Positions 1 to 63,726 of a DNA stretch of 63,726 nt are shown piece after piece. Every line of letters starts with the position of its first letter. Within the stretch, counting starts at the first letter, position 1. Origin of the DNA: Mesorhizobium sp. (GTDB taxonomy: Bacteria > Pseudomonadota > Alphaproteobacteria > Rhizobiales > Rhizobiaceae); assembly GCA_004020545.1 (NCBI GenBank), contig SAQE01000035.1, forward strand, positions 1 through 63,726, given 5' to 3'. The translations under genes and the position numbers were made by a program. Below the pieces are notes generated by a model. The model made no database searches. It was not told the DNA's origin and saw only the letters and a list, made by a program, of their open reading frames with translations.

Positions 1-55
1 GCCGCTCGGCATGGAGCTGGTCGATCGCATCTTCGAAGAACCGCTGGTAATTCAT
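1..55 (-). CDS. hemA: 5-aminolevulinate synthase, N-terminal fragment cut by window edge
   Basis: Read from the ATG at 55 toward the window edge, 18 codons are visible, MNYQRFFEDAIDQLHAER. This looks like the start of alphaproteobacterial 5-aminolevulinate synthase, the PLP enzyme that joins glycine and succinyl-CoA in the first step of haem synthesis. That match is recalled from the family, not searched. A GAGGAG ribosome site lies six bases before the ATG. No catalytic residue is in view. The setting fits: the neighbouring genes build a haem-rich cbb3 oxidase, and a FixK/FNR-type box lies upstream at 271-284. The identification rests on one short N-terminal stretch, so it is good but not certain. 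Confidence 0.75.
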   Translation of the reverse strand, partial: MNYQRFFEDAIDQLHAER

Positions 56-270
56 CCTGAACTCCTCTGCAGGAAGCGACGCCGCAGGCTGCGACGGTTC
101 GGTCTGCTGGAGCCAACCTACGGACCGGGACAGGGCTCCGCTTTGAGCTATGTCAAATTGCGGGCGCCGGATCTGTTCGGCACGCCACGAAACGAGATCT
201 CGTTCGGCTGCTGAAGGAGATTGCAATCCGGTCGCCGGGGGGGGGGCGGGGTCGACCCAACCGGCCAAAA

Positions 271-284
271 CTGATTCAAGTCAA
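271..284. promoter_or_regulatory. FixK/FNR-type box between hemA and a conserved small gene
   Basis: CTGATTCAAGTCAA, two changes from the TTGAT-N4-ATCAA consensus. It lies between divergent genes. Its centre is 41.5 bases from the ATG at 319, so a standard class II activated transcript would start at that codon. It is 216 bases upstream of hemA. Confidence 0.6.
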
Positions 285-318
285 AGCGCGGAACTTCATT
301 TCGGCCCAAGTTGGCTAA

Positions 319-534
319 ATGTGGAATCCAATAGCAAGCGCTCCGTTTGGCCGTAGCCTCGAACTAGCCGTTCTGGACGAGGATGGCTGGCACGCACTTG
401 TATTTCCTTGCGAAAGAGGCCGGGAAGGGTGGCGGGATGCCGTTACCGGTGCGCGCGTCGATATCCGGCCGACCCACTGGCGCGACTGGGACCTCCGAAA
501 AGATAAGACGGCTTCCCTTCGAAGCCTGTCTTAA
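319..534 (+). CDS. Conserved small hypothetical protein of the fix region
   Basis: This 71-residue protein has no signal peptide or membrane segment and no domain I can name. It is Trp- and Asp-rich, with a DIRPTHWRDW block near residues 48-57 and an ELAVLDEDGWHALVFPCERG stretch near 16-35. Short proteins of this appearance are found near fix genes in rhizobia (recalled). Its ATG sits just downstream of the FixK/FNR-type box at 271-284, which suggests low-oxygen control. It ends just before a palindromic repeat and is convergent with fixJ. The function is unknown. The constrained look of the sequence and its promoter argue that it is a real gene. Confidence 0.6.
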   Translation: MWNPIASAPFGRSLELAVLDEDGWHALVFPCERGREGWRDAVTGARVDIRPTHWRDWDLRKDKTASLRSLS

Positions 535-538
535 AGCG

Positions 539-586
539 GCAATTCCAGACAGAAAACCGCTGCGCCCTTTTCCCGGGATTGCTCTA
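539..586. repeat. Dispersed palindromic repeat, copy A
   Basis: Ends GCAATTCC and GGGATTGCTCTA form an inverted repeat around an inner segment containing CCGCTGCGCCCTTTTCC. A related copy with the same end motifs lies at 26072-26141. It sits between convergent genes and overlaps the fixJ stop codon. Confidence 0.6.
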
Positions 587-1201
587 AGGTTTGGGTTCAG
601 CGATCAGGGCCATGCGCACCAGGTGCGAAAGGCTGCCGGCGCCCATCTTGCTCATGACGTTGGCGCGATGGATTTCGACCGTGCGTGGACTGATCCCGAG
701 ATCATAGGCAATCGTTTTGTTCGGCAGCCCGGAGACAAGCCCGTCGAGCACCTGGCGCTCTCGCTCTGACAGGGTGGCAAGGTTCTTCCGGATCTCGGCC
801 GATTGCGGGTGCGTGGCTACCGCTTGAGTTCGGTTGTCCAGGGCAGAGCGAATTGCATCGATGAGCACCTCGTCGTCGAACGGCTTCTCGATGAAGTCGG
901 AGGCGCCTTCCTTCATCGCCTGGACGGCCAGGGCGACATCGGCATGCCCCGTCATCACGATTACGGGCACGCTCAGGCCACGGGCTTTCAGTTGCCGCAG
1001 GAATTCGATGCCGTCGATGCCGGGCATGCGCACGTCGGTGACGATGCAGCCGTCGATCTCCTTCGGTTCCGTCGCCAGGAAGGCGGTTGCCGATTCATAC
1101 AGGCGCACGGCAAAGTCAGCCGTCGCGAGCAGGAAGCCCAGCGATTTGCGAACATCGACATCGTCGTCGACGACATGCACGACATCATTGGCCACTGGCA
1201 A
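584..1201 (-). CDS. fixJ: Two-component response regulator FixJ
   Basis: This 205-residue protein has a receiver domain at about residues 6-120 and a LuxR-type helix-turn-helix at about 140-200. The acidic pocket is at residues 12-14 (DDD) and the phosphorylated Asp is D56 in TDVRMPG. The conserved Thr and Lys are in VIVMTGH and EKPF. FixJ is phosphorylated by FixL when oxygen falls and activates fixK. The gene follows fixL and overlaps its end by 17 bases, so the two are translationally coupled. A candidate FixJ target lies upstream of fixK at 27423-27440. Length and domain order are normal for the family. Confidence 0.95.
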
Positions 1202-2786
1202 CCTCTTCCTTTTCTACAGCGCGCAGCGTGAACCGAAACGCGGTGCCACCGCCGGGTGGCGACTCTGCCCAGATATGACCACCGTGGGACTCGACGATAG
1301 TGCGACAAATGGACAGGCCGACACCCATCCCGTGCTTCTTGGTGGTCACGAAAGGCTGGAAGAGCTGCGCCGAAACCTCTGGCGCCAGCCCCGGGCCGGT
1401 GTCGATGACGCCAACCTCCATCATGCCATCGCGCCGTGCTTTGGTTGCGACACGCAATTCCCGACGTGGCGCACCGTGCATGGCCTCCACGGCGTTTCTC
1501 ATCAGGTTCAGCAATACCTGCTCGATCTGGATTCTGTCGGTCAATACAAGCTCGGCCGCCGGATCGAGATCGTAACTGACACGCACGTCCGCTTCCCTGG
1601 CGCCAACCAGGGCGAGCGACGAGGCGTCGTCGATGAGCGTTGGCAGACGTTCGACCGTATGCTCGCTTTCACCCCTGGCGACAAAATCCCTGAGACGACG
1701 GATGACGTCGCCGGCGCGCAAGGCCTGTTCGGCAGCCTTCTCGACTGCCTCCTGCAACATGACGGCATTGTCGTCCTTGCTCTTCTCGAGGAGCCGGCGG
1801 CTGCCTTTGAGATAGTTCGTGATGGCCGTCAGCGGCTGGTTTATCTCATGCGCCAGCGTCGAGGCCATTTCGCCGAGCGCGGTGAACCGCGCCATGTGAA
1901 GCAGTTCCTGCTGCTGCTCCTGCATCCTGGCTTCCGTTCTGTGGCGTTCCGTCAGGTCGCGGCAGAAGCCGGTGAAGAAGCGGCCCGTTCCCGGATGCAT
2001 TTCACCGACCGCGAGTTCCATCGGAAAGGTCGATCCGTCCTTGCGCATTCCGGTTACCGTGCGGCCCAGCCCGATGATGCGGCGCTCTCCCGTCGTCAGG
2101 TAACGCTGCAAATATGCGTCATGCTCATTCCGGTATGGCGAGGGCATCAGCAACCTGACGTTTTGACCGATGACTTCGCTGGCCTTGTAGCCGAACAACG
2201 TCTCGGCCGCCGTGCTGAAGGATTGGATAAGGCCGCGTTCGTCGATGACGATCATCGCGTCAGGCACTGTTGCCAGGATCGAACGCAGGTGATCCTCGCG
2301 CAACTGCAATGCAGCGTTGGCGAACGACAGGTCGCTGACATCCGTGCCCTGAACGAAGATCGCGGTGATCCGGCCGTCCTTGGCTCTGATGGGCTGGTAG
2401 ACGAAGTCGAGGATACGCTCCTCCGCGAGGCCGGTTTCAGGGTTGCGCAGGACGATTTTGGCATTGCGGCCGACATGGGGCTCGCCGGTTTCGCCGACAC
2501 GGTCGAGCAATTCGAAGAATCCCTGGCCCTCGAGCTCGGGCAAGGCTTCGCGAACCGACTTGCCGATGACCTGCCGCCGGCCGATCAGCCGTTGATAAGC
2601 GGCATTGGTCAACTGGAAAACGTGGCCCGGCTCGCTGAGCACGGTCATGAAGCCAGGAGCCTGCTCGAACATCAGCGCGAGAAGCTCAGGTTCCGGCAGG
2701 TAGTCTCGCCCCATTTCATCGCCGGATACCGGAAGTGCCGCGGCGATGGCTTCGGGTGAAGCTTCTCCCTTTTTGCTCACGAGCAT
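1185..2786 (-). CDS. fixL: Oxygen-sensing histidine kinase FixL
   Basis: This 533-residue protein has two PAS domains (about 35-155 and 165-285), then HisKA and HATPase domains. The second PAS carries the haem-pocket signature: His222 in NEHDAY, the expected proximal ligand, and Arg242 in IIGLGRTV, the oxygen-contacting Arg. The phosphorylated His is H313 in [12 protein letters not shown]-binding G boxes appear as DTGPGLAP and GMGVGLSI. No membrane segment is evident, so this is the soluble Bradyrhizobium-like form rather than the membrane form. It signals to FixJ, encoded immediately downstream. The intact haem pocket supports real oxygen sensing. Confidence 0.95.
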
Positions 2787-2863
2787 TCTCCGGATTGAAG
2801 TACAGCGGCGGTGGCTGATGTAGCACTCATCTTTTCACCCGCCAAACAGTCACTGCGGCGATT

Positions 2864-2877
2864 TTGATCGGTATCAA
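2864..2877. promoter_or_regulatory. FixK/FNR box upstream of usp
   Basis: TTGATCGGTATCAA, a perfect match to TTGAT-N4-ATCAA. Its centre plus 41.5 bases puts a transcript start near 2912, 28 bases before the usp ATG. It is 78 bases upstream of fixL on the other strand. Confidence 0.8.
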
Positions 2878-2939
2878 GGCACTGCACCTCCGCACAATGC
2901 AAAACGACGAAAACTTTCCGCATCGAGCAAGGTGCCCGC

Positions 2940-3749
2940 ATGTCCTACAAAACGATAGTCGTCAATCTGGCCGTTGATGCAAACCCCGCACCGATCGTAA
3001 AGCTGGCAACGGAACTCGCGCAGCGTTTTGATGCTCACCTTGTCGGCCTCGCTGCCGCGGACGTTCCGCCCTTGGTGTCGACGGGAGAAGGCCTGGTCTA
3101 CGAAGGCGAGGTCATGCAGATAGCTCGCTCCGAAATCGAGAAGCGTCTTGCCGAACTGCGCGACATTTTCGAGAAGCTTGTCCCGGCCTCGATAAGCAGT
3201 GAATGGACGCAGTACATCTGCGGTCCGACACGTGCTCTCGGCATAGCCGCCCGTTCGGCCGACCTTATCGTGACCGGTGATGGAGGGGAGGATGTCTTTC
3301 GCGCCGTCGATATCGGAAGCCTTGTGCTCGGCACCGGCCGCCCGGTGCTGGTCGCGGCGAGCAATGCCGAGCACCTTCTGGGAAAGACTGTCCTTGTCGC
3401 CTGGAAGGACAGCAGGGAAGCCCGCAGGGCCTTGTCCGACTCCTTGCCGTTCCTGGCCAGGGCCAACGAGGTGGTCGTCGCCACGATGGAACCCGTCTCC
3501 GGAGAAGAAGTTCGCAACAGCCTCGCCGACGTCGCGGTATTTCTGGAGCATCACGGCATCACGGCGCGAACCGAAGTGATCTCCGGCGAGGCGGACGGCG
3601 ACAGCCTGACGGCATTTGCACGCTCGATCCATGCCGACCTGATCGTGACGGGCGCCTACGGCCACAGCCGACTGAGGGAATGGGCCTTCGGCGGTGTTAC
3701 GCGGACGCTGATTCAGCAGGCCGGCATCAACCGCTTGATGTCTTATTGA
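2940..3749 (+). CDS. Universal stress protein with two Usp domains
   Basis: This 269-residue cytoplasmic protein has tandem UspA-type folds. The second half (about 145-269) carries the nucleotide-binding pattern GAYGHSRLRE, matching the family G-x2-G-x9-G(S/T) signature. The first half is more divergent. Proteins of this type are common in FixK/FNR regulons and aid survival in low oxygen. A perfect FixK/FNR box lies 62 bases upstream. The next gene is a broken exporter. The family is clear, but the specific role is not. Confidence 0.85.
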   Translation: MSYKTIVVNLAVDANPAPIVKLATELAQRFDAHLVGLAAADVPPLVSTGEGLVYEGEVMQIARSEIEKRLAELRDIFEKLVPASISSEWTQYICGPTRALGIAARSADLIVTGDGGEDVFRAVDIGSLVLGTGRPVLVAASNAEHLLGKTVLVAWKDSREARRALSDSLPFLARANEVVVATMEPVSGEEVRNSLADVAVFLEHHGITARTEVISGEADGDSLTAFARSIHADLIVTGAYGHSRLREWAFGGVTRTLIQQAGINRLMSY

Positions 3750-3812
3750 AGCTTCAGGTGGCGCTCGCGCAGCTTTGCGGATGATGGATCCGCATCCACG
3801 GGATCAGGCAGA

Positions 3813-4360
3813 TTGAACGGTCTATTTCTTCTCGAAGCGTTTCTGCTCTTTGCCGCGCCAGGGCCGACCAACGCTCTCCTGGTGGCGGGGGCGGTCAAGC
3901 GAAAGAAGGCGATTACGCTCTTGGCCGCGCAAGCATGCGGATACGCGATCGCGGCGGTGCTCTGGCTTTCGTTACGGCCCTTGATGCCGCCTGACGCCAT
4001 CCAGATACTCAAACTGATCGCAGCCGGGTGGCTTGTGGTTCTAGGCTTGCGTTTGATGGCCAGCAACCCGATCAACGTATCCGATGGCGGCGACAGCCTT
4101 TCGGTGCTGGCGACCACCGCCCTCAATCCGAAGGCGTTTATCTACTGCCTGGCAATGGTGCCGATAATGCCAAGCCGCACGTTTTGGGCGCCTACTGGAT
4201 CGTGCTCCTTGGGATGACGGCAGCCACGGGATCGCTCTGGCTTTTGTTCGGCAAGCGGCTTCGCGGAGGCAGGAGCATGGCGGACAAGGTTGCCGGCGCG
4301 GCCCTTCTTGGATTCGCCCTGCTATTGCTGCGACCGTTATTGGCCGCGGCGGCGATCTAA
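3813..4360 (+). pseudogene. LysE/RhtB-family amino acid exporter, frameshifted
   Basis: The first part (TTG at 3813 to about 4165) encodes hydrophobic segments with the family-like APGPTNALLVAGA near the N-terminus. Near 4165 the frame is lost. The rest of the protein, including AYWIVLLGM and a final hydrophobic helix, continues in another frame to 4360. Read together, the two pieces give a product of normal length for this exporter family, about 180-200 residues. The start is a weak TTG, so the N-terminus may also be eroded. A single indel could be a sequencing error, but the weak start favours a decaying gene. The substrate is unknown. Confidence 0.65.
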
Positions 4361-4492
4361 GGCTGGATGAGCCAGAAGTCGGGATTGGATCGCCAAGAGC
4401 CGTTCAACGGCGCCTCTTGCCGCTAAAGTCTTTGTTATGACGCATGTCGTTCTCCCAAAACCGCTGCGCACGTCTGGGCGACATGCATTAGA

Positions 4493-5188
4493 TTAGGAGA
4501 CAAGCACGACCGACAGAGGGCCAGCGCAGAACAGTTTGTCCGTAACTTTCTTGACGCCGGCGACGTTCTCGGCGGCAACGATGGCGGCCTTTCGCTGACG
4601 CTCGTCGAAAATCGCGCCATTCAATTCGACGACGCCCTTGTCGACGGTAACGCCGATCAGGTCGCCCCCGCTCCAGGACTGCTGCTGCAGCTCGGCCACA
4701 ATGGTCCTGCGTATCAACTCGTCATCGGCGGTCGCCGCGCTTGATTTGGGCAGGATCCGAAGCAGGGCCCGCAACAAATCCGAGCGGGTGACGATGCCGA
4801 CGATTTTGCCGGCGTCGACGATAGGTACAGTCTTGATGTCGTGGCGAGCCATCAATTCGACGATCTCGGCAAGCGACGTGCCTGGCGGCGCGGAGACGAC
4901 TTCCGTCGTCATCACTTCGCCTACGCGGCGTCCGTTCGCGTGAACATATTCATCGGCGATCTTGCCGGGGCCAGCCAGAAATTCCAGCCAGCGAGGACGA
5001 ACACGCTGGGTGCCGAGCTCTTGACGACGCAGGAAGTCGCCTTCGCTTATGATCCCGGCCATGGCGCCGCCGCGTGTGACCGGCAGACAACTGATTTTCC
5101 TGGTCAGCATCAGATCGGCCGCTTTGGCGATCGAGGCCGAAGCATCGATTGAGATCACCGGCGTTGTCATGATGGCCTGGGCTTGCAT
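4493..5188 (-). CDS. CBS-domain pair with C-terminal BON domain
   Basis: Two CBS domains (about residues 5-60 and 90-150) are followed by a BON domain (about 160-220, with GVTVDKGVVELNG). CBS pairs usually bind adenosine nucleotides, and BON domains bind phospholipid or envelope components. There is no signal peptide. I chose the ATG at 5188 because AGGAG sits six bases before it; an ATG at 5194 touches that site and is less likely. The gene is downstream of fixS in the same direction. A near-consensus FixK/FNR box at 5244-5257 would place a transcript start about 21 bases before the ATG. The molecular role is unknown. Confidence 0.85.
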   Translation of the reverse strand: MQAQAIMTTPVISIDASASIAKAADLMLTRKISCLPVTRGGAMAGIISEGDFLRRQELGTQRVRPRWLEFLAGPGKIADEYVHANGRRVGEVMTTEVVSAPPGTSLAEIVELMARHDIKTVPIVDAGKIVGIVTRSDLLRALLRILPKSSAATADDELIRRTIVAELQQQSWSGGDLIGVTVDKGVVELNGAIFDERQRKAAIVAAENVAGVKKVTDKLFCAGPLSVVLVS

Positions 5189-5243
5189 CGGCATCTCCTG
5201 CTCTCCATCAGGCCCTTTTTGAAGCGCCGGGAACGGCAGCGCT

Positions 5244-5257
5244 TTGATCTGCGTCAG
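5244..5257 (-). promoter_or_regulatory. Near-consensus FixK/FNR box upstream of the CBS-BON gene
   Basis: TTGATCTGCGTCAG. The TTGAT half is perfect; the other half, GTCAG, has two changes from ATCAA. The spacing to the ATG at 5188 fits an activator site. It lies in the 77-base gap after fixS. Confidence 0.45.
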
Positions 5258-5265
5258 TTTGATCG

Positions 5266-5424
5266 TCAGCCTTTGTCGGGTCGGTCATCGGGCTCGATCA
5301 GTATCCGCTCCGCGGCTCCGTCGAGATCCTCGTATTGGCCGCTGCGCAATGCCCACAGGAAGCCGGACAGACCGAGCGCTCCCAAGAACAGGGCCACGGG
5401 AATGAGATAGACAAGCGTGGTCAT
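5266..5424 (-). CDS. fixS: cbb3 oxidase maturation protein FixS
   Basis: This 52-residue protein has one N-terminal membrane helix (about 4-26) and a short charged tail containing SGQYEDLDGAAERIL, the family signature just after the helix. FixS/CcoS is needed for insertion of cofactors into the cbb3 oxidase. Its ATG overlaps the fixI stop as ATGA, so it is coupled to fixI and is the last gene of fixGHIS. The tail beyond the helix is longer and more acidic than in some homologues. Confidence 0.9.
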   Translation of the reverse strand: MTTLVYLIPVALFLGALGLSGFLWALRSGQYEDLDGAAERILIEPDDRPDKG

Positions 5425-7706
5425 GGATGGGTCGCTTCCACGGTGTCCGTGCGGCGCCGGGTCCGAAGCACTTCCGGCACCGCTTTCACCGTAGCCTGAA
5501 GCCGCATCGCGTTGCCGATCACGATCAGCGAGGAGGCGGACATGGCGATCGCCGCGATGAGCGGTGTCACATATCCGAGAATGGCGATCGGCACGGCAAG
5601 GGCGTTGTAGACGATCGCGACGGCGATGTTCTGGCGAATGAGCCGGCCGGCCTTCCGAGAGATATCGACGGCAAGGGGAACTGCCTGAAGGCTCTCGCGC
5701 AGGAAGACGAAGTCCGCGGCCTGGCGGCCGATATCGGCTGCCGTCGCCGGGGCGATCGAGACATGCGCCGCTCGCAGCGCCGGTGTGTCGTTGAGGCCGT
5801 CGCCCACCATCAGCACCTTGTGTCCCGCGCGGGTCAGCGACTCGATCCACTCGACCTTTCCCGAGGGCAGCAGCGCCGGCACGAAACTTTCAATTCCCAA
5901 TGTGGTGGCAACCTGGCTGCAGGCTTTCTCGGTATCGCCGGACAGCATATCCACCGACACGCCGGCATGCTTCAGCTGCTGAATTGCCGCCTTGGCGTCT
6001 GATCGGGCCGCGTCCTCGAAAGCGAAGCATGCGACGATGTTGCCATTCTTCGAAAGCACCGTGCCGCCATAGCCGCCGATCTTGCCTTCACCGCCGGTCC
6101 GGGCTTTCCATCCGGCCCATCCGCGTCGGCCGAGGCGCCAGATGTCATCTCCGGCGACCGCTTCGACGCCGAAGCCGGGTTCTTCTCGCACGGAGTCGAG
6201 CTTGGGCTGACCGGCAAAGCCCGCATAGGCGGCAATAGCCTTTGAAAACGGATGCCGCGAATGAGCCGCTATGTCGGCGGCGACCGCGAGCATGGCCGGA
6301 TCGATCTCGGATGCGTTGACCAGCCTTGGCTGTCCTAAAGTCAGCGTTCCGGTCTTGTCGAACACCGCCGTATCGATGGCGGCAAGACGTTCCAGGGCCG
6401 AGCCATCCTTGACCATGACCCCGGCTTCGAACAGGCGCCGGGCCGCCACGACCTGAACGATTGGCACCGCAAGGCCGAGGGCGCAGGGGCAAGTGATGAT
6501 GAGCACGGCGATGGCGATGGTGACGGCGCGGTGCCAGTCGCCGGACGCGGCCATCCAGCCGACGAACGTCGCAAAGGCGGCGATATGAACCACCGGCGCG
6601 TAGAGTGCCGACACCCGGTCGGCAATTCTTCTGTATTGCGAGCGCCCGCCTTCGGCGGCCTCCATCAGCCGCACCATTTCGGCCAGGAAGGAATCCTTCG
6701 CGGCGGCGGTCGTCTGCATCGTCAGCGGGCCGGTGAGGTTGAGCGTCCCGGCCTGGACATGTGCCCCTGCACCCACGGCCTTGGGCGTGCTTTCGCCGGA
6801 GACGAGCGAGCAATCGAGGTCGGAATTCCCGCTGAGTATATCGCCGTCGACCGGTATCCTTTCTCCCGCCGCGATAAGCAGGCGCATTCCTGGCATGAGT
6901 TCGGCGACGGGCACGTATTCGCGCGTATTGTCCTCCCGCAGCACCACCGAGCCCCGTGCCGCGAGTCTCGACAGGCCGTTGACGGCCGTGCGTGCCCGTT
7001 CCCGCATCACATGATCCAGCGTGCGGCCGATCAGCAGGAAAAAGAGCAGCGACACCGAGGCATCGAAATAGGCATGCTCGCCGTGATTGATGGTCTCATA
7101 GAGGCTCATCGCGTAAGCCAGGGACACACCCACCGCGATCGGCACATCCATGTTCATCCGGCCATGGCGAAGCGCGTTCGTGGCGGAACGGAAATAGATT
7201 CCGCCGGCGAAGGCGAGCGCCGGGATGGCGATCAGCGCGGATATCCAATGAAACAGATCCCGCGTCGCGCCTTCGGCTCCGGACCAGACCGACACCGAAA
7301 GCAGCATAATGTTGCCGGCGGCGAAGCCTGCGACCGCGACGGCTCGGATCAACTCCGAAAGGGTTTTGTCCTTCTCGTGAATGTCCGGGTCGAACAGATG
7401 TGCCTGGTAGCCGAGCCGGCCGAGCACGGCGAACAATGGCGGGACGCTGTCTCCATGCCAGCGCACCGAGACGCGCTTGGTCGATAGATTGACGCGGGCG
7501 GACTCAACGTTCTCGACCTTGGCGAGCGCGGTCTCGATCGCCTGAATGCAAGCCCCGCAATGGACTGTCGGTATCGACAGCTCGGTCTGGTGCACGCCGG
7601 CGCCCAGAGAGCGGCTGGCCAGCTTGATCTCGTCGCTCGACGGCGAGGCGGACGCTGCATTGACGACGTCCAAGGCCATTTCGGCGCCCGGCGCGCAGCA
7701 GCTCAT
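5421..7706 (-). CDS. fixI: Cu+-exporting P-type ATPase FixI (cbb3 oxidase assembly)
   Basis: This 761-residue protein has an N-terminal heavy-metal domain with CGAC at residues 50-53, about eight membrane helices, the metal-translocation motif CPC in TCPCALGLAVP, the phosphorylation site DKTGTLT, and the hinge GDGLNDTPALRAA. This is the CopA2/FixI class, which delivers copper for cbb3 oxidase rather than for detoxification. An extra Cys pair near the start (residues 3-4) may also bind metal. It overlaps fixH upstream and fixS downstream by ATGA, as expected for a tightly coupled fixGHIS operon. Confidence 0.95.
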   Translation of the reverse strand: MSCCAPGAEMALDVVNAASASPSSDEIKLASRSLGAGVHQTELSIPTVHCGACIQAIETALAKVENVESARVNLSTKRVSVRWHGDSVPPLFAVLGRLGYQAHLFDPDIHEKDKTLSELIRAVAVAGFAAGNIMLLSVSVWSGAEGATRDLFHWISALIAIPALAFAGGIYFRSATNALRHGRMNMDVPIAVGVSLAYAMSLYETINHGEHAYFDASVSLLFFLLIGRTLDHVMRERARTAVNGLSRLAARGSVVLREDNTREYVPVAELMPGMRLLIAAGERIPVDGDILSGNSDLDCSLVSGESTPKAVGAGAHVQAGTLNLTGPLTMQTTAAAKDSFLAEMVRLMEAAEGGRSQYRRIADRVSALYAPVVHIAAFATFVGWMAASGDWHRAVTIAIAVLIITCPCALGLAVPIVQVVAARRLFEAGVMVKDGSALERLAAIDTAVFDKTGTLTLGQPRLVNASEIDPAMLAVAADIAAHSRHPFSKAIAAYAGFAGQPKLDSVREEPGFGVEAVAGDDIWRLGRRGWAGWKARTGGEGKIGGYGGTVLSKNGNIVACFAFEDAARSDAKAAIQQLKHAGVSVDMLSGDTEKACSQVATTLGIESFVPALLPSGKVEWIESLTRAGHKVLMVGDGLNDTPALRAAHVSIAPATAADIGRQAADFVFLRESLQAVPLAVDISRKAGRLIRQNIAVAIVYNALAVPIAILGYVTPLIAAIAMSASSLIVIGNAMRLQATVKAVPEVLRTRRRTDTVEATHP

Positions 7707-8218
7707 TGCATTGCTCCTTTCGAGATCATGATGCGGCGAACATCGCGAAACGGCGCCGCCAATCCGGCGTCGGCGTCGATCTCGATGATCCAGACGCCGT
7801 CCTTCGGCGTGTGCCGGGCGGCGAACTCCTGCGTGTTCCCAGGCGGGCCGTCTGCCGCCGCGGCAAGTGTCACGGCTTCGTCCTCGGCTTCGTAAGCCGG
7901 GTGCCGGAACAGCATCCTGACGCCATGCAGGGGCACCGGCTTGCCCCGGGCGTCGACAAGGCTGTAGCGGACGTCGCCGGAGGCGATGGTCAGCTTGCCC
8001 GTCCAGCCGAGCGCCGCCTGCGCCCTTCCTTTCCTGGCTTCCTCGTTGAACTGCTGGCTGGCGACATAGGTGTTCTCAACGACCAGCCCGGTCCAGCTCT
8101 TCCGCGCGAGCGTGGCCATCGTGACATTGACCCCGATCACCACCCCGAAGAAGGCAAGGATGGAGATCAGCATATGCCTGCCCGTGAACTCGCGCGGCTT
8201 TCGTGCATGGGTGTTCAT
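7703..8218 (-). CDS. fixH: cbb3 oxidase assembly protein FixH
   Basis: This 171-residue protein has one membrane helix (about residues 16-36, LISILAFFGVVIGVNVTMAT) followed by a periplasmic domain of about 130 residues. The family-typical ENTYVASQQFN block follows the helix. FixH works with FixG, FixI and FixS in cbb3 oxidase assembly, and its biochemical role is not well defined. It overlaps fixG and fixI by four bases at each end. Length and layout are ordinary for the family. Confidence 0.92.
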   Translation of the reverse strand: MNTHARKPREFTGRHMLISILAFFGVVIGVNVTMATLARKSWTGLVVENTYVASQQFNEEARKGRAQAALGWTGKLTIASGDVRYSLVDARGKPVPLHGVRMLFRHPAYEAEDEAVTLAAAADGPPGNTQEFAARHTPKDGVWIIEIDADAGLAAPFRDVRRIMISKGAMQ

Positions 8219-9774
8219 TTGCCGATCTCCGGTGCGTTGAAATTGGCGGTGTATTCGGCGGATTCGGAACTTGCCTTGTCGTCGATGCGGAATTCGAAGC
8301 GCTGCACCGGCTTTTTGATCTGGTCCGCCGGTTGACGAACAAAGACCTTGAGTATCTTCAGCCGATCGGGTTCGACCTGGGTGGCAAACGAGCGGCTCGC
8401 GGGCTCGTCCATGCCGACGATGCTCATTTCTGCGCCGTCGAGCCCTTCAAGGGTAACCTCGATCGTCCTCGGCTCGGGGACCATGTTGAGCAGCTTGACG
8501 GTGTAGCCATTTCGGATCGAGCCGTCCGAAAGCGTCACGAACTGCGGATTTCTGTCGTGCAGGACATTCAGCTCCAGCCGCTCACGCGTCAGCAGCGAAT
8601 AGACCAGCGCCAGTCCGATCGCCGACCATGCGCCGAGATAAATGAAGGTGCGCAACCGGAAGATCTTGCCCAGATGGAAATGCGCCAGGCCGTCGACGAA
8701 GCTGCCGCTTGGCGTTCTGACAAGCGCCGGGTTTACCGGACCGGTGCCGCCGGCGGTCGCCAGCGTCATGTTGGCGTTGTAGTCCGCCAGCGTTGCGTAG
8801 GAGATCAGCCCGCGCTCGCGGCCGAGCTTGTCCATGACGCCGTCGCAGGCATCGATGCAGAGCGCGCAGGTGATGCACTCCAACTGCTGGCCATCGCGGA
8901 TGTCGATGCCCATCGGGCAGACGGCGACGCAGGCGTTGCAGTCGACGCAGTCGCCGACCGATTGTCCGGCGGCCACCACCTTCTTGGGATGGCGCGAACG
9001 CGGCTCGCCGCGCCAGTCGTTGTATGTCACCGTCAACGAATTTTCATCGAGCATGGCGGCCTGGATGCGCGGCCACGGGCACATGTAGGTGCAGACCTGC
9101 TCGCGCATCATTCCGCCGAACACATAGGTGGTGCCGGTCAGGACGGCGATCGTGACATAGGCGACGGGCGCGGCCGTGCCGGTGACCACTTCACGCAGCA
9201 GCGTCGGCGCGTCAGCGAAGTAGAAGATCCAGGCGCCGCCGGTGGCCGCTCCAATGATGAGCCAGGTGGCATGCTTGATTGTGCGCAGGAAGAGCTTGCG
9301 GGTCGTCCAGGGAGCGGCGTCCAGCTTCATTCGCGCATTGCGGTCGCCTTCGATCGCACGTTCCACGACGAGGAACAGGTCCACCCAGACGGTTTGCGGG
9401 CAGGTGTAGCCGCACCAGGCTCGCCCGACCGTCGATGTGATCAGGAAAAGACCGACGCCCGCCATCATGAGGAGGCCGGCGACGTAGTAGAATTCTTGCG
9501 GCCAGATCTCGATGAAGAAGAAATAGAAGCGACGGTTCGCCAGATCGAGGAGAACGGCCTGGTCGGGAGCGAAAGGTCCGCGGTCCCAGCGCAGCCAGGG
9601 CGTCAGATAATAGATGCCGAGCGTGATCGCCATCACCAGCCATTTGAACTGGCGGAAACGGCCGGATGCACGCTTAGGGAAAATCTTCTTGCGCGCCGCG
9701 TACAGCGGCTGTCGCGTCTTGGCGGAGTTGACCGCTTCGGCCTCGAGCCGTTCTACCTGCGTCTGATCCAGCAC
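8215..9774 (-). CDS. fixG: Membrane iron-sulfur protein FixG/CcoG
   Basis: This protein has about five membrane helices and two ferredoxin-like clusters, CVDCNACVAVCP and CITCALCIDAC. It also has the family motifs CGYTCPQTVW and CTYMCPWPRIQ. A C-terminal Ig-like periplasmic domain follows the last helix. FixG/CcoG is proposed to reduce copper for cbb3 oxidase. The open frame extends upstream to 9861, but that start lies inside the FixK/FNR box at 9848-9861. The GTG at 9774, with GGAG seven bases before it, gives 519 residues, the usual family length. It is the first gene of fixGHIS. Confidence 0.92.
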   Translation of the reverse strand: MLDQTQVERLEAEAVNSAKTRQPLYAARKKIFPKRASGRFRQFKWLVMAITLGIYYLTPWLRWDRGPFAPDQAVLLDLANRRFYFFFIEIWPQEFYYVAGLLMMAGVGLFLITSTVGRAWCGYTCPQTVWVDLFLVVERAIEGDRNARMKLDAAPWTTRKLFLRTIKHATWLIIGAATGGAWIFYFADAPTLLREVVTGTAAPVAYVTIAVLTGTTYVFGGMMREQVCTYMCPWPRIQAAMLDENSLTVTYNDWRGEPRSRHPKKVVAAGQSVGDCVDCNACVAVCPMGIDIRDGQQLECITCALCIDACDGVMDKLGRERGLISYATLADYNANMTLATAGGTGPVNPALVRTPSGSFVDGLAHFHLGKIFRLRTFIYLGAWSAIGLALVYSLLTRERLELNVLHDRNPQFVTLSDGSIRNGYTVKLLNMVPEPRTIEVTLEGLDGAEMSIVGMDEPASRSFATQVEPDRLKILKVFVRQPADQIKKPVQRFEFRIDDKASSESAEYTANFNAPEIGK

Positions 9775-9847
9775 GATCAATCTCCAATCGCGGCGAAATG
9801 ATGCCGCCTCTGTCCGGCACTCTTGCAATCGCTCACGCCGTGTCGCG

Positions 9848-9861
9848 TTGATGCAGGTCAA
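9848..9861 (-). promoter_or_regulatory. FixK/FNR box upstream of fixGHIS
   Basis: TTGATGCAGGTCAA, one change from consensus. Its centre minus 41.5 bases places a transcript start near 9813, 39 bases before the GTG at 9774. This position decides the fixG start. Confidence 0.8.
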
Positions 9862-9870
9862 ATTGAGTCA

Positions 9871-9906
9871 TCAAAAACAAGTCGAGGCCCGGCATGGCCG
9901 GGCCTC
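9871..9906 (-). terminator. Rho-independent terminator after fixNOQP
   Basis: Perfect 10-base stem GAGGCCCGGC/GCCGGGCCTC (9884-9893 and 9897-9906) with a three-base loop. On the minus strand it is followed by TTGTTTTTGA. It lies between fixP and the fixG promoter box. Confidence 0.85.
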
Positions 9907-9945
9907 GTCGCTTGAACGGCCAAGGGTCGAGAATAGGCCCCGCTT

Positions 9946-10809
9946 CTATTCTCCGCCGCCAAGCGAATGGACATAGACAGCCAGTTCCTTGACCGTCGTC
10001 TCGCCAAGACGACCGACCCAGGCGGGCATCACCCCGTTCTTCGGAGCTTTCACCTGAGCAGCAATGGCGGCTTCGCCGGGGCCGTAGAGCCAGATCGCAT
10101 CGGTGAGATCGGGTGCTCCGAGCTCCCTGTTGCCCTTTGCGTTCTCGCCATGGCAGGCGACACAATTGTCCGCGAAAACCTTGGCGCCGGGCTCGATCAG
10201 GCTCTTGTCCTTCACTGGACCCGACAGGCTGGCAACGAAAGCGCTCACCTGGGCGACCTGCTCGGGCTGGAGCACGTCGGCGAAGGCAGGCATCTCCGAC
10301 TGGCGCGTATCGGCGTCCGCGGCAAAGCGGACGCCGTGCGTGATCGTCTGCTGGATCTGCTCCGTCTTTCCTCCCCAGAGCCAATCGTCATCGTTGAGGT
10401 TCGGAAATCCTTTCGACCCCAAAGCGCCGGATCCGTGGCATTGCACGCAGTTGACCTTGAATGCCGCGCCGCCGGCCGCGACGGCAAACTCGCGCAGCGC
10501 ATCGTCGCCCGCGATTTCGGAAACACTCTTGGACTCTATTGACGCGACGTATTTGGCCTTGGCGGCTTCCGCGGCGGCCAATTCGTTCTTGACGTCGTTG
10601 CGGCTGGAGAAGCCCAGAACGCCCCTGGTGGTCGAGCTCAGCATCGGCCAGGCGGGATAGAAGATCGTATAGGCGAGCGCCCAGGCGATGGTGACGTAGA
10701 AGGTGATCACCCACCACCGCGGCAGGGGATTGTTGAGCTCCTTGATCCCGTCCCACTCGTGCCCAGTCGTTGTGATGCCCGAGATTTCGTCGATATGCTC
10801 GCTGCTCAT
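9946..10809 (-). CDS. fixP: cbb3 cytochrome c oxidase subunit III, dihaem FixP
   Basis: This 287-residue protein has an N-terminal cytoplasmic stretch, one membrane helix (about 33-53), and two c-type haem sites, CVQCH and CVACH, in the periplasmic part. Distal Met ligands are plausible in SEMPAF and GVMPAW. FixP carries electrons from FixO toward the catalytic subunit. The start is the ATG at 10809, two bases after the fixQ stop; a TTG six bases further upstream lies inside the fixQ end. It is the last gene of fixNOQP, before a strong terminator. All features are ordinary for the family. Confidence 0.95.
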   Translation of the reverse strand: MSSEHIDEISGITTTGHEWDGIKELNNPLPRWWVITFYVTIAWALAYTIFYPAWPMLSSTTRGVLGFSSRNDVKNELAAAEAAKAKYVASIESKSVSEIAGDDALREFAVAAGGAAFKVNCVQCHGSGALGSKGFPNLNDDDWLWGGKTEQIQQTITHGVRFAADADTRQSEMPAFADVLQPEQVAQVSAFVASLSGPVKDKSLIEPGAKVFADNCVACHGENAKGNRELGAPDLTDAIWLYGPGEAAIAAQVKAPKNGVMPAWVGRLGETTVKELAVYVHSLGGGE

Positions 10810-10811
10810 GA

Positions 10812-10961
10812 TCAATCGTCCTTGAGAGGAATCTGTGCGGCCTGGTCGGCGTGCGCTTTGCCACCCGGACGAAGCGCGAAGGCTATGCAGCCGACAAAGA
10901 ACAGGGCCATGGCAAGCAGGCCCCAGCTGTCGGCGAACTCACGCATCAAATTGTAGTCCAT
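10812..10961 (-). CDS. fixQ: cbb3 oxidase small subunit FixQ
   Basis: This 49-residue protein starts MDYNLMREFADSWGL, has a single membrane helix (about 14-30), and ends in a polar cytoplasmic tail, as is usual for FixQ/CcoQ. A GAGGAG ribosome site lies 7 bases before the ATG at 10961. It sits between fixO and fixP in the standard order, with only a 12-base gap after fixO. FixQ stabilises the cbb3 complex. It was found by translating the gap between the two larger genes. Confidence 0.93.
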   Translation of the reverse strand: MDYNLMREFADSWGLLAMALFFVGCIAFALRPGGKAHADQAAQIPLKDD

Positions 10962-10973
10962 CGATTGCTCTCC

Positions 10974-11705
10974 TCAGCGATAGCCGGCTGCTTCGTCGTA
11001 GTTCTTGAAGTCGACCAGCGTGCCGAGCATCTGCAGATAGGCGACCAGCGCATCCATCTCGGTGATCTGCTGGGGGTTGCCGTCGAAGTCGCCGACCTTG
11101 GCTTTCGGATAGCGGCTTTGCAGTCCGGACGTGTCCGCGTTGGGATCTGCCTGAGCCATCAGGTCTGCATTGGCGTTTGAGACCATGTCATCGGAATAGG
11201 GCACCCCGACACGCCTGTTCGCAACCAGATGCGTCGAGAAATCCTTCACCTCGATCGGCGTGTCTTTCAGGAACGCGTAGCTCGGCATGATCGACTCCGG
11301 CACGACGGAGCGCGGATCGTCGAGATGCTGGACGTGCCAGGCGTTGGAGTAGCGATCGCCGACGCGCGCAAGATCAGGGCCGGTCCGCTTCGATCCCCAC
11401 TGGAACGGATGATCGTACATGGACTCGGCAGCCAGGCTGTAGTGGCCGTACCGTTCGACCTCGTCCCGGAAGGGCCGGATCATCTGGCTGTGGCAGAGGT
11501 AGCAACCTTCGCGAACATAGATGTTGCGGCCGGCGAGCTCGAGCGGGGTGTAGGGCCGCATGCCGTCCACCTTCTCGATCGTGTTGTCGAGATAGAAGAG
11601 CGGTGCGATCTCGACGATGCCGCCGACCGTCACGACCAGCAGGGAACCGACGAGAAGAAGCGTGGCGTTCTTCTCGATTAGGGAGTGTTTATCTATCAGA
11701 CCCAT
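10974..11705 (-). CDS. fixO: cbb3 cytochrome c oxidase subunit II, monohaem FixO
   Basis: This 243-residue protein has one N-terminal membrane helix (about 14-36) and a periplasmic cytochrome c domain with CYLCH near residues 68-72. The distal Met is likely in [10 protein letters not shown]. FixO passes electrons from FixP to the catalytic subunit. It begins 10 bases after the fixN stop, consistent with one operon. Length is typical. Confidence 0.95.
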
Positions 11706-11715
11706 GTCTGGCTCC

Positions 11716-13326
11716 TTATTGGGCAGGCTGGAGAGCGGGTGCGGAACCCGGCAGTGGCTGTTCTTTGCGCTGGTAGCCGAGGATGGTCATGGTGATGTTC
11801 CAGGCCATGATCAGGGTACCGGTGAGATACATGGCGCCACCCGCTGCGCGCATGAGGTAGTAGGGGTGCATGGCCGCGACGGTCTCGGCGAAGGAATAGA
11901 CGAGGAAACCCTGTTCGTCGTACTCGCGCCACATCAGGCCCTGCATGATGCCGGAAACCCACATCACGGCCGCGTAGACGACGATACCGAGCGTCGCCAG
12001 CCAGAAGTGCCAGGTGACGAGACGCATCGAATAGAGCCGCTCACGGTTCCAGAGCTTGGGCACCATGTAGTAGATGGCGCCGAACGAGATCATGCCGACC
12101 CAGCCGAGCGCGCCGGAATGGACATGGCCGATGGTCCAGTCCGTGTAGTGTGAGAGCGAGTTGACGGCCTTGATCGACATCATCGGGCCTTCGAAGGTCG
12201 ACATGCCGTAGAAAGCGACGGCCGCGACCATCATGCGGACGATCGGATCGGTGCGGATCTTGTCCCAGGCTCCGGAGAGGGTCATCAGGCCGTTGATCAT
12301 GCCGCCCCAGGAGGGCATCCACAGCATGACCGAGAACACCATGCCGAGCGTCTGCGCCCAATCGGGCAGCGCGGTGTAGTGAAGGTGATGGGGGCCTGCC
12401 CAGATATAGAGGAAGATGAGTGCCCAGAAGTGGATGATCGACAGACGGTAGGAGTAGACCGGGCGGTTCACCTGCTTCGGCACGAAGTAGTACATCATGC
12501 CGAGGAAGCCGGCGGTCAGGAAGAAGCCGACGGCATTATGGCCGTACCACCACTGGGTCAGCGCGTCCTGAACGCCTGAGAACGCCGAGTAGCTCTTCGA
12601 GCCGAGGAATGACACCGGCATCGAGAGGTTGTTGACCAAATGCAGCATCGCAATGGTCACGATGAAGGAGAGGTAGAACCAGTTGGCGACGTAGATATGC
12701 GGTTCCTTGCGCTTGAGGATGGTGCCAAGGAAAAGGATCAGGTAGGCGACCCAGACGATTGTCAGCCAGAGGTCGACATACCATTCCGGCTCGGCATATT
12801 CGCGACCTTCGGTGATGCCGAGCAGATAGCCGGTCGCGGCCATGACGATGAAAAGCTGGTAGCCCCAGAAGACGAACCAGGCGAGATCGCCGCCGAACAG
12901 CCTCGCGCGGGAGGTGCGCTGCACGACATACATGGACGTGCAGAGAAGAGCGTTGCCGCCAAAGGCGAAGATCACGCCGGAAGTATGCAGAGGCCGGAGG
13001 CGACCAAAATTGAACCAGGGCTGGATATCGAGATCCGGGTAGGCAAGCTGAAGAGCAATGACAACGCCGACCAGCATGCCGACGACGCCCCAGAACACCG
13101 TTGCGATCGCTCCGTAACGGATCGGACCATCCATGTAGGCCGAGGAGTCGACCGGAGTTGCCGCCTTGAAATCCGTGTTGCGCAACAGGATCGCGGTAAA
13201 GCCAGCCACCGCGAAGAACAACACCCACATATGCTGGCGAAAAGGCTCATCTACGCCGAAGCCGGCAGCCACAAGGGCCGCAAAGGCAAACAGGCTTAGA
13301 AGGACGATCTCCGTGCCAAATCTCAT
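11716..13326 (-). CDS. fixN: cbb3 cytochrome c oxidase catalytic subunit I, FixN
   Basis: This 536-residue protein has about twelve membrane helices. Haem and copper ligands are visible as His in [25 protein letters not shown] and GPHHLHYT, and the C-terminal HVHSGALGW. It is the high-affinity terminal oxidase used at very low oxygen. The open frame extends 52 codons upstream to 13482, but that stretch includes the FixK/FNR box at 13405-13418 and looks non-coding. The ATG at 13326, with GGGGA upstream, gives the family length. It heads fixNOQP. Confidence 0.96.
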
Positions 13327-13404
13327 CGCAAGTCCCCGATCTCGAAGTTCCAGCGGAAGATGACCGCTCGCGGCACCATTTCGGGATTTTCCACCCTCAC
13401 GGCC

Positions 13405-13418
13405 TTGATCCAGGTCAA
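13405..13418 (-). promoter_or_regulatory. FixK/FNR box upstream of fixNOQP
   Basis: TTGATCCAGGTCAA, one change from consensus. Its centre minus 41.5 bases gives a transcript start near 13370, leaving a 44-base leader before the ATG at 13326. Confidence 0.85.
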
Positions 13419-13546
13419 ACGGGACAGCTTTTGTTTCGGGAGCCGTCAGGGCCGTCGGAGCAACGACCGCGCCAGGAGCCACGCCCGATTTGAGAGCCCG
13501 AAACTTACCGATTGCATTGCGCGGGAGAAGGCGGGCCGTCGGCTAT

Positions 13547-14260
13547 TCAGTCGCCGCGGCGTTCCTCGAGCTGAGCCACGCTTTCCAGGCTGATGTGCCG
13601 TTTGTTTACAATCCGGATCACGCCATCCGACCGCAGTCTGGACAATTCGCGGCTTACCGTCTCGATGGTCAGTCCAAGAAAATCGGCGATATCCGCGCGT
13701 GACAGCGGCAGGTCGAAGCTTATCGAGCCCGCAGGATGATTGGCCGGATCGATGTTTCTGGCGATCATGAGAAGGAAGCTTGCTACCTTTTCGGACGCGG
13801 TCTTGTGCCCCAGTGCTGTCATCCAGTCGCGCGCTTCGTCGAGCTCGTTCAGCGCGTGCTGGAGCAGCCTTTGCCCGATCTGCGGCGTGTCGTCCATCAT
13901 CCGGTCGATGATCGTCCTTGGAAACGAGCAGAGCGTCATTTTCGTCAAGGCTTCGGCCTTGATTGGCCTTTTTGCCTCGAACGGCCTGCCTAGAAAATCG
14001 GGCGCGAAATGGAACCCGACAATCTGCTGACGACCGTCCGACAGGTTTCTCGTAAGCTTGACCACGCCGGACAGCACGTTCGAGTAGGTGCCATCGTCGG
14101 GGAGTTCCGTCCCGGCCAAGACCTCATGTCTCGACGAGGCCCTAGCCAACTCGGCGAGCTGGCCGGCCTTGAGCGCGCCGCATAGCCCGCCATGGCGCGC
14201 TTCGCAGGATTCGCAAATCGCGGGAATGCTAACTGGTTGAGCATCCTGTATGACGGCCAT
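13547..14260 (-). CDS. fnrN: FNR-type oxygen-responsive regulator FnrN
   Basis: This 237-residue Crp/Fnr protein has the N-terminal cysteine cluster CESCEARHGGLC for an oxygen-labile 4Fe-4S cluster, a cyclic-nucleotide-type sensor fold, and a C-terminal HTH with IETVSRELSRL. The Glu-x2-Ser-Arg in the recognition helix is the pattern that reads TTGAT half-sites. The longer open frame to 14608 is rejected because it runs through the box at 14319-14332 and hemN. The ATG at 14260 leaves a 24-base leader from that box, so FnrN probably controls its own gene. It is convergent with nothing and divergent from hemN. Confidence 0.93.
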   Translation of the reverse strand: MAVIQDAQPVSIPAICESCEARHGGLCGALKAGQLAELARASSRHEVLAGTELPDDGTYSNVLSGVVKLTRNLSDGRQQIVGFHFAPDFLGRPFEAKRPIKAEALTKMTLCSFPRTIIDRMMDDTPQIGQRLLQHALNELDEARDWMTALGHKTASEKVASFLLMIARNIDPANHPAGSISFDLPLSRADIADFLGLTIETVSRELSRLRSDGVIRIVNKRHISLESVAQLEERRGD

Positions 14261-14318
14261 TGCGACGCCTGTGATCGAAAAGTGACGGCAATTTGCGCCG
14301 CTTGCGCCCTCAGCCGCC

Positions 14319-14332
14319 TTGATCCAGATCAA
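14319..14332. promoter_or_regulatory. Perfect FixK/FNR box shared by fnrN and hemN
   Basis: TTGATCCAGATCAA, a perfect palindromic match. It is 59 bases from the fnrN ATG and 36 bases from the hemN ATG. A class II start toward hemN would fall at about the hemN ATG itself. Confidence 0.88.
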
Positions 14333-14367
14333 GGTTTCGCCGGTGTCGTTCAGGCAGTTTGCCCGGC

Positions 14368-15747
14368 ATGAGCACCCCCGCCGCCGCCATCCATGCCACG
14401 CGCCCGACCCCTGCTGCGGGCCTTGGCGACAACGTACCGCGTTACACGAGCTACCCGACGGCCCCGCACTTTCATCCGGGTGTCGATGCGGCGACGGTTC
14501 GCGGTTGGATGGATGCGCTCGCAGGCGATGACGAGATATCGCTGTATCTGCATATCCCCTACTGCGACAGGCTGTGCTGGTTCTGCGCCTGCCATACCAA
14601 GCAGACACGCCACTATGCGCCCGTGGCCGCCTTTTTGCGCTCGCTGCATAGGGAAATTGAAACCGTCGGCGGCCTTGTGAGCGGCCGGGGCAAGGTGCGT
14701 GCCGTCCATTTCGGCGGCGGCTCCCCGACCATGCTGAAGCCCGACGACATCCTCATGCTCGGAAAAGCGTTGCGGGATCGGTTCGACTTTCTCGACGATG
14801 CCGGCCTCAGCGTCGAGATCGATCCGAACGACATGGATGAAGGGCGGCTCGATGCCTTCGCTGCGATCGGCATGACCAGAGCGAGCCTCGGCGTCCAGGA
14901 CTTCGATCCCAAAGTGCAGAAGGCGATCAATCGCGAGCAGAATTTTGCGCTGACCAAAAGCATTGTCGATGCGGTGCGGGCAAAGGGCGTCACGTCCGTC
15001 AATCTGGACCTGCTGTACGGCCTGCCGCATCAGACCTGCGAGAGCGTTGCGGCGACTGTCGCCCAGGCGCTGACGCTGGCGCCAGACAGGCTGGCCCTGT
15101 TCGGCTATGCGCATGTGCCCTGGTTCAAGAAGCATCAGACGATGATCGATGAGGCGTGGCTGCCCGATTCCGCCGCACGTCTGGCGCAGTCGCAACTCGC
15201 CGCGAGACTGATCGTCAACGCCGGCTACGAGGCGCTCGGGCTCGATCATTTCGCCAAGCCGGGCGAATCGCTCGCGGTCGCGGCGCGCGCCGGCAAGATC
15301 CGCCGCAATTTCCAGGGTTATACCGAGGACCAATGCGAAACCCTGATCGGTCTTGGCCCGTCCTCGATCAGCCGGTACCGCCAGGGCTATGCACAAAACA
15401 TCGTTGCGACCGGCGAGTACGAGAAGGCCGTGGATTCCGGAGAGCTAGCGATAGGCCGCGGTATTGAACTCGGCGTCGAAGATCAGGCGCGGGGCTGGGT
15501 CATCGAGCGCCTGATGTGCAACTTCACTTTCTCAGCGGTCGAGCTTGTCGAACGCTTTGGAAATGTCGGCCAAAGGTTGCTGTGCGAGGCCAGCCGCCTG
15601 GCCATCAGCGGCGCGGGCCAGCTCCTTCGGCTCGACGGTGAAAACTTCGTCGTGCCGGCGGAAAGCCGCCCGCTGGTCCGGACGGTGGCGGCGAAATTCG
15701 ACACGTATTTCAGGAATGGAACCGGCAGGCATTCCGTGGCGGTTTGA
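14368..15747 (+). CDS. hemN: Oxygen-independent coproporphyrinogen III dehydrogenase
   Basis: This 459-residue radical SAM enzyme has the cluster motif in YCDRLCWFCACHTK, the glycine-rich FGGGSPTML, and the downstream HemN C-terminal domain. It makes protoporphyrinogen IX when oxygen is scarce, supplying haem for cbb3 oxidase. A TTG at 14359 is in frame, but the ATG at 14368 is preferred. Neither has a strong ribosome site, and the FixK/FNR box predicts a transcript start close to the ATG, so a leaderless message is possible. It is divergent from fnrN and convergent with the K+ channel gene. Confidence 0.93.
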   Translation: MSTPAAAIHATRPTPAAGLGDNVPRYTSYPTAPHFHPGVDAATVRGWMDALAGDDEISLYLHIPYCDRLCWFCACHTKQTRHYAPVAAFLRSLHREIETVGGLVSGRGKVRAVHFGGGSPTMLKPDDILMLGKALRDRFDFLDDAGLSVEIDPNDMDEGRLDAFAAIGMTRASLGVQDFDPKVQKAINREQNFALTKSIVDAVRAKGVTSVNLDLLYGLPHQTCESVAATVAQALTLAPDRLALFGYAHVPWFKKHQTMIDEAWLPDSAARLAQSQLAARLIVNAGYEALGLDHFAKPGESLAVAARAGKIRRNFQGYTEDQCETLIGLGPSSISRYRQGYAQNIVATGEYEKAVDSGELAIGRGIELGVEDQARGWVIERLMCNFTFSAVELVERFGNVGQRLLCEASRLAISGAGQLLRLDGENFVVPAESRPLVRTVAAKFDTYFRNGTGRHSVAV

Positions 15748-15767
15748 TCAGCGGCCAGGCCCGCTGA

Positions 15768-16199
15768 TCAAAAGTGCTCGCCGACCCTGAAGGGGCCGAC
15801 CCGGGTGCCGGCCGCGATCAGATAGGCGGTCGACCAGCCGATCAGCAGAAACCCGTTGACGCCTTCCAGGGCTGCCAGGACGCGCCAGCCATGGGCGGGC
15901 ACCACGTCGCCATAGCCGACCGTCGAAAAGGTGATGGTCGAAAAGTAAAGCGCCGTCTCGAAGTCGCCCAGGATTCCGAGGAACAGGTAGACTCCCGCCC
16001 ACAGCCAGACTTCCGCCGTCATGACTGCGAAAAGTCCCATCACGACGCTGATCATGGCGACGACCCGGCTGCGGCGGCCGTGCATGCGAAAGAGCGCCAC
16101 AAGGCGTGCCATCACGTAGGTAATCGCGATAAGGCCGAAAGTGTGGATCAGGACCGTCAGGCTTATGACGATGGTGCCGACGCAAAGGTTGAGGATCAT
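15768..16199 (-). CDS. Small two-helix potassium channel
   Basis: This 143-residue protein has hydrophobic segments near residues 4-28, 44-70 and 105-130. The K+ selectivity filter STVGYGDVVP lies between the last two. There is no cytoplasmic gating domain (RCK or cyclic nucleotide), so the pore is close to minimal. The family is clear from the filter and length; gating and role are not. A mixed box, TTGCG-N4-ATCAA, lies at 16234-16247 with its centre 41.5 bases from the ATG, which suggests it belongs to the low-oxygen or NO regulon. It sits between hemN and a haemoglobin gene. Confidence 0.88.
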   Translation of the reverse strand: MILNLCVGTIVISLTVLIHTFGLIAITYVMARLVALFRMHGRRSRVVAMISVVMGLFAVMTAEVWLWAGVYLFLGILGDFETALYFSTITFSTVGYGDVVPAHGWRVLAALEGVNGFLLIGWSTAYLIAAGTRVGPFRVGEHF

Positions 16200-16233
16200 C
16201 CCGGGAAACTACGGACTGTGATGGCCGTAGTCC

Positions 16234-16247
16234 TTGCGTAAAATCAA
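16234..16247 (-). promoter_or_regulatory. Mixed NnrR/FNR-type box upstream of the K+ channel
   Basis: TTGCGTAAAATCAA: one NnrR-like half (TTGCG) and one FNR-like half (ATCAA). It is spaced for a transcript start at the ATG at 16199. Confidence 0.45.
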
Positions 16248-16303
16248 AGCAAAGCACCGGCCGGGTAAAACCACCATGCGCCGGCGGCGTTTGACAGGCC
16301 AGC

Positions 16304-16753
16304 CTATTCTCCGACCGCGACCGCGGCAGGACCAAGGCGAAAGAACATGGCGAGCTTCAGGCTCGTCGCTATTCGTTCCGCCCGCTCGACAAACACCGCC
16401 GCGGTCTCGGAGGCGAACAGCTCTGCCGCCGTCTCCCTGAAGAGAGCCAACCAGATATCGAAGTCGGCTTCAACGACATCCTGAAGCTTCAGGTGAGCCG
16501 GCACCGGCCGTCCATGATAGTCGCCGCTCTTCAATATGACGGAGCACCAGAAGTCCGTCATCTTATCGAGATGAGGCTCCCAATCACCGACGATCTCGCG
16601 GGCGAAAATGGGTCCGAGTCGCTCATCCTTTCTGACCTTGGAATAGAATTTGCGGACCAGTGCTCCTATCGAGGCCCGATCGGCACCAGAACGAACCAGG
16701 GGTTGTTCGGGGGCAGGGCGAACCCTGTCGAGCAAGACCGGTTTCGAAGTCAT
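16304..16753 (-). CDS. Group III truncated haemoglobin
   Basis: This 149-residue protein has a globin core of about 125 residues after a 24-residue polar N-terminus. Group III features are the helix B/C block KFYSKVRKDERLGPIF and the proximal His in PAHLKL (H87). These proteins bind oxygen or NO, and some act in NO or peroxynitrite defence. Its position directly upstream of nirV-nirK, in the same direction as those genes but beyond the nirV stop, suggests a link to NO made by NirK. No separate promoter box was found in the short gap. The function in this host is inferred. Confidence 0.88.
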   Translation of the reverse strand: MTSKPVLLDRVRPAPEQPLVRSGADRASIGALVRKFYSKVRKDERLGPIFAREIVGDWEPHLDKMTDFWCSVILKSGDYHGRPVPAHLKLQDVVEADFDIWLALFRETAAELFASETAAVFVERAERIATSLKLAMFFRLGPAAVAVGE

Positions 16754-16765
16754 TCACGTTCCTTG

Positions 16766-16805
16766 TTCTTCAGGTGAGGCCCAACTTCTTCAGATGAGGC
16801 CCAAG
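16766..16805. repeat. 20-base tandem duplication at the nirV stop codon
   Basis: Two adjacent copies of TTCTTCAGRTGAGGCCCAAS, differing at positions 9 and 20. The second copy carries the nirV stop at 16790. The duplication adds an in-phase-sized block just beyond the stop and does not break the gene. Confidence 0.8.
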
Positions 16806-17650
16806 CGGCGAACGGCGGCCTGCAGGAAGCCGCCGTGATCGTGGACGAGGCGGAAGCCCAGATTGTCGGGCGGCGTGCCAACCGCGCAACCGCCGCTTTT
16901 GCCGTCGCGGATGAAGTTCGACATGTAGGTGCGGTGAAAGCCCTCCACAACATGCACGCCGCAATTGCTGATCGAACTGGCAATGCCGCCGCCGGACATC
17001 GTCGCGTGGGCATAACATGTGGATGTCCACTCCCAGACATTGCCGGCAATATCCGCAACGCCTTTTGAGTTGAGGCCGAAGGACCCGGGTGCCCGCGGTT
17101 CAGGATCCGATTTGCGACCGAGCGCAACCTCGTTGCGATACTGCGTGAGCCACCGCCTTGCCGGGTCGGCCGGGTCGCCTTCGCCGGCTTCTATGTCAGC
17201 CCTGAACCGCTCGCCCGCGGCATAGGCCCATTCCAGGTCTGTCGGCAGCCGCCATGTTTCGCCCGTTCGCGCCGACAGCCAGTTTGCATAGGCTTGCGCA
17301 TCGGTGAAGCTGACGCCGGTCGCCGGAACGTTGCCGGCGCGGCGCGAGTCGGCGGCCTTGCAGGCGCCATCCGAAACGCAACGATCGTAATCCGTTGCAC
17401 TCACCTGGAACTTCATGATTTCCAGCGGCGTATCGATGGTCTCCTTCAAGACGGGCGCCGGTGCGGGATGATTGTCCTTGAGGAATTCGCCAGGCTGCGA
17501 GTGGTTGAATGAGCCGGGCGCCAGAACCACCAGTTCACCCACGGCAACGGGAGCCCCCGATTGCGAACCATCGACCGCATGGCTGACGCCCAAACCGATG
17601 AGCGCGGCGGCCGCGATCGTTCCGAATGTGAAGACAGGATCGAAAGACAT
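16790..17650 (-). CDS. nirV: NirV, formylglycine-generating-enzyme-like protein
   Basis: This 286-residue protein has an N-terminal hydrophobic helix (about 9-27) and an FGE-sulfatase fold. Typical family blocks are WRLPTDLEWAYAAGE, GVADIAGNVWEWTSTC and NLGFRLV. NirV is found beside nirK in many denitrifiers, and its biochemical role is unsettled. It follows nirK with a 71-base gap that holds a strong hairpin. The helix suggests export or membrane anchoring. The C-terminus ends in a local tandem duplication. Confidence 0.9.
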   Translation of the reverse strand: MSFDPVFTFGTIAAAALIGLGVSHAVDGSQSGAPVAVGELVVLAPGSFNHSQPGEFLKDNHPAPAPVLKETIDTPLEIMKFQVSATDYDRCVSDGACKAADSRRAGNVPATGVSFTDAQAYANWLSARTGETWRLPTDLEWAYAAGERFRADIEAGEGDPADPARRWLTQYRNEVALGRKSDPEPRAPGSFGLNSKGVADIAGNVWEWTSTCYAHATMSGGGIASSISNCGVHVVEGFHRTYMSNFIRDGKSGGCAVGTPPDNLGFRLVHDHGGFLQAAVRRLGLI

Positions 17651-17669
17651 GCCGAAAACTCCGCCTGCC

Positions 17670-17702
17670 GTGCAACCCGCCCGCGGTAAGGGCGGGTTGC
17701 AC
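17670..17702 (-). terminator. Perfect 13-base hairpin between nirK and nirV
   Basis: Stem GTGCAACCCGCCC/GGGCGGGTTGCAC around a seven-base loop. No T-run follows on the minus strand, and the nirV start comes soon after. It looks like an mRNA stabiliser or partial attenuator rather than a full terminator. Confidence 0.65.
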
Positions 17703-17721
17703 GGTGATCGGCTCTCTCAGG

Positions 17722-18825
17722 TTACGAGGCGATCGCCTTGGGCGGTTCGACCTGCATCATCAGATCGTCGTCCCAGCTTCCGTCGACGGTGAAGTGCGCT
17801 GTCGCGCCGAGTTCGACCGCCTCGATCAGATTGTGATTGACGTAGGCATAGACGCCCGGCTGCCGGAATGTGTAGAGCGCGGCGCCAGCGGATCCACCGC
17901 GGATGAACCAGGTTTCCATGTCCTTGGCAGGCGGGTTCGCGAACTTGCCGCCTTCCCAGACGAAGTCGCCGTGGCCGCCGATCAGGTGCGGTCGCGTGTC
18001 GCGATTGGCCTGCGAGTGGACGATGAGGACGGTCTCGCCGACCTTGGCCTTCATGGCGTTTTGGCCGGTCAGCGATCCTGCCTTGCCGTTGAACACGACA
18101 TGCGTCGGGATCAATCCGCGCATCACCTTCACGGTGTCGTCGTAATTGTCGCCGGCCGAGTCGTACTTCTTGAATTTTCCCTGTTCGTCGCGCGGGATGT
18201 AGAAGTCGTTCTCGCCGATATAGTAGATACGGTCATAGTGGACGGGTTTGCCTTTGTCGTCCTTCAGGCCGTCGCGCGGGAGTACCATCACGGCTCCGCT
18301 CATTCCCGACACGACATGCCAGGGAATCATCGCACCGCCCGGCGCGCAATGGTAGACGAACGTGCCCGGCCGGGTCGCCTTGAAGCGCAGCGTCACCTGC
18401 TCGCCCGGATTGACCAGGGTCAGCCCGCCGCCCCCGAGCGCGCCGGTCGCCGCATGGAAGTCGATATTGTGGGCGAGCGTGTTGGTATCGGGATTGATCA
18501 GCGTGAGCTCGAGATAGTCGCCCTCATGCACGACCATGAGAGGGCCCGGGATGGAGCCGTTATAGGTCATGGCGTTGAGCTGCGTGCCGTCGGCATCGAT
18601 GTCCATCGGCTTCTCTTCGATCTTCATGGTGAACTCGACAACCTTGGGGCCGCCTTTGGCCACCTGGTCGTGAGCGTGCACGAAAGGCGGCGCGACAAGG
18701 GTCACCTTCTCGCGCGGCAGTCCGGCCACATCCTTCGCGGCCGCCATCACCGGCGCCGAGCCAAGGGTGGCAACGGCGGCAGCGGTAAGAACAGAACCCA
18801 ACAAAGCTTCACGTCTCGTAAGCAT
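17722..18825 (-). CDS. nirK: Copper-containing nitrite reductase NirK
   Basis: This 367-residue protein has a Tat-type signal ([10 protein letters not shown], then a hydrophobic stretch and APVMAAA). Two cupredoxin domains follow. Type 1 copper ligands are visible in the first domain: the His of AHNIDFH, then Cys and His in [12 protein letters not shown], and the Met of VSGM. Type 2 ligands include the His residues of AHNIDFH and HCAPGG and the later VNHNL. NirK reduces nitrite to NO in the periplasm, likely fed by the adjacent pseudoazurin. Two regulatory boxes precede it, one NnrR-type and one FNR-type. No nitric oxide reductase gene is in the window. Confidence 0.96.
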
Positions 18826-18889
18826 TTTTCATCTCCTGAACTTCACCGTTTCGATGAAGCCAGAATGGTATCCTTGCGCGGTGCCATCT

Positions 18890-18903
18890 TTGCGTTTGCG
18901 CAA
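18890..18903 (-). promoter_or_regulatory. NnrR-type box upstream of nirK
   Basis: TTGCGTTTGCGCAA, a perfect TTGCG-N4-CGCAA palindrome. Its centre minus 41.5 bases gives a transcript start near 18855, 30 bases before the ATG. Confidence 0.8.
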
Positions 18904-18921
18904 ACCTGGATCAATTGATTT

Positions 18922-18935
18922 TTGACTTGGATCAA
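18922..18935 (-). promoter_or_regulatory. FixK/FNR-type box upstream of nirK
   Basis: TTGACTTGGATCAA, one change from consensus. It lies 32 bases further upstream than the NnrR-type box, about three helical turns, on the same face. Confidence 0.7.
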
Positions 18936-18990
18936 TTGCCGCATGCATCCCCGCATTGCTTGGCCGTGATTGCGGCGGATGCCAAATCGC

Positions 18991-19036
18991 AAAATGAAAA
19001 TGGCCGGACAGACCTCTCCCATGGTCTGTCCGGCCA
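18991..19036 (-). terminator. Rho-independent terminator after pseudoazurin
   Basis: Perfect 14-base stem TGGCCGGACAGACC/GGTCTGTCCGGCCA with an 8-base loop. On the minus strand it is followed by TTTTCATTTT. It isolates the pseudoazurin transcript from the nirK promoter. Confidence 0.85.
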
Positions 19037-19083
19037 GTGCCTCCAGCCCGCCATCGCCGGAGGCAGCCACGCACGCTGTCGGA

Positions 19084-19530
19084 TCAATTCGAAGCGGTCT
19101 TGGTCGCTTCGGCGAACAGTTCGGCAAAGACGGGCTTCGCCTTGCCGGTCTGCTTGACGGCTTCCGCCGCTTCCAGGTTGACGGGCTTGCCGACGACGAT
19201 CAGAGCCACCATGCCCATGCCGTAGTGGGGAGCGCATTTCACGCCATAGACGCCCTCTTTGGTAAGGGTGACTGTAATCTCCTCGCTCGCCTTGCCCTTG
19301 AAGGCTTCAGCGCCGTCCGGGATCATTCCCTTGATAATCTCGGCATTGTGGGTCTTGTCGGTCGGCACGAACTTGATGGTGTCGCCGGGGGCCGCCCGGA
19401 CAAAATCGGGCTGGAACACCATCGCGCCCTTCTCACCCTTGTTCAGCATCTGCACGACATGTTCTTCGGCATTGGCGACGCCGACAATTGAGAGCAATGC
19501 GATCGCCGCGGCAATCAGGGGCAGTTTCAT
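19084..19530 (-). CDS. Pseudoazurin, periplasmic blue copper electron carrier
   Basis: This 148-residue protein has a Sec signal peptide (cleavage likely after VANA, residue 21). The type 1 copper ligands are present: His in THNAE, and Cys, His and Met in [10 protein letters not shown]. Pseudoazurin donates electrons to NirK-type reductases. It lies upstream of nirK in the same direction but has its own promoter box and terminator, so it is a separate transcript. The C-terminal tail (about 115-148) is helical and Ala/Glu/Lys-rich, as is usual. Confidence 0.93.
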
Positions 19531-19604
19531 TGGAGAATTCCTTTCCTTGTTTCACCACGGCATCAACCGTTGCGCCCTTTTATTTTGCCGGGCGGCCTGG
19601 TGAT

Positions 19605-19618
19605 TTGCGCTGGCGCAA
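19605..19618 (-). promoter_or_regulatory. NnrR-type box upstream of pseudoazurin
   Basis: TTGCGCTGGCGCAA, a perfect TTGCG-N4-CGCAA palindrome. The predicted transcript start is near 19570, 40 bases before the ATG at 19530. Confidence 0.8.
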
Positions 19619-19678
19619 ATTGCTCGACGAAAATGATCGGCGCGCAATAAGCGGGGAGGTGCGCTGCGTCGCCCGCCT

Positions 19679-20878
19679 TCAAGAGGCGCTCTTGCGGCGC
19701 GCTTGCAGGCGTGGCCGCAAGAGCATGCCGCCAAACAGCACTGCATAGCCGGCGAAGGCCGCAATCCAGAGCGCCGCCGAGATGTGCAGGAGAATCGCCG
19801 CGCCAGGCGCCATGGCGGCGGCCACGCGCACGATGGCGGCGCTTACGATCGCGACGAAGACAGCTCTTGTTCCTCCGCTCGCCCTCAATTCGCGGCCCGT
19901 GTGGCCGAGGGAAGCGCGGGTCATGACGGCAAGCGTCATGCAGGCGATTGCCCCCACCGCGAACGCATGAATGCCGGCAACTGCGGGGATCGTTCCCGGA
20001 GCGAAGATGGCCAGCCCGGCAAGCAGTAGCCCAAACGGCACAAAGGCGAATGCGACATGCAAGACCAGAACCAGAGGATCGGACGGCGTTCGGTCGCCCG
20101 CCCAGCGCGCGAGCCGAATGGCATTGAAGATCGCCGCGGCGATCAGCAGCACGCCGGTTGCGATGCTGTCGGGGAAGAAAGCCCACGCGGCGAGTCCGAT
20201 GGCCGACAGTGCGATGGTCCCGGCATCGAACCGGCCGAACGGTGCCGGGAGCCGGCCCGGCTTCTCGCGAACCAGCCAATTGCGGGTGAAACTCGGAACG
20301 ATCCGCCCGCCGATGATCATGATGAGGACGACAACCGCTCCAAGACCGAGGCGCCGGCTCATGTCGGAGACGCCCTGGTAGTGGGCTTCGGCGTGAAACA
20401 TGACATTTGCCGCGAAAAGCGTCGCGACCGGCAGGAGCACCTTGAGGTTCCGCCAGTTTCTCCCGGCAACGATTTCCGTTGCGGCGGCGGCGACCACGGC
20501 GAGAAGAAAGGAGCAATCCATGGCTGCGCTCAAGAGCCAGCCTATCTCTGCCGAAAAGAACACGGCCACCCGGCCCGCGATCCAGAGCAGCACGAGCACC
20601 AGCAGGCGAAAGTCCTGAACGGGAAGTCGTCCGGTCCAATTCGGAATTGCAGTCAGCAGGAAGCCGGTCACGACTGCCGACAGATAGCCAAAGAGCAATT
20701 CGTGAATATGCCAGTCCACGGGCAGGAACGTGCTGAAGGTTTCGAGCTTGCCGTAATAGAGGGGCAACCACAAAAGCATCGCGGTAGCGGCTTGCAGCGA
20801 GCCCAGCAGAAAGAAGGGCCGGAACCCGTAGGAGAGAATTGCCGGATAGGCGCTTGGCCGCGTCCGTGGGATTGCCAT
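19679..20878 (-). CDS. nnrS: NnrS, haem-copper membrane protein of NO stress
   Basis: This 399-residue protein has about twelve hydrophobic helices. Family blocks are SYGFRPFFLLGSLQAA at the start, VDWHIHELLFGYLSAVVTGF with candidate His ligands, and HAFAVGAIACMTLAVMTRASLGHTG. NnrS binds haem and copper and protects cells against nitrosative damage. It is divergent from nnrR, with an NnrR-type box between them at 20947-20960. Length and layout are normal. Confidence 0.93.
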   Translation of the reverse strand: MAIPRTRPSAYPAILSYGFRPFFLLGSLQAATAMLLWLPLYYGKLETFSTFLPVDWHIHELLFGYLSAVVTGFLLTAIPNWTGRLPVQDFRLLVLVLLWIAGRVAVFFSAEIGWLLSAAMDCSFLLAVVAAAATEIVAGRNWRNLKVLLPVATLFAANVMFHAEAHYQGVSDMSRRLGLGAVVVLIMIIGGRIVPSFTRNWLVREKPGRLPAPFGRFDAGTIALSAIGLAAWAFFPDSIATGVLLIAAAIFNAIRLARWAGDRTPSDPLVLVLHVAFAFVPFGLLLAGLAIFAPGTIPAVAGIHAFAVGAIACMTLAVMTRASLGHTGRELRASGGTRAVFVAIVSAAIVRVAAAMAPGAAILLHISAALWIAAFAGYAVLFGGMLLRPRLQARRKSAS

Positions 20879-20946
20879 GACTGCCTCGTTGGAAACCAGG
20901 CAACGTGCCTGTGCGGCTCTTCTATCCCGGTCAAGGAGGATGGAAT

Positions 20947-20960
20947 TTGCCTCAGCGCAA
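20947..20960. promoter_or_regulatory. NnrR-type box between nnrS and nnrR
   Basis: TTGCCTCAGCGCAA, one change from TTGCG-N4-CGCAA. The spacing fits nnrS, with a transcript start near 20912 and a 34-base leader. It is 91 bases before nnrR. Confidence 0.7.
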
Positions 20961-21050
20961 ACAAGACGCCGAATCGCAGGCGGCGCCGACAGGAAGCTTC
21001 ACTTGTCGACGGGCGGTCGTCCGTGACACAGTCTGGTCAGGGGCCTGAGC

Positions 21051-21791
21051 GTGTTTGCCCTGTTGAAGCCCGGGGAGAAAAGGCCGTTGGCGAGCCTTGA
21101 TCGATCACTGATTGCCGGTCTGTCCGTTTTCGAGGGGATCGCAGCCGCGGACCTCGACCGCATAGTCGGGCAGGCAAGGTCCATTCGGATCGCCAAGGAT
21201 CAGCCGGTGTTCGAGCAGGAGCAGGAGGCTCATTCGTTCTTCCTGCTGCTCGACGGCCACGTGCGCGTGGTAAAGTCGACCCCGGACGGGCACGAGGTGA
21301 CCGTGCGGTACATAAGCCCCGGCGAGTTGATGGGGATCGCCAGCGCGCTGGGCCTGACGACCTACCCCGCAAATGCCATCGCCGCCGTCGATTGCGTGGC
21401 GCTTGCCTGGCCAAGCCGGCTCTGGCCGGCATTCGCGGCGAGCTTCCCGAGCTTCAGTTCCAACATCTACAAGACGGTGGGAAGCAGGCTGCAGGACGCT
21501 CACGCGCGCGTCATCGAGATGTCCACCGAGCAGGTGGAACAGCGCGTTGCGCATGCGTTGCTCAAGCTGATCAAGCAGTCGGGGAGGAAGACCGAGGAAG
21601 GGATTCTGATCGACTTCCCGATTTCACGCCAGGACGTCGCGGAAATGACGGGCACCACGCTCCATACGGTAAGCCGGTTGCTTTCAGCCTGGGAAGACCA
21701 GGAACTCGTCAAGAGCGGGCGCCAGAGGATCGTCGTGGTCGAACCGCATCGGCTCCTCGTGATCGCCGAAGGTCGGGCGACGAAAAGCTAA
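21051..21791 (+). CDS. nnrR: Crp/Fnr-family NO-responsive regulator NnrR
   Basis: This 246-residue protein has a cyclic-nucleotide-type sensor fold (about 25-140) and a C-terminal HTH. There is no cysteine cluster, so it is not an FNR-type oxygen sensor. In the recognition helix, TLHTVSRLLSAW, His replaces the Glu found in FnrN and FixK here. This fits the different half-site, TTGCG, in front of nirK, pseudoazurin and nnrS. The start is the GTG at 21051; no clear ribosome site precedes it. A palindromic repeat follows the stop. Confidence 0.88.
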   Translation: MFALLKPGEKRPLASLDRSLIAGLSVFEGIAAADLDRIVGQARSIRIAKDQPVFEQEQEAHSFFLLLDGHVRVVKSTPDGHEVTVRYISPGELMGIASALGLTTYPANAIAAVDCVALAWPSRLWPAFAASFPSFSSNIYKTVGSRLQDAHARVIEMSTEQVEQRVAHALLKLIKQSGRKTEEGILIDFPISRQDVAEMTGTTLHTVSRLLSAWEDQELVKSGRQRIVVVEPHRLLVIAEGRATKS

Positions 21792-21805
21792 AGCAATTCC
21801 ACAGG

Positions 21806-21838
21806 GCGGTTCAGCGATTCTACCAAACGCTGAATCGC
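21806..21838. repeat. Palindromic repeat between convergent nnrR and DUF1858 genes
   Basis: GCGGTTCAGCG and CGCTGAATCGC pair with one mismatch around an 11-base loop. It shares its core with the elements at 26012-26055 and 33221-33254. It may also act as a two-way terminator. Confidence 0.7.
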
Positions 21839-21839
21839 T

Positions 21840-22055
21840 CTAATCGACGTCACCGCTTTCGATCGCTGTCTGCAGGTCGCAGCGAAGCTGCTCTTCATCG
21901 AGATCATGCTCGCGCGCCGCGTCGGAAACCGTGTGAAAGGAAGCGATCGGGCAGCCGACGCACAGCATGCCGTGCTGGAGAACGACACGGATTGCCGCCG
22001 GCGTCTCGCGCATGATCCCGTCCATCGTCGTATCGTCGTTCAATTTGCGTTTCAT
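21840..22055 (-). CDS. DUF1858 small redox-disulfide protein
   Basis: This 71-residue cytoplasmic protein has the DUF1858 pattern: an N-terminal TMDGIMRETPAA block and a CxxC-like pair in MLCVGCPIASFHTV. An acidic helix follows. Related domains occur beside or fused to hybrid-cluster and Fe-S repair proteins in NO stress. I chose the ATG at 22055; another at 22070 is possible. The 310 bases between it and xfp hold a mixed box at 22206-22219 and otherwise nothing I can name. Being convergent with nnrR supports a nitrogen-oxide role, which is inferred. Confidence 0.75.
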   Translation of the reverse strand: MKRKLNDDTTMDGIMRETPAAIRVVLQHGMLCVGCPIASFHTVSDAAREHDLDEEQLRCDLQTAIESGDVD

Positions 22056-22205
22056 GGCGTTTGTCCGCATGTACAGGCCGGCATCCTGCACGGGCTTTCC
22101 GGTGTGTTCGTTGCTCTGAAACAAAGATGGCGCTGTCTTGCTTCGCTCGACGAAGCCGGAACTTGGCGCCTTGGATCTGGGGCTGCGGCCGCCCCGGCTG
22201 GCTTT

Positions 22206-22219
22206 TTGCGATGGATCAA
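22206..22219 (-). promoter_or_regulatory. Mixed FNR/NnrR-type box upstream of the DUF1858 gene
   Basis: On the plus strand TTGCGATGGATCAA: one TTGCG half and one ATCAA half. It has the same mixed build as the box at 16234-16247. It lies about 150 bases before the ATG at 22055. Confidence 0.4.
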
Positions 22220-22365
22220 AGCCCGGTCGTTCGTCGCCGGATAGATCGATGGCGGCCAGTCTCAGCACTGGCCAGTCTTGACACCGGCCGGTCATGAACC
22301 GGTGGCAGCCTCGGTGCGTTGTGGTTTAGCCGAGGGTCGGTTTGGAACCAGCGAAGGAGTCGGAA

Positions 22366-24747
22366 ATGACCGAGCGTCCCAGCACCAATCGCTTGTCCGC
22401 GCAGGAACTGCACGACATCGATGCCTACTGGCGTGCCGCCAACTACCTGACCATCGGGCAGATCTATCTGCTCGACAATCCGCTGCTTCGCGCGCCCCTT
22501 CGGCTGGAGCATGTCAAGCCCAGGCTGCTTGGCCATTGGGGAACCTCGCCAGGCCTCAGCTTCATCTATGCGCATCTCAACCGCGCCATCAGACTGCGCG
22601 ACGCAAACATCATCTATATCTGCGGCCCTGGCCACGGCGGGCCTGCCATGGTCGCGAACACCTACCTCGAGGGCACCTACAGCGAGATCAATCCCGATAT
22701 TCAATTGGACGAGGCCGGAATGAAGAAGCTCTTCCGGCAGTTCTCCTTTCCCGGCGGCATCCCAAGCCACGCGGCGCCGGATGTGCCCGGATCGATCCAT
22801 GAAGGTGGCGAGCTCGGCTACGCGCTCTCGCATGCCTATGGCGCCGCCTTCGATAACCCGGATTTGATCGTCGCTTGCGTCGTCGGCGACGGCGAGGCGG
22901 AAACCGGGCCGCTGGCCACGTCCTGGCATTCCAACAAGTTCCTCAACCCGGCGCGTGACGGGGCGGTGCTGCCGATCCTCCACCTCAACGGCTACAAGAT
23001 CGCCAATCCCACCATTCTCGCCCGCATCCCTGAGGAGGAATTGCGCGCGCTGTTCGTCGGCTATGGCTACGAGCCGCTGTTCGTCGAAGGCGACGATCCG
23101 GCCTGGATGCATGAGCGCATGGCCGTCGTGCTCGACGATGCGCTGGATAGCATCAAGGCGATCCAGCAGGCGGCGCGCAGCGGCGCGGCGACCGCGCAGC
23201 CCCGTCCGAAATGGCCGATGATCGTGCTGCGAAGCCCAAAGGGCTGGACAGGCCCAAAGGAGGTCGATGGACTGAAGACCGAGGGGTTCTGGCGCGCGCA
23301 CCAGGTTCCACTCTCCGGCCTCGCCGAAAACCCTGCGCATCTGAAGATGCTCGAGGATTGGCTGAAGAGCTACCGGCCTGAAGAACTCTTCGATGCCGCG
23401 GGCGTACCCGTGCCCACGATCGGCGCCACCGCGCCGCAAGGCGCCATGCGCATGGGCGCCAATCCGCATGCCAATGGCGGTCTGCTTCGCCGGTCCCTCG
23501 AACTGCCTGGCTTGAATGAGCATGCGGTCCCGCTCGGGCGCCCCGGAGACGTCAAGGCAGAACCGACCCGCGTCATGGGCAACTTCCTGCGCGACGTCAT
23601 GGCGCTGAATCAAGGCTCGAACAACTTCCGCATCGTCGGCCCCGACGAGACGGCTTCGAACCGGCTGCAGGATGTCTTCGAGGTGACGGAGCGTGCCTGG
23701 ATGGAAAAGATCCTGCCCGAGGATGTTCACCTCGGCAGGGAAGGCAGGGTTCTGGAGATCCTTTCCGAACATACCTGTCAGGGTTGGCTGGAAGGTTATC
23801 TCCTGACTGGCCGCCACGGCTTGTTCTCCTGTTACGAGGCTTTCACGCACATCGTCGATTCCATGTTCAACCAGCATGCGAAATGGCTGGACGCTTGCCG
23901 CAAGCTGCCCTGGCGGCGACCGGTCGCCTCGCTGAACTACCTCTTGTCCAGTCACGTTTGGCAGCAGGAGCACAACGGCTTCAGCCACCAGGACCCAGGC
24001 TTCATCGACGTGGCTTTGAACAAGAAAGCGGATGTCGTGCGCGTCTACCTGCCGGCGGACGCAAACAGCCTGCTTTGCGTGACCGACCATGTGCTGCGGA
24101 CATGGAACCGCATCAACGTCATCGTCGCCGGCAAGGCCAAGTCCTGGCAGTGGCTGTCCATCGACGACGCGAAGGTTCACTGCAGCGCCGGCATCGGCAT
24201 ATGGGACTGGGCGTCGACCGACTGCGGGACCGAGCCGGATGTGGTGATGGCTTGTGCCGGCGATGTGCCGACGCTCGAGACGCTGGCCGCCGTTCAGATT
24301 ATGAGGGAGCACATTCCCGAACTCAGGATCAGGGTGGTCAATATCGTCGACCTGATGACCCTGCAGCCGAAGGAACACCATTCGCACGGCCTGTCTGATC
24401 GCGAGTTCGACGCGCTTTTCACCAAGGATAAGCCCGTCATCTTCGCCTACCACGGCTATCCATGGACCATCCATCGCCTGACCTATCGGCGGACCAACCA
24501 CGACAACATCCATGTGCGCGGCTACAATGAGGAGGGGACGACCACCACACCCTTCGACATGACGGTGCTGAATGTGCTCGACCGCTATCATCTGGTGCTG
24601 AGCGTGCTCGACCGCATTCCCGAGCCGGCCGGCGCGCACATCCAACTGAAACAGGCCATGGAAGGCAAGCTGATCGAGCACCATGCCTATATCCGCGAGC
24701 ATGGACAGGACATGCCCGACATCCTCGGCTGGAAATGGGAGCGGTAG
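22366..24747 (+). CDS. xfp: Phosphoketolase (xylulose-5-P / fructose-6-P)
   Basis: This 793-residue thiamine-diphosphate enzyme splits xylulose 5-phosphate, and possibly fructose 6-phosphate, into acetyl phosphate and a triose or tetrose phosphate. Family blocks include [38 protein letters not shown], the ThDP motif [11 protein letters not shown] and [18 protein letters not shown]. The ATG at 22366 follows AAGGAG by eight bases; the open frame's earlier ATG at 22342 is less likely. It is followed after 62 bases by acetate kinase, so together they turn sugar phosphate into acetate and ATP. Confidence 0.95.
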
Positions 24748-24809
24748 TCGATGCCGAAGCGCCAGACTGAGAGGACCGGCGCCCTGAGGTTGGCCGGAGC
24801 CGGCTGGCC

Positions 24810-25985
24810 ATGACCGATGCCATTCTGGTCCTCAATGGCGGCTCCTCGAGCCTGAAGTTCGCCCTGTTTCAGGAGCGCGGCGAACTTCCCCTGCTGGCGC
24901 GTGGCAGCGTTTCATCGATCGGGCACCGTCCACGATTGCACGTCGCGCCCACGGCTTTGTCGCCCGGGATCGACAGGAGCCTGGGGGACGGGCCGATCGA
25001 TATTGCGAAGGCATTCGAAGCCGTATCCTCCTTTCTCGCCGATAGCGGCCTTCTGCGCCAGGTCGGCAAAGTCGGCCATCGCATCGTGCATGGCGGTCAG
25101 GAATTCGCCCGGGCGACCCTGCTCGACGAGCGCACGCTCGATGCCCTGCATAGGCTCGAGCCGCTTGCCCCGATCCATCAGGCGATCAACCTGGAGATCG
25201 TCGCCCTGGCCGGCCGGCTTTTGCCTGGAGTCAAACAGATCGGCTGCTTCGACACGGCCTTTCACGCGGCGCGGCCCGAACTCGCCCGGCTCTATGGCTT
25301 GCCGCGCGAGATGTCGGAGCGGGGCATCGTCTCCTATGGCTTCCACGGGCTCTCCTATAGCCACATCGCCGCGAAGCTCCGTGACCGCTACGGCTCAGGT
25401 GCCGGCGGACGGACGATTGTTGCCCATCTCGGCAGCGGTGCGAGCCTGTGCGCGATGAAGGCAGGGGAAAGCCTCGCCACCACCATGGGTTTTTCGACGC
25501 TTGACGGCCTCGTCATGAGCACACGCTGCGGCGCCATCGATCCTGGCGTGCTTCTGCACCTTTTGCAGGATCGCAAGCTGTCGCCGGACGAATTGTCCAC
25601 CTTGCTTTATGAACAATCCGGCCTGCTCGGCGTATCCGGCATTTCCGGGGATATGCAGACCCTGCTCGCGTCGAAGGACCCTGCGGCGGCTCGTGCCGTC
25701 GCTCTCTTCGTCTATCGCGTCGGACGTGAGATCGGATCGCTCGCAGCCGCGCTTGGAGGGCTCGACGCGCTCGTGTTCACCGCGGGCATCGGCGAGCACG
25801 CGCCTCAAATCCGGCAAAGGATCTGTGAGGCCGCAGCATGGCTCGGTGTCGCGCTCGATGACGGTTTGAACCGCAATGGCGCCGAACTCGTCAGCGCCCC
25901 GAATTCCCGCGTCGACGTCCTTGTCATTCCGGCCGACGAGGAACACGCGGTGGCCACGCAACTCCTCAAACTCGAAGCGGTCTGA
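24810..25985 (+). CDS. ackA: Acetate kinase
   Basis: This 391-residue ASKHA-fold enzyme converts acetyl phosphate and ADP to acetate and ATP. Visible motifs are LVLNGGSSSLKFALF at the N-terminus, FDTAFH, RYGSGAGGRTIVAHLGSG, TGFSTLDG-like MGFSTLDGLVMSTRCG, and FTAGIGEHAP. It lies directly after xfp and probably shares its transcript. The pair forms the phosphoketolase ATP bypass found in several rhizobia. The end of the gene faces two palindromic repeat elements. Confidence 0.95.
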   Translation: MTDAILVLNGGSSSLKFALFQERGELPLLARGSVSSIGHRPRLHVAPTALSPGIDRSLGDGPIDIAKAFEAVSSFLADSGLLRQVGKVGHRIVHGGQEFARATLLDERTLDALHRLEPLAPIHQAINLEIVALAGRLLPGVKQIGCFDTAFHAARPELARLYGLPREMSERGIVSYGFHGLSYSHIAAKLRDRYGSGAGGRTIVAHLGSGASLCAMKAGESLATTMGFSTLDGLVMSTRCGAIDPGVLLHLLQDRKLSPDELSTLLYEQSGLLGVSGISGDMQTLLASKDPAAARAVALFVYRVGREIGSLAAALGGLDALVFTAGIGEHAPQIRQRICEAAAWLGVALDDGLNRNGAELVSAPNSRVDVLVIPADEEHAVATQLLKLEAV

Positions 25986-26011
25986 TTTGCCCGTGATGGG
26001 TGGTGGGACTC

Positions 26012-26055
26012 AGAGCGGTTCACCGTTTGATTTGATAGAATCGCTGAACCGCTCT
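26012..26055. repeat. Palindromic repeat after ackA
   Basis: Perfect 11-base inverted repeat AGAGCGGTTCA/TGAACCGCTCT around a 22-base spacer. The plus strand continues with AACTATTTATTTTTA, so it can also terminate ackA. Confidence 0.75.
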
Positions 26056-26071
26056 AACTATTTATTTTTAC

Positions 26072-26141
26072 GCAATTCCGAACGGAAGGCTAGGTGAAGT
26101 CGCCGAGCCCAGCCGTTGCGCACTTCTTCCTGGAATTGCTC
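26072..26141. repeat. Dispersed palindromic repeat, copy B
   Basis: Ends GCAATTCC and GGAATTGC, with inner CCGTTGCGCACTTCTTCC, match copy A at 539-586. It lies between convergent ackA and the GNAT gene. Confidence 0.6.
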
Positions 26142-26656
26142 TAGCTCGGCAACTTGGCGCCGCGCTTCCGCTGAACCAGGACGAGCGTAGAGTCGTTGGG
26201 GTCGGGTGCGACGGTGAAGCCCATCTCGCGCTCAAGCTCGATCGCGGCGCGGTTTTCCCGGCTCTCGATCGACTCGATCGTCTCGATGCCATGGTCGTCT
26301 GCATAGCGCGCGATGTAGCCGAGAAATTCCCAGCTGACGCCGAGATGCTTGCGGTCCTCGCGAATGCAGATGGCGACTTCGCCGCGCCGGTCCGCCGGAT
26401 CGTTGGCGAGGGTCGCCACAGCGATCAGCATCCCGTCGGTCGAGAACGCAAGGAAATTATGAATATGCGGATCGTCTGAACGGGTCATCGCCACCAGCCG
26501 CTCATGCGAGACCTCCCTCACGGCTCCGAGGAAGCGGAAGCGCAAATCCTCCGGCGTCACATGGGTGAAGAACTCGGCTACGAGCGCCTCGTCGTCAGCG
26601 CGTGCGCGGCGCACTTCGAAACGAAATCCGGTGTGCGTGGTAAGTGTGGTTTTCAT
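26141..26656 (-). CDS. GNAT-family N-acetyltransferase-like protein
   Basis: This 171-residue protein has a GNAT fold: N-terminal RRARADDEALVAEFF, central RGEVAICIREDRKHLGVSWEF covering strand 4 and the acetyl-CoA loop, and C-terminal NRAAIELEREMGFTV. The usual Q/RxxGxG/A loop is altered to RKHLGV, so cofactor binding may be weaker. The ATG at 26656 is preferred over 26662 for its ribosome-site spacing. It follows fixK by 48 bases in the same direction and likely shares its transcript. Single-domain GNATs like this are common in low-oxygen regulons; the substrate is unknown. Confidence 0.8.
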   Translation of the reverse strand: MKTTLTTHTGFRFEVRRARADDEALVAEFFTHVTPEDLRFRFLGAVREVSHERLVAMTRSDDPHIHNFLAFSTDGMLIAVATLANDPADRRGEVAICIREDRKHLGVSWEFLGYIARYADDHGIETIESIESRENRAAIELEREMGFTVAPDPNDSTLVLVQRKRGAKLPS

Positions 26657-26704
26657 TGTCATCCCTTTCAGGAGGTTGATGCGGAGATCGGCTCGAAAAG
26701 GGCC

Positions 26705-27352
26705 TCATTCCCCCATCGCCAGCAGCGCATCCCGCTTGAGGATTTCGATGCTGCGCAGGCTGAGCAGGCGGATGACGCCTTTCTCCTTCAGCCGCGTGAA
26801 GACGCGCGACACGGTTTCGATGGTGAGACCGAGATAGTCGCCGATATCGATCCGCGACATCGGCAGTTCCACCTGCCGCAACCCACCCTGACGCTCGGAC
26901 ATTTCGACCAGGAATGCGGCGACGCGCTCGATGGCGTTCTGGCGGCCAAGCACGAGCAGATGTTCCTGCGCGCGGGTCAGCCCCTTGAGCGCAAGGGGCA
27001 GAAGCTGGCGGGACATGTCCATGCCCGAGGGGGTGCGAAAGACCCGCACACCGGTCGCGTTGATCGCTTCGGCGAAGAAATGGTGGGTGGTGTCGGCTTC
27101 GAAGCCGAATGTTTCTCCGGCGAGATGGAACGCGCTTATCTGTCTGCGGCCGTCGGCGAGCAAGCGGTAGATACGGACGGCGCCGAATTCGACCTGGTAG
27201 AGGGCACCGGCCTTTTCGCCCTGGGCGTAAATCTCGGCGCCGGCCGGGAAGAAGCTGACCGGCTGCGTTGTCGCCCCTTCAAAGACGGGCGCCGGGCTCT
27301 GATGAGGAGGATATGACGACAGTTCGATCTTGGCGGAGGCTTGGGCGTACAT
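26705..27352 (-). CDS. fixK: FixK transcriptional regulator
   Basis: This 215-residue Crp/Fnr protein has a sensor fold (about 25-125) and an HTH with IETVSRVFTRLKEKG. The Glu-x2-Ser-Arg pattern reads TTGAT half-sites. There is no N-terminal cysteine cluster, which separates it from FnrN. FixK is normally made on the order of FixJ and in turn activates fixNOQP, fixGHIS and others, all present here with matching boxes. The ATG at 27352 replaces a TTG at 27394. A FixJ-type site lies 71-88 bases upstream. A GNAT gene follows. Confidence 0.9.
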   Translation of the reverse strand: MYAQASAKIELSSYPPHQSPAPVFEGATTQPVSFFPAGAEIYAQGEKAGALYQVEFGAVRIYRLLADGRRQISAFHLAGETFGFEADTTHHFFAEAINATGVRVFRTPSGMDMSRQLLPLALKGLTRAQEHLLVLGRQNAIERVAAFLVEMSERQGGLRQVELPMSRIDIGDYLGLTIETVSRVFTRLKEKGVIRLLSLRSIEILKRDALLAMGE

Positions 27353-27422
27353 GGCTGTGGTCCCGGTGAATTCGTGACAACAGCAATCGCCCAAATCCCG
27401 CCGTGCCGAAATTCGGTTATGT

Positions 27423-27440
27423 CCCTAGGGGAAACTACTT
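27423..27440 (-). promoter_or_regulatory. Candidate FixJ-binding site upstream of fixK
   Basis: On the minus strand AAGTAGTTTCCCCTAGGG, close to the FixJ sites known in rhizobial fixK promoters (recalled GTA-N-TTTCCC core). The distance to the ATG suits an activator site. Confidence 0.6.
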
Positions 27441-27657
27441 AGAGCGGAGCTCGAGATCGCCGATAGAGCCAAGCCCTGCTGAGCGCAGCCACAACGCACC
27501 ATCCGAGGTGCCGGTCGGAGCCAGAGCGGGTTCGGTCGCGAGAACGGGCGCTATGCGGCCGAAGAATTCTGTGTCCTCAAAACCGTCGTCATTCAGGACT
27601 CGCGCAGCTATCCGCGCTATCTACCCAGCAGATAGCTTTGATCGACAGGGAGCAACA

Positions 27658-28698
27658 ATGCGTACCAGAACCAGTATTCGCGTGGTCGGCTGTCATGCCG
27701 AGGGTGAGGTCGGCGACGTCATCGTGGGCGGCGTGCTGCCGCCGGCGGGGCGCACAATGATGGAAAAGATGATCACCATGGAGCGTGATCACGACCATAT
27801 AAGGCGCATGCTGATCTGCGAGCCGCGCGGCAGTGTTGCCCGGCACGTCAATCTCCTGGTCCCCTCGACGCGCGAGGATTGCGTTGCGGGAGCGATCATC
27901 ATGGAACCGACGGAATACCCTCCGATGTCCGGCTCCAACACGATTTGCGTCGCCACGGTGTTGCTCGACACCGGCATGGTGCCGATGAACGAGCCCGAGA
28001 CGCGCTTCAAGCTCGACATGCCGGGCGGCGTCATCGAGGTGCGCGCCGAATGCCGTGACGGCAAATGCCTGTCGATAACTTTCCGCAACGCGCCCGCCTT
28101 TGCCGAACGCCTCGATGCCGACATCGAGGTCGAGGGGCTGGGAACGCTGAAGGTCGATATCGCTTATGGCGGCATGTTCTACGCGATCGTCGATGCCAAG
28201 GCGCTCGGCTTCTCGGTCGTTCCCGACGAGGCGCGCGAGCTGGCCGTCATCGGCGAGAAGGTTCGACGCGCCACGCGCGAACAGCTCGATGTCGTCCATC
28301 CGCAGTTCGACAATGTGCGCGGTGTGTCGATCGTGCAGTTCGCGATGCCTTTCCAAGGGCCTGGCAACGTCACCCGCAACACATGCATCGTCTCGCCCGG
28401 ACGCTCGGACCGCAGCCCGACGGGAACCGGCACCTCGGCCCGCATGGCCGTGCTTCAGGCCCGTGGCTTGATGGGCGTCGGCGACGTTCTGATCCATGAA
28501 TCGATCATTGGCTCCCGCTTCACCGGCGGAATAGTTGAACTGACCGAAATCGCCGGTCGCAAGGCGATCGTTCCGGAGATCACCGGCAGGGCGTGGATCA
28601 CTGGCGAGCACAACTACTATCTCGATCCGACGGACCCGTACCCGCAGGGCTATGTGCTGTCGGACACGTGGGGCACCTCGACCTCGGTGACGCAGTAG
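27658..28698 (+). CDS. Proline racemase-family protein with Ser/Thr catalytic pair
   Basis: This 346-residue protein has the full proline racemase fold. The two residues that act as general acid/base are Cys/Cys in racemases and 4-hydroxyproline epimerases and Cys/Thr in trans-3-hydroxyproline dehydratases. Here they are Ser91 (PPMSGSNTI) and Thr255 (DRSPTGTGTS). Thr255 points toward dehydratase-like chemistry. The ATG at 27658 follows AGGGAG by six bases. The next intact gene is a DapA-family lyase, as in hydroxyproline pathways. A change in substrate is likely, but the exact reaction cannot be told from sequence. Confidence 0.85.
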   Translation: MRTRTSIRVVGCHAEGEVGDVIVGGVLPPAGRTMMEKMITMERDHDHIRRMLICEPRGSVARHVNLLVPSTREDCVAGAIIMEPTEYPPMSGSNTICVATVLLDTGMVPMNEPETRFKLDMPGGVIEVRAECRDGKCLSITFRNAPAFAERLDADIEVEGLGTLKVDIAYGGMFYAIVDAKALGFSVVPDEARELAVIGEKVRRATREQLDVVHPQFDNVRGVSIVQFAMPFQGPGNVTRNTCIVSPGRSDRSPTGTGTSARMAVLQARGLMGVGDVLIHESIIGSRFTGGIVELTEIAGRKAIVPEITGRAWITGEHNYYLDPTDPYPQGYVLSDTWGTSTSVTQ

Positions 28699-28765
28699 GC
28701 GTCATCTGGGGAGCCGGCGCCGGCCGAGCGAACTGGCCGAACGAGAGGTCAATGGAGGTTGCAAC

Positions 28766-28962
28766 ATGCCGCTTGTTAAGATCGATCTCTATCCCAGCCG
28801 CTCACCAAGTCAGAAGCACGAAGTGGCGGAGGCCATAACGCGTGTATTCATGGAAAAATCGGAGACGAGATAATCGGCGAGCGAGACATGGGTAGTCATG
28901 GAACGACGCTCGTCGTATCCGATCCGGACGGGAATATCATTCATCTCTGGAAGCGCGCCTGA
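28766..28962 (+). pseudogene. Fused remnants of a tautomerase and a VOC-family protein
   Basis: From 28766 a good ATG, with GGAGG upstream, begins MPLVKIDLYPSRSPSQKHEV, the start of a 4-oxalocrotonate-tautomerase-type protein with its catalytic Pro next to Met. It stops at 28873 after 35 residues. The following bases, in another frame to 28962, encode GSHGTTLVVSDPDGNIIHLW, the C-terminal signature of a glyoxalase/VOC-fold protein. The join near 28860 looks like a deletion that fused two genes. The 35-residue piece could still be translated, but it lacks most of a tautomerase fold. Confidence 0.6.
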
Positions 28963-28988
28963 GGCTCCCCCAGGCAGGTGAGAAACTT

Positions 28989-29927
28989 ATGAGGTTTAGT
29001 GTGCGGATCGATCAGAAGGCATCCGGTGTATTCGCCATCGCTCCAACGCCATTCGCATCGAACGGAGATATAGATTTCGACTCGATCGACCGGCTGGTGG
29101 ATTTCTACGCCAAAGTCGGTTGCACGGGCATTACTGCGCTGGGAATCCTGGGCGAAGCGCCGAAGCTGGACGCCGACGAGACGCTTGCGGTCGCGCGTCG
29201 GTTCATTCGCCGTTCGCCTATTCCCGTCGTGATTGGCGTATCTGCGCCGGGGCTGGCCTCCATTCGCTCGCTGACCCGGCGCGTCATGGACGAAGGGGCG
29301 GCAGGAGTGATGATCGCGCCTCCGTCGGCGCTTCGCACTGACGAGCAGATCGTTTCCTATTTCGCGAGCACCACGGAAGCGATCGGCCCGGAAGTGCCCT
29401 GGGTTCTTCAAGACTATCCACTTACGCTGACCGTCGTCATGACCGTCAATGTGATTTCGCGGATCATTACCGCCAATCCGTCATGCGTCATGGTCAAGCA
29501 CGAAGATTGGCCAGGGCTGGAGAAGATCTCGGCGCTTCGCAAGCTGCAGCGCGAAGGCACCATGCGTCCGGTATCCATCTTGTGCGGCAATGGCGGCATG
29601 TTCCTTGACTTCGAGATGGAACGCGGAGCGGATGGCGCCATGACCGGCTATGCCTTCCCCGACATGCTGGTGGATTTTGTCCGCCTGTCGGCGCTTGGCG
29701 AGCGTGGAGCAGCTCACGACCTGTTCGATGCGCATCTGCCGCTGATCCGCTACGAGCATCAGCAGGGCGTTGGGCTGGCCGTGCGCAAATATCTACTCAG
29801 GCGACGGGGGATCATCCGCGACGATGCGATGCGGGTTCCTTTCACCAAAATGTCGCCGGCCGCCGCGGACGAGGTCGAATATCTGCTTGCCCGGGTGGCA
29901 AGGCATGACACCCGGGCATCGTTTTAG
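28989..29927 (+). CDS. DapA/DHDPS-family aldolase or dehydratase
   Basis: This 312-residue TIM-barrel protein has the Schiff-base Lys170 in CVMVKHEDWPG and Tyr143 in LQDYPL. The usual GTTGE loop is replaced by LGILGEAPKL, so its substrate differs from dihydrodipicolinate synthase. In hydroxyproline catabolism a DapA-family enzyme deaminates pyrroline-4-hydroxy-2-carboxylate; the nearby proline-racemase-family gene makes that one option. Other options are keto-deoxy sugar acid aldolases or dehydratases. It lies in the same direction as that gene and upstream of an ABC transporter. Confidence 0.85.
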   Translation: MRFSVRIDQKASGVFAIAPTPFASNGDIDFDSIDRLVDFYAKVGCTGITALGILGEAPKLDADETLAVARRFIRRSPIPVVIGVSAPGLASIRSLTRRVMDEGAAGVMIAPPSALRTDEQIVSYFASTTEAIGPEVPWVLQDYPLTLTVVMTVNVISRIITANPSCVMVKHEDWPGLEKISALRKLQREGTMRPVSILCGNGGMFLDFEMERGADGAMTGYAFPDMLVDFVRLSALGERGAAHDLFDAHLPLIRYEHQQGVGLAVRKYLLRRRGIIRDDAMRVPFTKMSPAAADEVEYLLARVARHDTRASF

Positions 29928-30405
29928 ACGCGCGGTGCCATCAGGCGTCTCGCGACCCAGAGGTAATCCACGCGCGGGAGACGAATGGGCGGGACGATCG
30001 GCTATACGAGTGTTGAAGGCGTCAAGTCGCATTCGAAACACGATGCCCGCCCCGGTGAAAGACGTCCGCGATAGCACCTATGCCGGGCTGGCGGTTTCGT
30101 GCGGGGTCGACATACTTTAGCGGCTGACGCAGCTGGCCTGTATACGCAATGTCGAGGCGCAGACAGGCAAACCAGCCTACCTCGCTTGGCAGCGGCCGCC
30201 CGGGCCCTCCGCTTCGGTTTCGGCGAAGCAAAGGACAGAAAAAGACTTCTTTTTGCGATCCAGCCCGAATGCTCTCTTGCCGAACCTAGAACACGCAAAG
30301 CTCGCCTGGGAGGCGACGCATAACAAGAGAGCGGCTGCCGAACCATAGCTTGGCAAGCCACCTGAGTGAGGCCGATGCCGGCAAAGCCATAGGGGAACCA
30401 CAAAA
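29928..30405. other. 478-base gap before the ABC transporter genes
   Basis: No gene I can support. Open frames on both strands have the biased composition of chance frames. The last 30 bases hold the leader of the binding-protein gene, including AGGGGA before its ATG. No strong hairpin or known regulator site was seen. Confidence 0.5.
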
Positions 30406-31389
30406 ATGAAGACTTTCCGAAATTGCCTGATGACCGCGGTCAGTGCAGGCCTGCTGGGCTTGGCGCTTTCCGCTCCTGCCAACGCTGGCGCCATTCGCCT
30501 CGGCATGACCACCTGGGTAGGCTACGGGCCGCTGTTTCTTGCCCGCGATCTCGGCTACTTCAAGGAAGCCGGCGTCGATGTCGACCTGAAGGTCATAGAA
30601 GAATCGGCGCTTTACATGGCGGCGGTCGCCGGTGGCGATCTCGACGGCGCGGCATCCACCGTCGACGAGCTGATGAAGTACCGCTCGGACGAGCTCTGCT
30701 TCAAATACGTCCTGGCGCTCGACGACAGCCACGGCGGCGACGGTGTCGTCACGCAGGCCGACGTCAAGTCGCTGAAGGATCTGAAGGGTCAGCCCGTGGC
30801 CTTGAACGAGGGCTCTGTTTCCGAATTCTGGTTCAACGTGCTCCTGAAAAAGGAAGGCATGACCGAGGACGATGTCAGCGTCACCAACATGACCGCCGAC
30901 GACGCCGCGACGGCCTTCATCGCCGGTCAGGTTCCCGCTGCCGTGACCTGGGAACCGCACCTCACCGAGGTCCGCAAGGGCGGCAAGGGCAAGGTGCTGA
31001 TCGATTCCACGACCACCCCCGGCCTGATCGTCGATGTGATCGCCCTCAAATGCGACCTGATCGAGAAGCATCCCGAGGACGTGAAGGCCCTCGTCAAGGG
31101 TTATTACAAGGCGGTCGAATACATCAAGACCAACCCGGACAAGGCCTATGAGATCATGGCCAAGGGCATTGGCGGCTATCTCGAAAAACCCGAGGATTTC
31201 GCGGCCGGCGCCAAAGGCGTGCGCTACTACGACCGCACCCGCAACCTGGAATTCTTCGGCGCTCCGGAAAAGAGCGAGGCGTCCGACCTGGTGAACTTCG
31301 CCCAGGACATTTGGGGCAAGGCCGGCAAGCTCAAGATGACGATCGACGCGAAGACCATCCTCGACACCGGTTTCATCAAGGACGAGTGA
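30406..31389 (+). CDS. NitT/TauT-type ABC transporter substrate-binding protein
   Basis: This 327-residue protein has a Sec signal peptide (cleavage near ANAGA, about residue 27) and a SsuA/TauA/ThiY-like fold. Typical blocks are GYGPLFLARDLGYFKEAGVDVDL and GDLDGAASTVDELM. Members bind sulfonates, taurine, nitrate, pyrimidine precursors or other small organics; the ligand cannot be read here. It begins the binding protein, permease and ATPase order. The rest of the island suggests an amino-acid-derived or amine ligand. Confidence 0.9.
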   Translation: MKTFRNCLMTAVSAGLLGLALSAPANAGAIRLGMTTWVGYGPLFLARDLGYFKEAGVDVDLKVIEESALYMAAVAGGDLDGAASTVDELMKYRSDELCFKYVLALDDSHGGDGVVTQADVKSLKDLKGQPVALNEGSVSEFWFNVLLKKEGMTEDDVSVTNMTADDAATAFIAGQVPAAVTWEPHLTEVRKGGKGKVLIDSTTTPGLIVDVIALKCDLIEKHPEDVKALVKGYYKAVEYIKTNPDKAYEIMAKGIGGYLEKPEDFAAGAKGVRYYDRTRNLEFFGAPEKSEASDLVNFAQDIWGKAGKLKMTIDAKTILDTGFIKDE

Positions 31390-31523
31390 GCCTTCGAGAT
31401 CGCCGGGGCCGGCACATTCGGGCCGGCTCCCGTTCCCGAAAGCCAGAGTGGTCGACTCTCCTGGGCCGGTCCCGTTTTCTCGAATGCCGGAATTTCGCGC
31501 ATAAAATCTACGGAGGCCATCTA

Positions 31524-32327
31524 ATGGCACAGAGGCGGACGGCGTGGACACGCCTGACGACCCCATTCGCCAACATTCCCGCCAGCACGGCAACGACGCT
31601 CGCGCTGGCGATTTGGGTGATCGTGATCGGCGGCTGGGCTCTCCTGTCCTATGGCCGCGTGGTGCCGAACATGTTCCTGCCGACGCCCGGAACCGTGCTC
31701 GAGACGACCTACCGCATGTCCCTGGACGGCAGTCTTTTCTACCACACCCTGACCAGCGCCAAAGTGGTGCTTCTCGGCTTTGTCGTATCCTCCCTGATCG
31801 CGGTGCCGCTCGGGCTGTGGATGGGCACCTATCGGGCGGTGCAGGCGCCGCTGGAGCCGCTGGTCAACTTCATCCGCTATCTGCCTGTGACCTCGTTCGT
31901 GCCCCTGTTCATCCTTTGGATCGGCATCGGTATCGAGCAGCGCATAGCGGTCATCTTCTTCGGCACCTTTTTCCAGCAGCTCGTGATGATTTCCGATTGC
32001 GCGCGCAGCGTATCCAGGGACCTGGTCAACGCCTCCTACACTTTGGGCACCAAGCGCAGCGAAGCCGTGTGGCACGTCATTTTCCCGGCCGCGCTTCCCT
32101 CGATCCTCGACACGCTTCGCGTCACCATGGGCTGGGCCTGGACATATCTTGTGGTGGCGGAACTCGTCGCCGCGTCGAGCGGTCTCGGCTATATCAGCCT
32201 CAAGGCGATGCGAGGCTTCCAGGTCGATGTGATCTTCATGGCGATCGCCGCGATCGGGCTTCTCGGCCTCATCACCGACACGGCATTCCGCATCATCCGG
32301 GCAAGGGTCGCGCCATGGGCTCCTTGA
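31524..32327 (+). CDS. NitT/TauT-type ABC transporter permease
   Basis: This 267-residue protein has about six membrane helices. The permease EAA loop is visible as YTLGTKRSEAVWHVIFPAALPSI. The ATG at 31524, after a GGAGG site, replaces a longer open frame starting at 31311 inside the binding-protein gene. It forms the channel for the upstream binding protein and overlaps or abuts the ATPase gene. Length and topology are normal. Confidence 0.9.
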   Translation: MAQRRTAWTRLTTPFANIPASTATTLALAIWVIVIGGWALLSYGRVVPNMFLPTPGTVLETTYRMSLDGSLFYHTLTSAKVVLLGFVVSSLIAVPLGLWMGTYRAVQAPLEPLVNFIRYLPVTSFVPLFILWIGIGIEQRIAVIFFGTFFQQLVMISDCARSVSRDLVNASYTLGTKRSEAVWHVIFPAALPSILDTLRVTMGWAWTYLVVAELVAASSGLGYISLKAMRGFQVDVIFMAIAAIGLLGLITDTAFRIIRARVAPWAP

Positions 32328-32371
32328 TCTTGAACGCATCCTCGCAAACCGCAGTCGGATCAAGGACAGCA

Positions 32372-33208
32372 ATGACCGAATCCATCAAGGCGAACAATCT
32401 GGCCGGCACGGCCGCGGCGAGCAGCGATCCGCGTCTGGCTGGCACCACGATGGCCATCGAGGACGTGACGTTGCGCTACGGCGAAGCCAACGGCGTCCTA
32501 GCGCTGGACGACGTGTCGCTGAAGGTGGCCAGAAACGAATTCTGCGTCATCGTCGGCCCTTCGGGATGCGGCAAATCCAGCCTGCTTTACCTCGCGGCCG
32601 GCCTCAACGACGCGACCTCGGGCAGCATCAGGGTCGACGGCAGGGAAGTGATCGAACCCGGCCCCGACAGAGGCATGGTTTTCCAGAGCTACACTTTGTT
32701 TCCCTGGCTGACGGTGCGCGCCAACATCGAATACGGGCCGAAACGCAAGGGCCTGCCGGCGGAGCAGCGCAAGCAGATCGTCGACCAGTATCTGAACGAG
32801 GTCGGCCTCGCGCCCTTTGCCGACCATTACCCCGCCCAGCTCTCAGGCGGCATGAAGCAGCGCGTGGCGATCGCGCGCGCCCTTGCCAACGACCCGGCCG
32901 TTCTCTTGATGGACGAGCCGTTCGGCGCCCTCGACAGCCAGACGCGCGGCACCATGCAGAAGCTGCTTCTGCGTGTCTGGGAGAGGCAGCAGAAGACGGT
33001 GCTCTTCGTCACCCACGATATCGACGAGGCGCTGGTTCTCGGCGATCGCGTCCTGGTGATGACGGCCAGGCCCGGCAAGATCAAGGCCGAGATCAAGGTC
33101 GACATTTCCCGGCCGCGCTCGATGGACGTGATCCTCGAGCCCGACTTCATCGCGCTCAAGCGCCGTATCCTCGGCCTTCTGCACGACGAGATCGACGAGG
33201 ATCACTAA
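32372..33208 (+). CDS. NitT/TauT-type ABC transporter ATPase
   Basis: This 278-residue ATPase has Walker A GPSGCGKSS, signature LSGGMKQR, Walker B VLLMDEPFGALD and the switch His in VTHDIDEAL. The ATG at 32372 follows AAGGA by six bases; an ATG at 32315 overlapping the permease stop would add 19 residues. It completes a standard three-gene importer. A palindromic repeat lies just after the stop, between it and the convergent GMC gene. Confidence 0.92.
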   Translation: MTESIKANNLAGTAAASSDPRLAGTTMAIEDVTLRYGEANGVLALDDVSLKVARNEFCVIVGPSGCGKSSLLYLAAGLNDATSGSIRVDGREVIEPGPDRGMVFQSYTLFPWLTVRANIEYGPKRKGLPAEQRKQIVDQYLNEVGLAPFADHYPAQLSGGMKQRVAIARALANDPAVLLMDEPFGALDSQTRGTMQKLLLRVWERQQKTVLFVTHDIDEALVLGDRVLVMTARPGKIKAEIKVDISRPRSMDVILEPDFIALKRRILGLLHDEIDEDH

Positions 33209-33220
33209 GAGCAAACAGTT

Positions 33221-33254
33221 GGGCAGTTCAGCGATATCAAACGCTGAACTGCCC
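33221..33254. repeat. Palindromic repeat between convergent ABC ATPase and GMC genes
   Basis: Perfect 13-base inverted repeat GGGCAGTTCAGCG/CGCTGAACTGCCC with an 8-base loop. It shares the GTTCAGCG core with the elements at 21806-21838 and 26012-26055. It may terminate both genes. Confidence 0.8.
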
Positions 33255-33277
33255 CGATCGACGGGTTAGGCGATCTT

Positions 33278-34897
33278 TTACCGTTCGCCGTTATGCGCCG
33301 CGCCGAGGATCATCTCCGAAGCCTTCTGGCCGATCATCATGCTTGGCGCGTTCGTGTTGCCACCGATCAGCTTCGGCATGACGGAGGCGTCGGCGACCCG
33401 AAGCCCGTCCACACCGCGCACCTTGAGCGTCGCCGGGTCCACGACCGCCATTGGGTCTGTTCCCATCTTGCAGGTCCCCACCGGATGATAGACGGTCAGC
33501 GCCTCGGCGCGCAGATAGGCGAGGATCTCGTCGTCGCTGCGAACATCCTTGCCGGGAAGCATCTCCTTGCCGCGCACCTCATCGAACTCGGATGCCGCAA
33601 GGATCCTGCGTGCAATCTTGATGCCTTCGACCAGAACCATCGCGTCCTCCTCATCCGCGAAGAAGCGGTGGTCGATCAGGACGTCTCGGCGGGAACTGTC
33701 CCGCGACAATTTGATCTCGCCCACGCTTTTCGGTCTGAGCACGCAGGTGTGAATGGCGTAGCCGTGGCCGTATTCGATCAGCCTGCCGCGATGGCTGCGA
33801 TAGCCCGGCACGAAGTGGAACTGGATGTCGGGAAGCCCGTTCGCGTGCCTAGTTTTGGCAAAGCCGCCGGCTTCGACATAGTTGGTGGTGAGCATGCCCT
33901 TGCGGCGCGCGAAATACCGGAAGGGCGCGGCGGCGATACGGGGCAGGTTAGCAAGCGATAGGCCGAGGGTCCTGGTGCTCCTGGAGCGCACGGTGATCAT
34001 GCCGTCGACATGATCTTGCAGGTTCTTGCCGACGCCCGGCAGGTCGAGAACCGGCGTGATGCCGATCTGCCGCAGCTCGTTCGCCGGCCCGATCCCGGAC
34101 GCCATCAGGATCTTGGGCGAGTTGATGGCGCCGGCCGAGAGCACGATCTCGCGGTTGGCCGAGAGTGTTTTTTGCTGGCCGTCAATCCGCACGCGCACCC
34201 CCGTCGTGCGTCCGTCGACAATGACGAGAACGATCACCTCGCATTGGCTGAGCAGCGTCAGGTTCTTGCGATCAAGGACTGGACGCATGAAGGCGCTGAA
34301 GCTGCTGAAGCGCTGGCCCCGGTCTTGCGTGACGCTGTAGATCCCGACGCCGAACTGGCTTTCGGCATTGAAGTCTTTGTTGGCCGGCAGGCCGGCATTC
34401 TGGCCGGCCTTGACGAACATGCCGGAGAGCACGTTCGGATCGCGCGGATTGTCGACCAGCAGCTCTCCATCGGTGCCGTGATAGCGCGGATCCTGAGCGA
34501 TCAGATTGCGCTCCAGCTTCTTGAAGACAGGCAGCACGTGGCTGTAGGCCCAGCCGGCGTAGCCGAGCCCGGCCCACTCGTCATAGTCTTCGGCGGCGCC
34601 GCGAATATAGACCATCGAGTTGATCGAGCTCGATCCGCCCAGCGCCTTGCCGCGGTTGACCGGAATGCTGCGGTTGTTGAGGTGAGGTTGCGGCACGCCG
34701 ACAAAACAATAGTCGTAGTTCGGGTTGCCGTAGAGCGACAGGATGCCGGCCGGCACCTTGACCCGCAGGTCGTCGTCGCTGCCGCCGGCCTCTATCAGGC
34801 AAACCCTGACCGACGGATCGGCGCTCAGCCGATTGGCCACTACGCAACCAGCCGAACCCGCGCCGACGACGATGTAGTCAAAGTTCTCAGTCTTCAT
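33278..34897 (-). CDS. GMC-family FAD oxidoreductase (choline dehydrogenase-like)
   Basis: This 539-residue protein has the N-terminal FAD motif GAGSAGCVVANRL, the GMC signature GKALGGSSSINSMVYIRG, and the C-terminal active-site region with His in YHPVGTCKMG and N in GGNTNAPSMMIG. Relatives oxidise choline, glucose or other alcohols. The substrate here is unknown. The ATG at 34897 matches the usual start; the open frame runs 40 codons further upstream. It is divergent from a flavoprotein monooxygenase across 391 bases that hold a repeated palindrome. Confidence 0.88.
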   Translation of the reverse strand: MKTENFDYIVVGAGSAGCVVANRLSADPSVRVCLIEAGGSDDDLRVKVPAGILSLYGNPNYDYCFVGVPQPHLNNRSIPVNRGKALGGSSSINSMVYIRGAAEDYDEWAGLGYAGWAYSHVLPVFKKLERNLIAQDPRYHGTDGELLVDNPRDPNVLSGMFVKAGQNAGLPANKDFNAESQFGVGIYSVTQDRGQRFSSFSAFMRPVLDRKNLTLLSQCEVIVLVIVDGRTTGVRVRIDGQQKTLSANREIVLSAGAINSPKILMASGIGPANELRQIGITPVLDLPGVGKNLQDHVDGMITVRSRSTRTLGLSLANLPRIAAAPFRYFARRKGMLTTNYVEAGGFAKTRHANGLPDIQFHFVPGYRSHRGRLIEYGHGYAIHTCVLRPKSVGEIKLSRDSSRRDVLIDHRFFADEEDAMVLVEGIKIARRILAASEFDEVRGKEMLPGKDVRSDDEILAYLRAEALTVYHPVGTCKMGTDPMAVVDPATLKVRGVDGLRVADASVMPKLIGGNTNAPSMMIGQKASEMILGAAHNGER

Positions 34898-35052
34898 GCC
34901 CAACCCTCGAGGATGCCGGCGCTCGAGGCATGGCGGAACGGGTCGCGCGGGGAAGCGCATTCCTGTTCCGAAACCAGTTCCGTGCCGACATGTGTCCGGC
35001 TTCGCCCGCCACCTCATGCAGCGGTGTCGATCCGACTGCTGGAACTCTAGGT

Positions 35053-35127
35053 GCGCCTATCGGCGCGAGAAATTCGGAAATGGTTACGCGTGACTTCGGA
35101 GATTCGTTATGGGCGCCTACCGGCGCG
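35053..35127. promoter_or_regulatory. Two near-identical palindromes exactly 60 bases apart
   Basis: GCGCCTATCGGCGCG at 35053-35067 and GCGCCTACCGGCGCG at 35113-35127. Each contains the inverted repeat GCGCC-N4-GGCGC. They lie in the 391-base gap between the divergent GMC and monooxygenase genes, which otherwise holds nothing I can name. A shared operator is likely; the regulator is unknown. Confidence 0.45.
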
Positions 35128-35288
35128 TGCTGCTACTTGTGGGCTGCAATAGAGAGACGGTCGGATGGCGCGGCTGCTTGTCCAGAACACGGCGAACGGG
35201 GTCACCCAGGGCTGCGTCTACCTGCCGTCGGAAATCGGTTTTCATCCCGCGCGGCGGAAGCTGTCGGATAGTCGGAAAAGGACTGAGC

Positions 35289-36563
35289 ATGTCGGTTGAG
35301 ACGATAGACACGCTTGTCGTTGGCGGCGGCCAGGCGGGGGTGGCTATGAGCGAGCACCTGACCAAATGCAGGGTGCCTCATCTCATTCTCGAGCGCGGCC
35401 GGATCGCCGAGCGCTGGCGCTCGCAGCGCTGGGATTCCCTGGTCGCCAATGGCCCGGCCTGGCATGACCGGTTCCCGGGCATGGAATTTGCGCGGACTGG
35501 TCTGGATGGCTTTCCCTCCAAGGAGGAGGTTGCCGACTATTTTGTCGCCTACGCAAAGCAGATCAACGCGCCGATCCGCTGCGGCGTGGAGGTCAAGCTT
35601 GTGCGGAGACATGTCGGTCGGCCCGGGTTCCGCGTCGAGACGTCGGACGGCGTGATCGAAGCCAACAGCGTCGTCGCCGCGACCGGACCTTTCCAGATCC
35701 CCGTTATTCCGCCTGTCGTTCCTGGCGATGCCGGCGTCCTGCAAATCCATTCCAGCGCCTACCGCAATCCCGAGCAACTGCCAAAAGGCGCGGTGCTGGT
35801 GGTCGGAGCGGGATCCTCGGGTGTGCAGATCGCGGACGAGCTCCAGCGCGCGGGAAAACGCGTCTATCTCTCGGTCGGCCCGCACGACCGCCCGCCGCGG
35901 GCCTATCGCGGCCGCGACTTCTGCTGGTGGCTGGGCGTCCTCGGCAAATGGGATGCCGAAACCCCGGGACCCGGCACCGAACATGTCACGATCGCGGTGA
36001 GCGGCGCACGCGGCGGCGAAACGATCGATTTCCGTCGTCTGGCCGCGCAGGGGCTGACCCTGGTCGGCATGACGAAGGCGTATCATGACGGCGTGATGAC
36101 CTTCGCGCCCGATCTTGCGAACAATATCGCACGCGGCGACGCCAGCCTGATGTCGCTGCTGGACGAAGCCGACGCTTATGTAACGCTGAACGGTCTTGAC
36201 CTCCCGGAAGAGCCCGCTGCGCGCCGGATCGAGCCCGATCCGGAATGCATGACCAATCCGATCCGCGAGCTCAACCTGGCCGAAGCCGGGATAGCGTCGA
36301 TCATCTGGGCGACGGGCTTTGCCGTCGACTATAGCTGGTTGCAGGTCGATGCTTTCGACGAGAAGGGCCGGCCAAGGCACCAGCGCGGCGTCTCGACCGA
36401 GCCGGGGATCTATTTCCTGGGGCTGCCGTGGCAGTCGCGAAGAGGGTCGAGTTTTATCTGGGGCGTATGGCACGATGCCAAGCACCTGGCGGACCGCATC
36501 TCCACGCAGCGCAAATATCTGGCCTACCACGCTGCCGCGAAGCGCGAGACCGTGGATGCCTGA
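35289..36563 (+). CDS. Flavin-containing monooxygenase-like oxidoreductase
   Basis: This 424-residue protein has two Rossmann motifs, GGGQAGVAMSEHL at residues 12-24 for FAD and GAGSSGVQIADEL near 170 for NAD(P)H. A late ATG motif, WATGFAVDYSWL, is typical of CzcO/FMO-like enzymes. Members oxidise amines, sulfides, ketones or indole-pyruvate; the substrate here is unknown. The ATG at 35289 replaces a longer frame from 35109. It begins a run of plus-strand genes with RidA and DUF1028 that likely share a transcript. Confidence 0.85.
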   Translation: MSVETIDTLVVGGGQAGVAMSEHLTKCRVPHLILERGRIAERWRSQRWDSLVANGPAWHDRFPGMEFARTGLDGFPSKEEVADYFVAYAKQINAPIRCGVEVKLVRRHVGRPGFRVETSDGVIEANSVVAATGPFQIPVIPPVVPGDAGVLQIHSSAYRNPEQLPKGAVLVVGAGSSGVQIADELQRAGKRVYLSVGPHDRPPRAYRGRDFCWWLGVLGKWDAETPGPGTEHVTIAVSGARGGETIDFRRLAAQGLTLVGMTKAYHDGVMTFAPDLANNIARGDASLMSLLDEADAYVTLNGLDLPEEPAARRIEPDPECMTNPIRELNLAEAGIASIIWATGFAVDYSWLQVDAFDEKGRPRHQRGVSTEPGIYFLGLPWQSRRGSSFIWGVWHDAKHLADRISTQRKYLAYHAAAKRETVDA

Positions 36564-36607
36564 CCAGAGCCGACGATCGCTGCGAGCCCGACCTGATGGA
36601 GACCAAG

Positions 36608-37024
36608 ATGGCGCATACGCGAATTCGCACCTTCAACACCAAGGATACCTATCCCGAGCAGAAGCTCGACAATGATCTCTGCCAGGCGGTTGTCACGCGC
36701 GGCGGCCGCACCGTCTATCTGCGCGGCCAGTGCCCGCAGGATCTCGACACCGCCAGGAACATCGGCAGTCACGATCCGGTCGAGCAGACCCACAAGGTCA
36801 TGCAGAACATCAAGCAGCTCATCGAGGAATGCGGCGGCACGATGGAGCATCTGGTGAAGGTGGTGGTCTATCTCACCGACGTCCGCCATCGCGAGGCCGT
36901 CTACCGGACGATGGGCGAATACATCAAAGGGGTGCATCCGGTTTCGACCGGCCTCGTCGTGTCGGCCTTGGCGCGGCCGGAATGGCTGGTCGAGATCGAC
37001 GCCACCGCCGTCATTCCGGACTGA
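36608..37024 (+). CDS. RidA-family imine/enamine deaminase-like protein
   Basis: This 138-residue protein has the YjgF/RidA fold. Family features are RTVYLRGQCPQD, the helix QTHKVMQNIKQLIEECGG and VVVYLTDVRHREAVY. The catalytic Arg of true RidA, normally in a C-terminal (S/T)-R-xx-V context, seems replaced around ARPEWLVEIDATAV by an ARPEW block that still contains Arg. The ATG at 36608 follows GGAG by nine bases. It sits 45 bases after the monooxygenase and 5 bases before DUF1028, so an operon is likely. It may clear reactive imines made in the pathway. Confidence 0.85.
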   Translation: MAHTRIRTFNTKDTYPEQKLDNDLCQAVVTRGGRTVYLRGQCPQDLDTARNIGSHDPVEQTHKVMQNIKQLIEECGGTMEHLVKVVVYLTDVRHREAVYRTMGEYIKGVHPVSTGLVVSALARPEWLVEIDATAVIPD

Positions 37025-37029
37025 TCGCC

Positions 37030-37704
37030 ATGACCTTCTCCATCGTCGCGCGCTGCCGGCGCACGGGCATGTTCGGGGTGGCGGTGTCCTCGTCATCTCC
37101 CGCCGTTGCGGCCCGTTGCGCCTATGCGCAAGCCGGCGTCGGTGCGGTCGCCAGCCAGAACGTCACCGACCCGACGCTCGGGCCTCGGGCATTGGAGTTG
37201 ATGGCGCGCGGCGCTTCCGCCACCGAGGCCGTCGCGATCCTGAAGCGGACCGGCGCTTTCACCGAATACCGGCAGATACTGGCTGTCGACGCCGCGGGCG
37301 TCAGCGCAATCCATTCAGGGCCAAAGGCGCTTGGAATCTGGGCCGAGGCGGGCGGAGAGGACGTCGCCTGCGGCGGCAACCTGCTTGCGAATGACGGAAT
37401 TCCGCAGGCCATGGTCGATGCTTTCCTCGCCTCCGAAGGCGACCTTGGCGACCGGCTGATCGCCACGATGCGTGCGGCGCTTCATGCCGGCGGCGAGGCG
37501 GGGCCTGTCCGCTCCGCCGGCATGAAGCTGGTGCGGGATGTTTCGTGGCCCGTCGCCGACCTGCGCTGCGACTGGACTGAGGCGTGTCCGATCGAGCAGT
37601 TGGCAACTTTATGGGAAATCTACAAGCCCCAGCTCGACGCCTACGTCACCCGTGCCCTCAACCCGTCCGATGCGCCGAGTTACGGCGTTCCCGGTGACGA
37701 GTAG
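37030..37704 (+). CDS. DUF1028 family, putative Ntn-hydrolase
   Basis: This 224-residue protein begins MTFSIVARCRRTGMFGVAVS, the family hallmark, with Thr2 as the likely N-terminal nucleophile after Met removal. Other typical blocks are AGVGAVASQNVTDP and GGNLLANDGIPQAM. DUF1028 genes often sit beside RidA and amidohydrolases, suggesting an amide- or peptide-cleaving role that is not well established. It begins five bases after RidA. The ATG at 37030 is fixed by the family start. The next sequence is an aldehyde dehydrogenase remnant. Confidence 0.85.
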   Translation: MTFSIVARCRRTGMFGVAVSSSSPAVAARCAYAQAGVGAVASQNVTDPTLGPRALELMARGASATEAVAILKRTGAFTEYRQILAVDAAGVSAIHSGPKALGIWAEAGGEDVACGGNLLANDGIPQAMVDAFLASEGDLGDRLIATMRAALHAGGEAGPVRSAGMKLVRDVSWPVADLRCDWTEACPIEQLATLWEIYKPQLDAYVTRALNPSDAPSYGVPGDE

Positions 37705-37725
37705 TCCCGACAATCTGGAGACGGC

Positions 37726-37982
37726 ATGAGCGCACTCAGCCATAAGGAATGGGTGGGCAAGGCGTCCGCGATCCGTTTCCGCGACAAGGCGTTCATCGGC
37801 GGCAAGCCGGTGCCCGCGCGCTCCGGCCGGACTTTCGCCAGCATCAATCCGGCCACGGGAGCGACGTTCGCCGAGGTCGCCTCCGGTCCGGCTTCGGGCG
37901 TGATCTGTCGCTGCACGCGCTCGACAAATACACGGCGTTGAAGACCACCTGGATCAAGTACCGAGGAGCGGCCGCGACTTGA
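37726..37982 (+). pseudogene. Aldehyde dehydrogenase reduced to its two ends
   Basis: The first 45 or so codons encode an aldehyde dehydrogenase N-terminus, with AFIGGKPVPARSGRTFASIN and PATGATFAEVA. Near 37893 the sequence jumps to the extreme C-terminus, SGFGRDLSLHALDKYTALKT, in another frame, ending at 37982. About 430 codons, including the catalytic Cys and Glu, are missing. This is an internal deletion that keeps both ends. It follows DUF1028 by 21 bases, so the intact gene was probably part of the same operon. Confidence 0.85.
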
Positions 37983-38012
37983 TCAGCGGGTGCAAACCGG
38001 CAACATAGAACC

Positions 38013-38948
38013 ATGCCGCTCCGCTTCACGCTCAGACAACTCGAATACTTCGTCGCCGTCGGCGAAGCCGGCTCGATCGCCAAGGCGGCCGAGCAGGTGA
38101 ATGTCTCACCGCCGTCGATCTCGGCGTCGATCGCCCAGCTCGAGGCGGAGTTCGGCGTTCAGCTCTTCGTGCGCAAGCACTCGCATGCGCTGGCGCTGAC
38201 CGCGGGCGGGCGCCTGTTCCTCAAGGAAGCCGCACGGCTGCTCAACGACGCGGATGCGCTGCACGACATTGCCGGCGATATCGCGGAAAAGGTGCGCGGA
38301 CCGCTGGCGATCGGCTGCCTTCTTACCTTCGCGCAGATTGTGCTGCCGACGCTGCGCAGGAAATTCGAGGACGCCTATCCGGACGTGCGCGTCAGGCAGT
38401 TCGAGCGCAACCAGGGGCAATTGTTCGAGATGCTGCAGCGTGGCGAGATAGACGCAGCACTCACCTATGATCTCGAACTGTCGCAGGACATGACGTTCGA
38501 GCCGCTGATGCAGTTGCCGGCCTACGTGATGCTGCCGGCCGCGCATCGCCTGGCGGGCAGGGCGGGCATCACGCCGGAGGAACTGGTCGATGAGCCGATG
38601 GTGCTTCTCGACCTGCCCTACAGCCGCGAATATTTCCTCTCGGCCTTCCAGCCCAAGGGCCTGCGGCCCAAGATCGCCGAGCGCACCGGCGACATCGCCG
38701 TGATGCGCTCGATGGTCGCAAACGGCTTCGGCTACGGTATCGCCAACATGCGGCCGCTCAACACCATGTCGCCGGACGGCAAATTGCTGGTCTTCGTGCC
38801 CCTGCTGGGCGACATCAGGCCGCTGACCATGGGAATTGCGCTGCCGAATGCCGAGCACCGCACGCTGACGGTGCAGGCCTTCATCGATCACTGTCGCCGC
38901 TTCGTCGTCGAGCAAGGCGTCTTCGGCACCGAACGCATCGTCAAATAA
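38013..38948 (+). CDS. LysR-type transcriptional regulator
   Basis: This 311-residue protein has an N-terminal winged HTH (about 5-65: FTLRQLEYFVAVGEAGSIAK through ISASIAQLEAEFG) and a LysR effector-binding domain (about 95-300). It probably controls genes of this island; the effector is unknown. Its ATG is 31 bases after the aldehyde dehydrogenase remnant. It is convergent with argE, with only six bases between the stops. Length and layout are normal. Confidence 0.9.
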   Translation: MPLRFTLRQLEYFVAVGEAGSIAKAAEQVNVSPPSISASIAQLEAEFGVQLFVRKHSHALALTAGGRLFLKEAARLLNDADALHDIAGDIAEKVRGPLAIGCLLTFAQIVLPTLRRKFEDAYPDVRVRQFERNQGQLFEMLQRGEIDAALTYDLELSQDMTFEPLMQLPAYVMLPAAHRLAGRAGITPEELVDEPMVLLDLPYSREYFLSAFQPKGLRPKIAERTGDIAVMRSMVANGFGYGIANMRPLNTMSPDGKLLVFVPLLGDIRPLTMGIALPNAEHRTLTVQAFIDHCRRFVVEQGVFGTERIVK

Positions 38949-38954
38949 GCGATA

Positions 38955-40112
38955 TCACGGCCAGCCGTCGGCGAGCCGCGACAGCAGTGTCTCCAGCATC
39001 CCGTCGCAACGCCGCAACTGTTCGACACTGACAAATTCGTCCGGCTTGTGTCCCTGTGCCATGGAACCCGGTCCGCAGACGACGGCCGGCGTGCCGAGAT
39101 CGCGGCTGAACAATCCGCCTTCCGTGCCGAAAGCGACTTTCATGGTGTCGTTGGCGCCGGTCAGAGATTTGACGAAAGCCACCGCTTCCGAAGCGGCCGG
39201 CGTGTCGAGGCCCGGATAGGTGTTGGTGATCTCGATGTCGATCGCCGCTTCGGCCGCGATCGAAGCGGCGTCGGCGGCAATGCGCGCCGCAGCAATGCGC
39301 AGCCTGTCGAGAATGACGGTGGCATCGTCGGCGGCAACGTTGCGGATCTCGAAATCGACCTGGCAAATGTTGGGCACGATGTTGAGTGCCACGCCGGCAT
39401 TGATCTTGCCGACATGCACGGTCGTATAGGGAATGTCGTAATCGCCGTCGCGTGCGCCTTCGCGGGCCAGCCGGTCCTGTTCGTCGCGCAAGGCCCGCAC
39501 GAAATCGCAACCGAGATGGATGGCGTTGAGCGCCAGCGGAGCGAGCGCCGAATGGCCTTCGCGGCCCCTGCAGACGGCGCGAGCCGCAAGCTTGCCCTTG
39601 TGCCCCGTCGCCACCTGCATGTTGGTCGGCTCGCCGACGATGCACAGCAGCGGGCGTTGCGGTGCCGCGCTCAGCATTTCGATGAGGTCGCGCACGCCGA
39701 GACAGCCGACTTCCTCGTCGTAGGAGAGCGCGAGATGCAAGGGCGTGCGAAGCGTCATCCTCGAGGCTGTGAGGCAGGCCGCGAGCGCGGAGGCCACGAA
39801 ACCCTTCATGTCCGCCGCGCCGCGCCCGTAAAGCTTGCCGTCACGCGCGGTCATCGCGAACGGCGGCAGCGTCCAGTTCTGGCCGTCGACGGGAACGACG
39901 TCGGTGTGGCCGGACAGCATGATACCGAGCTTGTCGGCCGGCCCGATCGTGGCAAAGAGATTGGCCTTGTGGCCGTCCGCGCTGTGGATGATCCGGCTGG
40001 CAATACCGCTCGCGCCGAGCAGCTCGGCCGCATAGCCGATGAGGTCGAGGTTCGAATCGCGGCTTACTGTCGGGAAGGCGATCAGCCGTTCGAGGATCCT
40101 GATGCTGTCCAT
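38955..40112 (-). CDS. argE: ArgE/DapE-family deacylase (acetylornithine deacetylase type)
   Basis: This 385-residue M20 metallopeptidase-fold protein has metal ligands in LSGHTDVVPVDGQ (His, Asp), GRGAADMKGF, EEVGCLG (Glu pair) and the final His in AQGHKPDEFV. The dimerisation domain spans about 175-290. ArgE removes acetyl from N-acetylornithine, but in catabolic islands relatives deacylate other amino acids. The ATG at 40112 is preferred over 40154. It is divergent from the TMADH-like gene across 224 bases with no clear operator found. The symbol reflects the closest named family, and the true substrate may differ. Confidence 0.8.
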   Translation of the reverse strand: MDSIRILERLIAFPTVSRDSNLDLIGYAAELLGASGIASRIIHSADGHKANLFATIGPADKLGIMLSGHTDVVPVDGQNWTLPPFAMTARDGKLYGRGAADMKGFVASALAACLTASRMTLRTPLHLALSYDEEVGCLGVRDLIEMLSAAPQRPLLCIVGEPTNMQVATGHKGKLAARAVCRGREGHSALAPLALNAIHLGCDFVRALRDEQDRLAREGARDGDYDIPYTTVHVGKINAGVALNIVPNICQVDFEIRNVAADDATVILDRLRIAAARIAADAASIAAEAAIDIEITNTYPGLDTPAASEAVAFVKSLTGANDTMKVAFGTEGGLFSRDLGTPAVVCGPGSMAQGHKPDEFVSVEQLRRCDGMLETLLSRLADGWP

Positions 40113-40336
40113 GTCTCGTGTTCCGTTGCTGCAAACGGCTGTGTAGCATCGCACCGCGGAGGCCCTGAAGACGCATTTGGCTCAGCGCAGGTTCATTCGA
40201 GACTAATCCACGCAAGGCGCGATTAGGCGCGTCCTAATCCGCGCAGAAGAAATCCGTAGTTTTCCCGCACCCGCGCCAACTTATGAGTAGTCTCGGCAGC
40301 GGCAGCGGCAGCGCCAGCCGACAGGAGGGAAGTGAT

Positions 40337-42407
40337 ATGCGCGACCCGCGCTACGACATTCTGTTCGAACAGATGAAGATCGGCCCGGTGACGGCCAAGA
40401 ACCGCTTCTATCAGGTTCCCCACTGCAATGGCGGCGGCTATCGCGATCCGTCGGCCGCGGCCGAGATGCGCCGCACCAAGTCGGAAGGCGGATGGGGCGT
40501 CATCTTCACCGAGCAGACGGAGATGCATCATACCCTCCGAGATCACGCCCTTCATTGAACTGCGGCTATGGGACGACGCCGACATTCCGGCTCTGGCCAA
40601 GATGGCGAGAGCCATGCACGAGCACGGCGCGCTGGCCGGCATCCAGCTTGCCTATTCCGGCATCAACGGTCCCAACCTCTACACCAAGGAGGTTCCGCGC
40701 GGGCCGTCGGCCCTGCCGATCCGCACCTTCACCAACGACCCGGTGCAGGCGCGCGCCATGGACAGAGAGGATATCCGCGACCTGCGCCGCTGGCACCGCA
40801 ACGCCTTCAAGCGCGCCAAGCAGGCAGGTTTCGATCTGGTGTGCCTCTATGGCGCGCACGGCTTCGGCATCATCCAGCATTTCCTCTCGACCGCCACCAA
40901 CCAGCGCAGCGACGAATATGGCGGCTCGCTGCAAAACCGCTCGCGGCTGATGCGCGAGCTGATCGAGGAAGGGCGCGACGCGATTGGCGACACCTGCGGC
41001 CTGACGCTCAGGCTGTCGCTCGACGAGATGATCGGCGAGCTTGGCTTCGCCAACTCGGAAGTCCGCGACATGATCGAGATGCATGCCGACCTGCCCGATC
41101 TCTGGGACCTCGCCCACGGCGCCTGGGAGGATTGCTCCGGGCCGTCGCGCTTCAAGGAAGAGGCGGCGCAGGAGAGCCTCGTCTCCGGCATCAAGAAGCT
41201 GACCTCGAAGCCGGTCGTCGGCGTCGGCCGCTTCACTTCGCCCGACGTGATGGTCAGGATGATCAGGTCGGGCACGCTCGACTTCATCGGCTGCGCGCGC
41301 CCGTCGATCGCCGATCCCTTCCTGCCGAGGAAGATCGAGGAGGGGCGCATCGAGGACATCCGCGAATGCATCGGCTGCAACATCTGCATCACCGGCGACA
41401 TGACGATGTCGATCTCGCGCTGCACGCAGAACCCGACCTTCATGGAGGAATGGCGCAAGGGCTGGCATCCGGAGCGCATGCAGGCCAAGGGCGACAGCGA
41501 CAGCGTGCTGATCGTCGGCGCCGGGCCTGCAGGTCTGGAGGCCGCCCGCGCGCTCGGCCTGCGCGGCTACCAGGTGGCGATAGCGGAAGCGGGCACCGAG
41601 CTCGGCGGACGCGTGGCGCGCGAGAGCCGGCTTCCGGGCCTGTCGGCCTGGGGTAGGGTGCGCGATTACCGCCAGTATCAGCTCAGCCAGATGCCGAATG
41701 TCGACATCTATTTCGAAAGCCGGCTGACGGCCGATGACATCCTGTCCTTCGGCTTCCAGAACGTCGCGGTGGCAACCGGGTCGACCTGGCGGCGTGACGG
41801 CGTCGCGCGCGCCCATGTCGTGCCGATGCCGATCGACGCCGCCATGCCGGTCTGCACGCCCGACGATCTGATGGACGGCAAGATGCCTGGCGGCAACGTC
41901 GTGCTGTTCGACGACGATCACTATTACATGGGCGGCGTGCTTGCCGAGCTGATGGCGCGTCAGGGCGCTAAGGTGACCCTGGTGACGCCCTCGGCCTATG
42001 TCTCGGACTGGACCCGCAACACGCTGGAGCAGGGGGCTATCCACCGCCGCCTGGCGGAGCTGGGAATAGATATCGTCCTCAACCGGACCGTCGCGAATAT
42101 AGCGTCAGGCGGGGTCGTCACGGCCTGCATCTATACCGGCGCGCGACGGGAGCTTACGGCCGATGCCGTCGTTCTGGTCACGTCGCGCAGTCAGGACGAC
42201 GCCGTTTGGCGCGAGCTCAAGGCCCGGGAAAACGAGTGGGCCGGCAATGGCATCCGTTCGGTCAAGGCCATCGGCGACGCCGAAGCGCCGGGACCCATCG
42301 CCTGGGCGACCTATGCCGGCCACCGCTTCGCCCGCGAGCTGGACGAGCCCGATATCGGCGACACTTTGCCATTCCGGCGAGAGGTGGCGGCGCTGGCGGT
42401 CGATTGA
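40337..42407 (+). pseudogene. Trimethylamine dehydrogenase-like flavoprotein, frameshifted
   Basis: Two overlapping frames together give a full TMADH/OYE-type protein of about 690 residues. It has an FMN barrel, a 4Fe-4S motif CIGCNICI with a later Cys in SRCTQN, and a C-terminal FAD/NAD module starting VLIVGAGPAGLEAARAL. Cys30 (YQVPHC) matches the Cys that holds FMN in TMADH. One extra C in the run at 40533-40535 shifts the frame after EMHHT. Of the aromatic cage known for TMADH, Tyr60 is Gln and the Trp near the cluster is absent, so an N-methyl amino acid may be the substrate. The indel may be real or a sequencing error. Confidence 0.8.
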
Positions 42408-42408
42408 C

Positions 42409-42498
42409 GTGGAACTCGATCGCCCCGTCTGCGCGTTTTGCGAAGCGCAAGGTTGCGGGCGCGAGGTTCGGGGGCTATGCCGGACCGACATCCCCTGA
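42409..42498 (+). CDS. Possible 29-residue Cys-rich peptide
   Basis: A GTG two bases after the TMADH-like stop opens 29 codons, MELDRPVCAFCEAQGCG and onward, with Cys at residues 8, 11, 16 and 24. The spacing of the first two is CxxC, which could bind metal. It ends 16 bases before fghA. There is no clear ribosome site of its own, but coupling to the upstream stop is possible. It may equally be chance. Confidence 0.35.
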   Translation: MELDRPVCAFCEAQGCGREVRGLCRTDIP

Positions 42499-42514
42499 CA
42501 GGAAGGTGTAGCCG

Positions 42515-43351
42515 ATGAAAGTCCTTTCCACGTCCAAATCGCATGGCGGCGTCCAGGGCGTCTACTCGCATGCCTCGCAGGCTTGCGCCTGCGACATGAC
42601 CTTTGCCGTTTTCGCGCCGCCCCAGGCCGCGGAGGGCCATGTGCCGGTGCTGTGGTACCTGTCGGGCCTTACCTGCACGCATGCCAACGTCATGGACAAG
42701 GGCGAATACCGTCGCCTGGCGGCCGAGCTGGGGCTCGTCATCGTATGCCCCGACACCAGCCCGCGCGGCCCTGATGTTCCGGACGAGAAAGACAATTGGC
42801 AGTTCGGCTGCGGCGCCGGCTTCTACGTCGACGCCACGCAGCCGCCCTATGCGAAAAACTACCGCATGTATTCCTACGTCACCGAGGAATTGCCGGCGCT
42901 CGTCGCCGCGAATTTTCCGGTCGACATGTCGCGCCAGTCGATCTTCGGCCATTCGATGGGCGGGCACGGCGCGCTGACGATCGCGCTGAAGAACCCCGAG
43001 CGCTTCAGGAGCTGCTCGGCCTTCGCGCCGATCGTGCAGCCGACGACGGCGGGCTGGTCGCGGCCGGCGTTCGAAAAATATCTGGGACCGGACGAGAAGA
43101 GCTGGCGCGCCTACGACGCCACGCTTCTCATCGAGGACGGCCATCGCCTGAGTGAGTTGCTGGTCGACCAGGGCACGGCAGACGGCTTCCTCCAGGATGG
43201 TCTTCGCCCGTGGCTGCTCGAGGACGCTTGCGGGAAGGCGGGCATCGCGCTGACGCTGCGCATGCAGGAAGGCTACGACCATTCCTACAACTTCATCTCG
43301 ACCTTCATGGACGACCATCTGAAGTGGCACGCGGCGCGGCTGGCGAGGTAG
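42515..43351 (+). CDS. fghA: S-formylglutathione hydrolase
   Basis: This 278-residue alpha/beta hydrolase belongs to the esterase D family. The nucleophile Ser is in FGHSMGGHGAL, and the Asp and His of the triad are likely in the LVDQGTAD region and GYDHSYNFI. It releases formate from S-formylglutathione in formaldehyde detoxification. A strong AGGAAGG site precedes the ATG. Following a demethylase-like flavoprotein, its presence suggests formaldehyde is produced here. No glutathione-dependent formaldehyde dehydrogenase gene is in view. Confidence 0.93.
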   Translation: MKVLSTSKSHGGVQGVYSHASQACACDMTFAVFAPPQAAEGHVPVLWYLSGLTCTHANVMDKGEYRRLAAELGLVIVCPDTSPRGPDVPDEKDNWQFGCGAGFYVDATQPPYAKNYRMYSYVTEELPALVAANFPVDMSRQSIFGHSMGGHGALTIALKNPERFRSCSAFAPIVQPTTAGWSRPAFEKYLGPDEKSWRAYDATLLIEDGHRLSELLVDQGTADGFLQDGLRPWLLEDACGKAGIALTLRMQEGYDHSYNFISTFMDDHLKWHAARLAR

Positions 43352-43360
43352 CGGAAGCAA

Positions 43361-43372
43361 GCCGGCGCCGGC
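43361..43372. terminator. GC palindrome between convergent fghA and the lyase gene
   Basis: GCCGGCGCCGGC, a perfect 12-base palindrome in the 34-base gap. There is no T-run, so termination is only suggested. Confidence 0.3.
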
Positions 43373-43385
43373 GGCAAGCTTCAGA

Positions 43386-44882
43386 TCAGAATCTCGGCCC
43401 CGCCACCATCCGCGCGACCCGCGCCATGTCCGCGCTCATCTCGCGGTCGTCGTCGAGCGGGGCGACCAGCGCGCGCACGGCGGCATAGCTGCGTTGCGGC
43501 CCTTCGCCCATGCTGTCGACCACGCCGCGCAATTCCACGCCTGTCGCCGCGAAGATCAGTTCCATCGCAACGAGATAGCGCAGCCGTTCGATGATGCCGG
43601 CGGTCTTGGCCACCACCCGGGGCGCCATCGACGACTGGTCCTCGATGCCGTCCGAAACCGCGAGCGGGCTGAGCGACATCGGATTGGCGAGGTGCCGAAT
43701 CTCGGCCTCCAGTGCGGCGACCGGTTTCTGCAGTTCCGCGTAGCCCTGGCGGCTGCCGCCCCTGGCCGACAGGAAGCGCGGCAGTTCCGCCACCGTCGGC
43801 GACATCAGCTTCATCGAGCGGTTGGCGGTGGCGACCGCGCAATGCGCGAGCGCCTGGCCGAGCTGTTCCCAGGCCAGCGTGAAGGCCGTCAGGTCGAAAT
43901 TGCCGTTTGAAACCACCCGCTCGGCCGCCGGCAGGATCACCGGATTGTCGCCCGAATGGCCGAGCTCGATCTCCGTCGCCAGCCTGGCCTGCTCAAATGC
44001 GTTGATCAGGCCGCCCCACACCTGTGGCACACAGCGGAAGCTCAGCGGATCCTGCAGGCGCCGCGCGGCGGTCTCGTGCCAAAGCCCGCTTCCGGACAGT
44101 TCCGCCCTGAGCCGCGCGCCGATCTCGCATTGCCCGAATGCCGGCCGCGCGGCCAAGGCTTCCTCGTCGATCGCCTTGAGGGACGAGCGGAACGCCTCAT
44201 AGTTGAGGGCCAGGGCCGCCAGCGACCAGTCGATGAGGCAGGCGACGTCTTCGAGGGCGAGGCATGCCGTTCCGGTCGAAAGGCTGTTGGCGACGATGAT
44301 GGCGTGGCCGTCCTTTTCGCGCAGGTCGAGCGGCTCCAGCCCGGCAAGGGAGAGCGCTTCGGCCGCCGACATGATCCTGCCCTGGAACTCGGCCTCGCCA
44401 TCGCCACCCAATGCCCTCGCCATGTGGCCGAGAGGGGCAAGATCCGCCGCCCCGATCGATCCCCAACTGGGAATCACCGGGTGGACACCGGCGTTGAGCG
44501 CCGCAAGCAAGCCCATGACAACCCGCTCGGAGGCGCCGGTGCCGCCGGCGGCCATGCCGGAAATGCGCGCCGTCATCAGCGCCCGCACCGCTTCGGCCGG
44601 CAGGGCCGGGCCGGCGCCCATCGAGTGGCTGAGCGGCACGCTGTGCTGGAAGGCGATCAGATCGGCCTCGGCAAGCGGGGTGTCGACGCAGGCGCCAAGG
44701 CCGGTGGTGACGCCATAGAGCGGCTTGCCGAGCAGAGTAAGGCGCTCGATGAGCGCGCGGCTGGCGCGGATGCGGCGCATGGCCTCTTCGCCCAGCACGA
44801 GGCGGGCGTTGCGCCGCGCGATCTCGGCGACATCGGCCGCGCTGAGCGGCCTGGCGTCGAGGACTATCACCCTGGCTGTCAT
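43386..44882 (-). CDS. Ammonia-lyase (HAL/PAL) family protein lacking the MIO triad
   Basis: This 498-residue protein aligns by eye with histidine/phenylalanine ammonia-lyases. It keeps Tyr56 in LYGVTTGLG, the QHSVPLSHS block and GHSGDNPVI. Active lyases of the family make the electrophile MIO from Ala-Ser-Gly in a GxGASGDLAPL loop. Here the loop reads GSIGAADLAPLGH (residues 141-153): one residue shorter, with no Ser-Gly. MIO cannot form. Some related enzymes eliminate trimethylamine from betaines such as ergothioneine, reportedly without MIO; this is one possible role. The ATG at 44882 replaces a longer frame. It is convergent with fghA. Confidence 0.85.
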   Translation of the reverse strand: MTARVIVLDARPLSAADVAEIARRNARLVLGEEAMRRIRASRALIERLTLLGKPLYGVTTGLGACVDTPLAEADLIAFQHSVPLSHSMGAGPALPAEAVRALMTARISGMAAGGTGASERVVMGLLAALNAGVHPVIPSWGSIGAADLAPLGHMARALGGDGEAEFQGRIMSAAEALSLAGLEPLDLREKDGHAIIVANSLSTGTACLALEDVACLIDWSLAALALNYEAFRSSLKAIDEEALAARPAFGQCEIGARLRAELSGSGLWHETAARRLQDPLSFRCVPQVWGGLINAFEQARLATEIELGHSGDNPVILPAAERVVSNGNFDLTAFTLAWEQLGQALAHCAVATANRSMKLMSPTVAELPRFLSARGGSRQGYAELQKPVAALEAEIRHLANPMSLSPLAVSDGIEDQSSMAPRVVAKTAGIIERLRYLVAMELIFAATGVELRGVVDSMGEGPQRSYAAVRALVAPLDDDREMSADMARVARMVAGPRF

Positions 44883-45128
44883 GTCCTTGCATCTATCCCA
44901 AGATCGGTGCCGCGCAAATGTGCCACGCCGCCCCCTCGACACGGCGCAGTGTCATTGCGGCGCCTGTGCCTCTGGAGTATTTTAGAACTTGATTGGATGA
45001 GACGCATGACCGCCGTCGTTATGGATGCGGTCTGCTTCGATCCCGGCCGATTGTGAACTCTTTAACAGACCTCGACGCCGCAAGCTGCATTGCTGTGGCC
45101 GACAGGTCATAGCAGTTAAGGATTTGCC

Positions 45129-47678
45129 ATGCTGCGATGCTGCGCGTTCCTTGCGGCCTTGATCCTCGTGGGCTTCACGGCGTTCGAAGCCCATGCCGAT
45201 CGCCGGGTTGCCTTTGTGATCGGCAATTCCGAATACCGCGACATCCCGGCCCTCAAGAACCCGGACAAGGATGCCGAGGATGTGTCGAACACGTTCCGGC
45301 TGGCCGGCTTCGACGTGTTCGTCGCCAAGGACCTCACCAAGCTTCAGTTCGAGGAGCAGTTCCGCAACTATCTCGCCGCGGCGGACGGCGCCGATCTCGC
45401 TGTCGTTTATTATTCCGGCCACGGCTTTCAGATCGGCGGCGAGAATTTCCTGATCCCGGTCGATGCCTCGCTGAAGGCCGCGGCCGACATCGAAGTCCAG
45501 GCCATCAAGCTCGATGACGTGCTGGAGCAATTGCGTTCGAAATCGAAGATCCAGGTGATCATCCTCGATGCCTGCCGCAACAATCCGTTTCCGCGCAAGG
45601 ACTATTGGCTGCGGGACCAGCTGATCGCCGCAGGCGGCAGCGGCCTTGCGCAGGTGAAGAGCTCGCTGAACACGCTCATTGCCTTCGCCACCGAGCCGGG
45701 CTCGGTCGCCTACGACGGAACCGGCGACCTCAGCCCCTTCTCGTCCGCCTTTTCCCGCCGCGCGCTGGCGCCCAACCAGGAGATACGCACGGTGATGGCG
45801 GCGGTGCGCCGCGACGTGGTCAAGGCCACCGACGGCAAGCAGGTTCCGTGGGAAAACTCCTCGCTGATCGACGAGGTGGTGCTGATGCGCCGCGCCAGCC
45901 GTCCCGCGCTGCCGCCGGTGCTGGAAAAGGTCGTGCCGTCGGGCATCGGGCCCGTCGCGCTGGACCTGCCCGAACCGGTCGATGTCGATGGCGGTGCGGT
46001 CACCGTCAGCATCGAAAGGCCGCCGGCGCTTGGCCGCTTGATGCTGGACGGCAAGCCTGTCGCAACGGGCGAGCCTATCGCCGGCAAGGACCTGCCGCGC
46101 CTCGAGATGGACGTGCCGAAGGGCTCCGGCGCGCAGGAAGAGGTTGACATGCTGGCCTATGCCACGCGCGACAACTGGGGCGGTCAATCCCAGGGCATCC
46201 TGGTGTTCCGGGTCAAGAATGGCGAGGGCGCCGAAGGCCAGCAGCTCATGGCCTCGCTCGAGGCCGAGCAGAAGCAACAGGTGCTGGAGCGCGGCATCCA
46301 CATCACCGGCGCCGCCGAGGCGATCGAAAAGCGCGACATCAGCGTCCCGGTCGGCGTCGGGCCGGTTCTGCTGAAGCTGGATTTCCCGACCAAGGACCCG
46401 GCGGTCAGCCTGAAGCTCGCGAGCTATCCGGCAACGGGAACGCTGTCGCTGCCGGATCGAACCCTGTCTCCGGATTCCAGCCTGATGGCCGACGAAGTCG
46501 ACCACTTGCGCTACGAACCCCAGATCGGCGCCGTCAAGCCGCTGATCGTCGGCTTCGAAATCAGGGCCGACAACGCTTCGTCCAAACCGGCGACGATGAA
46601 ACTCTCGCCAAGCGTCGAGCCCTGCGACAGGGAGGCCGGCGAGCCTCTCGACCTGCAGGGCGTTGTCCCCGGCCTGTTGCCGAACGAAATCAGCAGCAAC
46701 GCCGTGGACGTCTGCCGGGCGGCGGTGAAGGCCTATCCGGACGTCGCCCGCTTCCGCTACGAGCTCGGGCGTGCCCTGCTCGCGGTCGGCAAGGTCGACG
46801 AGGCCAAGAAGGCGATCCAGGAGGCCGCCGACAGAGGGCATGTTCGCGCCGTGTTCGAGCTTGGCTACCTCAATGCGACGGGAACGGGGATGCCCGCCAA
46901 CCGTAAGCAGGCCAATGCCTTCTACGCGGCGGCGTCCGACAAGGGCGATCCCTACGGGATGACGTCATGGGGCCGAGCCTTGTTCAACGGCTACGGCGTC
47001 GACCGCGACACCGTCAAGGGGCTGGACCTGCTGCTCAAGGCGGCGGCGATGGGCCATACCTACGCCATGAACGATCTTGCCGCGATCTTCACGGAGGGCC
47101 GTAACGGCGTGCCCGCCGATCCGGCCCGCGCCGTGGCCTTCCTCAAGGCCGGCGTCGAGCGAGAGGACATGTATTCGATGAACCTGCTCGGCCGCAATTA
47201 TCTCGCCGGCACGGGGGTCGAGAAGGATCCGAAGGCTGCGCTCTCGCTTTTCCAGAAGTCAATGGATCTTGGCCAGCCCTACGCTCCCGGCAGCCTTGCA
47301 CGCATGTACAGGGACGGTGTTGGCGTGCAGCAGGATCTTGCCGAGGCGCAAAGGCTGTTCGAGCTGGCGACCGACCGGGGCGATCAGTCGGCTGCGTATG
47401 ATCGCGCGGCCCTGGAGATGCAAAAGGGCGACAAGGCCGATCAGGCGGTTGCCGTGCGCTACCTTGCTTTCGCGGCCGCGCTCGATCTTCGCAATGAAAT
47501 TCCGGATGCAAAAAACACGCTGACGAAATTCGGAGCCAAGGCGAAAACGGCGGCTCTGAAACAGATGCGCGGGGAACTCAAATCGAAGATTTCGGCGGAC
47601 GGCTCGTTGGACGATCAACTGGTCAAGACGGCCAGGGCGGTCTGGGAACAAGCCAACCCGCGTCGGGATTTGTTCTGA
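45129..47678 (+). CDS. Secreted caspase-like peptidase with Sel1 repeats
   Basis: This 849-residue protein has a signal peptide (about 1-23), a caspase-like p20 domain (about 25-250), a beta-rich middle (about 260-500), and Sel1-type helical repeats (about 540-780). The catalytic dyad is intact: His98 in YYSGHGFQ and Cys149 in LDACRNNP. Sel1 repeats bind partner proteins. The protein is predicted to be periplasmic. A small lipoprotein gene follows after about 20 bases. Caspase-like proteins are frequent in rhizobia, but the targets are unknown. A second, different caspase-like gene lies nearby at 49500-51122. Confidence 0.88.
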   Translation: MLRCCAFLAALILVGFTAFEAHADRRVAFVIGNSEYRDIPALKNPDKDAEDVSNTFRLAGFDVFVAKDLTKLQFEEQFRNYLAAADGADLAVVYYSGHGFQIGGENFLIPVDASLKAAADIEVQAIKLDDVLEQLRSKSKIQVIILDACRNNPFPRKDYWLRDQLIAAGGSGLAQVKSSLNTLIAFATEPGSVAYDGTGDLSPFSSAFSRRALAPNQEIRTVMAAVRRDVVKATDGKQVPWENSSLIDEVVLMRRASRPALPPVLEKVVPSGIGPVALDLPEPVDVDGGAVTVSIERPPALGRLMLDGKPVATGEPIAGKDLPRLEMDVPKGSGAQEEVDMLAYATRDNWGGQSQGILVFRVKNGEGAEGQQLMASLEAEQKQQVLERGIHITGAAEAIEKRDISVPVGVGPVLLKLDFPTKDPAVSLKLASYPATGTLSLPDRTLSPDSSLMADEVDHLRYEPQIGAVKPLIVGFEIRADNASSKPATMKLSPSVEPCDREAGEPLDLQGVVPGLLPNEISSNAVDVCRAAVKAYPDVARFRYELGRALLAVGKVDEAKKAIQEAADRGHVRAVFELGYLNATGTGMPANRKQANAFYAAASDKGDPYGMTSWGRALFNGYGVDRDTVKGLDLLLKAAAMGHTYAMNDLAAIFTEGRNGVPADPARAVAFLKAGVEREDMYSMNLLGRNYLAGTGVEKDPKAALSLFQKSMDLGQPYAPGSLARMYRDGVGVQQDLAEAQRLFELATDRGDQSAAYDRAALEMQKGDKADQAVAVRYLAFAAALDLRNEIPDAKNTLTKFGAKAKTAALKQMRGELKSKISADGSLDDQLVKTARAVWEQANPRRDLF

Positions 47679-47697
47679 TCAGCAAGGAGGCAATGTG

Positions 47698-47973
47698 GTG
47701 GGTTGGGCATCGAAACAGGCAATCGTTGCAACGATCTTATCCGGCGCTGTCGCCGTCTCGGGGTGCACGACGGTGATGCCGAGGGTCGAGCCGGCGCCGA
47801 CGGCGAAGCATAAGACGAAGGTCGTTCGCACGACGACTACACCAAAGGTCGTCAAGCGGAAGAAGGTCACCGCCAAGAAATTGGTCACGCCCGTGCAGAA
47901 TGAAACCGCGCCTGTCGTCAAACCTACCTTGGGGGGTGATGGCGGCGGTGGTGGTGGCGGCTGGGGCGGATGA
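47698..47973 (+). CDS. Small lipoprotein with glycine-rich C-terminus
   Basis: This protein of about 91 residues has a hydrophobic signal ending in AVAVSGC, a lipobox-like Cys. A Thr/Lys/Val-rich middle follows, with repeats of TTxxKVVKRKKV character, and then a final run of glycines with one Trp. GTG codons at 47695 and 47698 can start it; the second gives better spacing from AGGAGG at 47685-47690. It follows the caspase-Sel1 gene closely and likely shares its transcript. I do not recognise a family. The basic middle could bind nucleic acid, peptidoglycan or acidic surface polymers. Confidence 0.6.
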   Translation: MGWASKQAIVATILSGAVAVSGCTTVMPRVEPAPTAKHKTKVVRTTTTPKVVKRKKVTAKKLVTPVQNETAPVVKPTLGGDGGGGGGGWGG

Positions 47974-48145
47974 GCGTCTACAGCAGCCAGTGGTTCGCCC
48001 TTTTTCGCAGTATTGGCTCCAGACCTCCAGCGTGGCCGGAAACCGCTCACCAAGCAAGGGCAAGTACTCAATGCTCTGGCTTCATGCCGGAAGTGATATA
48101 GGGTTGTCCTGCGAGGGCGGTCCAGGTCGATCCGGCGGAACAAAT

Positions 48146-48712
48146 CTAATAGGCGTCGGCCGCTTGCTGCTGCGCTTCCATCTCCGCCATCTCGATGCCC
48201 ATCTCGACAAAGGCGGAGAGAACGGCAAAGCGGTCCGCCAGCGATACCCGCGCAAGCCCGGCCAGGATTCCCGCGTTGACGGCATGGGCGGGTGGAAATC
48301 CGGTCGCCGCTTGGTCGATGGCCTGATTGCTGTCCCGCCAGCCAGCCGCCAGGGCGATCCAGGAAACGGGCGTTGCCGGCGGCATCTCCACGGCCTGGGC
48401 GACCGCCGCGCGATGGTCGGGGTTGCCGGGTTCGCCCACCCAGTCGTGGACAAGCGCCAGCAATTCGAGGTCGTTGTCGCCGAGGAGCTCCGCAAGGTTG
48501 CTCAGGCACTCATGCGCCCACCAGACCCCGGCCCGCTCGGGCAGCAGATAAGCACAGAAGGTGATTGCCTCTTCGGGGACGCGCCCGGCCAGCAGGGCGC
48601 GGCAAAACTCGATCGAGGGCTGGTCGGTGGGGGTGGCCTTCATATCGCGAGCGATGGCAGGGCAAGCGCCGAAAAGATCCCGCGCCGTCCTGAACCGGAG
48701 CCTGTTGGCCAT
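48146..48712 (-). CDS. Hypothetical protein, DUF6931-like, of a T6SS neighbourhood
   Basis: This 188-residue mostly helical cytoplasmic protein has no signal peptide or membrane helix. Conserved-looking stretches are AITFCAYLLPERAGVWWAHECL (about 49-70) and the Gly/Pro-spaced middle PGNPDHRAAVAQAVEM. It resembles small proteins near rhizobial type VI clusters (DUF6931 type, recalled and uncertain). It lies alone on the minus strand between two plus-strand genes. The 170 bases before its end hold nothing I can name. Function unknown. Confidence 0.65.
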   Translation of the reverse strand: MANRLRFRTARDLFGACPAIARDMKATPTDQPSIEFCRALLAGRVPEEAITFCAYLLPERAGVWWAHECLSNLAELLGDNDLELLALVHDWVGEPGNPDHRAAVAQAVEMPPATPVSWIALAAGWRDSNQAIDQAATGFPPAHAVNAGILAGLARVSLADRFAVLSAFVEMGIEMAEMEAQQQAADAY

Positions 48713-48884
48713 GGCTGCCCGCCCTCACTAGGAATAGAGGTACTGAAACCCCGGCGGGGGCGCTGGTCAAGCCTCAACTTAGCAGACGCAGGCCGCTCTC
48801 AGCGTGTGTTTGTTCACAGACAATCGGCGAGAAATTTGATATGGTTCAAAATAGCGAAATCCGCTCAAACAGGGAGTAACGGTC

Positions 48885-49418
48885 ATGCGGTGGGCCAGTT
48901 CAGCCTTTGCATTGGCGGCCGTGCTATTTTCGACGCACGTTTCCGCTGATCCGCTTCAGAAATCGGAAGACATCGTGAAGTTCTTTGCCGGCCAAGGCAA
49001 TCTCGGCGCGTCGCGCGGGATTTGCGTCGGCACCGAGGAAGAGTGCAAGAGCAAGAACGAGAAGAGCGCGGCTCCCAACAAGACCGGGCTCGACATGATG
49101 ATCAATTTCGCCCTGGATTCCGCCCAGCTCGACCAGACCGCCCGCTCGGAACTCGACGAGTTCGCCAAGGCGCTGAGGGACAACCGGCTGAGCACGTTCA
49201 GCTTCGTCGTAGAAGGCCACACCGATGCTTCCGGTTCGGATCGCTACAATCAGGATCTGTCGCAAAGAAGGGCGCAATCGGTGGCCGCTTTCCTGACGGC
49301 GAACGGGGTTCAGGCTACCCGGCTCGAAGCGATCGGCGTAGGCAAATCGCACCCGCGCGTCGCCAACCCCTACGATCCGGTCAACCGCCGGGTGGAGATG
49401 CGGATCAGGACGGAATAG
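48885..49418 (+). CDS. OmpA-domain periplasmic protein
   Basis: This 177-residue protein has a signal peptide (about 1-21) and a C-terminal OmpA-like domain (about 70-175). The peptidoglycan-binding pattern is VVEGHTDASGSDRYNQDLSQRRAQSV, shown by GHTDASGSDRYNQDLS, and NRRVEMRI. The N-terminal part has a Cys pair (CVGTEEEC) that may form a disulfide. There is no beta-barrel and no lipobox, so it is a free periplasmic peptidoglycan binder. A strong terminator follows. Its link to T6SS is by neighbourhood only. Confidence 0.85.
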   Translation: MRWASSAFALAAVLFSTHVSADPLQKSEDIVKFFAGQGNLGASRGICVGTEEECKSKNEKSAAPNKTGLDMMINFALDSAQLDQTARSELDEFAKALRDNRLSTFSFVVEGHTDASGSDRYNQDLSQRRAQSVAAFLTANGVQATRLEAIGVGKSHPRVANPYDPVNRRVEMRIRTE

Positions 49419-49460
49419 AGGCGCCGGGTATCGGTCGCGCAAACCGCCATACGGCAAACA

Positions 49461-49509
49461 ACGGGAGACGGTCCCAATGGGGCCCGTCTCCCGTTTCTGT
49501 CAGTTTTTG
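49461..49509 (+). terminator. Rho-independent terminator after the OmpA-like gene
   Basis: An 11-base stem ACGGGAGACGG/CCGTCTCCCGT (49461-49471 and 49484-49494) is followed by TTCTGTCAGTTTTTG. It lies between convergent genes and may work for the minus-strand caspase gene in part. Confidence 0.8.
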
Positions 49510-51122
49510 TTGAGCACGCCGCCCACCGCGACTCCAGTGCCGAAGATCAGCGCCTTGGTCAGGAAGTCGTTGTTGTCGTTCGGCGGCGGGCCGTCCTCAC
49601 GAACAACGGTTTCGCTGTTGCGCCTCCGCTGGACAAGCTGCTGTTTCCGGCGCGGCTTTTCGGCCACTGGCTTCAGCGTGCGGGTCTTCTGCACCACAGG
49701 CTTCTTCGGTGGCGTGATGCGCGCCTGATCGGCGGTATTCTTGGCGCGTATTGCATCCATCATCGGGTCGGTCTGGATCGTCAGGAACGCCAGTTGCGCG
49801 CGCGTCAGATAGGTGGTCTGCGGCAGGCCGTTCTTGCCCTGCCAGACGCCGATCGCCTGGCGCGTCTTCGGACCGATATTGCCGTCGACCTGGCCGAGTT
49901 CGTTGCCAAGGGCCTCGATACGAAGCTGCAGGTCGATGCGGCCGTTCCGGTCGAGCCCGATTGCGCCTTCCGTCTGCTCGGTGCCCGGTGTCTGCTTCAT
50001 CTCGTCGGTAATGCCGACGGAGGTGCGCACGGCCGAGCCGGCATTGGCGCTTGCCTCGTTCGTATCGAGGGCCGCGACCTGCTTGTTGCCCGTCTTAGGA
50101 TCCTTCAATTGATCGATGTTGAGCTTGGCCACCGTGGCGAAGCGGCCGTTCGGAAATTGTTCGAGATAGGCTTCGTAGAACGGGATGGCATTCTTCTTCG
50201 AAGCCTCGTCCCAGAGGCGCTGCTCGACTTCCCAGGAAGGCGCTTCGCTGGCCACCGGAGCGGGCGCAGGCGCCGCCGTCGTCTTGGCTGCGTCGGCGAC
50301 GGGTGCCGCGACAGGCGCGGCCTCTACCGCCTGCTTGCCGAGGAAGACCTCGCGCCCCAGCGATGCATTGTGCCAGGGCCGCTGCCGGCCCTGCGTGGCT
50401 TCCGTCACCTCGCCGCGCACACGCGTCAAGGCGCTCTGGATTTCGACGCCGGGCTCGGTCAGGTGCTTGGCCAGCGCCAGCGAATAAGGGCTGTCGACGC
50501 CGTTGCCGTCGAAGGCGATGGCGCCGGGGTCTGTCGCGTAGGCGATGAGCACGCCGCCCGTGCCGACACCGTCGGCCTTCGCTTCGACCGGCGCAAGGCC
50601 GGCGCCGAGCGAGCGGCTCTTCGGCAATGAGGCAGCCAGCGTTCTCGCCAGCGGATTGTCGCGGCAGGCGTCGAGGATGATGACGCCGACGGCCGGATCG
50701 GGCGGCAACGCCGCCATGAACTCGTCGATCTGCACCGTGCGGGTCTTGAGATAGGCCGGCGACGTCAATTCGGCATCGACCGGGATCAGGTAGTTCTTGC
50801 CGTCGACCTGCATGCCGTGGCCGGCATAGAAGATGACGGCGAGGTCGGCATTGTAGGATTCCTCGGTGAAGCGGCTGATCAGGCCATGCATGCCTTGATT
50901 GTCCTGGTCGACGCCTTCGATCACGTCGAAGCCCGCATTGCGCAGCGTCGAGGCGATGAGCTGCGCGTCGTTGGCGGGGTTCGGCAAAGGCACGGCATTG
51001 ACATATTTGCTGTTGCCGATGACCAGCGCGACCCGCTTGGCGTCGGGCGCGGCGGCCTGGGCGCCGAACGCGGCGAGGAAAAACAGGATAAATCCACTCA
51101 CAAGGACGGCGAACGTTTTCAT
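49500..51122 (-). CDS. Secreted caspase-like peptidase with peptidoglycan-binding-like domain
   Basis: This 540-residue protein has a signal peptide (about 1-24), a caspase p20 domain (about 28-270) with His102 in FYAGHGMQ and Cys153 in LDACRDNP, and an Ala/Pro linker (about 280-310). A short helical segment and a PG_binding_1-like domain (about 395-450) follow, then a basic stretch and a final glycine-containing hydrophobic segment. The dyad is intact, so it may cut proteins in the periplasm while attached to the wall. It is downstream of the M23 hydrolase gene in the same direction, across a 222-base gap with no feature I can name. Confidence 0.87.
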   Translation of the reverse strand: MKTFAVLVSGFILFFLAAFGAQAAAPDAKRVALVIGNSKYVNAVPLPNPANDAQLIASTLRNAGFDVIEGVDQDNQGMHGLISRFTEESYNADLAVIFYAGHGMQVDGKNYLIPVDAELTSPAYLKTRTVQIDEFMAALPPDPAVGVIILDACRDNPLARTLAASLPKSRSLGAGLAPVEAKADGVGTGGVLIAYATDPGAIAFDGNGVDSPYSLALAKHLTEPGVEIQSALTRVRGEVTEATQGRQRPWHNASLGREVFLGKQAVEAAPVAAPVADAAKTTAAPAPAPVASEAPSWEVEQRLWDEASKKNAIPFYEAYLEQFPNGRFATVAKLNIDQLKDPKTGNKQVAALDTNEASANAGSAVRTSVGITDEMKQTPGTEQTEGAIGLDRNGRIDLQLRIEALGNELGQVDGNIGPKTRQAIGVWQGKNGLPQTTYLTRAQLAFLTIQTDPMMDAIRAKNTADQARITPPKKPVVQKTRTLKPVAEKPRRKQQLVQRRRNSETVVREDGPPPNDNNDFLTKALIFGTGVAVGGVLNKN

Positions 51123-51344
51123 GGATCAGCCCTCCGCCCCCCAGGGGCGCTATCGGTGTCTGCGCATGCCAAATTCCGCTGGCGACAAAGTCGCTTCTGC
51201 CAAAATGGCTCTCGAGCGTATGTGATCCCGGCCACAGTTTTGGTTCACAAAATAGTTTGCAGCCACACGCTAATGTACCATTCGCGGCCTCGAAAACCAA
51301 TCTGCCTGGGTCGGCCACGGCATCTCCTGGTTCGAAAGCCGGGG

Positions 51345-53765
51345 TTAACCAGGTTCAAGCGTATCTTGAATCGAACTGATCAGCGCCGTTATTGCCTGCT
51401 TGTATTTTTCGAACTCCGGCGATGTCTGCCGGACCTGGGTCGTGGTCGTCTGCTGGCTTGCGTCGGTTGCGATCCGAGGGGCCCTCTGGCCCATCTTACG
51501 TTCAGCCCAGTCGACGACGTAGCTGGCGGTCTTGCCGGTGAGGAACGGGTTGGCCTGGATGACGGCCGCTCCGAGGACCGCGCTCAATTGCGCGGAGCCC
51601 GGCGCCGCCAGCACCTGGGCCGCGCCTTCCATGCCCAGGAAATGGCAGAGATAGAGGCGCCCGGCGGTAATCTGGTGGCCGCGGGCGCGAAGATAGGCTT
51701 CGCCTTCGCGCGCCAGGTTGCGAACCATCTCGCGCGACAGCGTGGCGTCGTAGCGAAGCGCGAGCAGGTCCGCAGTCGACAGCGAGCGGGCAAGGTCGGG
51801 GCGATAGGTGTTCATCATCCGGATCCAGGTCTTGGTGATGAACTGTCCGGCGCCGGTCGCCGAGGACAGCGGGTTCTTGGCGCGCGCGCTGCCGCCGCTT
51901 TCGACATGGACGATGCGGTCGGTCAGCGTCTCGACGGCGGCATCGCCGGAACCACCCGACGCATAGGAGGCAACCGTGGTGACCGTCCCCAGCGGATCGA
52001 TCGCCTCGCCGCTTTGGTAGAGTTCGAAATGAAGATGCGGGCCGGTCGAAAGCCCCGTTGTGCCGATATAGCCGATGACGTCGCCGGCCTTCACCTTGGT
52101 GCCGACACCGCTCGCGATGGCGAATTTCTGCATATGCGCGTAGCGCGTCTCGCGCCCGTTGGCATGCGTGATCTTGACCAGATTGCCATAGCCGCCGCCA
52201 TCGCCCTGGAAGGAGATCTCTCCGTCGAAGGCGGCCATGATCGGCGTACCGACGGGCGCAGCCCAGTCGACGCCTTTGTGGATTCGAACGGTGCCGAGGA
52301 TCGGGTGCTTGCGCGGGCCGAAGGTCGAGGTCATCACCCCGTTGACCGGCGTGACCATGCCGTTGGTGACCGTCAGCGAACGAACCTCGTCATTGCCCGT
52401 GACGCATGCATACTGCCCGTCGCTCTGCTGGAAGACGAAACAGTCGAGGCTCTTCTCGGTGCCTTGGACGCCGACATAGAGGACCCGTCCCGAGATCTCG
52501 CCCTGGCCGCGCGGCGTTTGCGAGTAGATCAGCACCAGACGCTGGTCCTCGCTGGCGAAGGCGTCGAGATCCTGTCCCCGCGACAGATACATGATGGCTT
52601 CGCCGATCACGCTGGTCGGAACCTTGTTGCGCGCGGCCGTCGAATAGATCGCGTCGAGCAGGCGGTACTGCCGCTTGGGCCCGCCTTCGTCGGACGTGCC
52701 TGAATAGTTGAACAGGTCCTCGCGCACCCACGGATCGACGCCCGACACGAAGGCACCCGCCGCGTTGCGCGTCAGTGTGCCGACATAGACGTTCCTGGCA
52801 TAGATCGAGACCTGCATGAGCGACATGGTCGTCGTCTCGCGGCTTGGTCTGAATCCGCGCATCGCGACGACATAGCCCGCCTCCAGGCTGCCGCGGTTGA
52901 ACAGCGCCTTCAGCGCTTCGCCCGCGAGCTTGGCGTCGTCGGGGGAGAAATGCGCGTCGGCGACGACACTGTCGAGGCTGCGGTCGTTGAGGATTTTCAC
53001 GAACGTGTCCCCGGTCGCCTCGAAGCGCTGGTACTCGCTGGTGACGGTCGCAACCGTCGTGTTGTTCTCGATCGCGGTCTTCTTGAAGGCGGGAAGCGCG
53101 GCCTCACCCTGGTCGATGGTCTCGCCCCAGCCGGCTTCCGGGTCGTCGGCATCCGCCTTGGGCGTCGAACCGGCGGGCGCCTCGCTTTCGTCAGGTGCCG
53201 GCTGAAGGTCGTTCTCCAGATCGCCTTGCTGATCGTCCGCTGCGGCCGGAGAGGCCGGAGCGGCTTGCTGATCGTCAGGTGCCGTCGCCGGAGATTTCGG
53301 AGCGGTCTGCCGCTGCGCCTGGAAAAACGCGAAATCCTCCTGCGTCGACGGTATCGTCGTCATGAATTTTTCGCTGGCGCTCAGCATCACGTCGGAGAGG
53401 ATTTCGATCTGCGGCGAGGCTCCGGAACTGTCGAGATCGGCCGGGCGCGCAACCGTTTGGCCCTTGGTCGCGGTTTCCGCGTCAGGCGCCAGCGTGATCC
53501 ACATCGGGTCTCCGGCGAGGTCGATGATGGCCGGCACATAGACCGAGGCGTCGGGCGGGACGTCCACCATGCCCTCGACGGGATGCAGTTCCTCGTCCTC
53601 GTCGCCGAACGACCAGTAGTCCTTGGTAAGGTAGAAACCCGTCGCGGCTGAAGCGATGGCAAGCGCGGCAACACCGGAAAGAACCCAGCGCCAGAGCCTG
53701 CGCCGGCGCTCGGCCAGGCGTGCCTGCTTCTTCAATTTGAAGCTGGTGTCGATGCTGTGCGTCAC
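51345..53765 (-). CDS. Two-domain peptidoglycan hydrolase: M23 peptidase plus lytic-transglycosylase-like
   Basis: This 806-residue protein has one N-terminal membrane helix (about 27-46), an acidic Ala/Pro/Gln linker (about 120-190), a middle region, an M23 domain (about 480-590) with metal ligands in HKGVD and HLHFEL, and an SLT-like domain (about 610-760). In the last, Glu in VHVESGG is a plausible catalytic acid, with a typical SATGAGQF block. Together these could cut both peptide and glycan bonds. The GTG at 53765 overlaps the upstream stop as GTGA, so it is coupled to DUF1036. It may open the wall for the T6SS trans-envelope complex. Confidence 0.85.
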   Translation of the reverse strand: MTHSIDTSFKLKKQARLAERRRRLWRWVLSGVAALAIASAATGFYLTKDYWSFGDEDEELHPVEGMVDVPPDASVYVPAIIDLAGDPMWITLAPDAETATKGQTVARPADLDSSGASPQIEILSDVMLSASEKFMTTIPSTQEDFAFFQAQRQTAPKSPATAPDDQQAAPASPAAADDQQGDLENDLQPAPDESEAPAGSTPKADADDPEAGWGETIDQGEAALPAFKKTAIENNTTVATVTSEYQRFEATGDTFVKILNDRSLDSVVADAHFSPDDAKLAGEALKALFNRGSLEAGYVVAMRGFRPSRETTTMSLMQVSIYARNVYVGTLTRNAAGAFVSGVDPWVREDLFNYSGTSDEGGPKRQYRLLDAIYSTAARNKVPTSVIGEAIMYLSRGQDLDAFASEDQRLVLIYSQTPRGQGEISGRVLYVGVQGTEKSLDCFVFQQSDGQYACVTGNDEVRSLTVTNGMVTPVNGVMTSTFGPRKHPILGTVRIHKGVDWAAPVGTPIMAAFDGEISFQGDGGGYGNLVKITHANGRETRYAHMQKFAIASGVGTKVKAGDVIGYIGTTGLSTGPHLHFELYQSGEAIDPLGTVTTVASYASGGSGDAAVETLTDRIVHVESGGSARAKNPLSSATGAGQFITKTWIRMMNTYRPDLARSLSTADLLALRYDATLSREMVRNLAREGEAYLRARGHQITAGRLYLCHFLGMEGAAQVLAAPGSAQLSAVLGAAVIQANPFLTGKTASYVVDWAERKMGQRAPRIATDASQQTTTTQVRQTSPEFEKYKQAITALISSIQDTLEPG

Positions 53766-54247
53766 GGGCTGTTTCCGGTCAGGAAATACGTCCAGCGCAC
53801 CTGCTCCTGCGTATCGACCTCGACGAAGCGCGCGGCGATATGGCCGCGCTGCCAGCATTCGTCGATGCCGCGTATCGAAAAGCGGCGCCGGTCGATGCAC
53901 ATCTCGGTCGATCCGGCGAGGATCGCATGGCCGAAGACGTCCGTCGCATAGATGTAGATGTAGCGGTTGGTCAGTTCCTCGCGGATGACGTTGACGCACT
54001 GGTTGGCGCCGATCGTCCACCATCCGTCCGTCTGGTCGGCATCGTCGACCTTCTGTCCGACGGCGAGGTTGACGACATCGAGCGTCTGGTTGCAGACGGT
54101 GAATTCCGCATGCGCCTTGCTGGTCGCAAAGATTGAGAGCGCCGCGCCGACAAGCGCGGCAAGCCATATTCGGTCAGGCAGAGTGAGCCGACCACGGTTC
54201 CTGCGCAGCGGTGGCTGGAACAATGAATGCGGGCGGCGGAGTTCCAT
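53762..54247 (-). CDS. DUF1036 secreted protein
   Basis: This 161-residue protein has a basic start, then a signal-like helix (about 28-47, ending SKAHA). The DUF1036 domain follows, starting EFTVCNQTLDVVNLAVG. Cys residues in VCNQ, QCVN, MCID and ECWQ could form two disulfides in the periplasm. DUF1036 genes occur in type VI and other envelope clusters; the role is unknown. It begins 12 bases after the kinase gene and overlaps the M23 gene start. The ATG at 54247 gives a long N-region; a later start is possible. Confidence 0.82.
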   Translation of the reverse strand: MELRRPHSLFQPPLRRNRGRLTLPDRIWLAALVGAALSIFATSKAHAEFTVCNQTLDVVNLAVGQKVDDADQTDGWWTIGANQCVNVIREELTNRYIYIYATDVFGHAILAGSTEMCIDRRRFSIRGIDECWQRGHIAARFVEVDTQEQVRWTYFLTGNSP

Positions 54248-54259
54248 CGGCGTCCATGC

Positions 54260-56854
54260 CTATCCGCCAAGCCGGAAATATTTGGCGGTGGCGGAGAACT
54301 GCGCGCCGTCGGTCCCTATCTCCTCGAGGATCTTTGGCAACAGCTCCGCGGCCGGCGTCGGCCTCGAGAACATGGCGGCCTGGATGTCCCGGGGGCCGGT
54401 GATCGCCAGCATGATCTGCGGCACGGCCTTGCCGGCCGCCTTGTCGGCGGCGGCGAGGCCGATCGGGATGTTGAACGTCGCCTTGCCCGGTTGCGCCACC
54501 ATACGGTCGTCGAGGTTGAACGCGATGCCCTTGTGGTCGATCAGCATCACGTTGGAGATCAGCCCGCCGCGTGTCGCTAGCGTGCCGCTGATCGGCGAGC
54601 CGTCAGGCACGGACATCCGGTCGAGAACGAGCTGCGGCTTTTCGGCCCCGCTCCGGTCGAGGAAACGCAGGAACTTGGTCACCTCGCATTGCGGCTGGTC
54701 GATGAGGCGAACGCTGATGTCCGGCTCGAGATGGAATTTCGACTGGAAATCGTTGAGCATCTGCTCGAAAGGCTGCACCGCGGTTCCGAAGCCTTCGATC
54801 GCCGCGGCGCTGTCCGTTGCCGATGTCAGGCTCGCGTAGAAACAATCACCGCCGCTGAAGTCGCGCACCCAGGAAGCGCGCTGCGCCGATGCCGTCGGTG
54901 GAATCCCCGGTTTGGGCAGGTTGATGGCGACGTCCGTATTCTGAGGTTCCTTGGTGCCAGGCTGTGGCAATGGTGCCGGTTGTGCCGGTGCGCTCGGTGT
55001 TTCCGGTTGGCTGGCCGCTTCGGGCACCGTCGGCTGGCTGGCAGGCGGCGCCTGTGCCTGGTTTTTCGCAGGCGAGGGAGTCTTCGGCTTGGGCAGTTTG
55101 GACAGCGCGTCTATGAGGTCCGAAGCGCTGGGCTTTGTCGCCGGCGGCTTTGCTTCCTGTGCCGCGGTGTTTTCCCCTTCCGCCTGGCTGGGTCCCGACG
55201 CCTTGGCCGTTGGCGGTTCGCCGGCTGGCGGCGCCGGCTTCTGATTTTCCGCTGCCTTGGGCGCGGGGGCGGGCACCGGCAATATCTCTGGCGGCTGTGC
55301 CTGTTTGGCCTCCGCGGGCTGCGAGGCTTGCGCCTGATTGTTGTTGGCCGGGCTCTCCGGCAGGGCAGGCGACGTCTTTTGAGCGGGCTCTTGGACCTCC
55401 GTTGCCGGTGGCGCCTCGGGTCCAGGGGGCGGCATGGGAGTCTCGGCAGGTTGCGCCGGTTTCTGCTCGGTCTCGGCCTCCGCCTGTTGTTGGACGGTCT
55501 TGTCTTCCGGTTGCGGCAGAGCGGGAGCGACAGGCTTCGCCGGCTCGACGGTGGCAGAGCTGTCAGGTTTCGCTGCTTCCGGCTGCGCCTCGGCTGGCGC
55601 CGGCGGCTTAGGCTTCGAAGCATCCGCAACAGGTTTTGGCGTCGGCTTAGGCGCGAGAGGCGTGAGCTTTTCGGTCGCCGGTGGCTGAGGCGACATGACG
55701 CCGCTGAAATAGAGCCCGGCGCCCGCCACGATAGCCAACGCCGCAACCGCGCCAACGGCTATGGCCGGGGTCCTCGAACCTTTTTTCTGCACTGCAGCGG
55801 CCCTCGGCGGAGCCGCCGCCGGCGAAGGTCGCGGCTCCGACAGATGCGCCGGCCGCACATGCGGAACGAAGCGTTGTTCGCCGGGAACGGCCGAAGCCTG
55901 GGACCCGGCCTCCGGCGCCGCGGTCCACCCGGCGCGCGGCAGGCCCGAGCGCTCGCGCGGACCAAACGCTGCAGGCGGCGGCAACGTCGCGTCGAGATCC
56001 TCGTCGCGCGTTGCCCTGGCGATCTCGGCCATGCTGGCAGGCCGGTCTTGAGGATCCGGCTGCAGCATCGCTTCGATGAGTGCGCGGAAATCGGGGTCGA
56101 TATCCGACAGGTCCGGCACGGTCCGGCGCTTTTCGACGACCTCGAACTGCGAGCCGCTCATGTCGAGCGGCTTTCCGCGCAGCGCGGCGGCCAGCACCAG
56201 TCCGAGACTGTAGATATCCGACTGCTCGCTGACTTCACCGCCGAAGAGGCCGAGCTGTTCCGGCGAGACGTAGTTGTATTTGCCGGCGAACTTTCCGCCG
56301 ATCAGCGTCTCGCCGCCGACATTCGCCGAGCGCGCGATACCGAAGTCGATGATCTTGGCCCGCTCGACTCGGCCGCCGGGCAGGATGATGTTGTCGGGCG
56401 ACAGATCGCGGTGGACAGCGCCCGCCTGATGCACCGCGCTCAGGCCGGAGGCGAGGCGGTGGCAGAGCCTGCGCACATCCGGCGTCGGCATCGGGCCGCG
56501 CCGCATGACGTCGAACAGCGACTGGCCGTCCACGAATTCCATCGCCAGGTAGGGGCGGCCGATCCCCGGATCGATGGTGAAGACGTGGTATCGCACCACC
56601 GCGTCATGCGACAGGTGGTTGAGGATCGACGCCTCCTTGCGGAACAGGGACAGGATCGTCTGGTCGCGGGCGAATTCGGGCAGCACGATCTTGATCGCGA
56701 CATGATCGCCGGTCTGGATGTTGTGGCCGCGATAGACCTCCCCCATGCCGCCGGACGCGATGCGCTCGTCGAGTTCGTAGATGCCGCTGAGCTGTGTGCC
56801 GACGCCCGCATAGGCGAGGTTCGGCGAAATCCGCGTCTTGTCGTCGTCACTCAT
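54260..56854 (-). CDS. PpkA/ImpN-type Ser/Thr kinase with periplasmic C-terminal domain
   Basis: This 864-residue protein has a kinase domain (about 25-285) with Lys55 in VAIKIVL, HRDLSPDN (Asp150) and DFG at 170-172. A membrane helix (about 365-385) is followed by a Pro/Ala/Gln-rich linker of about 270 residues and a folded periplasmic domain (about 690-864) with Cys in GDCFYASL and QPQCEV. PpkA-type kinases phosphorylate the FHA protein to switch on T6SS. The ATG follows the phosphatase stop by one base. The linker is long enough to reach far into the periplasm. Confidence 0.92.
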   Translation of the reverse strand: MSDDDKTRISPNLAYAGVGTQLSGIYELDERIASGGMGEVYRGHNIQTGDHVAIKIVLPEFARDQTILSLFRKEASILNHLSHDAVVRYHVFTIDPGIGRPYLAMEFVDGQSLFDVMRRGPMPTPDVRRLCHRLASGLSAVHQAGAVHRDLSPDNIILPGGRVERAKIIDFGIARSANVGGETLIGGKFAGKYNYVSPEQLGLFGGEVSEQSDIYSLGLVLAAALRGKPLDMSGSQFEVVEKRRTVPDLSDIDPDFRALIEAMLQPDPQDRPASMAEIARATRDEDLDATLPPPAAFGPRERSGLPRAGWTAAPEAGSQASAVPGEQRFVPHVRPAHLSEPRPSPAAAPPRAAAVQKKGSRTPAIAVGAVAALAIVAGAGLYFSGVMSPQPPATEKLTPLAPKPTPKPVADASKPKPPAPAEAQPEAAKPDSSATVEPAKPVAPALPQPEDKTVQQQAEAETEQKPAQPAETPMPPPGPEAPPATEVQEPAQKTSPALPESPANNNQAQASQPAEAKQAQPPEILPVPAPAPKAAENQKPAPPAGEPPTAKASGPSQAEGENTAAQEAKPPATKPSASDLIDALSKLPKPKTPSPAKNQAQAPPASQPTVPEAASQPETPSAPAQPAPLPQPGTKEPQNTDVAINLPKPGIPPTASAQRASWVRDFSGGDCFYASLTSATDSAAAIEGFGTAVQPFEQMLNDFQSKFHLEPDISVRLIDQPQCEVTKFLRFLDRSGAEKPQLVLDRMSVPDGSPISGTLATRGGLISNVMLIDHKGIAFNLDDRMVAQPGKATFNIPIGLAAADKAAGKAVPQIMLAITGPRDIQAAMFSRPTPAAELLPKILEEIGTDGAQFSATAKYFRLGG

Positions 56855-56855
56855 T

Positions 56856-57629
56856 TCACTCGGTTCCCGTTCCGGACCGATCCGATTGGAGCGGTCCGTT
56901 GCGCCCGCCGCCGATCCTCACCAGCACGATGGTGACGTTGTCCGTTCCACCACGCTGAAGCACCGTTTCCAACAGCTTCTCGCATGCCGCCTGCGGCGGC
57001 GCGGAGTTGACCGCCGCCTCGATTTCGGCGTCGGCGACATGCGCGGTGAGCCCGTCGGTGCTCAGGACGAAAACATCGCCGGCCATCAGCTCGCCTTGCC
57101 GGAAATCGATCTCGAGCTGATCGCTCACACCGACGGCATGCGTGATCACATTGCGGCGCGGCCAGGTAAGCGCTTCTTCGGCGCTGATCATGCCGCGGTC
57201 GAGAAGCTCCTGGACCTCGGTATGGTCCCGCGAAATCTGCGAGATCGCGCCGCCGCGGACCAGATAGATCCGGCTGTCGCCGGCCCACAGGCCCGCGAAC
57301 CGCCCGTCCATCGCGAGCAAGGCCGCGAAGGTCGAACCGATGGTGATGCCGCGCGATCGCGCTATGCTGCGGATCTCGGCATTGGCGCGGCTCAGCCGGT
57401 CCTCGAAGCGGGCGCGAAGGTCCGGCGCCGAACTCGCGATGCCGATCGTCGCCAGATGGTCGACGATGCTGGCCGACGCGACTTCTCCGGCCTCATGGCC
57501 ACCCATTCCGTCGGCCACCACCCAAAGTCCGGTTCGCGGCTCGACGAGATAATTGTCCTCATTGTGGTCGCGCACGCAACCCTTGTGGCTTACGGCGAAG
57601 CTCTCGATGGGAAGGGCGACAGTGCTCAA
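56856..57629 (-). CDS. PP2C-type Ser/Thr phosphatase (PppA-like)
   Basis: This protein has the PP2C pattern RDHNEDNYLV, VVADGMGGHEAGE, the central LWAGDSRIYL and the final GGTDNVTIVLV, so all metal-binding Asp residues appear present. PppA reverses the PpkA mark and switches T6SS off. The start is uncertain: the open frame reaches a GTG at 57770, but the first 47 codons have atypical codon use. The TTG at 57629, with GGTGG upstream, gives 257 residues, the usual length. It is followed by the kinase after one base and preceded by tssM. Confidence 0.85.
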   Translation of the reverse strand: MSTVALPIESFAVSHKGCVRDHNEDNYLVEPRTGLWVVADGMGGHEAGEVASASIVDHLATIGIASSAPDLRARFEDRLSRANAEIRSIARSRGITIGSTFAALLAMDGRFAGLWAGDSRIYLVRGGAISQISRDHTEVQELLDRGMISAEEALTWPRRNVITHAVGVSDQLEIDFRQGELMAGDVFVLSTDGLTAHVADAEIEAAVNSAPPQAACEKLLETVLQRGGTDNVTIVLVRIGGGRNGPLQSDRSGTGTE

Positions 57630-57782
57630 TTTGCCACCAAGCGCTTCGCGAGCGTCCTCTGCGACGAACCGTGGGCCGCGTGCCCAGGCCACTCTGCCAC
57701 AAGCGCATACATTAGAGTACCGAAATGAAGGCTGGAGCCAGCACGGGCCGGGAGCGGTCTGGGCAGCCACGACAGCGCCATC

Positions 57783-60700
57783 TCAAAACGCCTTCGGACA
57801 GCTGAAGGCCGACAATGCCGGAAGCTGGAAGGGATTGACCCCCGACCCGATCTCCATCTTGTAGGCCACGTCGCGCCCGCCGATCACGAAGCGCGCTTCG
57901 GTGTCGCCGCCATCGCCGGTGACGGTCGCCTTGTCCAGCAGGCGCTTCAATGCCCATGGTCCCTCGAATTTGAGGGCGGACTCGCGGCCCGGCATTTCCG
58001 GTGCCAGGCTGAGGCTCGCGGACGCGGAAGCCGCGCCGTTCGGCCATGTCACCGTGCTCGGCGCGTTGCCCGCCTGGGCGCTCTCGACGGTCTGCCCGTC
58101 GATATTGAGCACCGCGCTGTCGACCTCGCTGTTCACCGAGACAGGCGTCACGGTGATCGAGACCGACGGCGCCGAACCGCCGGAAGGAAAGAAGGCGCTG
58201 CGGATCTCCGCCGCCGACTGGAACGCCTTCAAGGTCGATTTGGCGAGGTCGCGGCCGGCGCGGGCATCCTGCTTCCAGGTCCAGTCCTGGCCCGTCATGT
58301 CGATCAACGGCGCAAGGTTCTGCGCGAAGAACCGGTCCATCAGGCCGCCTGGCGCGAACAGCTTGGCGAAATCGGCAATAGAGATCTCCTCCGTGCTGTC
58401 GCTGGCAAAGGGATAGTGGCCATTGACCGCCTCCTCGCAGGGGCGTGTGACCGTCTCATCGAGCGTCTGGTTGAGGTTGGCCACCGAGGTCTCCGCGACA
58501 TTGCCCTCGAACTCGTCCGCGGCCGCATTGACCATGCGCGCGAGCTGCTTCGGCAGGCGCGAGACATTGGCGCGCAGCGTCGAGATCTGCAGCTTCAGGT
58601 TCGCGTTGACCCGCTCCGTCTGCGAAGGGACGTCCGCCGCAAGCTTCACGCCCTGGTAGATATCGTGGAAATTCTGCGTCAGCGCATCGAGCGGGCGGCG
58701 TCCGGCGGAACCGCTCACCAGCGCCTGGAAGGGCCTGAATTGCGCTTCCACGGTGGCGCCGGCGTTCTGCGTGGCGAACGAGCTTGTGCCGGCACGGCTC
58801 TGCGACTTGCCGCCGGCGATCTGCAGACCGATGCGGGCCAGGCCCTTGGCTATGCCGGCCGGATCCTGCTCAGCCGTGCCGGCATTGTCCTCGGCGGCGT
58901 TGTCCTTCGTCAATGCCGTTTCATCGGCGATCGCCGTGAACAGCCGGTCCAGCGGCGAGTCCGGCGAGGCGGCGGCGGAGAGCGCGATATATTGCGGCTT
59001 GTCCTTCAGCATCGCCTTGAATTTCAACTGGTCGAGCGCGCCGCTCCAGGCGGAAGCGAATTCCTTGCCGTAGCGGTCGATGAGTTCGGGGCCGAGCTTG
59101 GGCAGGTCCTGGTCGATGCCGCCCTGCTCGCCGCCGCCGCCGAGAACCCATTGGTCGTCGACCAGCATCTGCGCGATGCGCGAGAGCTGCGGGAGGTAGA
59201 AGCGGTTGAAGCCGGCTCGCGTATAGAGGCCGGGAACGTCAAGGTCGGAGAGCTCGCTGCCATCCATGCGTTCGAACAGAAGCTGCGCTTCCGGGCCGGC
59301 TTTCGCGGCAACGGAAAAGTCCTCGAGCCTCGCCGCGTAGACCGCCGACCTGATCAGCGCCGAAGCGCGGTCGGCGAGGCTCATGCGTCCGAGCGAGCGC
59401 TGCGCTGCCTCGACCAGCGGCTGGTTGAGCTCGAAGACCGGGTCATAGGCATCGTCGAGCGTGAGCATGGCGCGCAGATGCTTTTCGAGTTGCGCGCGGC
59501 CCTCGCGGTTGTTCTCGCCTGGATACCGGTTCTCCTCCCAGTCCTGCTTCATCCAGGAAACGATCAGCTCGTCGTCGACCTTCGGCGCCTTGCCGCCCAG
59601 CATCAGGTAGATCTTCAGCGGCTCGTAGAGCGCGATCGGATCGGCCATCTTGGCCTGGATCGTCCGCTCCGCCTGAACCAGGAGCCGGGAGCGGAAGCTT
59701 CGCTCCAGCGCCTGCCGGTAGGCCGTTTTGGACGCCGACAGAAGTCTCCCTCTTTGGCTGAGCCCGAAACTCTCCTCGACCGGCCTCGTTTGGGCGGCGG
59801 TTTCGAATCCGGCCGGGAGGTTGCGCAACTGGTCGAGCGGGCCGATGACGTTCTCCAGATCGACATCGGTAACGGTCGTGCTCTTGAGCAGGGAATCCGC
59901 GCTCTGGCGGTATTGCGCCATCGCCTGCCTGGTGGAGTCGATCAGCGACCGGTTGGCGGTGAAGCTGAAACCAAGCACACCGAGCGTCGCCAAAGCCGCC
60001 AGCGCGATCACGGCGAGGCCGCCAAATCTGGCGAGCCTGGCGCGCCGCTCCGCGGCCCTGTCGAAGGAGACCCAACCTGCCTCCGGAAAGATCACCTTCG
60101 CCAGCAGATCATGCAGGAAGAAGCTCTTGCCGGTACCGGAAAGATGCGCTTGGGAAGCGCTGCCGAAACTGCGGCCGATCGCGCCCAGCACCTGATCGAT
60201 GGGCGTTCCTTCCTGCGTTCCGGAAGAGAAATAGAGCCCGCGCAGGCTGACATTGACCTGGCTGCGGGACGGATCGAACAGGCTGCTGACGAAACGCACG
60301 ACGCGGGCCCTCAGTGCCCCGAACTGCGCCGGAAAGCCGAAGATCGCGATGCGCGCCACCGGGTCGGCCTCGTCCTGCAGGCGGTCGACGATCCCGTCCG
60401 CAAGTTGCCTGGCCAGCGCGTCGAACTCGCCCGGGGCCTCGCCGGTCATGTTCTTGTTGCGGTCGGTGGTCTGGAACGTCGCGCCCCACACTTTCTGCCG
60501 ACGGGCTTCGTCGAAATCGCCGAAATAGTCCATGAAGCCGGCGACGAGGTCCGCCTTGGTGAAGAGCAGGTAGACCGGGAACTGTATTTTCAGCGTCTCG
60601 TGCAACTCGCGCAGGCGGCTCCTTATCTCGGTGACATGCACGTCGAGCTGCTGGTCGTCGAGGCCGACGAGATCGGCAAGGCTGATGGCGAGGATCACGC

Positions 60701-61310
60701 CGTTGATCGGCTGCCTGATGCGGTATTTCTTCAAAAGTCCCAGGAAGGCGAGCCAGCTTGCCTTGTCGCGCTCGCGGTCCGACTCCTGCGTCGTATAGCG
60801 GCCGGCGGTATCGATCAGCACGGCATCGTCGGTGAACCACCAGTCGCAGGACCGCGTGCCGCCGACGCCGGCCACCGGCTGGGCGCTGCCGGAACCGGCC
60901 AGCGGGAACTTCAACCCCGAATTGACCAGCGCCGTCGTCTTGCCGGCTCCCGGCGGGCCGATGATGATGTACCAGGGGATTTGGTAGAGGAAGTTGCGCT
61001 TGCCGCTCGACTGCTTCAGCGTCGCGATGGCCTCGCTCATGCGCGCCTCGAGCACTTGTCCATCGTCGTTCCGGTCGTCGCTGTGCACGATGGCTGCTTC
61101 GAGCGCCTTTTGCGCCTTGCGCCCTTGCCACAGGCGGATGCCGTAGAACAATGCGAGCACAGCAACCGTCACGCCGATGATCGTCGCCCTGAGCCAGGCA
61201 GGCCCGAGGGGACGGGTATCGGCGAAGCGGATCAGCGGCCCGGCATACCAGACCGCCGCCGAGAAACCGGCGAGCGCCAGCAGGCTGAATATCCTGAGCA
61301 CCCAGCGCAT
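57783..61310 (-). CDS. tssM: T6SS membrane complex protein TssM (IcmF)
   Basis: This 1175-residue protein has N-terminal membrane helices (about 7-27 and 42-60), a Walker A GPPGAGKTTALVNSG (118-132), Walker B VLIDTAGRY, a third helix (about 434-455), and a long periplasmic part ending in the IcmF C-terminal domain. TssM spans the inner membrane and joins TssL to the outer-membrane lipoprotein TssJ. It starts 25 bases after the tssL stop. An intact Walker A suggests the ATPase-competent form. Length is typical. Confidence 0.95.
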   Translation of the reverse strand: MRWVLRIFSLLALAGFSAAVWYAGPLIRFADTRPLGPAWLRATIIGVTVAVLALFYGIRLWQGRKAQKALEAAIVHSDDRNDDGQVLEARMSEAIATLKQSSGKRNFLYQIPWYIIIGPPGAGKTTALVNSGLKFPLAGSGSAQPVAGVGGTRSCDWWFTDDAVLIDTAGRYTTQESDRERDKASWLAFLGLLKKYRIRQPINGVILAISLADLVGLDDQQLDVHVTEIRSRLRELHETLKIQFPVYLLFTKADLVAGFMDYFGDFDEARRQKVWGATFQTTDRNKNMTGEAPGEFDALARQLADGIVDRLQDEADPVARIAIFGFPAQFGALRARVVRFVSSLFDPSRSQVNVSLRGLYFSSGTQEGTPIDQVLGAIGRSFGSASQAHLSGTGKSFFLHDLLAKVIFPEAGWVSFDRAAERRARLARFGGLAVIALAALATLGVLGFSFTANRSLIDSTRQAMAQYRQSADSLLKSTTVTDVDLENVIGPLDQLRNLPAGFETAAQTRPVEESFGLSQRGRLLSASKTAYRQALERSFRSRLLVQAERTIQAKMADPIALYEPLKIYLMLGGKAPKVDDELIVSWMKQDWEENRYPGENNREGRAQLEKHLRAMLTLDDAYDPVFELNQPLVEAAQRSLGRMSLADRASALIRSAVYAARLEDFSVAAKAGPEAQLLFERMDGSELSDLDVPGLYTRAGFNRFYLPQLSRIAQMLVDDQWVLGGGGEQGGIDQDLPKLGPELIDRYGKEFASAWSGALDQLKFKAMLKDKPQYIALSAAASPDSPLDRLFTAIADETALTKDNAAEDNAGTAEQDPAGIAKGLARIGLQIAGGKSQSRAGTSSFATQNAGATVEAQFRPFQALVSGSAGRRPLDALTQNFHDIYQGVKLAADVPSQTERVNANLKLQISTLRANVSRLPKQLARMVNAAADEFEGNVAETSVANLNQTLDETVTRPCEEAVNGHYPFASDSTEEISIADFAKLFAPGGLMDRFFAQNLAPLIDMTGQDWTWKQDARAGRDLAKSTLKAFQSAAEIRSAFFPSGGSAPSVSITVTPVSVNSEVDSAVLNIDGQTVESAQAGNAPSTVTWPNGAASASASLSLAPEMPGRESALKFEGPWALKRLLDKATVTGDGGDTEARFVIGGRDVAYKMEIGSGVNPFQLPALSAFSCPKAF

Positions 61311-61335
61311 CAGTGCCGCTCCCCGCCGCGCCCGC

Positions 61336-62847
61336 TCACAGCGTTTCCTCCTTCGGGATCATCACGTCGACGCGGCGGTTTTTCGCGCGGCCTTCCGGCG
61401 TCGCATTGTCGGCGATAGGTTCGTCCTCGCCCTTGCCGTCGACCGCTATGCGTGACGGATCCTTGAGCTCTTTCGCCATCATCGTCTGGACGGCTTTGGC
61501 GCGGGCGACGGAAAGATCGAAGTTGGACTTGAACTGGCTCGACTTCTTCGGCTTCACATTGTCGGTGTGACCGACGATCCGGATCGGCCCGGGCTCGGCA
61601 TCGAGGGCCGTGGCAATGTCGGCCGCGATGGGCTGAAACTGGTCCTTCAGCTCGGCCTGGCCGGACGCGAACAAAAGCTGGTTGTTGACCTCCACGACGA
61701 TGAAATCGCCCTTCGTGCCGACCGTCAGCCCGCCGACGGCGATCTCCTTGGCTAAAGCTGCGCGGATGCGGTCGATCTGGGTGGTGTCGGGAACGACAGG
61801 CGGCGGTGGTGCCGCCTCCTCGGGTTTGGCGATTGGCGCGACACTGGCGCGCTCGATGGTGACCGGTGTCGAAGGAGTGAGCGCCAGCAATTCGCCGGCG
61901 GTGACGTCGCCCTCATCGGTGATGAGGACGCGCAATGCGAAGAACGCCGCCGTCACCAGCGTCGCGGCGGCGGCCGCGACCGCCCACAGCGGTAGCCGCG
62001 CCCTTGGCTTTGGCATCGTCGCCGCCATGCCTTGCCAGTGGGGCGAGATGTCGTCGCCTTCACCCGGCCTGAAGTAGCGGATCGTGTCGTAGACATCGCG
62101 CCGGACGCGTTCGAGAGTGTCCCGTTGGCCGGTCCGCCCGCGATACTGCCCTTCGAACCCGAGCGACAGGCAGGCATGCATCAACTCGAGCAGGTCGTGA
62201 TGCCCCTCCGGGTTGCCCAGGATCTTGTTCAGCGCCTCGTAGAAACCGGCGCCTGTGGGCTTCGTATGGAAGAACTGCAATACGAGACTGTGCGGGCCCC
62301 AGGCGTCGTCCTTTGGCCAGGGCAGGTTGCCGACGAGATCGTCGGCGGTCTCGCAAAGGGCGAATTTCGCGATTCTGCCATCCTCCCCGGCAATGCCGGC
62401 TTTCGCCATCTCCCGGTCGAACGTCCCGATCGCTTCGGCGATATGCTCCGCCAAGGGGGCCGCCTGCCTTTCGACCGGCATCAGCCGCAATTGGCCGAAC
62501 AGCATCAGCAGGGGCGCCGCCGCGGCGAGAATTGGATTGGCCGTGGTGTATGTCACGCCGTCCGTGGCGTCGAGCAGCATCTCCTGTTGCAGCGCCGGCA
62601 CGGATGCCGCAGGCGCCGCCGCATCGGGAGCAGCGCCTTGATGGATCACGGTTCCGGACGACCAGCCGGTCGGCATTCGCCCGCCGACGCCGGGATCGAA
62701 CACTGTCGATTCCCGGGGAGGTGTCGGAGTTTGCCCAACGCCACCCGAGGAGGAGATCTCGGGAGCCGCGGGCGACCGTTGTCTTGGCCGCGGCGCACGG
62801 ATGACCGTCTTGTCCGCCGGCGCGGAGGGATCGTCCTTCGAGCTCAT
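61336..62847 (-). CDS. tssL: T6SS protein TssL (DotU) with OmpA extension
   Basis: This 503-residue protein has a Pro/Ser-rich start, a DotU cytoplasmic domain (about 95-275), one membrane helix (about 286-306), and a periplasmic OmpA-like domain (about 380-500) with VGHTDNVKPKKS and NRRVDVMI. The OmpA part binds peptidoglycan and marks the extended class of TssL, so the complex may not need a separate wall anchor. It is upstream of tssM. The 287 bases between it and tagH hold a tandem 18-base repeat, so a separate promoter is possible. Confidence 0.94.
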   Translation of the reverse strand: MSSKDDPSAPADKTVIRAPRPRQRSPAAPEISSSGGVGQTPTPPRESTVFDPGVGGRMPTGWSSGTVIHQGAAPDAAAPAASVPALQQEMLLDATDGVTYTTANPILAAAAPLLMLFGQLRLMPVERQAAPLAEHIAEAIGTFDREMAKAGIAGEDGRIAKFALCETADDLVGNLPWPKDDAWGPHSLVLQFFHTKPTGAGFYEALNKILGNPEGHHDLLELMHACLSLGFEGQYRGRTGQRDTLERVRRDVYDTIRYFRPGEGDDISPHWQGMAATMPKPRARLPLWAVAAAAATLVTAAFFALRVLITDEGDVTAGELLALTPSTPVTIERASVAPIAKPEEAAPPPPVVPDTTQIDRIRAALAKEIAVGGLTVGTKGDFIVVEVNNQLLFASGQAELKDQFQPIAADIATALDAEPGPIRIVGHTDNVKPKKSSQFKSNFDLSVARAKAVQTMMAKELKDPSRIAVDGKGEDEPIADNATPEGRAKNRRVDVMIPKEETL

Positions 62848-63038
62848 CGGCGGTCCACCGTCGCGGTGCAGCGAACAAGTCGAGGAAAGAAGCCGGCTGC
62901 GCCCTTTTTATGCCGAGATTTGGCGGCGGGCCGGATGGAAAGGCTCATCTCGCCGAAACATGACATTGCTGCACACGCCCCAAGTCACGCCGCTTTGCCC
63001 GCCAGGCAAGCTTCCGTGCGTTATCCTAATCGCACAGG

Positions 63039-63073
63039 CAGCTGATTGAAATCGGGCAGCCGATTGAAATCGG
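63039..63073. repeat. Two tandem 18-base units upstream of tssL
   Basis: CAGCTGATTGAAATCGG and CAGCCGATTGAAATCGG, spaced 18 bases apart. The second holds the near-palindrome CCGATT-GA-AATCGG. They lie about 190 bases upstream of tssL, after the tagH stop. An operator is possible. Confidence 0.35.
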
Positions 63074-63134
63074 AAGGCAGGATGCTCGAAGCAGCGGTTT
63101 CTTCTGTGAGACCCGTCACATAGCGCCGGGTTCG

Positions 63135-63726
63135 TTACTTCTGCTTGCCGGCCTTGGCGTAGGCTTCGCTGAAATAGGCCAGGAAGACGTCGAGCATGCC
63201 GTTTTCGTGCTTCTCTTCCATCGTCCGCCAGGTGGCGACCAGGGCGTCCCATGCCTGGCTTTTCTTGGATGAAAAGGAGGCCGGCGGCAGCTTCCTGGCG
63301 ATCGCCTCGGGCGACAGATCGTCGAGCAGCCTGGAGAGCGCGGCCTGCATGGCGGCGTAAGTGGCGAATTCGTGGGTCTTGAGGTCCCGGAAAGCGTCCT
63401 CGACGCTGTGCGTGGCGTCGAGATAGCCGGCCCTGCGTTTGGCGAACATGATCTCCAGGATGTCGTCGGTGCCGGGCACGAATTTCAGCGGGTTGTTGTC
63501 CTCCGCGCCGATCATCGTGCGATGCGCGCTTTTGGCCAGCACTTTGGCCGCCGCGCGCGCCTTGAGCAGCAGCGACAACTGCTCGACCGTGGTTCTGAGC
63601 ACGGCGCCGATCTCGGCGGCCACCTCATGCGGATCGCGCGACTGAAGCAGGTCAGGCGAAATGCCGGCCGCCTTCGCGATATCCCGCAACAGCCTGTCGG
63701 CCTCCGCGGGCCGGCCGGCATTTCGC
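63135..63726 (-). CDS. tagH: T6SS FHA protein TagH, C-terminal part (window edge)
   Basis: The frame runs off the right edge. The visible 196 residues match the C-terminal helical domain found in T6SS FHA proteins, with LLKARAAAKVLAKSAHRTM, then the hallmark NNPLKFVPGTDDIL and a long helix region with AFRDLKTHEFATYAAMQAAL. The FHA domain itself lies beyond the window. FHA proteins are phosphorylated by PpkA and recruit the T6SS apparatus. With the kinase and phosphatase genes nearby, this completes the visible part of a threonine-phosphorylation pathway. Confidence 0.88.
   Translation of the reverse strand, partial: RNAGRPAEADRLLRDIAKAAGISPDLLQSRDPHEVAAEIGAVLRTTVEQLSLLLKARAAAKVLAKSAHRTMIGAEDNNPLKFVPGTDDILEIMFAKRRAGYLDATHSVEDAFRDLKTHEFATYAAMQAALSRLLDDLSPEAIARKLPPASFSSKKSQAWDALVATWRTMEEKHENGMLDVFLAYFSEAYAKAGKQK

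Follow-up and report, generated by a model that had tools for sequence, protein, structure and literature searches.

The window, a 63,726-nucleotide stretch of Mesorhizobium sp. DNA, carries between 35.3 and 42.4 kb a run of genes that ends with a frame-broken flavoenzyme gene. It is followed by fghA and by a gene for a lyase of family PF00221 (Table 1).

Table 1. Features of the window and the basis of their assignment
Feature	Positions	Strand	Basis
Candidate imidazoleacetate monooxygenase, FAD type (resembles HinF in gene company)	35289..36563	+	profiles and gene company
RidA-family protein (HinL-like by name match)	36596..37024	+	profiles and gene company
DUF1028 protein of the histamine/imidazoleacetate block	37030..37704	+	profile and gene company
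Aldehyde dehydrogenase remnant; an internal deletion leaves the first ~52 residues and the last ~30	37726..37964	+	comparison with relatives
LysR-type regulator of the histamine block	38013..38948	+	profiles and gene company
M20 deacylase of the histamine block, acetylornithine deacetylase family	38955..40112	-	profiles and gene company
Histamine dehydrogenase gene, frame-broken (piece A, 40337-40558; piece B, open as far as 42407)	40337..42407	+	structure match and pocket residues
fghA, S-formylglutathione hydrolase	42515..43351	+	TIGR02821, 459 bits
Stand-alone gene for an ergothionase-like, MIO-free lyase of family PF00221 (498 aa)	43386..44882	-	ORF, profile, and fold
GSIGAAD codons, lyase residues 141-147 (HAL counterpart, MIO-forming GSVGASGD)	44442..44462	-	alignment; coordinates counted from start codon 44882

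A preliminary description had taken the flavoenzyme for a demethylase resembling trimethylamine dehydrogenase (TMADH). This identity was rejected, as TMADH reached 487 bits compared with 1080 bits for the best solved match, the Rhizobium histamine dehydrogenase 6de6; histamine dehydrogenase 3k30 followed with 769 bits. Fourteen of 14 pocket residues, taken from PMC10180351 and with the numbering fixed by the SEITPFIE stretch, were kept across both pieces of the gene (Cys30, Gln60, Ile69, Phe72, Glu74, Asn110, Phe131, Tyr171, His174, Phe176, Arg225, Trp263, Asp265, and Asp354). The partly kept aromatic cage that had been pointed out earlier is present but is not a TMADH trait; it is the histamine dehydrogenase set Gln60, Trp263, and Asp354, which the same paper gives for the Rhizobium enzyme. 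As judged by its sequence, the window flavoenzyme is a histamine dehydrogenase and would most likely oxidize histamine, in which case neither demethylation nor formaldehyde would be expected. The gene is not intact. As had been noticed before, it is frameshifted: one reading frame runs from 40337 to a stop at 40556-40558 and a different one then leads to 42407; the relative in locus L034 has a single open frame. This break may be biological, or it may stem from the assembly.

The FAD monooxygenase, RidA, DUF1028, LysR, and M20 genes all lie beside the dehydrogenase in five Mesorhizobium loci (L188-L192). Twenty dehydrogenase loci were compared, representing 20 of the 23 nonwindow matches among 297 genomes of the order, and some of them are cut by contig ends. 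FAD monooxygenase, RidA, and DUF1028 genes were present in 9 of these loci, RidA and DUF1028 in 2 more, and none of the three in the stretch available for the other 9 (some loci end at contig ends). Plasmids of Paracoccus seriniphilus and Pseudohalocynthiibacter show the order FAD monooxygenase-RidA-DUF1028-aldehyde dehydrogenase-dehydrogenase-argE-LysR, and on the latter plasmid an aspartate ammonia-lyase gene adjoins the histamine block. The aldehyde dehydrogenase gene is full length in L125 and L188-L192; in the window, the ends alone are left of what would be the imidazole acetaldehyde dehydrogenase gene.

By family and gene company, as distinct from alignment to hin proteins, the window holds a hin-like set of FAD monooxygenase, RidA, and amidohydrolase-type genes with an amine-oxidizing enzyme. 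The proteins of the Pseudomonas putida hin histamine pathway in Table 3 of PMC6467879 include HinD, HinF, HinG, HinH, HinI, and HinL. We infer the single steps of the block from this pathway. In intact relatives, histamine dehydrogenase would convert histamine to imidazole acetaldehyde, aldehyde dehydrogenase would yield imidazoleacetate, the FAD monooxygenase would attack the imidazole ring, and the remaining steps to aspartate would fall to RidA, DUF1028, and the M20 hydrolase. We take the segment from 35.3 to 42.4 kb to be what decay has left of a histamine-use cluster. With nothing but the ends of the aldehyde dehydrogenase left and the histamine dehydrogenase frame-broken, the entry steps of this route are probably dead in the window.

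The product of fghA exceeded the TIGR02821 cut-off of 281.7 bits, which confirms the gene as such. Its proposed role in handling formaldehyde from a neighboring demethylase did not hold, the neighbor being a histamine dehydrogenase. FghA is a formaldehyde-detoxifying hydrolase, the only copy detected in this genome, and an unrelated neighbor of both lyase and dehydrogenase.

The preliminary description had joined the MIO-less lyase, the TMADH-like demethylase, and FghA into one module for degrading betaines or N-methyl amino acids and clearing the resulting formaldehyde. To evaluate this proposal, 15 window proteins were searched by tblastn in 40 loci, 80 named loci, and the 20 dehydrogenase loci, and gene positions were compared in 119 genomes of the genus, at least 52 of which have the lyase. 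All three genes are adjacent in the window, L034, and L125. Among the matches listed, 35 genomes had both lyase and dehydrogenase, 17 the lyase only, 28 the dehydrogenase only, and 39 neither, a co-occurrence slightly above expectation (Fisher P = 0.009, with no correction for ancestry). Against these weakly positive signs, lyase and dehydrogenase lay within 3 kb of each other in only 3 of the 35 Mesorhizobium genomes with both, namely the window and two close relatives, and 33 to 55 kb apart in 8 further genomes (among the matches listed). The module thereby fails the check that the preliminary description had set for it. Moreover, the dehydrogenase is tied to another gene set, and its 20 loci contained the lyase in no case and FghA in 1 (tblastn; some loci end at contig ends). 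Lyase loci lie in different neighborhoods, with similarity to the window stopping at the ends of the lyase gene in 22 of 25 other loci, and the only detected copy of FghA also argues against a dedicated module partner. On these data, the three-gene module was rejected, and we regard it as extremely improbable. It is considerably more probable, and we favor this reading with fair confidence, that the stretch combines two unrelated elements, a decayed histamine-use cluster and an independent MIO-free lyase of the histidine ammonia-lyase (HAL) family, likely a betaine trimethylamine lyase, with FghA belonging to neither.

The lyase scored 432 bits against PF00221 and 385.5 bits against the hutH profile, below the cut-off of 539, so that the profile does not place it among the HALs. 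It has the HAL fold without the MIO triad: where HAL has G-A-S-G-D, the aligned lyase reads G-A-A-D. Because the Ser is gone and the site is one residue shorter, MIO formation is impossible, as the preliminary description had maintained; the ORF and the family were likewise seen. The deletion, together with Leu for HAL Tyr280, an added Lys386, and Asp191 for Glu, was found in 40 of 43 aligned sequences, comprising all 40 MIO-free rows (window lyase and ergothionase among them) and none of the 3 HALs. Leu280, Lys386, and Asp191 recurred in 120 of 124 lyase loci, genome duplicates counted in; in L222, a MIO-free lyase of more remote kinship, the Leu occurs without the Lys and Asp. Tyr56, Asn199, Gln277, Arg283, Lys386, and Glu414 occur in both the window lyase and the ergothionase row, so that the feared loss of ergothionase-type residues was not seen. 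The window lyase has Val in the column of HAL Asn195, and its Asn199 falls two columns further on, in a position that is Asn in ergothionase as well. An imidazole substrate is suggested by the Ser85-His86 pair, which HAL and Treponema denticola ergothionase also have.

Ergothionase was the best solved-structure match of the lyase (profile A2, 369 bits, with HAL next at 338.6 bits), and its chains occupied the top three rows when the predicted lyase model was searched with Foldseek. TM scores hardly separated ergothionase (0.88) from HAL, TAL, and aminomutases (up to 0.88), the model being weak at active-site loops. Orthologues with 86 to 97% identity occur in at least 51 of the 118 other genus genomes; therefore, the gene has been kept. 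This retention, and the invariance of the residues common to lyase and ergothionase in two alignments that include the window lyase (8 and 19 sequences), speaks against a lyase that is inactive or has left betaine chemistry, for example, for another leaving group with OCD-family enzymes. An OCD-family gene in 42 of 42 Arg86-type lyase loci, which known ergothionase chemistry does not explain, lends this idea some weight, and MIO-free relatives adjoining such genes may use other leaving groups. However, the window lyase is of the His86 type, 81 loci of which contained no OCD-family gene within the stretch examined, and for the window enzyme we hold this explanation to be improbable. The MIO-free pattern of the lyase, its best match to ergothionase, and the ergothioneine or betaine company of its relatives make it plausible that the enzyme eliminates trimethylamine on its own. 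MIO-independent elimination, which had been suggested from ergothionase, is thus supported, short of proof, and the window lyase is probably an ergothionase relative releasing trimethylamine from an amino-acid betaine. It would most likely act by base-assisted beta-elimination, converting the betaine to an alpha,beta-unsaturated acid.

No shared pathway partners of the window-clade lyase were seen across Mesorhizobium; therefore, its substrate has to be judged from relatives. In the lyase tree, L135 is sister to the window clade with weak support (83/67) and L126 is the nearest outgroup; the ergothionase row forms a long branch of unsure place, and the midpoint root serves for drawing only. 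The L135 lyase adjoins a thiourocanate hydratase (1024 bits; cut-off, 930) and a thiohydantoin desulfurase (571 bits; cut-off, 440). Two genes of L135 are 65% and 78% identical to ErtE and ErtD of L126, where ErtD and ErtE equivalogs and UbiD/UbiX neighbor the lyase. With ergothionase as the closest solved relative, these loci would fit a true ergothionase acting on ergothioneine itself, with thiourocanate excreted or taken by unrecognized enzymes. Yet the downstream degradation genes are not found in this genome: profile searches of it detected neither ErtD nor a thiourocanate hydratase over cut-off, and the best match to an L126-type UbiD did not go beyond 30%. Across the genus, the hydratase exceeded cut-off in 0 of 119 genomes and ErtD was found in 4, and we consider ergothioneine an unlikely substrate.

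Other relatives keep different company. A Paracoccus aminophilus homologue (69% identical) lies in a CoA-transferase-SDR-MaoC-lyase run, and Rhizobium homologues have CoA-transferase, SDR, and MaoC genes and a glycine-betaine-type binding protein alongside. The CoA route of P. aminophilus is a misfit with urocanate feeding into Hut. The SDR (~70%) and MaoC (~50%) proteins of the two groups are alike, and such loci could mean that the lyase acts on a plant betaine (of tryptophan, phenylalanine, or tyrosine) whose unsaturated acid passes through a CoA-thioester route. The CoA-transferases of the two groups do not match each other, though, Arg in the Rhizobium group takes the place of the window lyase's His, so that substrates may differ, and no CoA-route partners adjoin the window lyase; we deem this quite unlikely for the window enzyme.

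Histidine betaine (hercynine) fits best as a candidate substrate. It is favored because ErtD and an over-cut-off hydratase were not found whereas a urocanase-family gene stands beside hutH in this genome; that profile matched in 119 of 119 genus genomes, and urocanase presence is therefore not discriminating. Hercynine would yield trimethylamine and urocanate, the latter entering the Hut pathway. We put forward, as a tentative possibility, that the proteins annotated hutH in rhizobia and other alphaproteobacteria include a large unrecognized MIO-free branch made up of trimethylamine lyases for amino-acid betaines. A His/Arg switch at one position would split an imidazole-betaine type (window clade, ergothioneine-linked relatives) from an OCD-linked type (often with betaine-type transporters and CoA-transferase/SDR/MaoC), and the window enzyme would be a solitary hercynine trimethylamine lyase feeding urocanate to Hut.

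These results correct a tempting but wrong pathway; the broken flavoenzyme is re-identified as a histamine dehydrogenase, and its cluster is in the course of being lost. They also show that rhizobial hutH annotations conceal MIO-free lyases that are no ordinary ammonia-lyases, some with betaine-type transporters or ergothioneine genes. Should these prove to be trimethylamine lyases, betaines of plants or fungi would be a source from which root-associated bacteria release trimethylamine. A literature search gave no paper on MIO-free lyases in rhizobia among the matches listed; PMC13405746 cites reports of ergothionase in Burkholderia, Agrobacterium radiobacter, and others.

Among known systems, the histamine dehydrogenase of Rhizobium sp. 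(PDB 6de6) agrees with the flavoenzyme in score and in every pocket residue, and the window copy differs in its broken frame. TMADH (PDB 1djn) shares the superfamily; its counterparts at the cage sites are Tyr60, Trp264, and Trp355, two of these aromatics giving way to Gln60 and Asp354 in the window enzyme. In the P. putida hin pathway (PMC6467879), the roles of FAD monooxygenase, RidA, amidase-type enzyme, and aldehyde dehydrogenase are like those of the window block, as is the aspartase found in one relative of it; the first step is catalyzed there by the aminotransferase HinC and here by a flavin dehydrogenase, the two being likened by family and not by alignment. HutH (P. putida 1gkj and the C184 copy of this genome) shares with the lyase the family, fold, Tyr56, Gln277, Arg283, Glu414, and the Ser-His pair; the lyase differs in its missing MIO triad, Leu for Tyr280, added Lys386, shifted Asn with Val in the Asn195 column, and score below the hutH cut-off. 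T. denticola ergothionase (PDB 6s7j/6s7q) is only ~30% identical to the lyase, which has no ergothioneine-pathway genes around it in a genome without ErtD or an over-cut-off thiourocanate hydratase. The two are nevertheless alike in fold (TM, ~0.88), the MIO site one residue short, Leu at HAL Tyr280, the extra Lys, Asp for Glu, Asn two residues past the HAL Asn195 column, and the Ser-His pair.

The lyase, the flavoenzyme (taken for a TMADH-like demethylase) and the S-formylglutathione hydrolase FghA had been proposed in the preliminary description to form one module for the breakdown of betaines or N-methyl amino acids. This module is not supported, and the three do not form a unit. At an orthologue threshold of at least 86% identity, 119 genus genomes yielded the lyase in at least 52, the window genome among them (49 of these copies were full-length and 3 partial or split), the dehydrogenase in 63, and both in 35. 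They lay 3 kb or less apart in three of these 35, the window genome and two close relatives (G000, G011, G019). Eight genomes (G009, G033, G039, G050, G066, G070, G078, G112) have both on a single contig at a distance of 33 to 55 kb; in 5 they were farther apart on the same contig, and in 19 on separate contigs. Their co-occurrence was weakly positive (Fisher p = 0.009, uncorrected for shared ancestry). The dehydrogenase and FghA were found in 1 and 3, respectively, of 25 genus lyase orthologue loci, and in 1 and 4 of 80 named lyase loci, a set that overlaps the first because several loci come from the same genomes.

Lyase coding sequences in differing neighborhoods (L034 to L053 and L059 to L063) were also compared with the window. 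In 22 of these 25 loci, DNA similarity starts about 50 bases or less from the start codon and ends at most about 13 bases from the stop codon, with a separate fghA match in one (L063). L034, L035, and L036, all close relatives, depart from this pattern. Because the similarity is confined by the gene ends, we infer that the lyase relocated alone more than once; this single gene seems to move by itself.

The rest of the locus is a decaying histamine cluster plus FghA. The best solved match of the flavoenzyme was a Rhizobium histamine dehydrogenase (1080 bits), followed by histamine dehydrogenase 3k30 (769) and TMADH (487). All 14 checked histamine dehydrogenase residues, taken from PMC10180351, are unchanged across the two fragments of the broken gene. 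Judged by these matches, the flavoenzyme is not a demethylase. The frameshift noted earlier was confirmed near 40.53 to 40.55 kb; unbroken copies occur elsewhere, e.g., in L034. In the window and in L034, the aldehyde dehydrogenase is cut to about its first 44 to 52 and last 30 residues, whereas in the loci named in the table DUF1028 and LysR flank a full-length gene. Given this remnant and the frame change, the window locus has probably lost both entry steps of histamine use.

Features of the window discussed in the text
Feature	Position	Strand	Remark
Aldehyde dehydrogenase remnant of histamine block	37726-37964		Two ends only; full length in L125, L188-L192
Histamine dehydrogenase, broken	40337-42407	+	
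FghA	42515-43351	+	
MIO-free lyase	43386-44882	-	498 aa
Paralogue 1, presumably caspase-like	45129-47678		
Paralogue 2, presumably caspase-like	49500-51122		

The two presumed caspase-like paralogues match each other at 37 to 39% and flank on both sides a gene that we take to be OmpA-like.

Of the 23 nonwindow matches to the dehydrogenase in the order, 20 loci were compared. FMO, RidA, and DUF1028 were nearby in nine and RidA and DUF1028 without FMO in a further two; the set was wholly absent from the stretch examined in the other nine. FghA was near the dehydrogenase in one of the 20 and the lyase in none. Two plasmids carry the run FMO-RidA-DUF1028-aldehyde dehydrogenase-dehydrogenase-argE-LysR, one adjoining an aspartate ammonia-lyase, and a compact FMO-RidA-DUF1028-argE set occurs on two betaproteobacterial plasmids. 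Relatives of the FAD monooxygenase were found in 238 plasmid records (234 at 60 to 80% identity; 105 from Klebsiella), so plasmids may commonly carry the imidazoleacetate module, as judged from the neighbors in a few of these records. As listed in PMC6467879, the Pseudomonas putida hin pathway includes the FAD-monooxygenase HinF (EC 1.14.13.5), enamine deaminase HinL, amidases HinG and HinH, aldehyde dehydrogenase HinD, and aspartase HinI; the histamine block was matched to it by function name and gene company.

Among named records, the window finds its closest matches in Mesorhizobium, and its genome (7.0 Mb, 188 contigs) is placed in that genus accordingly. The genome gave three PF00221 matches: a normal hutH on contig C184, a second MIO-free gene on contig C111, and the window lyase. 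Its MIO stretch reads GSIGAADL, compared with GSVGASGDL in HAL, and is one residue shorter and without Ser; on this evidence the lyase cannot form MIO, as previously described. In an alignment of 43 sequences, 40 combine the shortened site with Leu in place of HAL Tyr280, a Lys at position 386, and Asp instead of Glu at 191. The window lyase and ergothionase 6s7j are among these 40, many of which are closely related to one another; the three HALs have none of these features. The window protein alone scored 254 bits against ergothionase and 247.6 against the next HAL, a small gap that widened with a profile from 19 relatives (369 versus 338.6). In the predicted model (mean pLDDT, 78.9; below 50 at residues 59 to 71, 74 to 88, 141 to 146, 363 to 377, and 408 to 414), ergothionase was the best fold match by E value (TM, 0.87 to 0.88), with HAL, TAL, and aminomutase at 0.83 to 0.88. 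Since these ranges overlap, fold alone cannot separate them; the residues can, and side with ergothionase.

In the proposed reaction, a betaine would lose trimethylamine by elimination, presumably with a tyrosine as the base. The lyase probably eliminates trimethylamine; that its substrate is an imidazole betaine is slightly short of an even chance. We favor hercynine itself, an unlikely assignment taken singly, because its urocanate product needs no new genes (a urocanase-family gene adjoins hutH on C184) and because a profile search found no ErtD in the window genome. However, the neighbors of several relatives speak against hercynine. The Rhizobium setariae lyase (L135; 58%) lies in an ergothioneine cluster: it adjoins thiourocanate hydratase (1024 bits; cutoff, 930) and thiohydantoin desulfurase (571; cutoff, 440), and two further neighbors match ErtE and ErtD of L126 by sequence (65 and 78% identity). 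L126, from a Rhizobiaceae MAG (72%), adjoins UbiX, UbiD, ErtE (583; cutoff, 520), and ErtD (776; cutoff, 600). On Paracoccus aminophilus plasmid pAMI4, the homologue (69%) stands beside genes of a CoA route in the run CoA transferase-SDR-MaoC-lyase. The SDR and MaoC are about 70% and 47 to 52% identical to Rhizobium neighbors, and the CoA transferase has no match among the Rhizobium CoA-transferases.

Many Rhizobium lyases (56 to 61%) adjoin an OCD-family gene, and a subset also has CoA-transferase, SDR, MaoC, HutC-type regulator, glycine-betaine-type binding protein, and transporter genes. The run CoA-transferase, SDR, MaoC, MIO-free lyase, glycine-betaine-type binding protein, and OCD-family gene occurs in L155, L158 to L161, L163 to L166, L232, and L233 (including pRL12 of strain 3841) and looks like an undescribed betaine-use operon; upstream, L232 and L233 are annotated with a HutC-type regulator, PhnD/SsuA-type binding protein, permeases, ATPase, and putative sulfate exporter. 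The Komagataeibacter lyase (L128; 62%) adjoins UbiD and UbiX. ErtD-ErtE-UbiD-UbiX sets were seen in L126, L222, L223, and L224, the first three with very different MIO-free PF00221-like lyases. A MIO-bearing HAL stands with urocanase-family and ErtE/ErtD-type genes in L225 (2380-9354), possibly a histidine route through hydantoin propionate. In a second MIO-free clade (about 41% identical; L064 on C111 and L066 to L073), all 9 loci have an OCD-family gene immediately upstream of the lyase.

Across 124 lyase loci, with duplicate genomes and three true HALs counted in, the column of window His86 (HAL His83) holds Arg in 42 and His in 81 and is cut off in 1. An OCD-family gene is present in all 42 Arg loci and in none of the 81 His loci, and four MIO-free His loci carry Ert or UbiD genes (L126, L128, L135, L222). 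Owing to the duplicates and the few independent changes in the tree, this split should be read as a lead rather than as statistical evidence. Substrate choice in this family depends on this position; His89Phe TAL structures among the fold matches are in keeping with such a role. The window lyase belongs to a known kind, the ergothionase-like MIO-free lyases, with hercynine as a candidate substrate. Like ergothionase 6s7j, it has the shortened MIO site, Leu for HAL Tyr280, Lys386, and Asp191.
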